A stretch of DNA of 52,178 nucleotides, taken from contig JAGCZA010000139.1 of the NCBI GenBank assembly GCA_017960525.1, positions 1-52,178 on the forward strand, written 5' to 3'. Under the pieces are notes generated by a model. That model made no database searches. It had not been told where the DNA came from and saw nothing but the letters and a program-made list of their open reading frames with translations. Below, in pieces: positions 1-52,178 of the stretch. The translations under genes and the position numbers were made by a program. The DNA comes from Prevotella sp. Lineage in GTDB: Bacteria; Bacteroidota; Bacteroidia; Bacteroidales; Bacteroidaceae. Every line of letters begins with the position of its first letter. The stretch's first letter is position 1.

Positions 1-60
1 CAATCTCCAGACATGGGAAAAATGTGTCTGGAAGGGGATTTCTTGGCAGTTGTTGAGTAA
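1..60 (+). CDS. C-terminal end of an unidentified protein (partial)
   Basis: Frame 1 is open from the window edge to a TAA at 58-60 and gives 19 residues ending GDFLAVVE. It has the same orientation as purE, about 100 bp upstream of it. A short hairpin (CCAGACA, loop, TGTCTGG, about 8-31) lies within this reading frame. The fragment is too short to assign a family, and it is possible that this is not a gene. Confidence 0.4.
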   Translation, partial: QSPDMGKMCLEGDFLAVVE

Positions 61-158
61 AAATAAAGTAAAAACGAATATAAAACAATTAAAAAACAAT
101 AAAAGTCAGACCAATTATTTGGTTTGCAACATAGAAGAAGCTGACAATCAATAAAACT

Positions 159-665
159 ATGGAACCAGTAGTAAGCATTATCATGGGCAGCACCAGCGAC
201 CTGCCCGTTATGGAGAAAGCCTGCCGTCTGCTTGACGAACTGCAGGTGCCGTTTGAAATGAACGCCCTCTCGGCCCACCGCACGCCGCAGGCCGTAGAGC
301 AGTTTGCTTGCCAAGCCCAGGGGCGCGGCATACGTGTGATTATCGCCGGTGCGGGTATGGCGGCTGCTCTGCCTGGTGTCATTGCCGCGCAGACTACGTT
401 GCCCGTCATTGGTGTGCCCATCAAGGGTATGCTCGACGGTCTCGACGCCCTGCTCTCAATTGTGCAGATGCCGCCGGGCATTCCCGTGGCCACCGTTGGC
501 GTGAATGGCGCACAGAACGCAGCCATCCTGGCCTGCCAGATGCTTGCCCTTTCCGACGAGGCATTGGCAGCCCGGCTTAGTGACTATAAGAATGGTTTGA
601 AAACAAAGATTGAAAAGGCTAATCAGGAACTGGCAGATGTGAAGTATGAGTACAAGACGAATTAG
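159..665 (+). CDS. purE: N5-carboxyaminoimidazole ribonucleotide mutase PurE
   Basis: Class I PurE of de novo purine synthesis, a cytosolic enzyme that converts N5-CAIR to CAIR. The 168-residue length is normal. The N-terminal IMGSTSD motif, the SAHRTP loop near residue 40 and the glycine-rich AGAGMAAALPG stretch are the family's substrate-binding segments. The usual His of the AGAAHLPG motif is replaced here (MAAALPG), a variation worth noting. The ATG at 159 starts directly before the conserved first strand. The last 20 bp overlap ispG, so the two are probably co-transcribed and translationally coupled. The A+T-rich stretch 61-158 upstream shows no convincing TTTG/TAnnTTTG promoter. Confidence 0.95.
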   Translation: MEPVVSIIMGSTSDLPVMEKACRLLDELQVPFEMNALSAHRTPQAVEQFACQAQGRGIRVIIAGAGMAAALPGVIAAQTTLPVIGVPIKGMLDGLDALLSIVQMPPGIPVATVGVNGAQNAAILACQMLALSDEALAARLSDYKNGLKTKIEKANQELADVKYEYKTN

Positions 666-2103
666 TAGTGTTGCCCGCGTGGGCAATATCGCCATTGGGG
701 GCGAAAACCCTATCAGAATACAGTCGATGGCCACCGTCGACACCAACGACACCGAGGGCTGCGTGGCCCAGGCCAAGCGAATCATCGATGCCGGCGGCGA
801 ACTGGTGCGTTTCACCACGCAAGGCACCCGCGAGGCTGAGAATATGAAGAACATCTCGGAGCGGCTGAAGGCCGACGACTACCCGCAGCCGCTGGTGGCC
901 GACGTGCATTTCCAGGCCCATGTGGCCGACGTGGCAGCCCGCTACTGCGAGAAAGTGCGCATCAATCCAGGCAACTATGTGGACCCAGGCCGCACGTTCA
1001 AGCATTTGGAGTACACCGACGAGGAGTATGCCGCCGAAATGAAAAAGATTGAGGCGAAACTCGTGCCCTTCATCAATATATGCAAGGAGCACCATACTGC
1101 TGTGCGTATCGGTGTGAACCACGGTTCGCTTTCCGACCGTATTATGTCGCGCTACGGCGACACGCCGGAGGGCATTGTGGAGAGTTGTATGGAGTTCCTG
1201 CGCATCTTCCGTCGCGAGCAGTTCGGCGATGTGGTCATCAGCATCAAGGCTTCCAACACCGTGGTGATGGTGCAGAGTGTGCGCCTGTTGGTGAAGGCGA
1301 TGGATGCCGAGGATATGCACTACCCGTTGCACTTGGGCGTCACCGAGGCCGGCGAGGGCGAAGACGGGCGCATCAAGAGTGCGCTTGGCATTGGCGCCCT
1401 GCTCACCGAGGGCATCGGCGACACTATCCGCGTTTCGCTCTCGGAAGAGCCGGAGGCAGAGATTCCCGTGGCCCGCAAGTTGGTAGACCTCATCCCAGAG
1501 TGTACCCGCCTCAGAGCCGAGGCTGAGGCCAGCATCAGCAATGACACCATCACCCTCACGCTCGATGCTCCCGACTGGGAGACGTTCCAGTTGAAAGCTG
1601 CTATGGCTACAGGTGCGCTCCTGATTGACCGCAAGGCCACGAAGCTTATCATAAATGAGAGATTAGAAATGAGAAATGAGAAATATGATTACACTCAGGC
1701 GCAACAGTCAGCACCTGAAGGTAATCATATTTCTCATTTCTCACCTCTCACTTCTCAGTTAGAAGGTTTGGCAGACGCTATCCTCCAGGCAGCCCGCATC
1801 AAGTTCACCAAGACGGAGTACATCTCCTGCCCTGGCTGTGGGCGCACGCTCTACAACTTGCAGGAGACCATTGCCCGCATCAAGGCGGCCACCAGCCATT
1901 TGGTGGGTCTGAAGATTGGCATTATGGGCTGTATTGTGAACGGACCGGGCGAAATGGCCGATGCCGATTACGGCTACGTCGGGGCCGGTCGAGGAAAGAT
2001 TTCGCTCTACCGCAAGAAAGAGTGTGTGGCAAAGAACATCCCTGAAGCAGAGGCCGTAGACCGCCTGTTGGCGCTCATTGCCGCCGACCGCGTCAGCGGT
2101 TGA
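646..2103 (+). CDS. ispG: 4-hydroxy-3-methylbut-2-enyl diphosphate synthase IspG, with in-frame repeat insert
   Basis: Penultimate enzyme of the MEP isoprenoid pathway, a [4Fe-4S] protein that reduces MEcPP to HMBPP. The N-terminal TIM-barrel part (residues about 1-280) carries RIQSMATVDT, VADVHF, KVRINPGN and LGVTEAGEGEDGR. The C-terminal iron-sulfur domain has CPGCGRT and GCIVNGPGE, which supply the cluster Cys and Glu ligands. At 485 residues it is between the short E. coli form (about 370) and the large form usual in Bacteroidetes (600 or more), so the middle A* domain looks reduced. Residues about 337-372 are low complexity and are encoded by an inverted repeat, described separately. The start overlaps purE by 20 bp and the end overlaps the convergent helicase gene by 11 bp. 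Confidence 0.93.
   Translation: MSTRRISSVARVGNIAIGGENPIRIQSMATVDTNDTEGCVAQAKRIIDAGGELVRFTTQGTREAENMKNISERLKADDYPQPLVADVHFQAHVADVAARYCEKVRINPGNYVDPGRTFKHLEYTDEEYAAEMKKIEAKLVPFINICKEHHTAVRIGVNHGSLSDRIMSRYGDTPEGIVESCMEFLRIFRREQFGDVVISIKASNTVVMVQSVRLLVKAMDAEDMHYPLHLGVTEAGEGEDGRIKSALGIGALLTEGIGDTIRVSLSEEPEAEIPVARKLVDLIPECTRLRAEAEASISNDTITLTLDAPDWETFQLKAAMATGALLIDRKATKLIINERLEMRNEKYDYTQAQQSAPEGNHISHFSPLTSQLEGLADAILQAARIKFTKTEYISCPGCGRTLYNLQETIARIKAATSHLVGLKIGIMGCIVNGPGEMADADYGYVGAGRGKISLYRKKECVAKNIPEAEAVDRLLALIAADRVSG
1653..1757. repeat. Palindromic repeat inserted in frame in ispG
   Basis: A perfect 22-bp inverted repeat (1671-1692 against 1721-1742), with arms built from GAGAAATGAGAAAT followed by ATGATTAC, separated by 28 bp. 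Imperfect GAGA-type repeats extend it on both sides. It keeps the ispG frame open and encodes a low-complexity peptide (NERLEMRNEK ... HISHFSPLTSQ) between the barrel part and the Fe-S domain. This resembles palindromic elements that insert into coding sequence in other bacteria; that comparison is inference. Confidence 0.8.
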
Positions 2104-4756
2104 AGAACTGCCTGATGACGCCTACGTAAGGCGAGAGGGTGCGTTGGAAAGTGCGTCCCCAACGCGATATCGACTGGCGGCAATAACTGATGACCAGACG
2201 GCGGCGGGCACGCGAAATGGCAACATAGAACTTACGGGCCTCCTCCTCGCCACCATCGGCGCGACTGTTGGCAAACGCGCTGGGGAACTTGCCCTCCACG
2301 GCATCGTAGACGATAACGTGGTCGAACTCCAGACCCTTCGCCTTGTGGACGGTGGAGACGAAGACACGCTCATCCATACTGGCCGACCCGCAAAGGTCGG
2401 CCTCTTTCATAGTGCACAGGTCTTGGATATGGTGGTTCAGTTGCTCCCAAAGTGAATGGCCGGAAGAGGGCGTGAGCAGGTCGCACTCGATGTAGCGGAG
2501 AATATAGCGGAGTTTGGGCTGCGGTTCCAGACGGGCCTCGCGGCGCAGCACGTCGTAGGTGTGACGCAGTTCGTCGGCCAGGATGGGGCCGTCGGCCTCG
2601 ACAAAGAGCCGCTGGCGGGCGTGTTGGTAGAGGTCGCCGTAGACATAGCAGAAACGGTCAATAGTCTTGCGATGGCGGCTGGCGAACTGCAACTGGCGGC
2701 CCACGATGCTGCGTGCGCGGTCGTAACAATAGACCAGCAGGCTCTGCGTAGCCAGGATGTCGTCGTTGGCCAGATGGGAATTTTCGCCCTCTAATCCCAG
2801 TTGCGTGAGCAGGTTCTTCAACTTGTAACTGTGCTGGCGGGGATGCAGCAGGCGGGCCAGTTTCAGCGTGTCGAGATAGTCGGGCCAGAGCGTCGCCATC
2901 GACAACTCTGGCGCATAGCGGCGCATATTGTGCTCCATCACCTGATAGTCGTAGGTGGTGTTGTGCCCGGCAATGGCGCAGCCGCTGGCGAAACTGACAA
3001 ACTGCTGGAGACCCTCGCGATGGGAGAGGTGAGGGTGGCGCCCGTACTCCTCTATCAGCGGGTTCACCACATCGCCAAGCATAGGTGGCAGTTCGCGGTC
3101 GGTCTCAATGAAAAGGTTCAGTTGGTCGACCACACGCCCGCGCCTCACCTTGACGGCAGCCAACTGCACCACGTCGTCGTGGAAGACGTCAAGCCCTGTG
3201 GTCTCAGTATCGAACACCACGATGTCGCGCTCCTCATATTGGCGCACGAACTCGTTCAGATAGGTGGAGCGCCCGCCGTAGTCGAGGAAATCAACGGGCG
3301 TCAAGGCCAGTTCCAGCATTGACCTGACAAACTGGCGCGAACTGCTGTTAGAACTGTAAAGGTGCAGGCCCGTGAACAGTTCCGACCAGGCCAGAAAGTT
3401 GTGCTCCATAGCCACCACACTCAGATGGGCCAGGAGCACGCGAATCGTGGGCGTGGTGAAGACATCGGTGCCCGAAACCTTGAAATGGGGCAGACGGCCC
3501 AGCGCCGCACTCACCTCGTCGGCATCGCTGTTGAACGCCACCACAACGGCTACTGTCTCGTCAGGGCACTGCTCGTAGATGCGGCGCACCTCGTCGGCCA
3601 CCATATTAGCCTCGTCGGTACTGGTCGGCGCTTCCATCAACACCAGGTCGCCACTGACTGCCTGGCGCGTGTCCTGCGTCGAGGGCAGCAGGTCGCCGTC
3701 TATGCCGAGCAACTGGCCGCCAAAGGTGTTGAACACGTCGAGCAGATAGCGGGGCGACCGGTAGTTGACAAAGAAATTGTGGAAATGACCCTCCCCACAG
3801 CGTTTGTGCAGCAGGGCGAGCGTGTCGGTGCGGGCGCCCATAAACGAGAAGATGGCCTGCTGAGGGTCACCTAAGTAAACGACGGTGGGCTGGGTGTCAA
3901 GCGGGGCGGTGAATAGGTCGATAATGGCCAACTGCAGCGGGTTCAAGTCCTGTACCTCGTCGATTTGCAGCCATCGGAGCGGCCTCCGTTCCGACTGTCC
4001 TGTTTGTCCTGTTTGACGCGATGTCATCGCGTCATACGTGACGAGCAGCAAGTCCTCAAAGTCCAGCAGGTCGTTCTGCTCTTTGTAGATGGCATAGCGG
4101 TGGGCAGCGTCCAGTTGTCGGAGCAACTGCCGGGCCTCGTTGCTGATGAGCAAAGGCTGGTCGAGATAGAAGTCGGCTTTGCGGTAGAGGTCGATGGTTG
4201 TCTGGCGGGTGTAGTCCAGATGGAAAGCCACACACAGTTCCTTCAGCACATTGGCCGAAAGCGCGTCGCGGTGAACCATCAGCCCACCCGGGTGCCCCTT
4301 CTCGCACTGGTAGAGCAGATGCTGGAGGTTGATGATTTGCGAGTAGCGTTGCCGTTGGGAGGCATCGCCCAGCACGCGCAGTTCGTCCTCGCCCAGATAG
4401 TCGGCAATGATGCTGATACTCGTGTCGGTATCAATAATCGCCGAGTGCTCCGCCACGATGCCGTTCTCGAAGAGGAAACGCGAGCAGAAACGGTGAACAT
4501 TGCCCACAAACAGGTCGTCCAGACCATCGGAATCGCCCAGCCGCTCCGTGATGCGCTCACGCATACCACGCGCAGCACGGTTGGTGAACGTCAGACAAGC
4601 CATATCGGCGAAAGGCACTCCTTGGCTATGCGCCCACACGATGCGCTCTGCCAGCACCGCCGTCTTACCGCAGCCAGGAGGGGCCAGCACCAGGTGGTAG
4701 CCACCCTGCGCTTCAATCACTAACCGTTGTTCCGCGTTGAACTGTTTTTCCCCCAT
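2093..4756 (-). CDS. UvrD/Rep-family helicase with internal DEDDh (DnaQ-like) exonuclease domain
   Basis: Superfamily 1A DNA helicase of about 887 residues. Visible helicase motifs are Walker A APPGCGKT (25-32), LTFTNRAARGMRERI (Ia), IDEVQDLN (Walker B, about 265), YLGDPQQAIFSF (III), NYRSPRYLLDVF (IV), VSTVHKAKGLEFD (V, about 800) and KFYVAISRARRRL (VI). Between motifs IV and V lies a proofreading-type 3'-5' exonuclease: DTETTG (from residue 516), AGHNTTYDYQVM and HLANDDILAT, which give the D-E-D-D-H set. The combination suggests a DNA repair or processing role. A longer frame starts at 4819, but its extra 21 residues are encoded by the 22-bp repeat array, so I prefer the ATG at 4756, which begins MGEKQFNAEQ as is usual for these helicases. 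Confidence 0.9.
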   Translation of the reverse strand: MGEKQFNAEQRLVIEAQGGYHLVLAPPGCGKTAVLAERIVWAHSQGVPFADMACLTFTNRAARGMRERITERLGDSDGLDDLFVGNVHRFCSRFLFENGIVAEHSAIIDTDTSISIIADYLGEDELRVLGDASQRQRYSQIINLQHLLYQCEKGHPGGLMVHRDALSANVLKELCVAFHLDYTRQTTIDLYRKADFYLDQPLLISNEARQLLRQLDAAHRYAIYKEQNDLLDFEDLLLVTYDAMTSRQTGQTGQSERRPLRWLQIDEVQDLNPLQLAIIDLFTAPLDTQPTVVYLGDPQQAIFSFMGARTDTLALLHKRCGEGHFHNFFVNYRSPRYLLDVFNTFGGQLLGIDGDLLPSTQDTRQAVSGDLVLMEAPTSTDEANMVADEVRRIYEQCPDETVAVVVAFNSDADEVSAALGRLPHFKVSGTDVFTTPTIRVLLAHLSVVAMEHNFLAWSELFTGLHLYSSNSSSRQFVRSMLELALTPVDFLDYGGRSTYLNEFVRQYEERDIVVFDTETTGLDVFHDDVVQLAAVKVRRGRVVDQLNLFIETDRELPPMLGDVVNPLIEEYGRHPHLSHREGLQQFVSFASGCAIAGHNTTYDYQVMEHNMRRYAPELSMATLWPDYLDTLKLARLLHPRQHSYKLKNLLTQLGLEGENSHLANDDILATQSLLVYCYDRARSIVGRQLQFASRHRKTIDRFCYVYGDLYQHARQRLFVEADGPILADELRHTYDVLRREARLEPQPKLRYILRYIECDLLTPSSGHSLWEQLNHHIQDLCTMKEADLCGSASMDERVFVSTVHKAKGLEFDHVIVYDAVEGKFPSAFANSRADGGEEEARKFYVAISRARRRLVISYCRQSISRWGRTFQRTLSPYVGVIRQFFNR

Positions 4757-4844
4757 TTTATTTTGGTTCGTCCTAACTGGTAGTTTGGTTCGTCCAAACT
4801 CCCACTTTGGTTCGTCCAAACTGATAGTTTGGTTCGTCCAAATT
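4757..4844 (-). repeat. 22-bp tandem palindrome array, 4 units
   Basis: Four copies of a unit that reads AGTTTGGACGAACCAAAC plus four variable bases on the minus strand. The GGTTCGT cores start at 4765, 4787, 4809 and 4831, an exact 22-bp period. The array fills the whole gap between the aminotransferase stop (4846-4848) and the helicase ATG (4754-4756). The unit next to the helicase has the variant GTTAGGACGAACC, the same end variant as in the array at 33.8 kb. The core palindrome is GTTTGG-ACGAA-CCAAAC. Confidence 0.95.
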
Positions 4845-4845
4845 T

Positions 4846-6162
4846 TTACCCTACGGGGTTGTTCTCCGCAAAGACGACCATTCGCTCCTCAAGTTGCGCA
4901 TATTGGTGGTCCTCGATGAACGAGGTGCAGACGCGCAGACCCTCCTGGTGGCTGCCGGTGGTGATGAGGCAGATGGCCGACACACCGTAGTACATCAGTT
5001 CGCGGGCCAACTGTCCGCTGGTCATACCGGGATAGCCGATAGTAAAGTAGAAACCGTCGGCGATAGGCTGGTCGAGGTCGCGGTCGTAAACCACGTAGAA
5101 ATTATGGCGGCAGAAGATTTCCTTCAGTTTGTGGGCTCGCTCGCCATAGACTTTGATTTCGTCGCGGAAACGGTATTCTCCGTCGCAGGCGGCGCGTAGC
5201 ATTGCGGCCATTGCAAACTGGGCCGAGTGGCTTGTGCCGCTGGACAGGGCATAGAGCATACGGGTGCTGAACACCAGACCGAAGGGCAGGCCCTCGTAGC
5301 GGGCGGCCAGGTCGGGAAAGTGGCGGTGGAACAGTTTGTCGCTGATGCACGTCACGCCGATACGCTCGCCGGCATACGAGAACGCCTTGCTGCCTGAGAT
5401 AAGCAGCATATAATTGTCGGTGTAGCGGGCCACGGTGGGCTGGTAGGGTGGCTCGAAGGGAACGCTCAGGTCCTGGCGGAAATCCATAGCGAAATAGGCC
5501 AGGTCTTCCATCACGATGGCGTCGTACTTCGTGGCCAATGTGCCGATGGCCTGCAACTCCTGTTCGGTGAGGCACACCCACGACGGGTTGTTGGGATTCG
5601 AGTAGACGATGGCGCAGATGTTGCCCTGCGACAGGTAACTTTCTAATTTCGGGCCGAGTTTCTCGCCACGGAAGTCATAGACGTCGAAGGTCTCATACTT
5701 CACGCCCTGCACCTGGAGTTGCATCTTCTGAACGGGGAAGCCTGGGTCGATGAAGAGCACGGTGTCGCGTCGGTGGTCGGCCTGCGAACAAGTGAGGAAC
5801 GAGGCGAAGGTGCCCTGCATAGAGCCGCAGACGGGCACGCAGCCTTCGGGCGCGATGTCCACGCCGATGAAGGCCTTGACAAAGCGCGAGGCTTGGCGCT
5901 TCAGTTCAGGGTAGCCCTGAATGTCGGGGTAGGAGTGGGCGATGCCGTCCTTCAGGGCTTTCACCTGGGCATCGACACCCACCTGTGCGGCAGGCAGGCC
6001 GGGGATGCCCATCTCCATCTTGATATACTCCACGCCGCTTTCCTTCTCGGCCATAGCAGCCACCTGCTTCACTTCGCGGATGGTGGCTTTTGCGAAGTCC
6101 TGAATACCCATCTTGGCAATCAGACCGTCGATTATTTCTTTTTTGATAGGGGTTGGTTTCAT
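4846..6162 (-). CDS. Pyridoxal-phosphate aminotransferase, class I/II
   Basis: Fold-type I PLP enzyme of 438 residues. GSMQGTFASFL (phosphate and ring binding), YSNPNNPSW (Asn that contacts PLP), MEDLAYFAMDF (Asp that contacts the pyridine nitrogen) and SGSKAFSYAGERIG, with the Schiff-base Lys, appear in the correct order. The C-terminal small domain contains a typical substrate-binding Arg region (GLRVCTSF). The substrate cannot be read from the sequence. It is co-directional with the DUF3667 gene upstream (31 bp gap) and the helicase gene downstream, separated from the latter only by the 22-bp repeat array. Confidence 0.88.
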   Translation of the reverse strand: MKPTPIKKEIIDGLIAKMGIQDFAKATIREVKQVAAMAEKESGVEYIKMEMGIPGLPAAQVGVDAQVKALKDGIAHSYPDIQGYPELKRQASRFVKAFIGVDIAPEGCVPVCGSMQGTFASFLTCSQADHRRDTVLFIDPGFPVQKMQLQVQGVKYETFDVYDFRGEKLGPKLESYLSQGNICAIVYSNPNNPSWVCLTEQELQAIGTLATKYDAIVMEDLAYFAMDFRQDLSVPFEPPYQPTVARYTDNYMLLISGSKAFSYAGERIGVTCISDKLFHRHFPDLAARYEGLPFGLVFSTRMLYALSSGTSHSAQFAMAAMLRAACDGEYRFRDEIKVYGERAHKLKEIFCRHNFYVVYDRDLDQPIADGFYFTIGYPGMTSGQLARELMYYGVSAICLITTGSHQEGLRVCTSFIEDHQYAQLEERMVVFAENNPVG

Positions 6163-6193
6163 TTGTTTTCTGTTTATGTTCGATGATTATTGT

Positions 6194-7144
6194 TTACTGA
6201 ATTCTGCTGCCGTAAAAGATGCTGAGACAAATGGTTGCCACTACCACAGATATGAAGAAGAGAACAAAAATGCAGATGAGCGAGGCTACCACGTTGATGA
6301 ACGTGCGCACCCAGGAGTAGCCGGAAAGTTGTTTCAGCGGAATGATGGTGAACGCATACAAACACGTTTCGAGAACATCGTTTTTGATGCACAGCAAGCC
6401 AAGAGGCATCATCAGTATGGTCTGCATACTGGTGATGTAGACCATAGAGACGAAAAACTCAGGGTAGTGCAAATCGGGAATGGCCGGACATTGCCGGAAC
6501 AACAGGTAGAGCGGCAGAGATAAAATCAGCAACCCGGCCAGCAAAAAGATGTTCTGGTGGTCGAGTATGAAAGAAAACACCCGGCTGGCCGTCTTGAAAA
6601 AGAAGTCCGTAATCAGTTCGGCTTTCTTGTCGGCTTCCTGGTCTTCCTCCGTTATTTCGTTATTAGCGTATGCCGCCTCTTCTTCCTGGGCAGGATAAGT
6701 GTTGTCATTATTATACTTTTTGTCATTCAGGCCTGCGGCAAACTTCGCTTTGGCTTCTTCCAGACGGTTCTCGCCCTTGATGTTCAGACCGGAGTCTATC
6801 AGCAGGGAGAGGGCGGTCAGCAGGAAAAACAACTTGAAGGGCGGGAAGTAGGCCATCTGCATACCCATAATGTAGTCGCGAATCATATAGCCTGGACGCA
6901 GTACCAGGTCGCGCAAGGTGCGGAACATACCCCGATTGCCCAGACCCCAGACGTCGAGGAAGTTCAGAAAAGTGGCTTTCATAGAGTAGCGGCCCAGGCG
7001 GGCCGACTGGCCGCAGCGCGGACAATAGTTGCCACGAAAGTGCGTGCCACAGGTGGAGCAGTCGTGCTCCTCGTCACCTATTTCTGCCACGCGATAGGGC
7101 TGCTCTTGCCAATGTCGGAAGGCGACGTAACGTTCCTTGTTCAT
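6194..7144 (-). CDS. DUF3667 family membrane protein
   Basis: Protein of 316 residues typical of the uncharacterised Bacteroidetes DUF3667 family. An N-terminal zinc-ribbon-like CSTCG...YCPRCGQ motif (around residues 30-45) is followed by the family signature region FLDVWGLGNRGMFRTL and LVLRPGYMIRDYI. About five hydrophobic segments follow (for example FKLFFLLTALSLLI), so it is an inner-membrane protein. The middle is charged (KKYNNDNTYPAQEEE). Its ATG overlaps the stop of the upstream leucine-rich gene by 4 bp (ATGA), so the two are translationally coupled. No biochemical function is known to me. Confidence 0.8.
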   Translation of the reverse strand: MNKERYVAFRHWQEQPYRVAEIGDEEHDCSTCGTHFRGNYCPRCGQSARLGRYSMKATFLNFLDVWGLGNRGMFRTLRDLVLRPGYMIRDYIMGMQMAYFPPFKLFFLLTALSLLIDSGLNIKGENRLEEAKAKFAAGLNDKKYNNDNTYPAQEEEAAYANNEITEEDQEADKKAELITDFFFKTASRVFSFILDHQNIFLLAGLLILSLPLYLLFRQCPAIPDLHYPEFFVSMVYITSMQTILMMPLGLLCIKNDVLETCLYAFTIIPLKQLSGYSWVRTFINVVASLICIFVLFFISVVVATICLSIFYGSRIQ

Positions 7145-8892
7145 CTTTCCCGCCTGCTGTTTGCTGCCATAATGCTGAGTATTGTGGAGATGTCGGCCAC
7201 GTCCACTTCGCCGTCATTATTCACGTCGGCTGTTTCCTTGCTGACATTTTGGACTCCGGCCATATAGGTGAGCGTGGTGGAGATGTCGGCCACGTCGACC
7301 ACACCGTCTGCATTGACGTCACCTTCGCGTAGAATGATGAAAACGGTGTAACTCACCTGAGTGGGAGCCTGGCGGTAGTCCGTCTCAGCACCCGTGACGG
7401 TGATGACAGCACGACCAGGGCCTACAGGAGTAAGGGCACCCGTCTCAGCATCGACTTTCACCACGCTTTCATTGCTCGACGAGAAAGTCAGTTTGCCGTC
7501 GTAATCCTGCGAGCGGATGACCTCTGGGGCGGTCAGCGGGTCGTTCCACAGGGCGGTGACGCTATTAGTGGAAAGTTGGATGAAGGCGGGATGCTTCGTC
7601 ACGCTTGTGATGCTCAGACTGACGGGCAGGTTGTTGTCCTTCGTATTGTCCGAACCCTCTATCCACGTGTAGGGCCATTTGGTCTCATACTCGTAGGTGC
7701 TGGTCTTGCCCTTCAGGCTCTCGGCGTTGACACCGTCGTTGGAGAAGACGATGTAGCGGATGCCGTCGATGGTGGTCTCTGTGGCAGTCACGCTCTTGCC
7801 GTTGGTGACGAGGTTCAGCATACGGGCAGGGTCCATACGCTCGTGAACACGCAGGCCAACCTCCGTAGACGAGAGTTTCCAGGCCACTGCGCTGGGGTGC
7901 TGGTTGTCAATCTGTAACATTGACTCTTCGATATTCTCTGCCTTCTTTACGTCCTTCAAGTCGAGCCACATCAGACAGTTGTTGAAGGCCTTTACCCATC
8001 CCAGGTTCGGGCAATTGTCGGCAATGAGCACCTGCAGATAGTTGTTCTCGGTGTTGACGGACTGCAACAAGGGGTTGTCCTTCAGACAGAGCGTTCCCAG
8101 CACGTTGTTGTCACAGGTGAGAAACATAAATTCTGCGCAGTCCTCGATGGTGGCACTGGTCACGTCGTTGTAGAGCAGCATCATCGAGCGGACGCTGGGT
8201 AGGTGTTTCATCGTGAGCGTCTTGATGGTGGTGTAGCGGATGTCGATGTTCTCCAGAGCGGCGCAATTGGTCAGATTCAGCGAGTTAAGTACCTGTTTTT
8301 CGTCTTCGTTGCCTGTGATTCCGATGTGAGACAGGACGGGATGGTTGCTGAAGTCCAGGTCGGTGATGCCGCTGTTCCACATATTGAACTGTTCGAGTTT
8401 CGACAACTGGCTCACATCAAACGACGTCAGGCTCTTGGCACCATCCATACCTATGGACTCCACACTGGCTGGTAGTTTCAGCGTACTGACGTTCGGACAG
8501 CGGAGCAGTTCGAAATACTCCAGTTGGGTGTTCTTGCTGAAGTCCAGCGACGTTACGCCGCTGCAGTCACTCAGGGAGAAGAAGTTCAGTTTGGGGTAGA
8601 GGCTCGGGTCAATCGACGAAATCGAAGGATATTCTGTGGACCCATACCACAGACAGATGTATTCCAGATTCTTGAAGTGTTCGGCACCCTTCAGGTTCAT
8701 AATGTCACCCGCATGGATATTCGTAATCTCCGCGAGTTCATCGTCGCTCAGGACGCCGTTCCCGTCCGCGTCATACTCTGAAGCCAGATTACGCAGGTTC
8801 TCGTCGGGGAAGTTCGATGGGTTAATCGCTACACTGGCCTTTGCGATCGTCATTGCGAGGGCCATGACTGCTAAAGTAAGAATCCTTTTCAT
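7141..8892 (-). CDS. Secreted leucine-rich repeat protein with EF-hand, Ig-like (BIG2) and C-terminal dockerin modules
   Basis: A 583-residue exported protein. Residues 1-20 form a signal peptide. An EF-hand-like loop DADGNGVLSDDEL sits at 41-53, then irregular leucine-rich repeats (about 60-330) of the type 'L-x-x-L-x-x-C/N-x-L'. A BIG2-like domain (around 455-500, FSSSNESVVKVDAETGAL then GRAVITVTG) follows. The C-terminus (about 522-580) holds two dockerin calcium-loop repeats, DVNADGVVDVADIS and DVNNDGEVDVADIS. A strong promoter lies at 8961-8992. No cohesin is visible in the window, so what the dockerin binds is unknown; in Bacteroidetes such C-terminal dockerins are common without a classical cellulosome. 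Confidence 0.82.
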   Translation of the reverse strand: MKRILTLAVMALAMTIAKASVAINPSNFPDENLRNLASEYDADGNGVLSDDELAEITNIHAGDIMNLKGAEHFKNLEYICLWYGSTEYPSISSIDPSLYPKLNFFSLSDCSGVTSLDFSKNTQLEYFELLRCPNVSTLKLPASVESIGMDGAKSLTSFDVSQLSKLEQFNMWNSGITDLDFSNHPVLSHIGITGNEDEKQVLNSLNLTNCAALENIDIRYTTIKTLTMKHLPSVRSMMLLYNDVTSATIEDCAEFMFLTCDNNVLGTLCLKDNPLLQSVNTENNYLQVLIADNCPNLGWVKAFNNCLMWLDLKDVKKAENIEESMLQIDNQHPSAVAWKLSSTEVGLRVHERMDPARMLNLVTNGKSVTATETTIDGIRYIVFSNDGVNAESLKGKTSTYEYETKWPYTWIEGSDNTKDNNLPVSLSITSVTKHPAFIQLSTNSVTALWNDPLTAPEVIRSQDYDGKLTFSSSNESVVKVDAETGALTPVGPGRAVITVTGAETDYRQAPTQVSYTVFIILREGDVNADGVVDVADISTTLTYMAGVQNVSKETADVNNDGEVDVADISTILSIMAANSRRER

Positions 8893-8960
8893 AATATTTT
8901 AGTTTTTCCTGTTATAGTCCTTCAATCACGTCCAATTTGATGTTGGCATTAATGATGGTG

Positions 8961-8992
8961 CAAAGTTACAAAGAAATCCAGCAACTGCCAAA
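8961..8992 (-). promoter_or_regulatory. Bacteroidetes-type promoter of the leucine-rich/dockerin gene
   Basis: Reading the minus strand: -33 box TTTG (8992-8989), 20 bp, -7 box TAACTTTG (8968-8961). This fits the Bacteroidetes primary sigma consensus TTTG-19/21-TAnnTTTG. Predicted start of transcription is near 8955, giving a leader of about 60 nt. Confidence 0.8.
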
Positions 8993-9029
8993 CAATTCGT
9001 GGAATTTTCATTTGTCACATTTGGCAGTT
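8983..9029. promoter_or_regulatory. Inverted repeat overlapping two divergent -33 boxes (candidate operator)
   Basis: AACTGCCAAA (8983-8992) and TTTGGCAGTT (9020-9029) are perfect reverse complements, 27 bp apart. Each arm contains the -33 TTTG of one of the two divergent promoters. A single dimeric regulator could bind both arms and control both genes. Confidence 0.55.
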
Positions 9030-9051
9030 CGGGATTAATTGCTTAATTTTG
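9020..9051 (+). promoter_or_regulatory. Bacteroidetes-type promoter of the Nudix gene
   Basis: TTTG (9020-9023), 20 bp, TAATTTTG (9044-9051). The predicted transcript would start near 9058, which rules out the TTG at 9039 as translation start and supports the ATG at 9072. Confidence 0.8.
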
Positions 9052-9071
9052 CACCGAACTATGATAAAGTT

Positions 9072-9617
9072 ATGAAACATCCTTTAGACAAATTCCACTT
9101 CTGCCCAGTCTGCGGCAGTACTGATTTCGTGGAAAACAACTTTAAGAGCAAGCACTGCCTTGCCTGTGGTTTCACCTATTATGCCAACCCCTGTTCAGCC
9201 ACGGTGGCCTTTATCCGCAACAGCCGTGGAGAACTGCTGGTGGCGCGGCGCGGCAAGGAACCGGCCAAGGACACTTGCGACCTGCCTGGCGGATTTGTGG
9301 ATATGTACGAGACTGCCGAGGAGGGTTTGCTGCGCGAAATCAAGGAGGAGACGGGAATGGAAGTGACCGCTGCCACCTATTTGTTTTCCATCCCCAACCG
9401 TTACCTCTATTCTGATATGACCATCCACACGCTTGATATGTTCTTCGAGGTGAGGGTAGGTGAGGAAGGGACCAATCCTGTAGCAGCCGATGATGTGGCT
9501 GAGCTTACGTGGATGCCTCTCGACCAAGTGCGACCCGACGATTTTGGTCTCAACAGCATCCGCCAGGGCGTGATTCGTTATTTGGAGCAGAACAAGAGGG
9601 GGCTTCTTTTTAACTGA
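9072..9617 (+). CDS. Zinc-ribbon Nudix hydrolase
   Basis: A 181-residue Nudix pyrophosphohydrolase. The N-terminus has a four-cysteine zinc ribbon (CPVCGS ... CLACGF). The Nudix box GGFVDMYETAEEGLLREIKE plus ETG lies around residues 70-95 with the metal-binding REIKEE glutamates intact. This architecture (ribbon plus Nudix) is like NADH pyrophosphatase NudC but shorter, and the substrate cannot be deduced. The ATG at 9072 is chosen because the -7 box occupies 9044-9051. The gene stands alone, divergent from the leucine-rich gene and convergent with susD, with a terminator between. Confidence 0.88.
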   Translation: MKHPLDKFHFCPVCGSTDFVENNFKSKHCLACGFTYYANPCSATVAFIRNSRGELLVARRGKEPAKDTCDLPGGFVDMYETAEEGLLREIKEETGMEVTAATYLFSIPNRYLYSDMTIHTLDMFFEVRVGEEGTNPVAADDVAELTWMPLDQVRPDDFGLNSIRQGVIRYLEQNKRGLLFN

Positions 9618-9637
9618 CATTAACCCTATATACAACG

Positions 9638-9675
9638 ACAAAGGACAACGCCGTTTGGATGGCGTTGCCCTTTGT
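9638..9675. terminator. Bidirectional terminator between the Nudix gene and susD
   Basis: A 15-bp stem with one mismatch (9638-9652 against 9661-9675, GGCGTTGCCCTTTGT on the right arm) and an 8-nt loop. It sits in the 79-bp gap between convergent genes, where it can end transcription from both sides. Confidence 0.7.
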
Positions 9676-9696
9676 TGTCTGAGTTGTTTGAGTAAA

Positions 9697-11832
9697 TTAG
9701 TAGCCGGGGTTCTGCCAGGCTTTCTTCTGCTCGGCGCTCAGGTTGGAGCCGTCGCTGTTCTGCAGGGCATCGATGAAGGCCTGCGGAATGGGGCGCAACT
9801 CGTGCTTGTTGGCGGTGATGTTCTTGGCTTCGGGGTTGAAAGCCTTGGCACGCTTGATGAGCAGGCCTGCGCGGCTGAGTTCCTCCCAGCGGTTCCACTC
9901 GCCGAGGCACTCGCGGGTGCGCTCGTTGAAGATGAAGTTCAGCATACGGTCGTAGTTGCTGGTGGCTCCGATGGCGGCCAGGATGGCTTCGTCCTCCTCG
10001 GGAAGTTGTGTGTAACTGGCTATCTGGAGGTTGGAGGCAGCAGTGGTAGGCTCGATGCCGGTTGAGAGGTAGTAGGTGTTCTTGTGCTGGTGCGAAGCGT
10101 AGTAAGCCTCGGTCATGGTGAGGGTCTTACCAGCGCCGTCCTTGCAGTTCGAGTTGTTTCCGGCGATGCTGTTGTCGGTCAATCCGCCGTCGGCCTTCAG
10201 GAATGCCATTGAGCCGTCGGTGTAGTAACTGCGGTCTTCGCCGTCCTTCCATTGGGCGCGTGCGCGGAGCACATTGACGGTGGCGATGGCGTCCTGGTAC
10301 TTCTCCAGTCGCACTTGTGCCTCGGCTTTGACGAGGTAGGTCTCGCCTGTGCGGGCCATGATGACGTCGCGGTGGGCGTCGCCCTTCTCAGCCGTGCGGC
10401 TGCCGTCGGCGGTCTTGTTGATGCCGCAGAAGACATTGCTGGTAGCGCTGTTGCCGCTCACGCCGTAGTTGTAGAGCACATACTGGCCGTCCATGAAGAG
10501 TGGGAAGGCGTTGGGCACCCACTTGCCTGTCTCAGGATTGATGAAGGTGTGGTCCTGTCCGCCGCGTCCGAAGGTGCCATAAGGCTCACCGTCGAAGCGA
10601 TGGTCGCTCTTCTTGTTGAGGATGAAGATGCAGCCCTGGTCGCCGATGGTGGGCACCTGGTCGGCGGTGAAGCCGTACTTGTCCATCACGGCCTCGACAG
10701 TCATCTGCTGGTTGTTCAGTCCATAGACGGTCTTGAAGGTCTTCCACATACGGGCGTCGTTCACGTTGTCGAAGGTGGAGTAGGTGTACTCCGTGGGACG
10801 GCAGCGCTGGAAGTCCATTTCGCCGATGTAGGCACCGCGCTTGATCCATCCGCCTGAGAAGTTGGAGAACTGGGGCGAGAAGTAGTTGTAGGTGCGGTTG
10901 CCGAAGCGTCCCTGTGTGGTGGCGTCGCCGTTGTGCTCTGCGGCCATCAGGATTTCAGGATTTGCCTCGTTGGGGCAGTTGATGCCCGTCCAGTTGGCGT
11001 AGAGGTCGCTGTAGTTGGCGGCCAGCGGGCAGGCGGCGATGACCTCGTCGCAGAGGGCGATGACGCGGTTCATGTCGGTGGTCTTGTCGTAGCCCTTGTT
11101 CCAGTCATTGCAACGCTCCGACTGGCGGAAGAGCAGGGCCTTGGCCAGGAAGTGGGCGGCGGTGTACTTTGTCCACGTGCCGTTGCCGCGCCATTTGTCG
11201 GTGGGCAGCAACTTGTAGGCCTGCTCCAGGTCGGCGATGACCTGGTTCAGCGTCTCCTCGGCTGTAGAGCGGGTGTAGTTTTTCTTCACCTCGCCGTTGG
11301 CCGGTTCGGTCTGCAGGACTACGCCACCATACTGTGCGAACAGGCGGTAGTAGTTGTAGCCGCGCAGGAAGTAGGCTTCGCCCATTGCCTTGTTGCGGCT
11401 GTCCTCGTCGGCCACCATCGAGGCTTTCGAGATGACGAGGTTGGCAGTTGAGATGCCGTAGTACATCTGGTTCCACAGGGCCGATACGGGCGGGCAGTTG
11501 TTGTTAGGTGCACCCAGGGCCTTGGTGAAGTCGAGGGCGTTGAGGTTGTTATCATAGGTGTTCCAGATGTCCGACGTGTTGTCGGCACCTGTTGTGAACT
11601 CGTCGCATCCGTAGAGTGTGATGCCGTAGGCCCACTCATAGCCAAAGTGCCAGCGGATGTTGCCATAGAGTCCGGCGGCCATCTTCAGTGCGCCGTCCTC
11701 GGTCTCCAGCAGTGCGTCGGTGTAAAGGTGTCCGGCATCCTCCTTAAGGAAGTCATCGCCGCAGGAGGTCATCCCCCCGAGGGTGAGCATCGACAGTGCA
11801 CCGCAAATTAATTTGCTATTGAAATATCTCAT
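9697..11832 (-). CDS. SusD/RagB-family outer-membrane lipoprotein
   Basis: A 711-residue surface substrate-binding lipoprotein, partner of the SusC-like transporter encoded just upstream. The signal peptide ends in a lipobox MTSC with the acylated Cys at 24. The TPR-like SusD core is visible: an N-terminal helix region with YFLRGYNYYRLFAQYGGVVL, the loop with the TAEETLNQVIADLEQAY motif, and the C-terminal FNERTRECLGEWNRWEELSR and NPGY end that are hallmarks of the family. It is on the long side for a SusD (500-700). No glycoside hydrolase or regulator is adjacent, so the substrate is unknown. Confidence 0.93.
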   Translation of the reverse strand: MRYFNSKLICGALSMLTLGGMTSCGDDFLKEDAGHLYTDALLETEDGALKMAAGLYGNIRWHFGYEWAYGITLYGCDEFTTGADNTSDIWNTYDNNLNALDFTKALGAPNNNCPPVSALWNQMYYGISTANLVISKASMVADEDSRNKAMGEAYFLRGYNYYRLFAQYGGVVLQTEPANGEVKKNYTRSTAEETLNQVIADLEQAYKLLPTDKWRGNGTWTKYTAAHFLAKALLFRQSERCNDWNKGYDKTTDMNRVIALCDEVIAACPLAANYSDLYANWTGINCPNEANPEILMAAEHNGDATTQGRFGNRTYNYFSPQFSNFSGGWIKRGAYIGEMDFQRCRPTEYTYSTFDNVNDARMWKTFKTVYGLNNQQMTVEAVMDKYGFTADQVPTIGDQGCIFILNKKSDHRFDGEPYGTFGRGGQDHTFINPETGKWVPNAFPLFMDGQYVLYNYGVSGNSATSNVFCGINKTADGSRTAEKGDAHRDVIMARTGETYLVKAEAQVRLEKYQDAIATVNVLRARAQWKDGEDRSYYTDGSMAFLKADGGLTDNSIAGNNSNCKDGAGKTLTMTEAYYASHQHKNTYYLSTGIEPTTAASNLQIASYTQLPEEDEAILAAIGATSNYDRMLNFIFNERTRECLGEWNRWEELSRAGLLIKRAKAFNPEAKNITANKHELRPIPQAFIDALQNSDGSNLSAEQKKAWQNPGY

Positions 11833-11919
11833 AATATTTTCGATTTACTAATTTACTATTTGCAATTTGTTAGTTCATTCATAGAAGGTCGTTCATACCC
11901 CTAACTGATGGTGCTAAGG

Positions 11920-14900
11920 TTAGAAGTCTACGCTCAGACCCACGGTGAAGCCACGGTTGTAGTAGGTGGCGCCAGTGTCGAGGTCCATGAAGTCAACCGA
12001 TGTGTAGAGCATGCCCAGGTTCTTTCCCTGCACATAGATTTTGGCGCCCTCGATGCCCAGAGACTTGCAGATGCTCTTGTCGAAGTTGTAGCCCAGAGAG
12101 AGGTTGCGCACCTTGATGAACGAGGCGTCTTGGAAACCGAGCAGAGCGGCCTTCTTGTCGCCACCGCCGGTGCTGTAGATAGGCTTCTGCCAGTCGGCAC
12201 CTGTGTTCGACGGTGTCCAGTAACTGATTTCGCGCTGCTGGTACATACCCAACTGGCCTTCGCCGCCGGTGTTGATCATATACTTGAAGCGGCCCTGCAG
12301 TTCAAGCGTCAGTTCGAAGCCCTTCCACGACAGGGTATTGGTCCATCCTGCGGTCAGGCGCGGGTTCTGGTTACCTAGGATAACGCGGTCTTCGTCGTTA
12401 ATCTTGTAGTCGCCGTTCTGGTCGACGGGGCGCACCATACCAGCGGTGAAGGCTTCGCCGTTCTCGTTGAACTTGGCCATCTCGGCGGCGTCGCTCTCCT
12501 GCCAGAGGCCGGCGTTCTCATAGCCGTAGAACACAGCGATGCTCTCGCCGATGAACCAGGCGTTGTTGATGTCGTCTTCCTTGCCGTTGGCCAGTTCCTC
12601 AATCTTGTCCTTCTGCCAAGCAAGGTTCAGGTTCGACTGCCACATGAAGTCCTTGGTCAGCACGGGGATGGTGTTCAACGTCAATTCAATACCCTTGTTC
12701 GAGGTCTTACCCACATTGTCCATCATGGCGGGATAGCCTGAGAGCGAGGGCACTGTCATCAGCATGAGCAGGTCTTTCGTGGTCGAGGTGTACATATCAA
12801 TGGTACCGCCGATGCGACCCTTCAGGAAACTGAAGTCGATACCGAGGTTCCACTGGGTGGTCTTCTCCCACGACAGGTTCTTGTTCGGCATCTGGTTCTG
12901 GCTGTTGCTATAGTAAGGCTCGTTGGTGACGAGAATCTGGCTGTTGCCGCTGCTGAAGGGCATCCAGTATGAACTGATGACGCCAAGCGTGCCGTAAGGT
13001 GATACGGCCGAGTTGCCGGTCACACCCACACCCAGGCGGAGTTTCAACTGGTCGAGCCAGGAAACATCTTTCAGGAAGTCTTCCTGCTCCATACGCCAGC
13101 CGAGTGCCATTGAGGGGAAGAAGTCCCACTTGTTGCCTTCGGCCAGTACGCTGCTGCCATCCCAACGGGCAGAGGCAGTGAGCAGATAGCGGTCTTTCCA
13201 AGAGTAGTTGATGCGTGCCATATACGACGACAGGGCGTATTCGCTCAGGCCTGTGCCCATTGAAGCCTTGTTGGCCGACTCGGTGATGTCGATACTGCCC
13301 ATATTGTTCCAAAGGAATGTAGCCAGAGGAATGCGCTCACCGTGCATATTGCTGTTCTCGGTGTTGCTCTTCGAGGCCGACTGCAGTAGGGTAAGGCCGA
13401 AACTGTGGTCGCCCACCTCTTTATTATATAGAATCATATTGTCGAGCGTCCAGGCGAAGTTGCGGGTGTCGTTGCGGGTGGCATAGTTGTTGCCGCCACC
13501 GCGTACTGCCGACGAAGCGTCGATGAAGATGCCCTGACGGTAGAAGCGGAAGTCGGGGCCGAACTGCAACTTGTACTGCAGACCCTCCAGGGGCTCCCAA
13601 ATCTTGCCGAAGTCAACCTGTCCGTAGAAACTGCCCAGTGCACGGAACATCTGACGGTTATCGTTTGACTTGTTCCACTCGTCCATCACGGTATAGGTGT
13701 TGGTCACCGAGCCGCCAGGCGTGAGGATGATGTTGCCGTCGTTGTCGTAGGGCAGGGTGTAGCGCAGAATCTGCTTGGCGGCACCGTAGATGTCGGTGGG
13801 GCCGCTGTTGCTGCTCTGGCCGGTGCGTGAGAAACCGTACTTCAGTTCGCCGAAACTGACATTGAGTGAGCCGCCGGCCTTGAACCAAGGCTTGGCCTGA
13901 ATGTCGGCTGTGGCAGAGAGGTTGTAACGCTCAAATTGCTGTCCTTTCTGCGTTCCCTTGTTGTTGAGATAGCCGAAAGAGACGCTTCCCTTCATATTCT
14001 TCGTACCGCCGCGTGCGCTGATGGTGTGTGAATGGGTGACGCCCGTGCGGGTGACAAAGTCGGTCCAGTCGGTGTCGGTCACCTTTGAGCCGTCCCAGGT
14101 TCCGCTGGCCCAGCCTTTCTCAATGTTGGCCCAGGCCACTTCGTCGCCCGAGAAGAAACTCTTGTCCTGCTCCAGCGTGGGCTGGTCGCCAGGAGTGTAC
14201 TTGTCGGGGGCTGAGTTGTAGTATGCCCAGCGGCGCCAGGTGATATAGTCGCTGGCATTCATGGCCGGACTCTTGTCGACAATCTTCTCGAAGGTGACAG
14301 TACCGTTGTAACTCAACTGCATCTTGCCCTCCTGGCCGCGCTTGGTGGTGATGAGCACCACACCGTTGGCACCACGGCTACCGTAGATGGCCGTCGAAGA
14401 GGCGTCCTTCAGAATGTCAATGGCCTCGATGTCGCGGGGGTTCAGCGACTCAATGCCGCCTGCCTGAAGGGGCACACCGTCGACCACATAGAGAGGGGCC
14501 GAAGAGGCGTTGAGTGAACGTGTGCCACGAATCATGATGTTGCCGATGGTACCAGGACGCTCGCTGGTGGTGATATCCACACCGGCAGCCTTGCCCTGCA
14601 GGGCCTCGAAGGCGTTGCTGACGGGCTTGGCGTTCAGTTCCTTCTCACCGACACGGGTCAGGGCACCGGTGACATCGCTCTTGCGCTGCACGCCGTAACC
14701 GACCACCACCACTTCGTCGAGCAGTTGCTTGTCTTCCTCAAGGGTGACGCTGAAGTTGCTCTTGCCACTCAGAGGGAGGGTCTGGGTGCGATAGCCCACA
14801 TAAGACACAACCAGGCTGCCATTGGCTGGGGCCTTCTCAATGCTGAACTTGCCATTGAGGTCGGTCACTGCACCATTTGACGTGCCTTTCACCATGACGC

Positions 14901-15060
14901 TGGCACCGATGACCGGCTCGCCCATAGCGTCAACCACTGTTCCTGTCAGTTTGCCCTGGGCGTATGCTCCAACACAGCAAACCAGGGAGAAAAACAGAAA
15001 CATCAGCCCTCGGAGAGAATACCTTCTCGCCAGGGGAATGTTAAACATAACGTTTCTCAT
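11920..15060 (-). CDS. SusC/RagA-family TonB-dependent outer-membrane transporter
   Basis: A 1046-residue TonB-dependent transporter. A signal peptide (to about 35, ending AYAQ) is followed by a carboxypeptidase-regulatory-like domain (GKLTGTVVDAMGEPVIGASV, about 36-120), the TonB-box-like DEVVVVGYGVQRKSDVTGAL segment and the plug domain with PLYVVDGVPL, LNPRDIEAIDILKDASSTAI and YGSRGANGVVLITTKRG. The C-terminal beta-barrel ends in an aromatic/hydrophobic strand (GFTVGLSVDF). Its promoter is at 15120-15150, and susD follows after an 87-bp gap. The pair imports an oligosaccharide or peptide across the outer membrane; which one cannot be read. Confidence 0.95.
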   Translation of the reverse strand: MRNVMFNIPLARRYSLRGLMFLFFSLVCCVGAYAQGKLTGTVVDAMGEPVIGASVMVKGTSNGAVTDLNGKFSIEKAPANGSLVVSYVGYRTQTLPLSGKSNFSVTLEEDKQLLDEVVVVGYGVQRKSDVTGALTRVGEKELNAKPVSNAFEALQGKAAGVDITTSERPGTIGNIMIRGTRSLNASSAPLYVVDGVPLQAGGIESLNPRDIEAIDILKDASSTAIYGSRGANGVVLITTKRGQEGKMQLSYNGTVTFEKIVDKSPAMNASDYITWRRWAYYNSAPDKYTPGDQPTLEQDKSFFSGDEVAWANIEKGWASGTWDGSKVTDTDWTDFVTRTGVTHSHTISARGGTKNMKGSVSFGYLNNKGTQKGQQFERYNLSATADIQAKPWFKAGGSLNVSFGELKYGFSRTGQSSNSGPTDIYGAAKQILRYTLPYDNDGNIILTPGGSVTNTYTVMDEWNKSNDNRQMFRALGSFYGQVDFGKIWEPLEGLQYKLQFGPDFRFYRQGIFIDASSAVRGGGNNYATRNDTRNFAWTLDNMILYNKEVGDHSFGLTLLQSASKSNTENSNMHGERIPLATFLWNNMGSIDITESANKASMGTGLSEYALSSYMARINYSWKDRYLLTASARWDGSSVLAEGNKWDFFPSMALGWRMEQEDFLKDVSWLDQLKLRLGVGVTGNSAVSPYGTLGVISSYWMPFSSGNSQILVTNEPYYSNSQNQMPNKNLSWEKTTQWNLGIDFSFLKGRIGGTIDMYTSTTKDLLMLMTVPSLSGYPAMMDNVGKTSNKGIELTLNTIPVLTKDFMWQSNLNLAWQKDKIEELANGKEDDINNAWFIGESIAVFYGYENAGLWQESDAAEMAKFNENGEAFTAGMVRPVDQNGDYKINDEDRVILGNQNPRLTAGWTNTLSWKGFELTLELQGRFKYMINTGGEGQLGMYQQREISYWTPSNTGADWQKPIYSTGGGDKKAALLGFQDASFIKVRNLSLGYNFDKSICKSLGIEGAKIYVQGKNLGMLYTSVDFMDLDTGATYYNRGFTVGLSVDF

Positions 15061-15119
15061 ACATCAGTTAAAATTAGAAAAATAAGTAATTGGTTAAGTG
15101 TTGTTTCGGTTTTAGAGTG

Positions 15120-15150
15120 CAAATATAAAATAAATATGTTAAACTCCAAA
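15120..15150 (-). promoter_or_regulatory. Promoter of the susC/susD pair
   Basis: Minus strand: TTTG (15150-15147), 19 bp, TATATTTG (15127-15120), a full match to the Bacteroidetes consensus. The predicted leader to the ATG at 15060 is about 55 nt. Confidence 0.78.
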
Positions 15151-15170
15151 AGATTTTTGAAAATTTTTTA

Positions 15171-15178
15171 TAAATTTG
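15171..15178 (+). promoter_or_regulatory. Possible -7 box for tdk
   Basis: TAAATTTG followed by CACC, 72 bp before the tdk start. There is no TTTG at the right distance (19-21 bp) upstream, so this is only a half promoter match. Confidence 0.4.
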
Positions 15179-15249
15179 CACCCGAATATGAAAAAAGGAA
15201 GTAAATCCTTAGTTAATTTAAGAGGGCGAATGTCCTTTTCGCAAAGAAT

Positions 15250-15852
15250 ATGAACATTTTAAAAGACAACATTACAGGTGAGGTTCACCGTACGGGAAGA
15301 ATAGAAGTGGTGTGCGGCTCGATGTTCTCCGGCAAGACGGAGGAGCTTATTCGGCGTATGCGCCGTGCACAGTTTGCCAAGCAGCGTGTGGAGATATTCA
15401 AACCCGCCATCGACGTGCGCTATTCCGAGGAGGACGTGGTGAGCCACGACCAGAAGCACATACAGAGCACGCCCATCGACTCGTCGGCCAGCATACTTTT
15501 GCTTGCCAGCGACATTGAGGTGGTGGGCATTGACGAGGCGCAGTTCTTCGACGAAGGCATCGTCGATGTGTGCAACCAACTGGCTTACCGTGGCGTGAGG
15601 GTCATTGTTGCTGGTCTCGATATGGACTTCAGGGGAGTGCCTTTTGGCCCTATGCCCGCCCTTTGCGCCATCGCCGACGAGGTGACCAAAGTGCATGCCA
15701 TCTGCGTGAAGTGCGGTGCGCTGGCATACGTCAGCCATCGCAAGGTGAGCAGCGACCGCCGCGTGCTACTCGGCGAGACGCAGGAGTACGAGCCGCTTTG
15801 CCGCGACTGCTACCAGCAATGTCAGGAAGAAAGTAGCAAATCCTTGACGTAG
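15250..15852 (+). CDS. tdk: Thymidine kinase
   Basis: A 200-residue type II (tetrameric, zinc-containing) thymidine kinase that phosphorylates thymidine for the dTTP salvage pathway. Walker A GSMFSGKT lies at 23-30, Walker B-like [13 protein letters not shown] near 95, and the lasso zinc site has two Cys pairs, CVKCG and CRDC. The C-terminal end overlaps the convergent folK end by 31 bp. The gene is preceded by about 190 bp shared with the divergent susC promoter. Confidence 0.95.
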
Positions 15853-16220
15853 GGGCGTTCCCAGTCACGGAGGTGGTAGCGCTGGTGGTCGTATTGCAGG
15901 AGGTCAAGGTCGATGCGGACGATGCCTTTGCTGCGGTCGTCGGCAGTACGGCCAAGACGAAGTTCCATTTCCTTCAACGCTGACTGGAGGTCGTCCACCG
16001 TGAGGGTGGTCTTGGCGTAAACCAATTGGTTTAGGTACATAACCTTGACGGAGGAGGATACTCCTTCCCCACAAGGGAGGGGAGAGGAGAATGGTTCAGT
16101 CCAAATGGACTCTGTGTAGTGACAAGAGGAAAGAATCTGCGCCAGGCACAAGCGTGCTTGGTGCAGATTCTGTTCTTGGTCATAGTTGCTGGCCAGTGAT
16201 ATGAGGACCTGATGGGTCAT
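15822..16220 (-). CDS. folK: FolK-like hydroxymethyldihydropterin pyrophosphokinase, with in-frame insert
   Basis: A 132-residue protein that matches HPPK, which transfers pyrophosphate to 6-hydroxymethyl-dihydropterin in folate synthesis. N-terminal [18 protein letters not shown] matches the LGSN...N...A signature; a TEPF segment, [16 protein letters not shown] and [10 protein letters not shown] follow in family order. Several pieces are reduced: the usual PR before IDLDIL is IV here, and the end is short. Residues 45-60 ([16 protein letters not shown]) break the family pattern and come from a repeat-like insert. Its ATG overlaps the maeB stop by 4 bp. Activity of this divergent version is uncertain. 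Confidence 0.78.
16041..16088 (-). repeat. Short in-frame repeat insert in folK
   Basis: 48 bp of strand-biased, C-rich/G-rich sequence with an imperfect hairpin (CTCCCCTCCC, TTGT, GGGGAAGGAG) encodes residues 45-60 of FolK, exactly between the conserved TEPF and YLNQLV segments. It has the look of the short interspersed repeats seen elsewhere in this window. That it is an insertion is inference from the protein family pattern. Confidence 0.55.
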
Positions 16221-18508
16221 AGTGTGCTGTGGATGAGTTTGTCTACGTAGGCATCGATGCCGGCGATGGCCACGATGTTCACCACGTCGCGGACGGAGGC
16301 TCCGAAGTCGATGAAGTGGATGGGCTTGTTCAGGCCTATCTGGATGGGGCCGATGATTTCTGCGTCAGTGCCCAGCATCTGCAGCATCTTGTATGACGAG
16401 CGGGCCGAGGTGAGGTTGGGGAAGACAAGCGTGTTCACATCCTTGCCGTAAAGACGGCTGAACGGATATTGCTGGTCGCGCAGTTCACGGTCAAGGGCGA
16501 AGCCAATCTGCATTTCACCGTCGATGGCCAGGTCGGGATAGAGGCGGTGCATTTCCTCGACGGCATGGCGCACCTTCAAGGCGCCGTCGCTCTGCGAGGA
16601 ACCGAAGTTGGAGTGGGAAATCATTGATATGACGGGCTTCTCGTTGAAGAAGCGCACGGCCTTTGATGCCAGTTTGGCGATGTCGACAAGCGTGTCGGTG
16701 TCTGGATTCTCGTTCACCAGCGTGTCGGCAATGTAGATGGTGCCTCGTGGCGAGTTGATGATGTGCATGGCGGCGAGGTGCTTGTACTCCGGGCGTATGC
16801 CGATGACCTCTTTAACCACTTTCACGGTGTTGGAATATTTCGTGTAGAGGCCGGTAATAAAGGCGTCGGCCTCGCCTGTCTCCACCATCATCATGCCAAA
16901 GTAGTTGCGCTCGAACATTTTGTCGTTGGCCTCCTGAAAGGTGTAGCCGTCACGCTGGCGTTTCTCGGCGAGGATGCGGGCGTATCGCTCGCGGCGCTCC
17001 TGCTCGGAGGGATGGCGCAGGTTCACGATTTCGATGCCTTCGAGTGAGAGGTCGAGTTCCTTGGCCATCTTTGCAATCACCTCGTCGTTGCCCAAGAGGA
17101 TGGGTCGGCAGATGCCTTCGGCGCGTGCCTGGGCTGCGGCGCGGAGCATGGTGGGGTGTACGGCTTCGGCAAAGACGATGCGCTGCGGGTGTTTGCGGGC
17201 GGTGTCGTAGAGTTTCTGCGTGAGTTTTGTCTCCTGTCCGAGCAGCAGCGAAAGGCTCTTCTTATAAGCATCCCAGTCCTTGATTTCCTTGCGGGCCACA
17301 CCGCTGTCGATGGCGGCCTTGGCCACGGCGGCGCTCACTTCTGAGATAAGACGCGGGTCAACAGGCTTCGGGATGAAGTAGTCGCGGCCGAACTTCAGGT
17401 TGTTCACCTTATAGACATCGTTCACCACATCAGGCACGGGCTGCTTGGCCAGGTCGGCAATGGCGTGGACGGCGGCCAGTTTCATCTGCTCGTTGATGGC
17501 TGTGGCGTGTACGTCGAGTGCACCTCTGAATATATACGGGAAGCCAATGACATTGTTGATTTGGTTGGGATAGTCGGTGCGGCCCGTCGACATGAGCACG
17601 TCGGGTCGGGCGTCCATAGCGTCCTCGTAACTGATTTCCGGCACGGGGTTGGCCAGGGCGAAGATGATGGGATTCGGCCCCATCGAGCGCACCATATCCT
17701 TGGTGAGCACGTTGCCCTTGGAGAGACCCACGAACACATCGGCTCCCTTCACGGCCTCCTCCAGCGTGCTGATGTCGCGACGCGAGGTGGCGAAGAACCG
17801 CTTCTGCTCGTTCAGGTCTTCGCGGGCGGTGCTGATGACACCCTTCGAGTCAAGCATCACAATGTTCTCCTTATTGGCACCGATGGCCATATAGAGTTTT
17901 GTGCAGGAGATGGCAGCGGCACCTGCGCCGTTCACCACAATCTGTACCTGACTGATGTCCTTGCCAATCACCTCCAAGGCGTTTTTCAGTCCGGCTGCGC
18001 TGATGATAGCGGTGCCGTGCTGGTCGTCGTGCATCACGGGGATGTCGAGCGTGCGCTTCAGTCTTTCCTCGATGTAGAAGCACTCCGGGGCCTTGATGTC
18101 CTCGAGGTTGATGCCGCCAAAAGTGGGGGCGATGCGCTCCACGGCCTCGCAGAACTTCTCCGGGTCTTTCTCGTTCACTTCAATATCAAAGACGTCGATG
18201 CCGCCATAAATCTTGAACAGCAAACCCTTGCCCTCCATCACCGGCTTGCCGCTCATGGCTCCGATGTCGCCCAGACCCAGCACGGCAGTACCGTTGCTGA
18301 TGACGGCCACCAGATTGCCCTTGTCGGTATAGCGGTAGGCATCGTCGGGGTTCTGCTGAATCTCCAGACAGGGGTAGGCCACGCCGGGCGAGTAGGCCAG
18401 CGAGAGGTCGGTTTGTGTACGGTAAGCCTTCGTGGGCTTCACTTCAATCTTTCCTGGGCGACCGCTCTCGTGATAGAGCAGTGCGTCTTCTTTTGTAATC
18501 TTTGCCAT
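16217..18508 (-). CDS. maeB: NADP-dependent malic enzyme with C-terminal phosphotransacetylase-like domain
   Basis: A 763-residue MaeB-type protein that oxidatively decarboxylates malate to pyruvate. The N-terminal malic domain (1 to about 410) has [53 protein letters not shown] and the NAD(P)-binding [12 protein letters not shown]. The C-terminal part (about 430-763) is a PTA-like domain ([42 protein letters not shown]), usually catalytically silent and regulatory, for instance sensing acetyl-CoA. It lies 14 bp after phoH and overlaps folK by 4 bp, so phoH-maeB-folK form one transcription unit. Confidence 0.95.
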
Positions 18509-18522
18509 TGTTACACTTATTG

Positions 18523-19473
18523 TTAAATGGGGGCTTTCTCCTTGTCGAAAGCCTCGTAGGCGTTTACTATGCGGGTGACCAACTTGTGGCGCACGATGTC
18601 GGCCTGTCCCAGATGGACTACGCCGATACCCTCCACACCACTCAGGATGTGGAGAGCTTCCACCAGTCCGCTCTTAGCCTTTGGCGGAAGGTCTATCTGG
18701 GTCATGTCGCCGGTGATAATCATTTTCGTGTTCCATCCCATACGAGTGAGGAACATACGCATCTGTGCGGGCGTGGTGTTCTGCGCCTCGTCGAGGATGA
18801 CAACCGCGTCGTTCAGGGTTCGGCCTCGCATAAAGGCAAGCGGTGCAATCTGAATCTGGTGCTTCTCCATCATATCCTGCAATTTCACTTGCGGCAGCAT
18901 ATCCTCCAGGGCGTCGTAGAGGGGTTGCAGATAAGGGTCTATCTTGTCCTTCATATCGCCGGGCAGGAAGCCCAGTTTTTCGCCAGCCTCTACGGCAGGA
19001 CGGGAGAGAATGATGCGCTTGGCGGTCTTTTCTTTCAGGGCTTTCACGGCGAGGGCGATGGAGAGGTAGGTCTTGCCCGTTCCGGCAGGGCCTACGGCAA
19101 ACACCATATCGTGCTTGGCAAAGGCGTCGACCAGCAACTGCTGGTTCTCCGAGCGGGCCTTGATGGGCCGTCCGCTGGTGGTATAGCACACTACGCCTTC
19201 TGGCACCTCATCACGCGTGCGGTGCCCTTTCACGATGTCGAGTATGTCTTCAGCTGTGAGTGAATTGAACTGTAGCACATGGCTTCGCAGCCGTTCTACA
19301 TTGCGCCCGAAGGCTTCGGTCTGCTCTTCGTCGCCCAGTATGCGGAGGACGTTGCCCCTTGCCATAATGCGGAGCTTGGGGTAGAGTGCCTTGAGCATCT
19401 GCAGATGTGCATTGCCCACGCCGTAGAACACGACGGGGTCGATGTCTTCCAATACGATATGTTTCTCAGTCAA
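18523..19473 (-). CDS. PhoH family protein (PhoL-like ATPase)
   Basis: A 316-residue P-loop ATPase of the PhoH/PhoL group, linked in other bacteria to RNA metabolism. Walker A is GPAGTGKTYLSIALA; RIILSRPAVEAGE, VVILDEAQNTTPAQM (Walker B) and GWNTKMIITGDMTQIDLP follow in family order. The N-terminal LEDIDPVVFYGVGN is typical of Bacteroidetes members. The only start compatible with this N-terminus is TTG at 19473, just 12 nt after the predicted transcription start. It is the first gene of phoH-maeB-folK. Confidence 0.92.
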   Translation of the reverse strand: MTEKHIVLEDIDPVVFYGVGNAHLQMLKALYPKLRIMARGNVLRILGDEEQTEAFGRNVERLRSHVLQFNSLTAEDILDIVKGHRTRDEVPEGVVCYTTSGRPIKARSENQQLLVDAFAKHDMVFAVGPAGTGKTYLSIALAVKALKEKTAKRIILSRPAVEAGEKLGFLPGDMKDKIDPYLQPLYDALEDMLPQVKLQDMMEKHQIQIAPLAFMRGRTLNDAVVILDEAQNTTPAQMRMFLTRMGWNTKMIITGDMTQIDLPPKAKSGLVEALHILSGVEGIGVVHLGQADIVRHKLVTRIVNAYEAFDKEKAPI

Positions 19474-19491
19474 TGTTCAGTTTTTTGGCCG

Positions 19492-19523
19492 CAAAGGTAC
19501 AGATTATTTCGCAAACGGCCAAA
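19492..19523 (-). promoter_or_regulatory. Promoter of phoH-maeB-folK
   Basis: Minus strand: TTTG (19523-19520), 20 bp, TACCTTTG (19499-19492). The predicted start near 19485 gives a very short leader before the TTG start codon at 19473. Confidence 0.78.
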
Positions 19524-19552
19524 GGGGAACTGAAATTTTTTTCTTCTGCCGC

Positions 19553-20602
19553 TTAGAAGTATTTTGTGATTCGGGCGTTGGCGAAGGTGTTCATCTCGTT
19601 CATCATACGGACGGCGCTATCGACAATGGGGAAGGCACAGAGGGCGCCGGTTCCCTCGCCGAGACGGAGACCGAGGTTGAGCAAGGGTTTTGCCCCGACA
19701 ATGTCGAGCATCCGGCGGTGGCCGCTTTCGTCGCCGCAATGGGTGAAAATCATGTAATCCTGCACTGCGGGATAAAGGCGTATGGCCCCGATGGCGCAGG
19801 CAGTCATAATGAACCCGTCTATTAATATAATAAGGTGTTGCTCGGCAGCGCGGAGCATTGCGCCGATGGCAGCAATCATTTCGAAGCCGCCGAAGAATTG
19901 GAGGGGTGAGAGGTGAGAGGTGTGAGGTGAGAGTTCGGAATTGTAGCGTTTTAGTGCGGCAGCAAGCACTTCACGCTTATGGCGTATGCCAGGCGTGTCG
20001 AGGCCTGCGCCTGCGCCGATGCACTCGTCGAGGGGGATGCCGCCGAAGAGGTGCATCCAGATGCTGGATGGCGACGTGTTGCCAATGCCCATCTCGCCGA
20101 TGCTCAGGATGCGGCAGCCTTCGGCGATGCAGTTGTTCACTAGGTCGCTGCCTACCAGGATGGCAAGGTCGAACTCCTCTTCGCTCATGGCTGGTTCATA
20201 GAGGAAGTTCTTGGTTCCACGGGCGATTTTGCGGTCGATGATACCTGGAACGGAAGACAAGTCATAGTCCACTCCGACATCGACGATGCGGAGCTTGAAG
20301 CCGTGCTGCCGGCAGAATATGTTCACGCCGCCGCCGCCACGCGTGAAGTTAATCATCTGCTGCCAAGTCACTTCGCGGGGCGACACGCTGACGCCCTCAC
20401 GCTCGATGCCGTGGTCACCGCCAAGCAGCAGATGGCAGGGATGCGCCAACGACGGTTCCAGGGTCTGCTGGATGAGGCACACTTGCATGGCCAACTCCTC
20501 CAGCCTGCCTAAGGAGCCTTTCGGCTTGTTCAGGTTGTCGATTTTCTCTTGTATCGCCGCCTGCATTGAGCGGTCGGTGGGTAGGATATTGAAAGTTCTC
20601 AT
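19553..20602 (-). CDS. cobT: Nicotinate-nucleotide--dimethylbenzimidazole phosphoribosyltransferase CobT
   Basis: A 349-residue enzyme that makes alpha-ribazole phosphate, the lower-ligand precursor of cobalamin. Motifs are NKPKGSLGRLEELA, LLGGDHGI, TRGGGGVNIFCRQ, GEMGIGNTSPSS, GAGAGLDTPG and the C-terminal PLLNLGLRLGEGTGA with the catalytic Glu region. A longer open frame reaches 20941, but its extra N-terminus is the shadow of cobU, so the ATG at 20602, which overlaps the cobU stop by 4 bp, is correct. A short insert lies at residues 223-234. It is the last gene of cobS-cobU-cobT. Confidence 0.95.
   Translation of the reverse strand: MRTFNILPTDRSMQAAIQEKIDNLNKPKGSLGRLEELAMQVCLIQQTLEPSLAHPCHLLLGGDHGIEREGVSVSPREVTWQQMINFTRGGGGVNIFCRQHGFKLRIVDVGVDYDLSSVPGIIDRKIARGTKNFLYEPAMSEEEFDLAILVGSDLVNNCIAEGCRILSIGEMGIGNTSPSSIWMHLFGGIPLDECIGAGAGLDTPGIRHKREVLAAALKRYNSELSPHTSHLSPLQFFGGFEMIAAIGAMLRAAEQHLIILIDGFIMTACAIGAIRLYPAVQDYMIFTHCGDESGHRRMLDIVGAKPLLNLGLRLGEGTGALCAFPIVDSAVRMMNEMNTFANARITKYF
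19901..19936 (-). repeat. Short in-frame repeat insert in cobT
   Basis: The coding strand reads CTCTCACCTCACACC then TCTCACCTCTCACC, a tandem purine/pyrimidine-biased repeat that encodes ELSPHTSHLSPL. The same type of peptide (HFSPLTSQ) is encoded by the palindromic insert in ispG, so both probably belong to one repeat family. Confidence 0.6.
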
Positions 20603-21111
20603 CTTTTTATTGTCATAGGGATGCCTGAGACCATCAGGATGACTTCGTCGGAACGGGCGGCGATGTACTGGTTCATCCACCCTTGCAAGTCGGTAAAATG
20701 GCGTTGGAGGGCATTGTCGCTGACACCACCGAGGCCAATTTCGTTGGTAACGAAAATGAAGGTGGCATCGTGGGCGGTGAAGGCGTCGAACTCGGTTTTC
20801 GCTTGGGCGAGCGACTTGTTTACGTCTGATTCGTTGGCAAAGAAGAAGTTGGTGAGCCACAGGGTGATGCAATCGATGACGGCGACGCGCCCGGTGAGGT
20901 TGTGGCGGGAGAGATGCAGTTCCTCCTCGATGTTCGTCCATTGCGGGCCTCGGCGCTCCTGATGACGGCGTACACGCTCACGGAACTCGTCGTCCCAGAT
21001 GTGGGCGGTGGCAACGTAGACAGGGTTCGGACTCAGGCTTAGAGCCAGTTCCTCAGCCTTTTTGCTCTTGCCGGAGCGCTGGCCGCCAGTAATCAGAATG
21101 ATTCTTCTCAT
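20599..21111 (-). CDS. cobU: Adenosylcobinamide kinase/adenosylcobinamide-phosphate guanylyltransferase CobU
   Basis: A 170-residue bifunctional enzyme that phosphorylates adenosylcobinamide and adds GMP to give AdoCbi-GDP. P-loop GGQRSGKS lies at 9-16; YVATAHIWDDEFRERVRRHQ carries the His that takes GMP, followed by VIDCITLWLTN and FVTNEIGLGGV. The ATG overlaps the cobS stop by 4 bp (ATGA), and the stop overlaps the cobT ATG in the same way. Confidence 0.95.
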   Translation of the reverse strand: MRRIILITGGQRSGKSKKAEELALSLSPNPVYVATAHIWDDEFRERVRRHQERRGPQWTNIEEELHLSRHNLTGRVAVIDCITLWLTNFFFANESDVNKSLAQAKTEFDAFTAHDATFIFVTNEIGLGGVSDNALQRHFTDLQGWMNQYIAARSDEVILMVSGIPMTIKR

Positions 21112-21923
21112 AGGGCGCAGACAACAAGGTAGACGGTGAGTTCAACCAGCAGGCAGACGGCACCGCAACAGTCGCCAGTATAGCCGCGCAGCCGCCTCCA
21201 GATGAACAGATAGAGAAAATACATAACAAGGGCGGGAATGAAGAGAACCATGTCCCATCGGAGGCCCGTAATCCAGAGGAACCCCGCCATCGGCAACAGG
21301 CCCTGCACGGCGAGGCTGATGCCAGCCACCGTCGAAGGCCTGCGGTAAACAGTGCGGGCCTTCGCTTCGTCCTCGCGGCGGGCGTATGGCATCATCATCA
21401 CCAGTTGCGCCGTCACCATACGGGCGAAGGGCGTGGCGGCGAGTATGGCAAGTGCGGCCATTCCCCTCCCATCCACGGGGAAGGGTAGGGGTGGGGTCTC
21501 ACCATCGGCGATGGCACAAAGCGAAACGGTGAGCAGCAGCAGATAGACGATGAGGGCGAGCACACCGTAGGTGCCGATGTGCGAGTCCTTCATGATGGCG
21601 AGGATGCGCTCGCGGTCGGTGCCCCCTCCGCCGAAGCCGTCGAAGAAGTCGGCCAGCCCGTCCTCGTGGAGAGCACCAGTAATGAGCATCCGCACAACGA
21701 CAGCCAGCACAACGGCGACAGCCAGCGGCATCACCATACTGCCGAAATAGAGCGTTGCGGCCATAGCCCCCCCCGTGAGCCAGCCCGTCAGCGGCCAGTA
21801 TTCCACTACGGAGTCGTAAGCCTGTTTTGGCGGCTGCCGCATGCGCCAGAACGGCAAACGAGTGAAGAAAATGAATGCCGCCAGCAGACGGTCGTACCAT
21901 CGTGTTTGGTCAATTGCTATCAT
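21108..21923 (-). CDS. cobS: Adenosylcobinamide-GDP ribazoletransferase CobS
   Basis: A 271-residue inner-membrane enzyme that joins AdoCbi-GDP to alpha-ribazole in the last step of cobalamin assembly. FFTRLPF at the N-terminus, YWPLTGWLTGG, TGALHEDGLADFFDGFGGG (metal-binding Asp cluster) and MKDSHIGTYGVLAL are all family motifs, with several membrane helices. Residues 142-154 are a repeat-derived insert in a loop. It is the first gene of cobS-cobU-cobT. Its leader is about 175 nt and contains the six-unit 22-bp array, which ends about 7 bp before the ATG. Confidence 0.94.
   Translation of the reverse strand: MIAIDQTRWYDRLLAAFIFFTRLPFWRMRQPPKQAYDSVVEYWPLTGWLTGGAMAATLYFGSMVMPLAVAVVLAVVVRMLITGALHEDGLADFFDGFGGGGTDRERILAIMKDSHIGTYGVLALIVYLLLLTVSLCAIADGETPPLPFPVDGRGMAALAILAATPFARMVTAQLVMMMPYARREDEAKARTVYRRPSTVAGISLAVQGLLPMAGFLWITGLRWDMVLFIPALVMYFLYLFIWRRLRGYTGDCCGAVCLLVELTVYLVVCAL
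21462..21500 (-). repeat. Short in-frame repeat insert in cobS
   Basis: 39 bp that encodes ETPPLPFPVDGRG. The DNA is C-rich then G-rich and partly self-complementary (CCCTTCCCC, GTGGAT, GGGAGGGGA). This proline-rich loop interrupts a hydrophobic region and looks inserted. Confidence 0.55.
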
Positions 21924-21929
21924 AATTTA

Positions 21930-22061
21930 TTGTTGAACGAACCTGTTTGAAAGTTTGAACGAACCTGTTTGAAAGTTTGGACGAACCTGTTTGAAAGTTT
22001 GGACGAACCAAACCAGGAGTTTGGACGAACCAAACTGTGAGTTTGGACGAACCAAATTTTT
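21930..22061. repeat. 22-bp tandem palindrome array, 6 units
   Basis: The core ACGAACC recurs at 21937, 21959, 21981, 22003, 22025 and 22047, an exact 22-bp period. Units 4-6 match GTTTGGACGAACCAAA. Units 1-3 have the variant right half ACGAACCTGTTTGAAA, and units 1-2 also have GAACG for GGACG. The array lies in the predicted leader of cobSUT (minus) and upstream of the atp promoter (plus). The whole intergenic stretch 21924-22235 thus holds this array and two divergent promoters; I see no cobalamin riboswitch in it. Confidence 0.95.
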
Positions 22062-22106
22062 AGCCTCCAGTTTCAGCAATAGACTTTCCTGAAGTTTTTC
22101 AGGCCG

Positions 22107-22138
22107 CAAAAGTACTAAGAAAAAATGAAAAGGCCAAA
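22107..22138 (-). promoter_or_regulatory. Promoter of cobS-cobU-cobT
   Basis: Minus strand: TTTG (22138-22135), 20 bp, TACTTTTG (22114-22107). Predicted start near 22100. The transcript would carry the entire 22-bp repeat array in its leader. Confidence 0.7.
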
Positions 22139-22165
22139 CTCTTTTGAAAAAAGTGCAGTAATTAT

Positions 22166-22196
22166 TTTGCAGATTCGGAAAAACTTAGTACCTTTG
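22166..22196 (+). promoter_or_regulatory. Promoter of the ATP synthase operon
   Basis: TTTG (22166-22169), 19 bp, TACCTTTG (22189-22196) followed by CACAC. Predicted start near 22203, with a leader of about 33 nt rich in A before atpD. Confidence 0.85.
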
Positions 22197-22232
22197 CACA
22201 CAGTAAAAAAACAAAAACTTATAATCATTTAG

Positions 22233-23762
<1,530 letters not shown>

Positions 23763-23766
23763 CCGA

Positions 23767-23880
23767 AGCCCCCTAAGTTAGGGGGTTGGGGGTCTGAACA
23801 GGCGCAGATTCCCGTGTGGTTAAACAATAAAGGTCTGATTAACGCTTGTTCAGACCCCCAATCCCCTAACTTAGGGGGCT
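23767..23880. repeat. Palindromic (MITE-like) element between atpD and atpC
   Basis: Two 34-bp arms (23767-23800 and 23847-23880) are reverse complements with one mismatch. Each arm begins AGCCCCCTAAGTTAGGGGG, itself a small palindrome, and ends GGGGGTCTGAACA. The 46-bp centre is unrelated to the second copy at 25.5 kb. As RNA it would fold into a long, stable hairpin between the atpD stop (23760-23762) and the atpC start (23887). I see no transposase. Confidence 0.9.
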
Positions 23881-23886
23881 TAGAGA

Positions 23887-24120
23887 ATGTTAAGACTAAA
23901 GATCGTTTCGCCCGAAAGGGTGGAGTTTGAAGGTGAGGTGGAGAGCGTGAAGGTGCCCGGCTCACAGGGCAACTTCGAGATTCTTAACAATCATGCGCCC
24001 ATCATCTCCTCGCTACAGAAAGGTGTCGTGGAGTATGCTGGGAAGCAGCTTTCCATACTGGGCGGCTTTGTAGCCGTGCAGAAAAACGAAGTGTCGGTGT
24101 GCGTTGAAATCAATGAGTAG
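23887..24120 (+). CDS. atpC: F1Fo ATP synthase subunit epsilon (short form)
   Basis: 77 residues covering only the N-terminal beta-sandwich of epsilon (KIVSPERVEFEGEVESVKVPG, written over two motifs: KIVSPERVEFEG and EVESVKVPGSQG; then ILNNHAPII). The C-terminal helical domain that inhibits ATP hydrolysis in other bacteria is missing, which is usual for this phylum. The gene follows the palindromic element directly and its end overlaps the next gene by 8 bp. Confidence 0.92.
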   Translation: MLRLKIVSPERVEFEGEVESVKVPGSQGNFEILNNHAPIISSLQKGVVEYAGKQLSILGGFVAVQKNEVSVCVEINE

Positions 24121-24376
24121 CCTCTTAGCCGCTCTGCTGATTACGATGCTGGGCGTGGCCTACGTGAAAGGCTACGACTACGTGAAGAAACACTCGCCAG
24201 AGCATCTGGTGCACTTCTACCTCATTATGGCAACGGTACGTTTGTTGTTGATTGGCACAGCCGTCGCGCTCTACGTACTTTTTGCCGACAGTCGTGAAGA
24301 GGCCATCCGATACGCGCTCATCATATTAATTATGTACGCGCTAATGATGGTGACCACACTCACGATGAGACATTGA
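24113..24376 (+). CDS. Small membrane protein of the atp operon (AtpI-position protein)
   Basis: 87 residues with about three hydrophobic segments (LLAALLITMLGVAYV, LIMATVRLLLIGTAVALYVLF split around residues 40-62, and YALIILIMYALMMV). It occupies the place where other atp operons carry atpI, directly before atpB. The ATG at 24113 lies inside the atpC stop (ATGAGTAG); a TTG at 24104 is possible but less likely. By position it may assist c-ring assembly, but no family could be assigned. Confidence 0.8.
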   Translation: MSSLLAALLITMLGVAYVKGYDYVKKHSPEHLVHFYLIMATVRLLLIGTAVALYVLFADSREEAIRYALIILIMYALMMVTTLTMRH

Positions 24377-24389
24377 AAACTGAAAGAAA

Positions 24390-25463
24390 ATGAATAGGAA
24401 ACTGAAAAGACTATTGTGTTTGGCATTGCTTCTGCTGACGCTGACACCTTCGGCAAGGGCCGAGGAGTTCAGCGCAAAGGAGGTGGTGCTGGAGCACATC
24501 AAGGACTCGCACGAATGGCACATTACTGGCGAGGGCGAGAGCAGCATTGTCATTCCGCTGCCCGTCATCGTGAAGAGCAGTACCGGCTGGCACGTGTTCT
24601 GTTCATCGCGCTTTGAGCACCACGCTGATGCCGAGGGCCTGCGCCACGTGAAGGCCGACGCGCCTGCTGACCTGCAGGGCTTGGCCATTGCCACCGAGGG
24701 CGATAATGCTGGCAAGATTGTGGAGAACGGCGAACCTGTCCTCGACCTGTCGATTACGAAGACCGTGGCCGTGATGTTTATCAATGTGGCCCTGTTGCTC
24801 TGCTGCATCCTGCTTAGTGCCCGCTGGTACAAGCGGCACAAGGCCAGCGACCCCGCTCCTGGCGGTTTCGTGGGTTTCGTGGAGATGCTGGTGATGTATG
24901 TGGTGGAAGATATCATCAAGCCGGGTGTGGGCAAGGGCTATGAGAAGTACGCCCCCTATCTGCTCACCTGCTTCTTCTTCATCTTCACCTGTAACGTGAT
25001 GGGTCTCATACCGTTCCCGCCGGGCAGCGGCAACGTGACGGGCAATATCGCCGTGACGTTTTTCCTCGCTCTGTGCACCTTCGTCGTGGTGCAGTTCTCT
25101 GGAAACAAACACTATTGGAAAGACATCTTCTGGCCCGATGTGCCTACGTGGCTGAAGGCGCCGGTGCCCATTATCCCCGTCATCGAGTTTGTGGGCATCT
25201 TCACCAAGCCCTTCGCCCTGATGATTCGACTTTTTGCCAACATTATGGCCGGCCATGCCATCGCCGTGGCTATGCCGTGCATCATCTTCCTGGTGGCAAC
25301 GATGTCGGTGGGTGTGTTCTACAGCATGAGTGCCGTCAGCGTCCTTATGAGCATCTTTATGATGTGTCTGGAGTGTCTGGTGTGCTTCATCCAGGCAATG
25401 GTGTTCACCCTCCTCTCGTCAGTCTTCATCGGTATGGCCCGCGCTGTCCCGGAAGGACATTAG
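24390..25463 (+). CDS. atpB: F1Fo ATP synthase subunit a
   Basis: A 357-residue Fo subunit a. Residues 1-24 are signal-peptide-like (ending ARAEE), followed by a periplasmic domain of about 100 residues typical of Bacteroidetes. The conserved C-terminal half contains NVMGLIPFPPGSGNVTGN and the essential Arg in FALMIRLFANIMAGH. The stop codon TAG (25461-25463) overlaps the first bases of the second palindromic element, so that element may have supplied the end of the gene. Confidence 0.95.
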   Translation: MNRKLKRLLCLALLLLTLTPSARAEEFSAKEVVLEHIKDSHEWHITGEGESSIVIPLPVIVKSSTGWHVFCSSRFEHHADAEGLRHVKADAPADLQGLAIATEGDNAGKIVENGEPVLDLSITKTVAVMFINVALLLCCILLSARWYKRHKASDPAPGGFVGFVEMLVMYVVEDIIKPGVGKGYEKYAPYLLTCFFFIFTCNVMGLIPFPPGSGNVTGNIAVTFFLALCTFVVVQFSGNKHYWKDIFWPDVPTWLKAPVPIIPVIEFVGIFTKPFALMIRLFANIMAGHAIAVAMPCIIFLVATMSVGVFYSMSAVSVLMSIFMMCLECLVCFIQAMVFTLLSSVFIGMARAVPEGH

Positions 25464-25596
25464 CCCCCTAAGTTAGGGGGTTGGGGGTCTGAACAAATGC
25501 CCCTCACATCTTACGAATAGAGAATAAACAAATAAATAAGTATTAACGGGGCGAAGGACTCTTGTTCAGACCCCCAACCCCCTAACATAGGGGGCT
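25462..25596. repeat. Palindromic (MITE-like) element between atpB and atpE
   Basis: Arms 25462-25495 and 25563-25596, 34 bp each, complementary with one mismatch. The left arm is identical to that of the element at 23.8 kb. The 67-bp centre is A+T-rich and different. It starts within the atpB stop codon and ends 17 bp before atpE, so every atpB-atpE transcript carries this hairpin. Confidence 0.9.
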
Positions 25597-25613
25597 TAAA
25601 AAAACAAACAATT

Positions 25614-25850
25614 ATGATTACAACATTGTTAGCAGTAGAAGGCGTTGCCCAGCTGGGCGCCGCCGTTGGTGCAGGTCTCGCCGCTATCGGCGCAGGTATT
25701 GGTATTGGCAAGATTGGCGGTTCGGCAATGGATGCTATGGCTCGTCAGCCAGAGGTTATCAGCAAACTGATGACCAATATGATTATTGCTGCTGCCCTGA
25801 TTGAGGGCGTTGCCCTGTTCGCTGCCGTGATTGCGTTCATGTGTCTGTAA
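25614..25850 (+). CDS. atpE: F1Fo ATP synthase subunit c
   Basis: A 78-residue proteolipid with two membrane helices. The polar loop is ARQPE (43-47) and the ion-carrying residue is Glu64 in ALIEGVALF. The residues after Glu64 (Gly-Val) and the absence of a Gln in helix 1 at the sodium-site position argue for a proton-binding, not sodium-binding, ring. The c subunit is needed in many copies per complex; the hairpin element just upstream may influence its expression. Confidence 0.97.
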   Translation: MITTLLAVEGVAQLGAAVGAGLAAIGAGIGIGKIGGSAMDAMARQPEVISKLMTNMIIAAALIEGVALFAAVIAFMCL

Positions 25851-25868
25851 ACTCAGAAATTCAGCAAT

Positions 25869-26363
25869 ATGGATTTATTGATTCCGAGTACTGGCCTACT
25901 GTTCTGGATGTCTCTGACATTCTTGGTCGTGCTGTTCATCCTATGGAAGTGGGGGTTTCCTGTTATCACCGATATGGTGAAGGAGCGCAAGGCTTTCATT
26001 GATGACTCACTGCGCAAGGCTCACGAGGCAAACGAGCGCTTGGCCAATATACAGAAAGAAGGTGAATCCATCCTCCAGGAGGCCCGCGAGAAACAGGCTC
26101 AGATACTGAAAGAGGCTGTGGAGACTCGCGAGGCCATCGTAGAGAAAGCCCAGGAAAAGGCCCGCCAGGAGGGCGCCCGACTGTTGGACGATGCCCGTGT
26201 GGCCATCGAGCAGGAGAAGAAGGCCGCCATTGCCGACATCCGCAAGCAAGTGGCTACGCTGAGCGTAGAAATTGCCGAGAAGGTGTTGAAGCAGAACCTG
26301 AAAGGCGACAAGGAGCAGATGGAACTCATCGACCGTATGCTGAATGATGTATCTTCAAATTGA
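25869..26363 (+). CDS. atpF: F1Fo ATP synthase subunit b
   Basis: A 164-residue peripheral stalk subunit. One N-terminal membrane helix (LLFWMSLTFLVVLFILWKWG) is followed by a long charged coiled coil (for example ESILQEAREKQAQILKEAVE). It follows atpE by 18 bp and precedes atpH by 15 bp. Confidence 0.96.
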   Translation: MDLLIPSTGLLFWMSLTFLVVLFILWKWGFPVITDMVKERKAFIDDSLRKAHEANERLANIQKEGESILQEAREKQAQILKEAVETREAIVEKAQEKARQEGARLLDDARVAIEQEKKAAIADIRKQVATLSVEIAEKVLKQNLKGDKEQMELIDRMLNDVSSN

Positions 26364-26378
26364 TAAAGGATAGCGCGT

Positions 26379-26918
26379 ATGGATATAGGAGTCATTTCGG
26401 TTCGTTATGCACGCGCACTTCTCAAGAGTGCCACCGACGCCCGCCTGGAGGACAAGGTCTACCAGGAGATGCAACTCGTTGCAAAGAGTTACATCGAGGT
26501 GCCAGCGCTCAGGCATACCATCGACAACCCGATGCTTCCAAAGGAGAAAAAGCAGATGCTGCTGGATACGGCTGCTGGCGGCGAGACCATCTCGCCACTT
26601 ACGAAAGCCTTCGTGCAGTTGGTTCTCAAGGAGGACAGGGAGAATATGATGCAGTTTATTGCCAACAGTTATGTGACGCTCTACCGCCAGCAGAAGAACA
26701 TCATTCGAGGAAAACTCACCACCGCCGTGGCTGTCGCTCCGGAGACGGAGCAGAAGATGCGCCAGATGGTGGAGAACAAGACTAAGGGCACTGTGGAGTT
26801 TGAGACCGAGGTGAACCCTGACATCATCGGCGGCTTTGTCCTCGAGTACGACACGTTTCGCATGGATGCCAGCGTGAAGTCACAACTCAACTCAATTCTT
26901 CAAACACTAAAGAAATAG
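26379..26918 (+). CDS. atpH: F1Fo ATP synthase subunit delta
   Basis: A 179-residue OSCP/delta subunit that links the b stalk to the top of F1. N-terminal SVRYARALLKSATD and the C-terminal DPDIIGGFVL-like segment (NPDIIGGFVLEYDTFRMDAS) plus SQLNSILQTLKK are family hallmarks. It lies between atpF and atpA as expected. Confidence 0.95.
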   Translation: MDIGVISVRYARALLKSATDARLEDKVYQEMQLVAKSYIEVPALRHTIDNPMLPKEKKQMLLDTAAGGETISPLTKAFVQLVLKEDRENMMQFIANSYVTLYRQQKNIIRGKLTTAVAVAPETEQKMRQMVENKTKGTVEFETEVNPDIIGGFVLEYDTFRMDASVKSQLNSILQTLKK

Positions 26919-26965
26919 CGTAGTAACGTGACAGCGTTATAATGTAATAACGAAAAAGAACAACA

Positions 26966-28552
26966 ATGTCAGATAAGATTAAACCAAGCGAAGTTTCCCA
27001 GGTGCTGCTCGAACAGTTGAAGGGCATCAGCGACGGTGCACAGTTCGACGAGGTGGGTACCGTGCTGCAGGTTTCCGACGGCGTGGCCCGTATCTATGGC
27101 CTGCGCAACGCTGAAGCAAACGAACTGTTGGAGTTCGAGAACGGCACGATGGCCATCGTGATGAACCTGGAGGAAGACAACGTGGGTTGTGTGCTACTGG
27201 GTGTCACGTCGGGCATCAAGGAGGGTATGGTGGTGAAGCGCACCAAGCGCATCGCCAGCATCCGCGTGAACGACAATATGCTGGGCCGCGTCATCAATCC
27301 GCTGGGCGAGGCCATCGACGGAAAGGGCGAAATAGACCTGAAGGATGCTTTCGAGATGCCGCTGGACCGCAAGGCACCAGGCGTCATCTACCGTCAGCCG
27401 GTGAAGGAGCCGCTGCAGACGGGCCTGAAAGCCGTTGACTCGATGATTCCCATCGGACGCGGTCAGCGTGAGCTGATTATCGGCGACCGCCAGACAGGTA
27501 AGACCGCTATCGCCGTCGATACTATCATTAACCAGAAGAGTTTCTACGAGGCTGGCAAGCCCGTGTATTGTATCTATGTGGCTATCGGCCAGAAAGCCTC
27601 TACGGTGGCTGCCCTTGTACAGACGCTGAAGGAGCGTGGCGCTATGCCTTATACAATTATCGTGGCCGCTACGGCTGCCGACCCTGCCGCCATGCAGTAC
27701 TATGCACCGTTTGCCGGTGCCGCTATTGGCGAGTATTTCCGTGACCGTGGTCTGCCTGCACTTGTGGTTTACGACGACCTGTCGAAACAGGCTGTGGCCT
27801 ACCGCGAGGTGTCGCTGATTCTGCGTCGTCCCTCTGGCCGTGAAGCTTATCCCGGCGATGTGTTCTATCTGCACAGCCGTCTGTTGGAGCGTGCCGCCAA
27901 GATGAACGAACAGCAGGAGGTGGCCGAGCAGATGAACGACTTGCCTGAATGTATGAAAGGCCATGTGCGTGGTGGTGGCTCGCTCACCGCCCTGCCCATC
28001 ATCGAAACGCAGGCAGGCGACGTGTCGGCCTATATCCCCACCAATGTCATCTCCATCACCGACGGTCAGATTTTCCTTGAGAGCGACCTCTTCAACCAGG
28101 GCTTCCGTCCCGCCATCAATGTCGGTATCTCCGTGAGTCGTGTGGGTGGTTCGGCACAAATCAAGTCGATGAAGAAGGTGGCTGGTACATTGAAGATTGA
28201 CCAGGCACAGTACCGCGAGTTGGAGGCCTTCTCCAAGTTCTCAAGTGATATGGATGCCGTAACCGCCATGACGCTCGACCGTGGCCGCAAGAACAACCAG
28301 TTGCTCATCCAGCCGCAGTACAGCCCCATGCCCGTTGGCGAGCAGGTGGCTATTCTCTACTGCGGAGTACACGGACTGATGCGCGAGGTGCCCATTGACA
28401 AAGTGCGCCAGTGTCAAGACCAGTTCCTGGAGAAGTTGCGTACATCGGCCCCCGAAGTCATCGAGACCCTTGCCGCCGGAAAAATCGACGACGAGACGAC
28501 CAAGAAGATTGAAGCCGTTATGGCCGACATCGCTGCAACATTTAATGCTTGA
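26966..28552 (+). CDS. atpA: F1Fo ATP synthase subunit alpha
   Basis: A 528-residue non-catalytic nucleotide-binding F1 subunit. P-loop GDRQTGKT at 173-180, [55 protein letters not shown] and the arginine finger region [17 protein letters not shown] are all present. The 47-bp gap from atpH contains short direct repeats (GTAACGTGA / GTAATAACG-like) but no clear promoter. Confidence 0.98.
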
Positions 28553-28558
28553 TAGCCT

Positions 28559-29536
28559 ATGCCATCATTAAAGGAGATAAAGGGGCGTATCGCTTCTGTC
28601 AAGTCTACGCGCAAGATTACCTCTGCCATGAAGATGGTGGCGTCGTCGAAGTTGCACCATGCCCAAGTGGCCATCCAGAACATGCTGCCCTACGAAACGA
28701 TGCTTGAGCATATCCTCAAGTCGTTTCTGGCAGCCGAGGTGGGGGCACAGACCATCTATGATCAGGAACGTCCGGTTAAGCGTGTGGCCCTGGTAGTCTT
28801 CAGCAGCAACTCGTCGCTTTGTGGCGGCTTCAACGCCAATGTCATCAAGGTGATGATAAAGGCGGCTGATGCTCTGTCTGGCGAATTGGGCAAGGACAAT
28901 GTGGAGGTATATCCGATAGGCCGCAAGGTGGCTGAGAAAGCCCGCAAGCTGGGCTATAATGTGAAGTGCGACTTGGCAGATATGGTCGACCATCCCAACG
29001 TGAAGCAATGTATTGACTTGGCTATGGAGTTGGGCGATCGCTTCGCCAAAGGAGAGATAGACAAGGTGGAACTGATTTACCATCACTTCAAGAGTGCCGG
29101 TTCGCAGGTTCTCACCCACAAGACCTTCCTGCCCATTGACATTGAGACCGAATTGGAGCGCGACCATGAGCGCGACCTTTCGTCGAATGTCGTTACGAAG
29201 CAGGTACAAGACTACCTGAAGAAGAAAGCGAGGAAGGAAAGGCAGAAAAAAAGTGGAGAGAATGAGGTGGTTCCGCTGAACGACAACTTCATCGTAGAGC
29301 CAGATTTGTACACCGTGCTCTCTCTGCTGATTCCGAAGATGGGGCATCTGATGCTCTATACAGCACTGCTCGACAGCGTCGCCTCGGAACATGCCGCCCG
29401 TATGGTGGCCATGCAGACCGCGACCGACAATGCCGATGAGTTGCTGCGCCAACTGAACCTACAATACAATAAGAGCCGTCAACAGGCCATTACCAGCGAA
29501 CTGCTTGACATTGTTGGGGGATCGGTGAATAACTGA
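28559..29536 (+). CDS. atpG: F1Fo ATP synthase subunit gamma
   Basis: A 325-residue central rotor subunit. N-terminal IKGRIASVKSTRKITSAMKM and the C-terminal MQTATDNADELLRQLNLQYN with KSRQQAITSELLDIVGG are conserved. It is about 35 residues longer than E. coli gamma; the extra stretch (about 205-240) is rich in Lys and Arg (KKKARKERQKKSGENE) and lies before the NFIVEPD segment. Its stop codon overlaps the ATG of the phosphatase gene by one base (TGATG). Confidence 0.96.
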   Translation: MPSLKEIKGRIASVKSTRKITSAMKMVASSKLHHAQVAIQNMLPYETMLEHILKSFLAAEVGAQTIYDQERPVKRVALVVFSSNSSLCGGFNANVIKVMIKAADALSGELGKDNVEVYPIGRKVAEKARKLGYNVKCDLADMVDHPNVKQCIDLAMELGDRFAKGEIDKVELIYHHFKSAGSQVLTHKTFLPIDIETELERDHERDLSSNVVTKQVQDYLKKKARKERQKKSGENEVVPLNDNFIVEPDLYTVLSLLIPKMGHLMLYTALLDSVASEHAARMVAMQTATDNADELLRQLNLQYNKSRQQAITSELLDIVGGSVNN

Positions 29537-31653
29537 TGAGAAATAATTTGATAATATCTCTTTGCCTTTCCGTTATCGTGTCTTTTTGGGGAGGCTTGCC
29601 TGCAAATTCCGTTGTAACATACGATTTGCAGGCAAAGCTTGATACTGCCAAAGGCGTTTACCGCATCCTTTTGCTTGAGCAGAGATACTATCAAAGCTTG
29701 GAGTCTGACAACTTGGACTATCAGTACAGTTGCGTCAACGACCTGATTGCTGAGACCCGCCGACAGAAGGATAAGAAGGCCGAAGCCGATGCCCTTGCCG
29801 AGCGCACTCTCTTCTTCTATAACAATGCAATGGACGACTCTGTGCTCACGGTGTCGCGGCAAGATATGCAGCGACTGAAGGAGCTGGACGTCATTGACAT
29901 GTTTTATGAGGTGTGGTGGTATGTTGCCAATACTTACGTCTATACGGGGCAGAACAACATTGCCATCCGTGAGACGCAAGCTATGTTCGAGGATGCAAAA
30001 AAGCGTAATAATCCTCTTGGAATGGGTCAGGCGAACTGCATCATGGGTCAGGCGTACAGCAATATGCGTAACTTTGAGAAGAGCATTGAGGTTTTCGAAA
30101 AGTCACTTTCTTATCTCTCTCCCATCACCCCCCCACCTTCGGTGCTTCCTCAGGTGTATGTCTTTTATGGCGAAGCGCTCAACAACAAGAAAGACTATGC
30201 CGGGCTGGAGCAACTCACCGTTAAATGGCATGCCTTCCTCGAGAATTTGATGAAGGAACGTAAACTGGAAGGCACGCCAGCAGGTGACATCTATTGGTCA
30301 TATTACTATCTGGCTTGTGTCCAGGCCGACCTGGGGCTTGGCAAGACCGAAGAGGCCTCACGAAATCTGGAAGAGGCCCGTAGTTATATCAAAAATAATA
30401 TTGACACACAGTTGGGTGGCAAGTGGTACTATTGCTCCGCCCAACTCTCATTGCTTCTAAAGCACTATGAAGAAGCTTTGAACTATAACCGCCTGGGAGC
30501 TGAGAAGCTGTTGGAGGGGAACGACAGTTCGATGCAGGTGATTGTAAGCTTGCAGCGCGCAGAAATTTTTGAAAAAATGGGACGCTATGCTGACGCTGCC
30601 CGCCTTTACAAGGACACCTATCTGCTCAACGACTCGTTGAATGCCCAGGAGACTCGCGGCCAGCTTGTGGAAATGAACTCCATCTTCCAGGTGGGGGAGA
30701 AAGAACTGGAGAATGAACGTCTGCAACGTGAGAATGAGCGGGCTACTTTCCGATTCATTATCATCGTCATTTCTGTTGTCGTCTTCTCGCTTGCCATTTT
30801 CCTTTTCTTCCGCATCCGGGCAGCACGTAAGCTGAAACAGGCACATACGGAACTGCAGACGGCATACGGAGACCTGCAAGCCGCTAATGCCGTGATAGAG
30901 GAGACGACGGCGGCAAAGGAACGTATTGAGAGTGAACTGCGTATCGCCCGCGACATCCAGATGTCGATGGTGCCCGCCATCTTCCCTGACCGTCCCGACT
31001 TGGACATTTATGCTTCGATGACACCCGCAAAGGAGGTGGGCGGCGATATGTACAGTTATTTGCTTATTGAAGAGACTGACAAACTTTACTTCGCGCTTGG
31101 CGACGTCAGTGGCAAAGGTGTGCCAGCTTCACTCTTTATGGCACAGGCCACGCGATTGTTCCGCACCTTGGCGAAACAGCAACTGCCCCCAGGAGAGATG
31201 GCTACCCGTATGAACGGCGAACTGGCCGAAGACAACGAGCAGGGTATGTTCATCACTATGTTCATTGGCTTGCTTGACCTTCATACCGGCCATCTCGACT
31301 TCTGTAACGCCGGCCATAACCCACCAGTTCTCAATGGGCAGTTCGTAGAAATGATTCCCAATGCACCCATCGGATTGTGGCCAGGTTTGGACTACGAAGG
31401 CGAGGAAATTGATGACATCAGCGAGAAGCCGCTTTTCATCTATACCGACGGTCTGAACGAGGCGGAAAACCGCCAGCAAGACCAGTTCACCGACGAGCGT
31501 TTGCTTGAGATACTGGACACAACGCCCTTCGAGAGTGCCCAGCAAACTGTGGAGTTGCTGAAGTCTAAAGTTGAGCTTCATCGCGACGGTGCTGAACCCA
31601 ACGATGACCTCACTATGATGTGTATATTGAACAGAAAGAAAGATAACAAATAA
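29536..31653 (+). CDS. Membrane SpoIIE-type PP2C serine phosphatase with TPR sensor region
   Basis: 705 residues: signal or anchor at the N-terminus, a TPR-like helical region (about 60-390, outside the cytoplasm by topology), a membrane helix at about 404-426 (IIIVISVVVFSLAIFLFF), a coiled coil (about 430-475) and a C-terminal SpoIIE phosphatase domain (about 480-700). Metal-binding acidic motifs are intact: EVGGDMYS (Asp504), GDVSGKGVPASLFM, IYTDGLNEAENR and PNDDLTMM. Proteins of this layout dephosphorylate anti-sigma antagonists in partner-switching pathways; no partner gene is nearby. The 1-bp overlap with atpG suggests at least partial read-through from the atp operon. Confidence 0.9.
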   Translation: MRNNLIISLCLSVIVSFWGGLPANSVVTYDLQAKLDTAKGVYRILLLEQRYYQSLESDNLDYQYSCVNDLIAETRRQKDKKAEADALAERTLFFYNNAMDDSVLTVSRQDMQRLKELDVIDMFYEVWWYVANTYVYTGQNNIAIRETQAMFEDAKKRNNPLGMGQANCIMGQAYSNMRNFEKSIEVFEKSLSYLSPITPPPSVLPQVYVFYGEALNNKKDYAGLEQLTVKWHAFLENLMKERKLEGTPAGDIYWSYYYLACVQADLGLGKTEEASRNLEEARSYIKNNIDTQLGGKWYYCSAQLSLLLKHYEEALNYNRLGAEKLLEGNDSSMQVIVSLQRAEIFEKMGRYADAARLYKDTYLLNDSLNAQETRGQLVEMNSIFQVGEKELENERLQRENERATFRFIIIVISVVVFSLAIFLFFRIRAARKLKQAHTELQTAYGDLQAANAVIEETTAAKERIESELRIARDIQMSMVPAIFPDRPDLDIYASMTPAKEVGGDMYSYLLIEETDKLYFALGDVSGKGVPASLFMAQATRLFRTLAKQQLPPGEMATRMNGELAEDNEQGMFITMFIGLLDLHTGHLDFCNAGHNPPVLNGQFVEMIPNAPIGLWPGLDYEGEEIDDISEKPLFIYTDGLNEAENRQQDQFTDERLLEILDTTPFESAQQTVELLKSKVELHRDGAEPNDDLTMMCILNRKKDNK

Positions 31654-31664
31654 CATTAACCATT

Positions 31665-33749
31665 ATGAGAAGAAACATTATTAATCAACAAAAACTGGTA
31701 GGAAGGCCGAGATGGCTTTTCTTGATGTATGCGTTGCTGCTTGTGCCGCTTGGGGTATGGGCCGAAGACTACAATCTATGGGTTGGTGGTATTCAGGTGA
31801 CAAGTGATAATGCCGACAACGTTTTGGGCGATGACTATGTATCGGTGAGCTATAGTGAAGGCACGCTGACGCTGAAGGGTGCTCAGATTACACCGGAAGA
31901 AAGTGATGCTATCATCATCGGTGAAGATCTTGAAGCGCTTACCATTCGTTTGGTGGGGTATAACGTTATTGGGGCGAATGAGTATTACGGCTTTAGTCTT
32001 TCAGGGAATACAGTATTGACCTTTACCACCAGTGAGAAGCTGCCCGGCTCTGTGAGAAGCTATGGCGATTTGTTTAATACTCAACAGCCATCTGTGATCT
32101 ATCAGAACGGGCTGGCCTTTAACGCTGACGACAATGAGATCAATGCTGAAACTGGTTTAATGAACATAGCGTCCTTTACAGGTAAAGTGAATTATGTCAA
32201 TTCAGATAATGGCGGTAGTGCCTATATATATACAAATTACTTTACTGATTTTCAGGCCACTGTAGCAGAGCTGAAGTATGACAGCTACGTGCTTGTTTCA
32301 ACACCAGAAAACTCCTCACAGACTGAGATGTGGCCAGTTTCGGTAGAAGCGAGCACTATTGAGAAATTCACTTTCCAGTTCGACTGGGGTACCTGTACTA
32401 ATAAGAGTGTAAAGGTACAAGTGGTTGGTTATGGCATAGACGAAGAAACTTGGGATTATACTGCAGACGGCAAGACCTATTCTTCTGAGATTGCTTTGTC
32501 GTCAGCTGATGCCGACGGCATTGTAGAGATTCCCTTGTTGTCAGACGTAACCTCAGAACAAGTTCGCCTGCTGTTCTCGTCAACAGAAGCATTCTCCTTC
32601 GTTCCGCTGAACATCGGTATCACTCAGACTGAAATGTATCCTGTCACTATTGCTGGGATAATGGTAACAGCGAAGAACGCAGATGATGTCCTGGGCGATG
32701 AAACGGTGAGTTTCGATAAAGAGACGAATACCCTGACGCTGAACAATGCTGAGATTATAGTAGAACAAGAGATGGCCGGCATTAAGTATACGGGAAATGA
32801 CGACCTCATCATCAGTCTGACAGGTGAAAACACGATACAGACCACATTTGTTGAGGCCATTCTGTTCGATGGTTGGATGGACCCCTTCCCATCGCTCATT
32901 TTCGTCAAAGGCGACAACCATCTCTGCTCACTGCAGTTGAGAACAGGCCTTGAAGAAGAAGCAGGCCAGACCGTTATCAGCGGGTTTAGCCAGATAAATG
33001 GTATTGACAACATTAGTGATGAGACAACTGGTGAGGTTACAAGTGGCAACAGCTTGATGATAGAGACATCAGATGAATTGTTCTATGACAGGAGTAATGG
33101 TTTCTTTGTCTGGAATGAACAAGAAGCGGTTCCTGTCTCTTCAGTGCTGATTTCCACCGTTGTTGCTACGAAAGAGCTGAATATCTCTTACGGGCAGAAC
33201 AGCCGCGAGTGGGCAACGTATTATGATGATGAGATGAGCTTGGAGACACCCGATGGGCTGGAGGCATACGTAGTGACAGCCGCCTCTGGAACTGGTGTGA
33301 CCGTCGAGAAGATTGATTACATTCCCCAAGGTCAGGCCGTGCTGTTGAAGCGCACCATAGCTGAAGTGGAGGAACCCATCATCGCCTTAGAGTATATGGG
33401 TGATGAGACTGAGATTGGCGTAGAATCGGCAATTGCATGGCGAGGCACTGGCGACGAAACCGCCGTGGGCGACATTACTACAGGTACGGTTTATGTGCTC
33501 TACAACGACGGTTTCACCCGCGCCACCACGGGCACTATTTCTGCCAATCGCGGCTATCTGCTGCTGTCTGAAGTTGCCGCCCCTGCCGGTTCGCGTCTTT
33601 CCATTATTGAGGGCGTGTTTACCGACATCAGCGAAATGGTTGTCCCTGAGAGTGCGGAGACTGAATACTACAGCCTCTCTGGCCAACGCGTCGCAACTCC
33701 TAAGAGTGGGTTGTATATCATTAACAGAAAGAAAGTTATTGTCAATTAA
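31665..33749 (+). CDS. Large secreted mosaic protein with two VLGD repeats and C-terminal tail motif
   Basis: 694 residues with a signal peptide (to about 32, LLVPLGVWAED). Two copies of a beta-rich repeat are visible: YNLWVGGIQVTSDNADNVLG at about 36 and MYPVTIAGIMVTAKNADDVL at about 323, each continuing into a TLTL...A-I strand. The C-terminal module (about 505-645) begins REWATYYDDEMSLETPDGLE and contains IDYIPQGQAVLL and VYVLYNDGF. The last 30 residues follow the pattern YYSLSGQRVATPKSGLYIIN plus a basic end. It starts 12 bp after the phosphatase gene. Function unknown; likely exported or surface-attached. Confidence 0.85.
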   Translation: MRRNIINQQKLVGRPRWLFLMYALLLVPLGVWAEDYNLWVGGIQVTSDNADNVLGDDYVSVSYSEGTLTLKGAQITPEESDAIIIGEDLEALTIRLVGYNVIGANEYYGFSLSGNTVLTFTTSEKLPGSVRSYGDLFNTQQPSVIYQNGLAFNADDNEINAETGLMNIASFTGKVNYVNSDNGGSAYIYTNYFTDFQATVAELKYDSYVLVSTPENSSQTEMWPVSVEASTIEKFTFQFDWGTCTNKSVKVQVVGYGIDEETWDYTADGKTYSSEIALSSADADGIVEIPLLSDVTSEQVRLLFSSTEAFSFVPLNIGITQTEMYPVTIAGIMVTAKNADDVLGDETVSFDKETNTLTLNNAEIIVEQEMAGIKYTGNDDLIISLTGENTIQTTFVEAILFDGWMDPFPSLIFVKGDNHLCSLQLRTGLEEEAGQTVISGFSQINGIDNISDETTGEVTSGNSLMIETSDELFYDRSNGFFVWNEQEAVPVSSVLISTVVATKELNISYGQNSREWATYYDDEMSLETPDGLEAYVVTAASGTGVTVEKIDYIPQGQAVLLKRTIAEVEEPIIALEYMGDETEIGVESAIAWRGTGDETAVGDITTGTVYVLYNDGFTRATTGTISANRGYLLLSEVAAPAGSRLSIIEGVFTDISEMVVPESAETEYYSLSGQRVATPKSGLYIINRKKVIVN

Positions 33750-33794
33750 AACACATAAAAATTATTTCAAAACAACACCAGGAATATATCCTGA

Positions 33795-33860
33795 AGTTTG
33801 GACGAACCAAACCAATAGTTTGGACGAACCAAACTCCCAGTTAGGACGAACCAAAATTAT
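33795..33860 (+). repeat. 22-bp tandem palindrome array, 3 units
   Basis: ACGAACC cores at 33802, 33824 and 33846, exactly 22 bp apart. Two units are perfect GTTTGGACGAACCAAAC; the last is GTTAGGACGAACCAAAA, the same terminal variant as in the array at 4.8 kb. It lies between two genes for secreted proteins, 56 bp before the next start codon. The rest of the 166-bp gap is A+T-rich with no promoter I can defend. Confidence 0.95.
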
Positions 33861-33915
33861 TCATTAGATTGACAGATTTATAATCATTAATCAATCAATA
33901 ACAACATTAACAACT

Positions 33916-36333
33916 ATGAAACAGAGTAAAAAGTTTTTTGGAATGATGGTTGCCACGTTTCTGATGGCAACGAGTGTGTGGGCTGGTGGCACTGTAACGG
34001 TCATCAAGAAACTCAATGGGGAAGCCATTACTGCAAGTTCCCCTGGTGAGGTGTCGTATTCTGTATCACAAGCCGATGGCGTGTGCACGCTGACCGTGAC
34101 TCCTGTGGCAGGCAATTACATCAAAGTGGCTAATATTACTGCCGAGCGTACTATCGAAGGTAGTCAGGCTCAGTCGCGCTTCAAGGCTCCTGGTTTTGAT
34201 AACGTCATTGCTGTGTCGGCTGTTGATGCTACTGCTGACCCAAGTGGAGAAACGCAGTATACGTTTCAGATGCCCGATGCTGCATACGACGTTGAGGTGG
34301 TGGCCGATTTCCAGACACGTACTTCGATTGCTAATGCAGTAGTCACATTGGCCGAGACTTCGTATGACTATGATGGCAATCCCAAGGAGCCTGCCGTGAG
34401 CAGCGTCGTGCTGGGAACCACCACGCTTACTCAGTCTACGGACTACACCTTTGAATACAGCGACAATGTCAATGCCGGTACGGGTACCGTCACCGTGACA
34501 GGACAGGGCATCTATAATGGCGAGGCCACTGCGACCTTCACCATCAACAAGGCTGCGCTGACCGGCCTGACTGTAACCCTTGAAGGCTGGACATACGATG
34601 CGTATGAAGACAACGAACCATCTGTTTCCGGAAACCTCGGCGAAGGTGCTGAGACTTTTTATTATAAGGTGAAAGATGCCGACGACAATACCTATACAGG
34701 AATAATGCCGGGCGATGCCGGAACTTATACCGTAAAGGTAGAGGTGGCAGAGACCGACAACTATCAGGCTGGTTCTGATACTGCTGACTTTATCATTGCT
34801 AAAGCTGACCTGGAACTGGGAATTGAAATTGTAGGCTGGACATACGGTGACGAACCTAATGTACCCGAGGTTTCTGGCAATTTAGGTGAAGGAGCTATGA
34901 CCATTACTTATCTGGGTGAAAATGATGACGAACCCACTGCTACCGTTCCTACTAATGCAGGTGGCTATCAGGTAATTGTCTCAGTTGCTGAAACTGCAAA
35001 CTACAATTCAGCTGAGACTATGAGAGAGTTCAGCATTGAGAAGGCCGACTTCTCGCAGGTTGTCGTAGCCGCTATTGATGAACAGGTGTACACAGGTGAT
35101 CCTATAGAGCCAACAATTACCGTTACCTTCAACGGCAACCCCGTAGATGCTTCTGAGTATGAAGTTGATTATGGCGAAGATAATGTTGATGTCGGTACCG
35201 TTACCGTAACGCTTACGTCGAATGAAATCAACTTCTTCAATGGTGATGAGCCTGTCACCACGACTTTCGAAATTGTACCTGCTGAAGTTGAGATTACCGC
35301 TGAAAACCAGGAAGTGACCTATAATGGCGATGCACAGTATTTTAATTATAGTGAAGTTGATGCTGAAGTAGTGGTACTCTATTACGCTTCTGAGGAAGCC
35401 CGTGACGATGAAAACGGCGAGCAGTTAGAGGTGGTCGTGGATGCAGGTACTTATTATGTAAAGCTTGTTCCTGGCGACGATAACCACACCTTTGCCCCCG
35501 TGTATGCTACCTTTACCATTTTGCCCAAGACTCTGGCAGAAGACATGGTCTGGATTGAAGGCGGTGAGTTTGTCTATGATGGTGAGCCTCAGACTTTGGA
35601 AGAAGGTTGGTATGGCGTTGAAGATTGGGAGATTGGCGAGTTGATAGAGGACGCAGACTTTACTGTGTCTTACGCTAACAACACCAATGTTGGTACTGCT
35701 ACCGTTACGTTTACAGGTGTAAACAACTATCAAGGCACAGTGACAAGAACCTTCGACATCCTTCGCGAGCTTGACTTTATCTTCAATGAAAGCCTTCAGT
35801 GGGTGACTTATTATGCTGAGGAAGACCTGGCGATTCCTGAGGGTATGAAGGCATACATTGTTACTGCTACTGATGAGGAAGAAGTTACCGTGCAGGATAT
35901 TGACTATATTCCCCAGCATGTAGGTGTGCTCCTGTCTTACGAGGGAGATATTCCCGATAATTATCTTGCTTACGCTTATACTGGTAATACAAATGAGTTT
36001 GCCGATAATCTGCTGCAGGGAAATAGCAATGGCACAGACGTCACTGCCATTACTGACAATGTTGTTTATGTACTCTACAACAACGAGTTCGTGAAGTCCA
36101 CTACTGGCACCATTCCTGCCACCCGTGCATATCTCCTTCTTGACGACGCCATCTATGGAGGTCCTCAGTCACGTGCGCTGAGAATTGTCTATGGCGGAGA
36201 ATACAATGGCATTGACGACATAGTACGCACTACCGTGACCAACGGTCAGATCTACAATCTGCAAGGCATGCGTTTGACTCAGCCCAAGAAGGGTCTGGTC
36301 ATCGTAAATGGCAAGAAGATGTTTGTGAAGTAA
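33916..36333 (+). CDS. Large secreted protein with tandem MBG-like Ig domains
   Basis: 805 residues: signal peptide (to about 24), an N-terminal module (25-135) shared with the next gene (GGTVTVIKKLNGEA ... AQSRFK ... MPDAAYDVEVV), then about six MBG/YDG-type Ig-like repeats between 137 and 625. Typical pieces are YDYDGNPKEP, DYTFEYSDNVNAGTGTVTV and VYDGEPQTL, each ending in an AT-F-I-type strand. The C-terminal WVTYYAEEDLAIPEGMKAY module and the tail YNLQGMRLTQPKKGLVIVNG plus KKMFVK match the neighbouring genes. A cell-surface adhesive or scaffold role is a guess. Confidence 0.85.
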   Translation: MKQSKKFFGMMVATFLMATSVWAGGTVTVIKKLNGEAITASSPGEVSYSVSQADGVCTLTVTPVAGNYIKVANITAERTIEGSQAQSRFKAPGFDNVIAVSAVDATADPSGETQYTFQMPDAAYDVEVVADFQTRTSIANAVVTLAETSYDYDGNPKEPAVSSVVLGTTTLTQSTDYTFEYSDNVNAGTGTVTVTGQGIYNGEATATFTINKAALTGLTVTLEGWTYDAYEDNEPSVSGNLGEGAETFYYKVKDADDNTYTGIMPGDAGTYTVKVEVAETDNYQAGSDTADFIIAKADLELGIEIVGWTYGDEPNVPEVSGNLGEGAMTITYLGENDDEPTATVPTNAGGYQVIVSVAETANYNSAETMREFSIEKADFSQVVVAAIDEQVYTGDPIEPTITVTFNGNPVDASEYEVDYGEDNVDVGTVTVTLTSNEINFFNGDEPVTTTFEIVPAEVEITAENQEVTYNGDAQYFNYSEVDAEVVVLYYASEEARDDENGEQLEVVVDAGTYYVKLVPGDDNHTFAPVYATFTILPKTLAEDMVWIEGGEFVYDGEPQTLEEGWYGVEDWEIGELIEDADFTVSYANNTNVGTATVTFTGVNNYQGTVTRTFDILRELDFIFNESLQWVTYYAEEDLAIPEGMKAYIVTATDEEEVTVQDIDYIPQHVGVLLSYEGDIPDNYLAYAYTGNTNEFADNLLQGNSNGTDVTAITDNVVYVLYNNEFVKSTTGTIPATRAYLLLDDAIYGGPQSRALRIVYGGEYNGIDDIVRTTVTNGQIYNLQGMRLTQPKKGLVIVNGKKMFVK

Positions 36334-36346
36334 TTCGTAATTCGTA

Positions 36347-39157
36347 ATGAACAGAATCATTATAAGAACCTTTGTCACCCTCGCGCTGCTTCTGAGCATA
36401 TCAGAAGTGGCGTCGGGTGGCACGGTCAGAATCCGTGAGCTGCTGAATGGGGCTGCCAGTGGCGCAATGCTTGGCGATGTGAGCCATAGCATTAACCCGA
36501 CCAATGGCATTTGCACCATTACTGTGACACCAGCCTCAACATATAGCGTTGAGAGTGTCTCAGCAGTAAAGATTACCGACGGCAATAATGCCCAGTCGCG
36601 TCTGAAGGTTCCTTCGGTAAGCACGCCTATTGAGGTTTGTCAAGGCGATGAGGAGAATACGTGGCTGTTCCCGATGCCGTCAGTAGAATATGATGTTGAG
36701 GTGACTGTCAACTTTACTGTTCCCGTATCGGAGTACTATCCCATCTGGGTGAAGGGCATACAAGTAAACAACGTGAACAAGGACAATGTCCTCGGCGATG
36801 GCACCGTGCGTTTCAACCCCACTACCAGTACCTTGTCGCTTTATGGTGCTGATGTGGTTATCGAAGACACCGTCAAGTTTGTCAGGAGTAATCTGGACTG
36901 CTTGTTTGTAAATCTTCATGGCGCAAGTGTCTTGTCGTTTGAGAACGGTTTCGTGTCAGAGGTGAAAAGCAAAGATGTGCCTCTGACATTTATTACTGAC
37001 GAGGCCAATCCTGGCCAACTGAGTTGGCAGCCGGGCGACAATGTGGTATTCTCGTCTGGCTTTGTGGTTTCATACGAGAATTCTTTGCAACTATATGAAT
37101 CCGAGTACTTGATTGCAACCACTCCCGTCACTTACTACAACCTTTCCGTAGGCTCGACCGTAGTGAGCAGCAAGAATTGTAAGGATGTATTAGGTGACGG
37201 TACGGTGAAGTATGTGGACGACGGCCATGTCCTGGTGCTTGCAAATGCCAATCTCACGGTGCCGGTTACCTGTAATCTTGAAGGCGGCCTGACTGTTTAC
37301 CTGTTGGGCAGGAACGCCATTAGTGGTACAGCAGACCTTATTACCACTTCTACAGGAAATGCGCTGATATCTTTCACTTCTTCAAAGACCTTGCCTGGCA
37401 GTTTGAGGCTGACTAAGTCCGAGGATGGGGGCACGTGGATTAGTGGCTTTGCCGCCGCAAGTGTTCCCGATGACTATGCCATTGCCGTAGATGGTGGCAC
37501 GATGACCATTGCCCGTACTGTCCCCATCTCGCCTATCGTTGCTGAGACCGATAACGGGGAGAAACCATCGACAGACCAGCCTACAGGAGCACTTGGCAAC
37601 GAGATTCCTGACGGAATGTCTGACGAGGACTACCTCAACATCGTGGTCAACAACGTGCTTTACACCCTGAAGGCTGGCGATTACAATGAGGGCGACAGCA
37701 ATAATCCTGATGACCCCTCTGGCGTGGATTTGACGGAAATTCCTTCCAATATGGAAGATGTGCTTTCGAAGATACCTGGCACCGACGACTATGCCAATGC
37801 CTTCAAGGGCCTAACCATTGAGGTTCCTGCCGGTACTGGTCAGGTGATGTTGAAGGGCGAGATCGGAACAGGCGCCATACTGGCTGTACAGATCGGAAAT
37901 GGTGCACCTGTGCTCTTCCCCAACGATGACTATCCCGACTTCAACAAGCTGGAAACACTCTACATACCTTATTCTTGCGCAGAGAATACGTTTGTCTATA
38001 TCTATTTGTACCAAACATCCGAGCCATCTACTGCACGTGCCGAGAGTCCGTTCCGAGGCCGTGTGTTGGGTGGACACATCAAAATCTCGAATGTGGGAGC
38101 ATCGTCATCGGCTGTAGCCAGCGACAACAGTTACTCCAGCCAGGCAAATGCAATTTCCAATCGTGTCATAGCATACGAACTGCCTGCATCGGCATCGATG
38201 TCCAACAACCGTGGTATCGTGCTGTCTGCCATCGAAGTGGATCTGGGCACTCCTCTTTCCCGTGGTGCCCGCAAGGCAGTGGAGCTGATGAAGATTACCG
38301 AGTTGGGCAATTCTGTCTTTGACCATGTGGACAAAGACAAGATCCTCTATATCGACATCAGTGACACCGATATCAAGGATATGACCGTAAACCGCAGTGC
38401 CGGTCTGTTTGGAGGATTCGGCCAGAACGCCCTCTTCTATCTGCCAGCTGACAATGATGACGGTGGTGAGGACAATGTGATTCTTGGCGATAATTGTATG
38501 CGCCTGAAGCTTACCGACACTATGGATTTCCGCGCCCCGAAGGATTTTATGGCTGAAAATGCCGAGTTAGACCGCTTCTTCGATGTCGGAATCACCTCTA
38601 CAGTATTCCTGCCATTCGGCCTGGCAGCAGACCAGGCAGAAGTTTTGGGCACCTTCCATTCATTCAAGGAGATAAAGGACGCAAATGCCTTGTTCGGCGA
38701 GGCTGAGACAAACGGAACAGCTGCCAACACGCCCTACATTTTCCAGCCATCGGCTGCAAAGGTTGAGGCTCAGAATGTCAGCATTGAAGGTTTGGATGAC
38801 ACGTCAGTCTTGTTCGGAAATATGATTGGAACCTACGAGAAGGTAGAGTGGGGTAGTGACCAGTCCAGCGTCTACTGCTTCGCTGCCAAAGACCAGAATG
38901 GCGTGGTGGCAGGAGAGTTCGTGCGCGTCTCTGCAGGGGAATGGCTGTCGCCGTTCAGCGCTTATATTGAGGTCAATGATGCTCCCGAACGTCTGGATTT
39001 GGTCATAGGTGACAATCCTGTTACTGGTATCTCGACGCTCAATGTCCAGTCTCAAAAGGAAAGCATTTGGTACAACATTAGCGGACAGCGCCTGTCAGGT
39101 AAACCCTCGGTAAAAGGATTATTTATCAGTAATGGTCAGAAAATCTGTGTAAAATAG
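36347..39157 (+). CDS. Large secreted mosaic protein, third member of the cluster
   Basis: 936 residues. Signal peptide (to about 23, SEVASGG), then the N-terminal module shared with the preceding gene (GGTVRIRELLNGAA ... AQSRLK ... MPSVEYDVEV). Two VLGD repeats follow, at about 128 (YYPIWVKGIQVNNVNKDNVL) and 261 (YYNLSVGSTVVSSKNCKDVL). The middle part (about 390-850) resembles nothing I recognise. The tail is WYNISGQRLSGKPSVKGLFI then SNGQKICVK. It begins 13 bp after the previous stop, inside a small ATTCGTA direct repeat. Probably in one transcript with the two preceding genes. Confidence 0.82.
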   Translation: MNRIIIRTFVTLALLLSISEVASGGTVRIRELLNGAASGAMLGDVSHSINPTNGICTITVTPASTYSVESVSAVKITDGNNAQSRLKVPSVSTPIEVCQGDEENTWLFPMPSVEYDVEVTVNFTVPVSEYYPIWVKGIQVNNVNKDNVLGDGTVRFNPTTSTLSLYGADVVIEDTVKFVRSNLDCLFVNLHGASVLSFENGFVSEVKSKDVPLTFITDEANPGQLSWQPGDNVVFSSGFVVSYENSLQLYESEYLIATTPVTYYNLSVGSTVVSSKNCKDVLGDGTVKYVDDGHVLVLANANLTVPVTCNLEGGLTVYLLGRNAISGTADLITTSTGNALISFTSSKTLPGSLRLTKSEDGGTWISGFAAASVPDDYAIAVDGGTMTIARTVPISPIVAETDNGEKPSTDQPTGALGNEIPDGMSDEDYLNIVVNNVLYTLKAGDYNEGDSNNPDDPSGVDLTEIPSNMEDVLSKIPGTDDYANAFKGLTIEVPAGTGQVMLKGEIGTGAILAVQIGNGAPVLFPNDDYPDFNKLETLYIPYSCAENTFVYIYLYQTSEPSTARAESPFRGRVLGGHIKISNVGASSSAVASDNSYSSQANAISNRVIAYELPASASMSNNRGIVLSAIEVDLGTPLSRGARKAVELMKITELGNSVFDHVDKDKILYIDISDTDIKDMTVNRSAGLFGGFGQNALFYLPADNDDGGEDNVILGDNCMRLKLTDTMDFRAPKDFMAENAELDRFFDVGITSTVFLPFGLAADQAEVLGTFHSFKEIKDANALFGEAETNGTAANTPYIFQPSAAKVEAQNVSIEGLDDTSVLFGNMIGTYEKVEWGSDQSSVYCFAAKDQNGVVAGEFVRVSAGEWLSPFSAYIEVNDAPERLDLVIGDNPVTGISTLNVQSQKESIWYNISGQRLSGKPSVKGLFISNGQKICVK

Positions 39158-39189
39158 AGAGGTGTTTGTCCGAAACTGCTGTAAAGTGA

Positions 39190-40359
39190 ATGTCACTTGA
39201 TATGAAAGGAACATTTCCATTAGACAAGTTTGCGCAGCTGCGAACGCCGTTCTACTATTATGATATGGAGCTGCTGCGGCAGACGCTCGATGCCATCAAC
39301 ACTGAAGCACACCGCCACGAAGGCTTTGTGGTGCACTATGCCGTGAAGGCCAATGCCAACACGAAAGTTTTGCGTGCCATACGTCAGGCGGGGCTGGGTG
39401 CCGACTGTGTGAGTGGAGGCGAGATAGAGGCTTGTGTCCGGGCTGGTTTCCCAGGCTCAAAGATTGTCTACGCTGGCGTGGGCAAGAGCGACTGGGAAAT
39501 CAACCTCGGGCTCGACCACGACATCTTCTGCTTCAACGTGGAGAGTATTCCCGAACTGGAGGTCATCGACGAGCTGGCAGCTGTCAAAGGAAAGGTCGCA
39601 CGGGTGGCTTTCCGCCTGAATCCCAACGTGGGTGCTCATACCCATGCTAACATTACTACGGGTTTGGCCGAAAACAAGTTTGGCATTGCTATGCGCGACA
39701 TGATTCCTGTCATTGAGCGTGCCGCACAGCTGAAGCATGTCAAGGTGGTGGGACTCCATTTCCACATCGGCTCACAGATACTCGATATGGGCGACTTCCA
39801 GGCTCTGTGCAACCGTGTGAACGAGTTGCAGGACATACTGGAACGCCATCATTTAAGCGTAGAGCACATCAATGTGGGTGGCGGACTGGGCATAGACTAC
39901 CAGCACCCCAACCGCGTTGCCATTCCCGATTTTAAGGCTTATTTCGACACATACGCCCGCCAGCTGAAGTTGCGTCCCGGACAGACGCTTCATTTTGAGT
40001 TGGGACGTGCTGTGGTGGGTCAGATGGGTACGCTCATCACCCGCCTGCTGTATGTCAAGGAAGGGGCTGTGAAGAAGTTCGCCATCGTCGATGCCGGCTT
40101 CACCGACCTTATCCGGCCCGCGCTCTATCAGGCTTACCATAAGATAGAGAACGTGTCGAGCAACGAGCCTTTGGACACTTACGACGTAGTTGGCCCCATC
40201 TGCGAGTCGACCGATGTGTTTGCCAAGCAAATAGACCTGAACCGCTGCCATCGTGGCGATTTGCTGGCCATCCGTTCTGCTGGTGCCTATGGCGAAATCA
40301 TGGCCTCGCAGTACAACTGCCGCCCCCTGCCGCAGGGCTACACCAGCGACGAGTTGTAA
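39190..40359 (+). CDS. lysA: Diaminopimelate decarboxylase
   Basis: A 389-residue PLP-dependent fold-type III decarboxylase that makes L-lysine from meso-diaminopimelate. Schiff-base Lys53 is in HYAVKANAN; GADCVSGGEIEA, HFHIGSQI, HINVGGGLGIDY, ELGRAVVG and the substrate-specific GPICESTDVFAK are present. The CESTD motif distinguishes it from ornithine or arginine decarboxylases. The ATG at 39190 is used; a second at 39202 is possible. Confidence 0.93.
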   Translation: MSLDMKGTFPLDKFAQLRTPFYYYDMELLRQTLDAINTEAHRHEGFVVHYAVKANANTKVLRAIRQAGLGADCVSGGEIEACVRAGFPGSKIVYAGVGKSDWEINLGLDHDIFCFNVESIPELEVIDELAAVKGKVARVAFRLNPNVGAHTHANITTGLAENKFGIAMRDMIPVIERAAQLKHVKVVGLHFHIGSQILDMGDFQALCNRVNELQDILERHHLSVEHINVGGGLGIDYQHPNRVAIPDFKAYFDTYARQLKLRPGQTLHFELGRAVVGQMGTLITRLLYVKEGAVKKFAIVDAGFTDLIRPALYQAYHKIENVSSNEPLDTYDVVGPICESTDVFAKQIDLNRCHRGDLLAIRSAGAYGEIMASQYNCRPLPQGYTSDEL

Positions 40360-40408
40360 ATCCTTTTGTCGAAATATCGAAATTCTATAATAACGTTTAT
40401 AATTAATT

Positions 40409-42031
40409 ATGTCACAAGCAATTCAAAAGACACTCCGCGACTCCGCCGCTATGCGGTGGACGGCTCTGCTGCTGCTGGCTTTGGCTATGTTCTGCAGCTA
40501 CATTTTCATGGACATCCTCTCGCCCATCAAGGACTTGATGGAGACGACCCGTGATTGGGATTCTACCGCCTTTGGCACGATGCAAGGCTCAGAGGTGTTT
40601 CTCAACGTTTTTGCCTTCTTCCTAATCTTTGCCGGCATTATCCTCGACAAGATGGGGGTGCGTTTCACCGCCATTCTTTCGGCTGTGGTGATGCTCGTGG
40701 GAGCCGTCATCAAGTGGTATGCCGTGAGCGAGTCGTTTATGGGAAGCGGCTTAGAGCAATGGTTTACCGACAATCTAAATTACATTCCTGTATTCGACGA
40801 GTTGGGAGTGTCGCCCTTCTATGAGGGAATGCCCGCTTCGGCCAAGTTTGCCGCCTGCGGATTTATGATTTTCGGTTGCGGTTGCGAAATGGCTGGCATC
40901 ACGGTGAGTCGTGGTATCGTGAAGTGGTTCAAGGGCCGTGAGATGGCTTTGGCAATGGGTTCGGAGATGGCTCTGGCCCGTTTGGGTGTGGCCACGTGCA
41001 TGATTTTCTCACCCTTCTTCGCCCGTCTCGGCGGTCAGGTGAGCGTGACGCGCTCGGTAGCCTTTGGTGTCGTGCTGCTGTGCATCGCCCTCATTATGAC
41101 CATCGTCTATTTCGTGATGGACTACAAACTCGATGCCCAGACAGGTGAGGCTGAAGAGAAAGACGACCCGTTCAAGGTGTCCGACATTGGCAAGATACTC
41201 TCCGACAGCGGTTTCTGGATTGTCGCTTTGCTGTGCGTGCTCTACTACTCAGCCATCTTCCCCTTCCAGAAGTATGCTGTGAATATGTTGCAATGCAACC
41301 TCACGCTGACGCTCCCCGAAGAAGGCTCGTTCTGGGCCTCGTCGGAGGTGACCATTGTGCAGTATGTCATTATGCTTGTGGTGGCTGCTGCCGGTTTTGC
41401 CAGCAATTTCCAGAAGAAGTTAAACGTGAAGTACACTCTTCTGGGCATTTCGATAGCCGCTCTTATCACTTACTGCTATATGGGCTATATGCGCCAGTCG
41501 GCAGAGAGCATCTTCGCCGTGTTCCCATTGCTGGCCGTGCTTATTACCCCTATCCTTGGCAGTTATGTAGACCATAAGGGTAAGGCAGCCTCGATGCTCG
41601 TGCTGGGTTCGCTGCTGCTTATCGCCTGCCACCTTACGTTTGCTTTTGTTTTGCCTTTGTTCAAGGGTTCTGCCGTGGGAGGCATCATTATTGCCTACGT
41701 CACCATTTTGGTGCTGGGTTCCAGTTTCTCACTCGTACCAGCATCGTTGTGGCCGTCGGTTCCTAAGTTGGTCGATGCCAAAGTGATAGGTTCAGCCTAC
41801 GCTCTCATCTTCTGGATACAGAACATTGGCCTGTGGCTCTTCCCGCTGCTCATTGGCAAGGTGCTCGATGCCACCAACCCTGATGTGACCGACCCCACAC
41901 AGTTCGACTATACCGCTCCGCTGGTGATGCTGGCCTGCTTGGGCGTGGCGGCACTTCTGCTGGGCCTTGTGCTGAAGGTGGTAGACCGCAAGAAGCACTT
42001 AGGGCTTGAGGAGCCAAACATCAAGGAATAG
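40409..42031 (+). CDS. Major facilitator superfamily transporter
   Basis: A 540-residue inner-membrane protein with about 12 hydrophobic segments. The MFS loop 2-3 region contains GIILDKMGVRF (G-x-x-x-D-[RK]-x-G motif). Helix pairs such as SAAMRWTALLLLALAMFCSY and VYFVMDYKLD fit the fold. An inserted soluble loop near residues 120-150 is longer than usual. The substrate cannot be derived; the nearest description would be a nitrate/organic anion-type MFS, with low certainty. Confidence 0.85.
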   Translation: MSQAIQKTLRDSAAMRWTALLLLALAMFCSYIFMDILSPIKDLMETTRDWDSTAFGTMQGSEVFLNVFAFFLIFAGIILDKMGVRFTAILSAVVMLVGAVIKWYAVSESFMGSGLEQWFTDNLNYIPVFDELGVSPFYEGMPASAKFAACGFMIFGCGCEMAGITVSRGIVKWFKGREMALAMGSEMALARLGVATCMIFSPFFARLGGQVSVTRSVAFGVVLLCIALIMTIVYFVMDYKLDAQTGEAEEKDDPFKVSDIGKILSDSGFWIVALLCVLYYSAIFPFQKYAVNMLQCNLTLTLPEEGSFWASSEVTIVQYVIMLVVAAAGFASNFQKKLNVKYTLLGISIAALITYCYMGYMRQSAESIFAVFPLLAVLITPILGSYVDHKGKAASMLVLGSLLLIACHLTFAFVLPLFKGSAVGGIIIAYVTILVLGSSFSLVPASLWPSVPKLVDAKVIGSAYALIFWIQNIGLWLFPLLIGKVLDATNPDVTDPTQFDYTAPLVMLACLGVAALLLGLVLKVVDRKKHLGLEEPNIKE

Positions 42032-42049
42032 TCTTACTGACAAACAAAA

Positions 42050-42715
42050 GTGAGCGAGAAGCAACTGTCTTTCAACGAACTGGGAATCGAAGTGGCCGAT
42101 ATCTATAGGCAGATGGGCTATGGAGAGGCCACTCCAGATGACCAGGTTCGCGTAGAGACAGACAGGCTGATGGACGAAATAGGTTCCTGGCTGCGACCAC
42201 GTTTCTGTTACTTTGTCGACAGCCAACTGCCTGCCACCTTCAATACTGGGCAGACCATTAGCCGACAGTTGGACGGAGCCGAGGCCTATGCTTTCTTCAT
42301 CGCTACGGCAGGCATAGAGTATGAGGCATACCAACAGCGGCTCAAGCAGGAGGGCGATATGGTTCGCACCTACATCGCCGATGCCTTGGGCAGCGTGATT
42401 GCCGAGGCTTGTGCCGACCAGATGGAGTGCCATTTGCAGGCAAGCATCGACAAACTTCAATGGAAACACACCAACCGCTTCTCGCCAGGCTATTGCGGAT
42501 GGAGCGTGACGCAACAACAACTGCTGTTCCCGTTGTTTCGGGGCCACACCTGTGGTGTCAGGCTGAATGACAGTTCGCTCATGCTTCCCATCAAGTCGGT
42601 GAGTGGTATCATTGGGCTGGGCAGGAACGTCAGCCGCAAAGACTACGCCTGCCACCTCTGTAACCAAGAGCAATGCTACAAGCGAAAAAAATGGAAAAAG
42701 AAATCTACATATTAG
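42050..42715 (+). CDS. Stand-alone methionine synthase (MetH) reactivation domain protein
   Basis: 221 residues matching only the C-terminal AdoMet-binding activation domain of cobalamin-dependent methionine synthase. The core motif NRFSPGYCGWSV, then CGVRLNDSSLMLPIKSVSGI and the Cys-rich end YACHLCNQEQCYKRKKW are family signatures. It would serve in trans to reactivate oxidised cob(II)alamin on a MetH that lacks this domain, as is known in Bacteroidetes. Start is GTG at 42050. It overlaps tsaD by 25 bp. It links functionally to the cobSUT genes at 20-22 kb. Confidence 0.85.
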   Translation: MSEKQLSFNELGIEVADIYRQMGYGEATPDDQVRVETDRLMDEIGSWLRPRFCYFVDSQLPATFNTGQTISRQLDGAEAYAFFIATAGIEYEAYQQRLKQEGDMVRTYIADALGSVIAEACADQMECHLQASIDKLQWKHTNRFSPGYCGWSVTQQQLLFPLFRGHTCGVRLNDSSLMLPIKSVSGIIGLGRNVSRKDYACHLCNQEQCYKRKKWKKKSTY

Positions 42716-43719
42716 GGATAGAGTCGAGTTGCGACGATACATCGGCGGCTGTGCTGAAAGGCGACGTGTTGCTCTCAAACGTGACCGCTTCACAAGCCGT
42801 CCACGAGGCATACGGCGGCGTGGTGCCCGAACTGGCCAGCCGTGCCCACCAGCAGAACGTGGTGCCGGTGGTGAGCGAGGCCATCCGCCAGGCAGGCATC
42901 AGCAAAGAGCAACTGTCGGCGGTAGCCTTTACACGTGGGCCTGGGTTGATGGGGTCGCTCTTGGTGGGCGTGAACTTTGCCAAAGGCTTTGCACGCTCAT
43001 TAGGCATTCCCCTTATCGACGTGAACCATCTGCAGGGTCATGTGATGGCACACTTCATCAACGAGCCGACCCTCAATCTCCAGCATCCTCCTTTTCCTTT
43101 CCTCTGCCTACTCGTGTCCGGCGGCAATTCACAAATCGTTAAAGTCAATGCCTACAACGATATGGAGGTGCTGGGGCAGACCATCGACGATGCTGCCGGC
43201 GAGGCCATTGACAAATGCTCGAAGGTGATGGGACTGGGTTATCCCGGAGGCCCAATCATCGACCGCCTGGCCAGACAAGGTGACCCCAAGGCTTTCCACT
43301 TTGCAGAGCCGCAAATCCCTGACTACGACTATAGTTTCTCCGGGCTGAAGACATCGTTTCTCTACAGTCTGCGCAAATGGTTGGAGGACGACCCGCTCTT
43401 CATCGAGCATCACAAGGAAGACCTCGCGGCATCGCTGGAGTGGACCATCGTGGACATCCTGATGAAGAAACTGAAAAAGGCTGTCAAGGACACTGGCATC
43501 AAGCATGTGGCTGTGGCTGGCGGCGTGAGTGCCAACACGGGACTGCGCAACGCCTTTAACGACCACGCCAAGCGCTATGGCTGGACGGTCTACATCCCCA
43601 AGTTCAGTTATACCACCGACAATGCGGCGATGATTGCCGTGACGGGCTACTACAAATATCTTGACAATGATTTCTGCCCCATCGACGCACCCGCCTTCTC
43701 GAAGGTAACGTTTACATGA
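42691..43719 (+). CDS. tsaD: tRNA N6-adenosine threonylcarbamoyltransferase TsaD
   Basis: A 342-residue essential enzyme that transfers threonylcarbamoyl to A37 of ANN-decoding tRNAs together with TsaB/TsaE. N-terminal ILGIESSCDDTSAAV, metal ligands HLQGH (about 113-117), LLVSGGNSQI, CSKVMGLGYPGGP, FSFSGLK-like YSFSGLKTS and the C-terminal TTDNAAMIA are all in place. The ATG at 42691 gives the normal N-terminus; an upstream in-frame ATG at 42673 adds six residues and lies deep in the previous gene. Confidence 0.96.
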   Translation: MEKEIYILGIESSCDDTSAAVLKGDVLLSNVTASQAVHEAYGGVVPELASRAHQQNVVPVVSEAIRQAGISKEQLSAVAFTRGPGLMGSLLVGVNFAKGFARSLGIPLIDVNHLQGHVMAHFINEPTLNLQHPPFPFLCLLVSGGNSQIVKVNAYNDMEVLGQTIDDAAGEAIDKCSKVMGLGYPGGPIIDRLARQGDPKAFHFAEPQIPDYDYSFSGLKTSFLYSLRKWLEDDPLFIEHHKEDLAASLEWTIVDILMKKLKKAVKDTGIKHVAVAGGVSANTGLRNAFNDHAKRYGWTVYIPKFSYTTDNAAMIAVTGYYKYLDNDFCPIDAPAFSKVTFT

Positions 43720-43747
43720 GAATTAAACAACAGACAATAAATAAGAT

Positions 43748-44254
43748 ATGGATTTTGAAGGAAAAGTGATTAGCAGGGAGATTAGCGAACTGCTGTGGGA
43801 AACAGAAAAGACAGTTGGCACAGCCGAGAGTTGCACTGGCGGACGTGTTGCCGAGGCAATTATTGCCGTTCCTGGTGCTTCGAAATATTTCAAGGGCGGC
43901 ATCATCTGCTACGTCAACGACGTGAAGGAGCGTCTTTTGGGCGTGTCACAGCAGTTGCTGGAGGAGAAGACGGCTGTCTGCGAAGAGGTGGCTGTCGAAA
44001 TGGTGAAAGGCGCCTGCCGCACGTTGCAGACCGACTACGCCATTGCCACTACTGGCATAGCAGGCCCTTCGGGAGGTACCAAGGAGATTCCCGTCGGCAC
44101 CATCTGGATTGCCTGTGGAAGCCCTGACAAGGTGGTGACTTGCAAAGTGGTGGAAGATCATGGCCGCGACATCAATCTGGCCATTGCTACCAACCTGGCC
44201 ATCCAGCTTTTCCGCGATTTCCTGAAAGAAATTAATGGTGCTGCAGAGGAATAG
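43748..44254 (+). CDS. pncC: CinA C-terminal domain protein (PncC-type NMN amidohydrolase)
   Basis: A 168-residue stand-alone CinA C-terminal domain. TAESCTGGRVAEAI, FKGGIICYVNDVKERLLGV and TGIAGPSGG followed by PVGTIWIA are the family motifs, including the catalytic Ser/Lys region. It is predicted to deamidate nicotinamide mononucleotide to NaMN in NAD recycling. The N-terminal COG1058 domain of full CinA is absent. Confidence 0.9.
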   Translation: MDFEGKVISREISELLWETEKTVGTAESCTGGRVAEAIIAVPGASKYFKGGIICYVNDVKERLLGVSQQLLEEKTAVCEEVAVEMVKGACRTLQTDYAIATTGIAGPSGGTKEIPVGTIWIACGSPDKVVTCKVVEDHGRDINLAIATNLAIQLFRDFLKEINGAAEE

Positions 44255-44291
44255 GCATACCAATCATGGAAGGTGGCCTCAGAAGTGATAA

Positions 44292-45239
44292 ATGAAAGAT
44301 AATCAGCAAGAGATATTCCCGATTGTGGATGAGGCGGGAACGGTCATCGGTAAGGCAACGCGAGGCGAATGTCATAGCGGTTTGAATCTGCTGCACCCCG
44401 TGGTGCATTTGCATGTGTTTAACAAGCAGGGAGACTTGTATCTGCAGAAGCGACCTGATTGGAAAGATATTCAGCCTGGCAAGTGGGACACGGCCGTGGG
44501 TGGCCATCTGGACTATGGTGAGACGCATGAGGAGGCATTGTACCGTGAGGTGCGCGAGGAGTTAGGCATTGCCAACTTCACACCTGCCTTTATCGGCAAA
44601 TATGTGTTCGAGTCCCAGCGTGAACGAGAACTGGTGTATATATACCGCACGACTTACGAGGGTGAGATACATCCATCGAAAGATGAACTCGACGGAGGCC
44701 GGTTCTGGACGTTACAAGAGATTCGAGAGGCTATAGGCAAGGGGATTCTGACTCCCAATTTTGAGCACGAGTTTCAGCGTTTTTTTCTTGAAAAGACAGA
44801 GAAATACCGTTTGCTCACGGAGCAAATCCGTTTACTGACAGAAGGAGAAACAGACAAGGTGGCTGTGATGGCCAACGTGTGTGCAGCCATATATGAAGCA
44901 ATGGGATTTTGGTGGACTGGCTTCTATCGGGTACAAGGCAATGAGCTGATATTGGGGCCTTTCCAGGGTCCCGTGGCCTGTATGCACATCGGTTTCGGAC
45001 GAGGTGTGTGCGGTACGGCTTGGAAGCAGCACCAGACGATTGTGGTACCTGATGTCGAGCAGTTCCCTGGACATATTGCCTGCAGCAGCCTGTCGCGCTC
45101 AGAGATTGTCGTTCCCGTTTTTTCGGCAGAAGGTGAGGTCGTGGCTGTACTCGATATCGACAGTAAGGAACTGGATGCTTTCGATGATATTGACCGCCAA
45201 TATCTGGAGGGAATTTGCAGAATCATAGCATGGAAATAA
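44292..45239 (+). CDS. Fusion of a Nudix hydrolase and a free methionine-R-sulfoxide reductase (GAF)
   Basis: 315 residues. The N-terminal part (1 to about 160) is an IPP-isomerase-like Nudix domain with box GGHLDYGETHEEALYREVRE then ELGI (from about 70). The C-terminal part (about 165-315) is a GAF domain of the fRMsr type: GPVAC (Cys230), GRGVCGTA (Cys240) and PGHIACSSLSRSEIVVP (Cys264). The 10- and 24-residue spacing equals that of the catalytic Cys84, Cys94 and Cys118 in E. coli fRMsr. It therefore probably reduces free methionine-(R)-sulfoxide and hydrolyses an unknown nucleoside diphosphate compound. No stop or frameshift separates the parts. Confidence 0.88.
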   Translation: MKDNQQEIFPIVDEAGTVIGKATRGECHSGLNLLHPVVHLHVFNKQGDLYLQKRPDWKDIQPGKWDTAVGGHLDYGETHEEALYREVREELGIANFTPAFIGKYVFESQRERELVYIYRTTYEGEIHPSKDELDGGRFWTLQEIREAIGKGILTPNFEHEFQRFFLEKTEKYRLLTEQIRLLTEGETDKVAVMANVCAAIYEAMGFWWTGFYRVQGNELILGPFQGPVACMHIGFGRGVCGTAWKQHQTIVVPDVEQFPGHIACSSLSRSEIVVPVFSAEGEVVAVLDIDSKELDAFDDIDRQYLEGICRIIAWK

Positions 45240-45350
45240 AGGGCTTTCGCTGGAAAAATTCTGATGAAGGCCTAAGGCTGCGTCCTGAATAATGCAGGGC
45301 GACATTTTATCGAATTGGAGGCTGCTGAGAATCGGTATTACAGGTAGATT

Positions 45351-45689
45351 ATGGCAAGTAATGCAGACTTTGTGCAGTATATCACAGACCAGTGCGCTGG
45401 GGCGGGCGAAATTGTTGCCAAGAAGATGTTTGGCGACTATGGGATATATTGTGACGGCAAGATATGTGGACTGATTTGCGATGACTGCTTCTATTTGAAG
45501 CCAACGGAGGCAGTACGCGAGCTGTTGAGGACAGTTGAACTCCGTCCGCCCTATGCAGGAGCAAAGGACTATTTCTATATTGCTGATGTAGATGACCGCG
45601 ATTATCTCTCTACGCTCGTTAGAGAAACCTGTTGTGAACTACCTGAACCTAAGCCTAAGAAAGCACCCTTACGTTCTACGTCTGCTTAG
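45351..45689 (+). CDS. TfoX N-terminal domain protein
   Basis: 112 residues matching the TfoX-N domain: KKMFGDYGIYCDGKICGLI, FYLKPT and PPYAGAKDYFYI fit the family. Members outside the gamma-proteobacteria have no shown role in competence. The basic tail (EPKPKKAPLRSTS) is unstructured. The gap to the Nudix-fRMsr gene is 111 bp without visible features. Confidence 0.82.
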   Translation: MASNADFVQYITDQCAGAGEIVAKKMFGDYGIYCDGKICGLICDDCFYLKPTEAVRELLRTVELRPPYAGAKDYFYIADVDDRDYLSTLVRETCCELPEPKPKKAPLRSTSA

Positions 45690-45931
45690 TGCCTTAACAT
45701 CAAATGTCAATGAGAATTTCGACCTATGGGTCAATTTGCAAATGGAGGATTCCTTTGCTGTTGCCAAACAAAATCACCCCTGCGTCGAGATTTCTCCCCC
45801 AAACAGAGTGCAAAGTTACACTTTGTTTCATTTTTAATGCGCTAATGTCTGAATAATCATTGTTCAAGGCTGTTTTTCTTGAAAAAAGATTAAAAGAGAG
45901 TGTTCTTTATAGGATTTTGGGAGAAAATCAC

Positions 45932-45939
45932 TAAATTTG
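45932..45939 (+). promoter_or_regulatory. Possible -7 box for the HTH-hsdM-hsdS genes
   Basis: TAAATTTG followed by CG, 27 bp before the HTH start. A near -33 match (TTTA, 45906-45909) lies 22 bp upstream, so the call is tentative. The 276-bp gap 45690-45965 also holds a small palindrome CAAAGT-TAC-ACTTTG at 45811-45825. Confidence 0.45.
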
Positions 45940-45965
45940 CGTCAAATTCAAAATATTATTACTAC

Positions 45966-46211
45966 ATGAAAGATTTGAATCGACTGAAGGTTGTCCTGGC
46001 TGAGAAGAAAAGGACAAACAAATGGCTGGCAGAGCAGTTGGGTAAGAATTATTCCACCATTAGTAAGTGGTGTACCAATACCTCACAGCCAGATTTGCAG
46101 ACCTTGGACAGGATTGCAGGTCTACTTGATGTGGATGTAAAGGATTTGATTAACTCCACAAGAGAGGACATTATGTATGTTCCTGTTCCTAAAACCCCAG
46201 TAGCATTATGA
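45966..46211 (+). CDS. Xre/Cro-type helix-turn-helix regulator
   Basis: An 81-residue protein with one HTH_3 domain: LAEKKRTNKWLAEQLGKNYS followed by TISKWCTNTSQPDLQTLDRI and AGLLDVDVKDLI. Its stop overlaps the hsdM ATG by 4 bp (ATGA), so the two are expressed together. The setting is like that of controller proteins that limit methylase expression in restriction-modification systems. Confidence 0.9.
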   Translation: MKDLNRLKVVLAEKKRTNKWLAEQLGKNYSTISKWCTNTSQPDLQTLDRIAGLLDVDVKDLINSTREDIMYVPVPKTPVAL

Positions 46212-47719
46212 TAACAGGAGAGATTAAATCGAAGATAGACCTGATTTGGGAGGATTTCTGGACCGGTGGCATCACTAATAGCATCAGTGTGCTGGAGCAG
46301 ATGACCTATCTGTTCTTCATGAAGATGCTTGACGATGCCCAGATAAAGGCGGAGAGTAATGCCAACCTGCTTGGAACTACGCTTGTGAACCCGACATTCC
46401 CAGTAGGTCAGAGCTGGCATAACCCGGAAACGGATCAGGACATACCCTACGAGCGGCTGCGCTGGCATGTGTTCAAGAACGATGACGGCGCATCGATGTT
46501 CCAGAACGTGCGTATGAACGTGTTTCCGTTCATCAAGAACCTGAACAGCGGGCGCGAATCGGCCTATAGCCGCTTTATGGAGAACGCCACGTTCCTCATT
46601 CCCAATGCACGAACCTTGGTGAAGGTCGTTGAGGGTGTGGACGGCCTCGACATGAACAACCGCGACACGATGGGCGATGTCTATGAGTATGTACTTGGAA
46701 AGATGGCCGCTTCTGGCACCAATGGCCAGTTCCGCACACCCAGGCATATCATTAGTATGATGGTTGAGCTGATGAAACCCAACTTGAAGGATGTCATCTG
46801 CGACCCAGCAATGGGCAGTGCCGGCTTCATCGTAGAGAGTGCCAAGTACATCAAGAGCCACTACTCACAGGAACTGATGCGCCGTGAGAATCAGGAGCAC
46901 TATCGCAAACACATGTTTCATGGTTTCGATACAGACCAGACTATGCTCCGCATCGGTGCCATGAACCTGATGCTGCACAACGTGGACAATCCCGACATAG
47001 AGTATAAGGACAGCCTTTCTACCGACAATACCGATGCCGAGCGTTACACGCTTTGCCTCGCAAATCCACCCTTTGCCGGTAATATTGACAAGGAGGTCAT
47101 CGCCAAGTCGCTCACTAAGATTGCCCCGACGAAGAAGACGGAACTGCTCTTCGTGGCCCTCTTCACCCGTATGCTCCAGTTGGGAGGCCGCTGTGCCTCG
47201 ATTGTTCCCGACGGCGTTCTGTTTGGCACTTCATCTGGTCACAAGGCTGTTCGCAAAGAACTGGTCGATAATCAGCGGTTGCAAGCCGTCATCTCTATGC
47301 CCAGCGGTGTGTTCAAACCTTACGCAGGCGTAAGCACCGCCATTCTCATCTTCACCAAGACAAACAGCGGCGGCACGGATAAGGTGTGGTTCTACGACAT
47401 GCGGGCCGATGGCTTCTCGCTTGATGACAAGCGCAATCCCATTAACGACAACGACATTCCCGACATCATCCGTCGCTATGAGCACTTGGAAGATGAAGCC
47501 AACCGCACCCGCAAGGACCAGTCGTTCTTAGTTCCCGTTGACGAGATTCGCCAAAACGACTACGACCTCTCCATCAATAAATATAAAGAGGTAGAGCGGG
47601 TGAAGGTGGAGTATGAGCCAACTGCCACCATCCTTGCCCGACTGGAAGAGACGGAGCAACAGATAGAGCAAGGGCTGAAAGAGCTGAAAGAAATGCTGAA
47701 GGAGGACGATAATGGATAG
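46208..47719 (+). CDS. hsdM: Type I restriction-modification DNA methyltransferase subunit HsdM
   Basis: 503 residues, full length for HsdM. N-terminal helical domain (IDLIWEDFWTGGITNSISV) followed by the N6-adenine methylase core: SAM motif DPAMGSAGFIV (about 199) and catalytic NPPF (286-289). GQFRTPRHI is also typical. The usual DPACGSGGF appears as DPAMGSAGF, which is a tolerated family variant. Downstream hsdS is truncated and there is no hsdR, so specific methylation by this locus is doubtful unless another HsdS serves it. Confidence 0.95.
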   Translation: MITGEIKSKIDLIWEDFWTGGITNSISVLEQMTYLFFMKMLDDAQIKAESNANLLGTTLVNPTFPVGQSWHNPETDQDIPYERLRWHVFKNDDGASMFQNVRMNVFPFIKNLNSGRESAYSRFMENATFLIPNARTLVKVVEGVDGLDMNNRDTMGDVYEYVLGKMAASGTNGQFRTPRHIISMMVELMKPNLKDVICDPAMGSAGFIVESAKYIKSHYSQELMRRENQEHYRKHMFHGFDTDQTMLRIGAMNLMLHNVDNPDIEYKDSLSTDNTDAERYTLCLANPPFAGNIDKEVIAKSLTKIAPTKKTELLFVALFTRMLQLGGRCASIVPDGVLFGTSSGHKAVRKELVDNQRLQAVISMPSGVFKPYAGVSTAILIFTKTNSGGTDKVWFYDMRADGFSLDDKRNPINDNDIPDIIRRYEHLEDEANRTRKDQSFLVPVDEIRQNDYDLSINKYKEVERVKVEYEPTATILARLEETEQQIEQGLKELKEMLKEDDNG

Positions 47720-48059
47720 GACGAAGTGTGAACACCGGAAATTAACAGAATTGGCGATTATCACTATGGGGCAATCGCCAGATTCGGTAAGCTATAATAA
47801 CGTTGGGGATGGTCTTCCCTTTTTCCAAGGAAATGCAGACTTTGGCGCGTTATATCCAACAGTCCGAGTGTTTTGTAACAAACCCACACGTGAGGCCAAT
47901 AAAGATGACGTATTAATGTCTGTAAGAGCACCTATTGGTGCTGTCAACATCTCAAATATCCATTGTTGCATTGGACGTGGACTATGTTCAATATCCCCTA
48001 TTAGTGGACTTTCAATAAGTAAATATCTCTATTACTGCTTAAAACCTATCAATATGTAA
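47712..48059 (+). pseudogene. hsdS: Truncated type I specificity subunit HsdS
   Basis: 115 residues that match only the first target-recognition domain of HsdS (KLTELAIITMGQSPDSVSYN, then FFQGNADFG and KDDVLMSVRAPIGAVNIS, IGRGLCSI). Normal HsdS has about 400 residues with two recognition domains and two conserved helices. The frame ends in TAA-type stop (48057-48059) within the first domain, just before the first conserved helix, and the next 49 bp lead into an unrelated lipoprotein gene. Truncation by deletion is likely. Overlaps hsdM by 8 bp. Confidence 0.85.
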
Positions 48060-48108
48060 TTACTATCTATCATAGTCATTTGTTGAAAGAAAAATAGAAT
48101 TAGCAACT

Positions 48109-49050
48109 ATGAAACAGACTTTTATTTTTGTTATTGCAGCGTTTTTATTGGCTGCGTGTGGCAATGAGGAGGAGCAACTGCGCGAGCGGGCGGCAGAGTT
48201 GTGTCAGTATATTCCTGACCATGAACTGCTGGAGAAGTCGAAGGACTTTATGACGGCGGATTTCTATGCCGTGCTGGACACGATGTTTAACCATTTGCCG
48301 GAACATGAGACGATGGATCATGAGTGGCTGTACTACTTTGTGACTGGCAACGGCGGCACGATGGCTGACTATGAGGTGACTGGAGTGGAACTACAGGACG
48401 GGGCTCATGCCGTGGCGACCGTCAAGGTGAGGCAGAAATGGGAGGACGGCTCGTTCGATGAGAACAGCGACATAGAGGAGCACAAGCTGTATATGGAGAA
48501 GGTAGACGGGCAGTGGCTGATGTCGGATTTCGATGGCCACAAGCAGGATTGCATCCGCCACATTGAAATCAATCGTCGGGAGCAGGCCGTGCGCGAGGCC
48601 ATTAGCGACTATCTGGTAAAGGAGATTGGGAAGCACTATTTGCAAGGGCAACTCTGCATACCGACGCTGCTGATAGTGGCTGAGGAAGAGGAGGACACGA
48701 CGCAGGGACGGGTGTGGTGTGACTGCTGGGTTGACTGGTACAACGTGGCAGGCGACACGTTGAAAACGGTATCTGGCGGCAATCACTCTGGTTGTATGAC
48801 GATTCAGGAACGGGACGGGAAGCCGGTGGTGACAGCCTTTGAACAGACAGAAGACGGAGCACGGTTCATACCAAGCGCCAAACGGATTTTCGGTCATCAT
48901 TTTGATGTTTACCAAAACATGAACTCTAATCGCGATGTGCGTGAAGCTGCCCGGAAGGAGCAGTTGTGCGAGTATGTGAAACGTTATAATCTGAATGTCC
49001 GCTACTATCAGGACTTTGGCTGGGATGCAGTAGAACTGCTTGGTGAGTAA
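48109..49050 (+). CDS. Uncharacterised lipoprotein
   Basis: 313 residues. Signal peptide with lipobox LAAC (acylated Cys17). The mature part contains charged, mixed alpha/beta sequence (RQKWEDGSFDENSDIEEHKL, WLMSDFDGHKQDCIRHIEIN) that recalls DUF3828-like domains, without certainty; a second half (CDCWVDWYNVAGDTLKTVSG onwards) may be a second domain. No catalytic motif is visible. It lies between the broken hsd locus and another lipoprotein gene. Confidence 0.75.
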   Translation: MKQTFIFVIAAFLLAACGNEEEQLRERAAELCQYIPDHELLEKSKDFMTADFYAVLDTMFNHLPEHETMDHEWLYYFVTGNGGTMADYEVTGVELQDGAHAVATVKVRQKWEDGSFDENSDIEEHKLYMEKVDGQWLMSDFDGHKQDCIRHIEINRREQAVREAISDYLVKEIGKHYLQGQLCIPTLLIVAEEEEDTTQGRVWCDCWVDWYNVAGDTLKTVSGGNHSGCMTIQERDGKPVVTAFEQTEDGARFIPSAKRIFGHHFDVYQNMNSNRDVREAARKEQLCEYVKRYNLNVRYYQDFGWDAVELLGE

Positions 49051-49080
49051 AGTGATTGATTTTTAAAGAAATATTTAGCT

Positions 49081-49887
49081 ATGAAAAGAAAGAATTATAT
49101 CAGTTTGGCTATTTCATTCTTGGCTATTGGCCTGATGACGGCAGGATGCAAGAATGTTAGAGTGGATAAGAAGCAGATGGCTGGTACGATAGAAGAGCCT
49201 GTGCCATCGGACATGATGCCCGACAATGTTCAGCAGGCGATGGCGAAGGCGATGAAGTTCCACAGCCATGAGTTGATGAACGATACCGTCAACGAAGTCT
49301 ATGTCACGAGCATTGACGAGATGGACGAGACATCTACGGAGGGCTATGGTATTCAGGTGACGAAGGGAGCAATGTCTACCACTTTTCCCAACATCCACAA
49401 TACCCGTGAGCCACAGGTGATGTACAATGCCAAGACGGGCGACCTTTGGCTGACCAGTTCGGCGATAGAAGGTACGGGTATCCGCGTGGAGTGGCTCTAT
49501 CAGATTCGCTTTGGCGAGAACGAATTGGCGTATGTGAAGACTGAGATCAACCCCTACGGTGTGCAGCAGGAACTGTTGCAACGTTTAGGTTATACCATCG
49601 AGGGCGAAACTATCATGCTCTATGATGGCAACAAGCTGCTGGCGACAGTTACCAATACTGTCAAGGACATGGGCGGTTTCGATGACGAACAGCCTTTGTG
49701 GATAGGTGAACAGCTGTACTACGATGTCAGCGGTGGCGAGCCAAAGGTCGTCTTCACCCCTGGCGTGAAGTTCACTACAGGGCTTGTGCTGACATACGAC
49801 GATATGCCGGAATTGTCGGCTCCCATCACGATAGATGAAAACGGAATGTTTACCATTTATGAGATTGTAGTAGTGGGAAAGCAATAA
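49081..49887 (+). CDS. Uncharacterised lipoprotein
   Basis: 268 residues. Lipobox MTAGC, acylated Cys23. The mature part appears beta-rich (NEVYVTSIDEMDETSTEGYG, VEWLYQIRFGENELAYVKTE, GEQLYYDVSGGEPKVVFTPG) and resembles the DUF4738 group of Bacteroidetes lipoproteins, but I cannot be sure. It is followed by dinB after one base, so both may share a transcript. Confidence 0.75.
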   Translation: MKRKNYISLAISFLAIGLMTAGCKNVRVDKKQMAGTIEEPVPSDMMPDNVQQAMAKAMKFHSHELMNDTVNEVYVTSIDEMDETSTEGYGIQVTKGAMSTTFPNIHNTREPQVMYNAKTGDLWLTSSAIEGTGIRVEWLYQIRFGENELAYVKTEINPYGVQQELLQRLGYTIEGETIMLYDGNKLLATVTNTVKDMGGFDDEQPLWIGEQLYYDVSGGEPKVVFTPGVKFTTGLVLTYDDMPELSAPITIDENGMFTIYEIVVVGKQ

Positions 49888-49888
49888 A

Positions 49889-50977
49889 ATGAAGGTCATC
49901 CATATTGACATGGATCAGTTCTATGCCGCTGTGGAGCAGTGCGATAATCCAGAACTGAAGGGTAAGCCGATAGCGGTTGGCCATGATACCGAACGTGGCG
50001 TAGTGTCGACGGCCAGCTACGAGGCCCGACGGTTTGGTGTACATTCTGCCCAGTCCATTCAAGTGGCCAAGCGCCTTTGTCCGCAACTGATTATCGTGGA
50101 GCCGCACTTTCAGCGTTATAAGGAGGTGTCAGCTCAGTTGCACGACATCTTTCATGACTATACAGACCTGATTGAGCCTATTTCGCTTGATGAAGCCTTC
50201 CTTGACGTCACAGATAACAAGAAGAGTGTTGAACTGGGTGTAGAGATTGCGCGTGAAATCAAGCAGCGCATTCGTGAGACGATGGGACTGACGGCATCAG
50301 CCGGTGTCAGCTATTGTAAGTTCCTGGCAAAGATTGCCTCTGACTGGCGCAAGCCCGACGGCCTGACGGTGATTCATCCTGACAGGGCCTTGGACTTCAT
50401 TGCCCAGTTGAAGGTGGAGAAAATCTGGGGCGTTGGGCAGAAGACGGCAGAGAAGATGCACCGTATGGGCGTTTTCACGGGTTTGGATCTGAGGAATATG
50501 TCACTCGCCCGACTTACTCAGGAGTTTGGCAAGATGGGGCAGGTGTTCTATGACTTCTCGCGAGGGATTGATAACCGGCCTGTTATCTCCGAATGGGAGC
50601 GCAAGTCCGTCAGCTGTGAGCAGACATTTGAGTCAGACATCAGCGAGAACTCTGCCGTCACCATCCACTTGTACCACACGGTGCTGGAACTGGTTAGGCG
50701 CATCGAGAAGAATGACTTCGAGGGGCGCACACTGACGCTGAAAGTTAAATTCTTAGATTTCCAGCAGATTACCCGCAGTATCACTGTTGACCACATCTTG
50801 CGAACCAAAGACGAGATTCTGCCTTTGGCAAAACAGTTGATGCAGGGCGTGGAGTTTCATTCCCATCCCATTCGTCTGTTAGGCTTGGGCGTGTCGAACA
50901 AAAAAAGTGCCACCGCTCAGGAGCAGCAGCCTTGGGTCGAGCTGGAACTGGAGTTTGAGCCGTGGCCAGAGGCTTGA
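49889..50977 (+). CDS. dinB: DNA polymerase IV
   Basis: A 362-residue Y-family translesion polymerase. Catalytic acidic residues lie in HIDMDQFYAAVE (Asp7 region) and SLDEAFLDVT; YEARRFGVHSAQ, ASAGVSYCKFLAKIASDWRK and the helix-hairpin-helix IWGVGQKTAEKMHRMGV are family motifs. The C-terminal little-finger domain is present but no clear beta-clamp-binding peptide ends it. No LexA-like operator is visible because the gene starts 1 bp after the lipoprotein stop. Confidence 0.95.
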   Translation: MKVIHIDMDQFYAAVEQCDNPELKGKPIAVGHDTERGVVSTASYEARRFGVHSAQSIQVAKRLCPQLIIVEPHFQRYKEVSAQLHDIFHDYTDLIEPISLDEAFLDVTDNKKSVELGVEIAREIKQRIRETMGLTASAGVSYCKFLAKIASDWRKPDGLTVIHPDRALDFIAQLKVEKIWGVGQKTAEKMHRMGVFTGLDLRNMSLARLTQEFGKMGQVFYDFSRGIDNRPVISEWERKSVSCEQTFESDISENSAVTIHLYHTVLELVRRIEKNDFEGRTLTLKVKFLDFQQITRSITVDHILRTKDEILPLAKQLMQGVEFHSHPIRLLGLGVSNKKSATAQEQQPWVELELEFEPWPEA

Positions 50978-50991
50978 TTCAGTCTATGCAT

Positions 50992-51181
50992 CTATTGCAC
51001 GATAGCATCTGTCACTTCGTGCAAGTCAACCTCTTTGAAACGGTTAAAGCGTTTGCCGTCTCGCTCTATTTCTTCAAAAAAAGGAGCAACACCGTTATGG
51101 ATGCAGCTCCCTGCTGTTTTTTACGTGCCGATTGTCAAAATAGCACTCGAAGATGGTCAAGATGGTATCTTTAAACGCCAT
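50992..51181 (-). pseudogene. Small decayed reading frame between dinB and the GNAT gene
   Basis: On the minus strand an ATG at 51181 opens MAFKDTILTIFECYFDNRHV and runs to a stop at 51097-51095. In the next frame the sequence continues as a plausible protein (TVLLLFFEEIERDGKRFNRF, KEVDLHEVTDAIVQ) to a stop at 50992-50994. A one-base shift near 51095-51101 would join them into one protein of about 63 residues. It may be a pseudogene, a programmed frameshift, or chance. I do not recognise the family. Confidence 0.35.
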
Positions 51182-51194
51182 TAAACATTGACTG

Positions 51195-51761
51195 TCAGAA
51201 ACGAAAACGTACAGGCTCCACCTTTTCGGTATGTTCACCAATATGCTTCTCCATCCACACCATATCATACCAGCGGCTGAACTTGTAGCCACATTGCATA
51301 AAACGGCCAACCATCCGATACCCCAAATGGCTGTGGAACTGGATGCTGTTTTCAGTCAGATAAGGATCTGTACCTCGTGGGGCAGATATACAGGCACACA
51401 TATTGAGGATGCCCATCTGCTGTAGCTCTTTCTGGAGAGCATCGTGGAGCAATCGGCCAAGTCCTTGTCCCGCTTCACCTTGTTTCACATAGATGGAGGT
51501 TTCTACTGCCCAATCGTAGGCGGCACGTCCTTTGAAGACACCAGCGTAGGCATATCCCGACAAATTCCTGTTCTCATCCTCTGCTACCAGATACGGGTAT
51601 TTCTTCAGCGTGTTATTGATACGTTGCAGGAACTCATCAATAGTCGGAACTTCGTATTCGAAGGTGATAGCCGTATGGGTGACGTAAGGAGCATAAATCT
51701 CGAGCAGTCGCTCTGCGTCCTTTTCCTTGGCTGTTCTGATTATTGTTTTGCTCATTTTCAT
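51195..51761 (-). CDS. GNAT family N-acetyltransferase (phosphinothricin acetyltransferase-like)
   Basis: 188 residues of the Pat/bar-like GNAT group. TAKEKDAERLLEIYAPYV and TAITFEYEVPT at the N-terminus, YAYAGVFKGRAAYDWAVETS, the acetyl-CoA loop GQGLGRLLHDAL and FHSHLGYRMVGRFMQCGYKF are hallmarks. Members acetylate methionine sulfoximine or sulfone-like amino acids, so the natural substrate is uncertain. The start M at 51761 has a second M two codons later. Confidence 0.9.
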   Translation of the reverse strand: MKMSKTIIRTAKEKDAERLLEIYAPYVTHTAITFEYEVPTIDEFLQRINNTLKKYPYLVAEDENRNLSGYAYAGVFKGRAAYDWAVETSIYVKQGEAGQGLGRLLHDALQKELQQMGILNMCACISAPRGTDPYLTENSIQFHSHLGYRMVGRFMQCGYKFSRWYDMVWMEKHIGEHTEKVEPVRFRF

Positions 51762-51790
51762 TTACCTTCTGTAACGGCATCATTTATCAT

Positions 51791-52178
51791 TTACAGGTAA
51801 GTTACGGTTTCCTCAATCGGCTTGCGGCTGTTGTGGTTTGCCAGCGGCCCTGCGCCTTCTGCCGGATAGCCGAGGGCGAGACAGGTCAGAATCTCTTCGT
51901 TCTCCGGCAACTGGAATGCTTCGGCCAACTTGTCGGGATCGAAGAAGTTCACCCAGCAGCTGTCTACCCCCACACTCTTGGCACAAAGCATCATGTGAGT
52001 GGTCACGATAGTGGCATCCTCAATGCCAGAATCATACTTCTGGCCGGGGTAAGTAAACACGTTGTTCTTGTCGAAGGCCACGATGAGCATGGTCGGCGCA
52101 CCGTATCGGCACGGTGTGAGCGCATCAACCTTGGCCAGTCCTTCTGCCGACTGTACCACGTATACATGCTGCTCCTGC
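51791..52178 (-). CDS. Nitroreductase family protein (partial, 5' part outside the window)
   Basis: The frame is open to the window edge, reading EQHVYVVQSAEGLAKVDALT and continuing with CRYGAPTMLIVAFD, EDATIVTTHMMLCAKSVGVD and LALGYPAEG. These are the C-terminal FMN-binding features of the nitroreductase fold. About 129 residues are present and the N-terminal FMN-binding Arg region is missing. It is co-directional with the GNAT gene (29 bp gap). Confidence 0.85.
   Translation of the reverse strand, partial: QEQHVYVVQSAEGLAKVDALTPCRYGAPTMLIVAFDKNNVFTYPGQKYDSGIEDATIVTTHMMLCAKSVGVDSCWVNFFDPDKLAEAFQLPENEEILTCLALGYPAEGAGPLANHNSRKPIEETVTYL

Follow-up and report, generated by a model that had tools for sequence, protein, structure and literature searches.

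A row of six 22-bp palindromic units (positions 21930–22061, + strand) separates cobSUT from the ATP synthase operon in the window, by which we mean the whole 52,178-nucleotide stretch of Prevotella DNA that was analysed, and its position raises the question of whether such an array serves the genes beside it or belongs to something larger. The six ACGAACC cores, at 21937, 21959, 21981, 22003, 22025 and 22047, keep the exact 22-bp period that the original prediction had described: self-identity at 22 bp over 21930–22061 is 0.84, as against a mean of 0.37 and a maximum of 0.49 for the best of periods 10–44 in 1000 dinucleotide shuffles. Units 4 and 5 match the near-palindrome GTTTGG-ACGAA-CCAAAC perfectly and unit 6 departs from it in a terminal T, these three best-preserved units (21997–22057, +) being joined by the 5-nt linkers CAGGA and TGTGA, and units 1–3 carry the altered right half (CCTGTTTGAA) noted at the outset. 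To the left, all on the − strand, lie cobS (Pfam CobS; 21108–21923), whose start codon is about 7 bp off the edge of the array, cobU (Pfam CobU; 20599–21111) and a cobT-type phosphoribosyltransferase gene (Pfam DBI_PRT; 19553–20941), which probably starts further downstream than its first listed start codon suggests. To the right, the ATP synthase operon opens with a gene (22236–23762, +) that encodes an alpha/beta-family subunit (Pfam ATP-synt_ab) and is here named atpD.

The array abuts the start of cobS, and it had been proposed to be transcribed as the leader of cobSUT and to regulate that operon, or perhaps atp, as a tandem operator or a leader RNA. The first part of this proposal is plausible. 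An inverted repeat recognized by eye at 22106–22197 (arms 22106–22119 and 22184–22197) could contain two putative divergent Bacteroidetes-type −7 boxes, which would place the focal array within the cobS leader. The lack of a cobalamin riboswitch before cobS, which had made the array attractive as a substitute, was also borne out, as no Rfam family, that riboswitch included, reached its gathering score in the window. No terminator-like site lies within the focal array, and one is found about 40 bp outside it, where 0.7 would be expected by chance.

The focal array is one of many, however, and this dispersal bears on the regulatory part of the proposal. Two further arrays of the same family occur in the window itself and had not been listed: one of four units (about 4761–4843, −) in the short space that separates two called genes of like orientation, and one of three units (33796–33856, +) that begins 46 bp past a stop codon (33749). 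The genome search that had been suggested returned 457 units with at most two mismatches, and 0 for a reversed-pattern control; the exact unit (at most one mismatch) is found in five of 149 genomes, own genome included, and as one copy in each of the other four. Within an 813-kb sample of the own genome, window included, a half-site search located 45 arrays, none of which falls within a gene called by our own gene caller. Forty of these have six, seven or eight half-sites, another is no more than a single unit, and most arrays thus consist of three to four units and mostly measure 60–82 bp. As 136 of the 457 units lie in the sample, scaling by unit counts gives an estimate of about 150 arrays genome-wide, and a family found at so many sites does not belong to cobSUT alone. 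Furthermore, 40 atp-centred stretches from other genomes of the genus all lack a dimer of the focal family; three of them (G156, G231 and G258) have 22-bp arrays with a different sequence no more than 600 bp upstream of atpD. On copy number and absence from relatives together we reject regulation specific to cobSUT or atp, and we give next to no credence to the idea that the array is a regulatory element of either operon.

What these many sites have in common is a fixed lattice. Each unit comprises a 17-bp palindrome, GTTTGG-ACGAA-CCAAAC, and a five-base linker, which together set a half-site each 11 bp, with successive half-sites alternating in orientation. The cores read ACGAA or TTCGT, at times both within one array, and the linkers mostly follow T-NNN-A, the common ones forming reverse-complement pairs (TCCCA/TGGGA, TATGA/TCATA, TACCA/TGGTA and TGTGA/TCACA). 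Among 104 spacings between neighbours (at most 70 bp apart, loosely defined units on either strand), 101 are of 22 bp, two of 44 and one of 29; 103 of them are therefore multiples of 22, even though the 160 units concerned hold 184 mismatches. A second 22-bp family in the same genome, TTTGCAGCG-NN-CGCTGCAAA, is represented by two arrays in an autocorrelation scan and occurs at 15 places genome-wide.

The placement of the arrays relative to genes might suggest a role at the level of RNA, in which transcribed stem-loops would terminate transcription or protect the 3′ ends of mRNAs. Where both flanking genes run in the same direction, 24 of 29 arrays are closer to the upstream stop than to the downstream start, and in a separate test of 25 arrays the mean fractional distance from the stop is 0.25 (P = 5e-5). 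Our home-made gene caller trims some starts, cobS among them, a bias that favours a near-stop outcome, and the comparison was therefore redone with the farthest upstream ATG, whereupon 23 of 29 arrays remained closer to the stop (mean 0.32, P = 0.001). These position tests leave out arrays whose flanking genes do not run the same way, together with those that have no more than 20 bp of room (three in the test of 25, three and four in the counts of 29), and three of the 45 arrays fit no gap and were not assigned. The preference for gene starts that a regulatory role had implied is thus absent. Two further observations agree with an RNA-level element: TTTT occurs within 7 nt of 31 of the 90 array ends, where simple arithmetic from 30% T gives a chance expectation of about 3%, and the three arrays of the window fold better than their shuffles on either strand (z from −2.3 to −4.4).

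Closer inspection of the same features, however, makes an RNA-level role improbable. T-tracts (TTT) are found on the distal side of 14 of the 29 co-directional arrays and on the proximal side of 10, giving no clear downstream bias, and the arrays do not qualify as intrinsic terminators, which are GC-rich hairpins with a T-tract on that side. Their density is also similar between divergent genes (13 arrays, against 22 kb in gaps of 150 bp or more) and between co-directional ones (28 against 44 kb). When the three window arrays are folded as single strands, they form longer, interrupted stems instead of the row of separate hairpins that had been considered, and hairpins would in any case not require a fixed 22-bp spacing. 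Substitutions in the stems are almost never compensated. The inner stems of the 45 arrays comprise 749 consensus pairs, 81 with a one-sided change that breaks the pair, 18 with a one-sided change to G-T, three broken by changes on both sides and one still paired after changes on both (103 non-consensus positions in all), and the outer stems comprise 585 consensus pairs, 70 broken on one side, 11 one-sided G-T pairs and none changed on both sides. Because compensatory changes are nearly absent, it is the sequence of the half-sites that is kept and not their pairing, and selection for an RNA hairpin is rejected on the same ground.

High-copy palindromes outside genes also call to mind REP elements and their composite BIME clusters, which are mobilized in known cases by Y1 (RAYT-type) transposases. 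The resemblance to these elements, which are treated in PMC3733652 and PMC6006769, extends to intergenic palindromic units in high copy, clustered, with few kinds of linker and unevenly distributed between species; with 457 units, and with every one of the 45 sampled arrays lying clear of called genes, the present family answers to that description. The arrays differ in having a palindrome of 17–19 bp on a rigid 22-bp lattice, and neither units nor arrays end in a constant GTAG or CGTC tag, the letters CGTC standing inside the loop. A cognate, REP-flanked transposase is likewise missing. The own genome does hold one Y1_Tnp-like frame, but without an ACGAACC core in the surrounding 3 kb, and among 26 chosen genomes Y1_Tnp was matched in 12, six of the 12 that are array-rich and six of the 14 others. 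Array-rich genomes lacking a match (six of 12, against eight of the 14 others) include G348, G264, G249 and G046, which are 98–99% complete. A Y1 transposase therefore does not track the arrays, RAYT mobilization is not supported, and the reading of the arrays as REP elements moved in this way is largely refuted, so that we consider it very improbable. In anatomy, and by analogy, the arrays are BIME clusters of the enterobacterial kind, smaller, set on a two-turn lattice and devoid of the tag and the transposase that define REPs.

Other known repeats match in part. The BrickBuilt MITEs of Porphyromonas gingivalis are described as species-restricted intergenic elements of 23-nt tandem repeats, with leader and tail segments, IS5-like terminal inverted repeats, lengths of 84–991 nt, 1 to 22.8 units and 19 copies, and 22- and 23-nt tandem repeats are mentioned for strain W83 (PMC4596501). 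The likeness lies in the order (Bacteroidales), the intergenic location and a nearly equal period of direct repeats (22 versus 23 nt), and the differences in size (mostly 60–82 bp, three to four units), in number (an estimated 150 arrays) and in the lack of a common leader or tail, none of which was found around the arrays. Terminal inverted repeats were not found either, the outward flanks giving 361 matches against a shuffled mean of 376. Viral contigs held no match to the exact pattern, and plasmids none with the low-complexity filter on. The short CGTC-tagged palindromic repeats of some Bacteroidetes, reported to have a loop of 4–5 nt and no link to a transposase (PMC3733652), carry CGTC at one end and rarely cluster, whereas here CGTC lies inside the loop and clusters are the rule; several other 22-bp families lack CGTC, and two others contain those letters. 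The sequence TTTT(C/T)AGCCT stands 3′ of several arrays (on contigs C6, C18 and C32, and at window position 22058) as a possible common end or target tag.

A closer geometric parallel is offered by plasmid iterons, direct repeats about two helical turns apart that bind protein in phase at one origin beside the Rep gene; the spacing is comparable, although iterons are confined to that origin and the arrays are dispersed. As in phased operators or the sites of nucleoid proteins, both half-site sequence and helical spacing are conserved in the arrays, with ascertainment and gene conversion as caveats. A search of the published literature, with subscription papers mostly outside its reach, returned no paper recognizable as describing these arrays.

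Whether the lattice is particular to this genome was approached through its relatives. A looser pattern, GTTTG-N7-CAAAC-N5-GTTTG-N7-CAAAC is found, with at most two mismatches allowed, in 86 of the 398 genomes from the genus (the own one among them) and at least 10 times in 23; the counts include 297 for the own genome, 99 for G451, 88 for G348, 66 for G200 and 46 for G356, and the loops differ between genomes. The reversed form of this pattern is not a neutral control, being the identical lattice with long and short spacers swapped, and it matches 34 of the 398 genomes (G203 54 times, G008 41, G249 40), many of them one to three times, so that single matches among the forward 86 are weak evidence. 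A scan of 84,980 species genomes, which may omit the own one, gave six places that match a dimer whose second unit was relaxed; all six belong to rumen Prevotella, in the assemblies RGIG4836, RGIG4792 and RUG13180. A stricter pattern had no match.

The period is more widely distributed than the sequence. When intergenic tandem repeats with a period of at least 15 are counted in the 40 atp-centred stretches from the genus, the peak is at 22 bp (20 arrays), with 10 arrays at 21 bp, two at 20, one at 23 and three at 24; period 14 accounts for another 12 arrays in the genus set. A stricter autocorrelation scan gave six arrays at 22, three at 21 and six at 44, the last being recounts of 22. Counts were small in 20 same-order stretches (two at 22, three at 23), and a small control of 200 kb of Escherichia coli held one array each at 19, 20 and 21. 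Among other genomes there are 22-bp arrays unrelated in sequence to the focal family: CTCCGAGCAGACTGCCACACTT is present in G231 as 53 units (at most three mismatches), and further unrelated 22-bp arrays occur in G441, G200, G258, G336 and others, while that of G156 is limited to four units at one place and is not dispersed. The sequences that would fill the lattice include GTTTGGACGAACCAAAC, CTCCGAGCAGACTGCCACACTT, AGATAAGTGCCACTTATCT, GGAAC...GTTCC and TACCA...TGGTA. A whole-unit dyad test reached P < 0.05 in four of 24 arrays, a weak outcome because loops dilute the signal, and some of the foreign 22-bp arrays may not be palindromic. We put forward as rather doubtful, albeit possible, the generalization that Prevotella genomes share an architectural rule, an 11/22-bp lattice of palindromic half-sites, that each species and family fills with a sequence of its own.

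Several single loci add to the variety of such repeats. Besides the GTTTGG family, G200 and G441 each carry a second, unrelated 22-bp array (GGAAC...GTTCC at 6555–6670 of locus L208, and AGATAAGTGCCACTTATCTCCG at 12814–12876 of L212, respectively). At loci from G190 (L134) and G204 (L135) the 22-bp arrays are related to one another, with half-sites AAAGG and CCTTT, and 20 kb of G204 holds three of them. The whole genome of G059 matches a 20-bp palindrome pattern at 102 places; those among them that were listed are near-perfect copies of TTGGCAGCGGCCGCTGCCAA, and at three places two copies lie 44 bp from each other. In the same-order genome G107, two 23-bp arrays of CTCACAAGTTTGTCAGTTTTTAC lie less than 1.5 kb apart (L148, 8231–8298 and 9647–9736).

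How the arrays come and go can be read from homologous sites. Five arrays of the own genome have alignable flanks in a relative, and at four of these the homologous place is without an array: that at 33796 (in G274 and G431), and those at C59:45475 (G059), C59:248 (G200) and C13:40421 (G356), often with one homologous flank only. The intergenic space homologous to 33796 is about 115 bp shorter in G274 and G431, and too diverged to define a junction; the joined flanks of all 45 arrays, compared with the own sample and the sampled loci of relatives, gave only self-matches across the junction. No clean empty site, in which a target-site duplication would show, came out of these alignments. In the remaining comparison, C13:29656 and positions 9774–9858 of L211 in G451 are both arrays of the focal family in the same orientation before a homologous gene (74% identity), with dissimilar far flanks.

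At closer range the arrays persist. Rapid loss between close strains had been named as an observation that would speak against the proposal, but for 17 of the 20 array places examined in the rumen Prevotella G451 (RGIG4836), the loci sampled from its close relative G200 (RGIG4792) include an orthologous array; the other three (L246, L248 and L217) are possibly missing because G200 is 79% complete and array loci only were compared. With units defined on G451, the 17 pairs differ at 18 of 590 half-site positions (3%), 98 of 1501 positions in non-coding flanks (6.5%), 47 of 413 in loops (11%) and 47 of 210 in linkers (22%), the half-sites thus changing more slowly (P = 0.001) and the linkers faster (P = 1e-11) than the flanks. 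The picture is the same with units defined on G200 (half-sites 20 of 598, P = 0.004). Half-site conservation is partly an effect of ascertainment, as the arrays were found through their half-sites, and gene conversion between arrays could be an alternative keeper of their likeness; called coding sequence, moreover, is no more conserved than the non-coding flanks (811 of 12,052 positions different), which makes both the coding mask and the neutral yardstick rough.

Length changes occur by whole units. Gaps within the paired arrays measure 22 bp, in one piece or as fragments with that total; the exceptions are two 7-base gaps, which appear only with units defined on G200 and look like one replaced stretch. 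A clean one-unit difference is seen in three of 17 pairs, and unit number differs in eight of 17 under a loose unit definition; the local expansion that the changed right halves had hinted at is thus borne out by whole 22-bp differences between two close species. The deficit of other indels in the orthologous pairs is weak when taken alone (0 besides whole units, where 2.2–3.7 are expected). Strong changes affect 23 loops or linkers, of which two are exactly inverted (linker TGGGA to TCCCA in L250, loop CACGGAG to CTCCGTG in L254), and one further loop is one base off an inversion.

Other features of this pair lie at or near the ends of arrays. In L249/L259 homology is lost at the array end, and G451 has about 2.6 kb of extra sequence that starts from a shared array end (L211 9855–12474, compared with L256 960–999 of G200) and contains the gene whose homologue follows array C13:29656 of the own genome; the arrays may mark recombination endpoints. 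Some 15–30 bp past the array at several G451 and G200 loci (L214 1381–1510, L217, L241 and L269) is an inverted-repeat element of about 130 bp, possibly a MITE, with arms that contain GCGGCGAAGCGGCG or GCGACGAAGCGACG.

Either mutation alone sustains these arrays, or something reads them. Under the first alternative they would be a minisatellite without binder or function, its palindromes arising, flipping and multiplying by slippage and template switching at replication forks, its 22-bp step set by the mutational mechanism and its spread due to recombination or some mobilization. The inversions among the 23 changed segments, the whole-unit length changes between orthologues, the absence of an array at four of five places in more distant relatives and the avoidance of the downstream start by co-directional arrays, as if these were merely tolerated, all fit such an account. 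It has more difficulty with half-sites that evolve more slowly than the non-coding flanks while the loops evolve faster, and with a single period shared by unrelated sequences, which demands a physical ruler. We regard it as a somewhat unlikely explanation.

The second alternative, to which we give an even chance, is that the dispersed class of intergenic palindrome arrays to which the focal array belongs is read by a protein as phased double-stranded sites. A fixed lattice, conserved half-sites and free loops are the trace expected of phased binding to double-stranded DNA, and whole-unit changes and loop inversions the trace expected of slippage and template switching at palindromes. In such a mechanism, alternating half-sites GTTTGG and CCAAAC every 11 bp would be read in double-stranded DNA by a putative dimeric protein, whose dimers would sit side by side along one face of the helix, as had been envisaged for the exact phasing at the outset. 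Binding would maintain half-sites and spacing, slippage and template switching within the palindromes would gain, lose or flip segments, and the resulting arrays would be best tolerated behind genes. As the half-sites of other genomes are unrelated, such binding would call for different proteins in different species and families.

Prevotella are among the commonest bacteria of the gut and the rumen, and tandem repeats before one of their genes are, on these findings, no evidence of a private regulatory element. That spacing is kept while sequence varies by species separates the unit from the lattice, two properties that are usually confounded in REP-like elements, and the class thereby offers a direct test of whether the upkeep of repeats depends on a protein that reads phased half-sites or on mutation alone. 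If the shared architectural rule holds, a fast-evolving family of DNA-binding proteins with a conserved cooperative geometry would coat intergenic arrays and shape the chromosome in these bacteria, the sites and the proteins that bind them diverging together.
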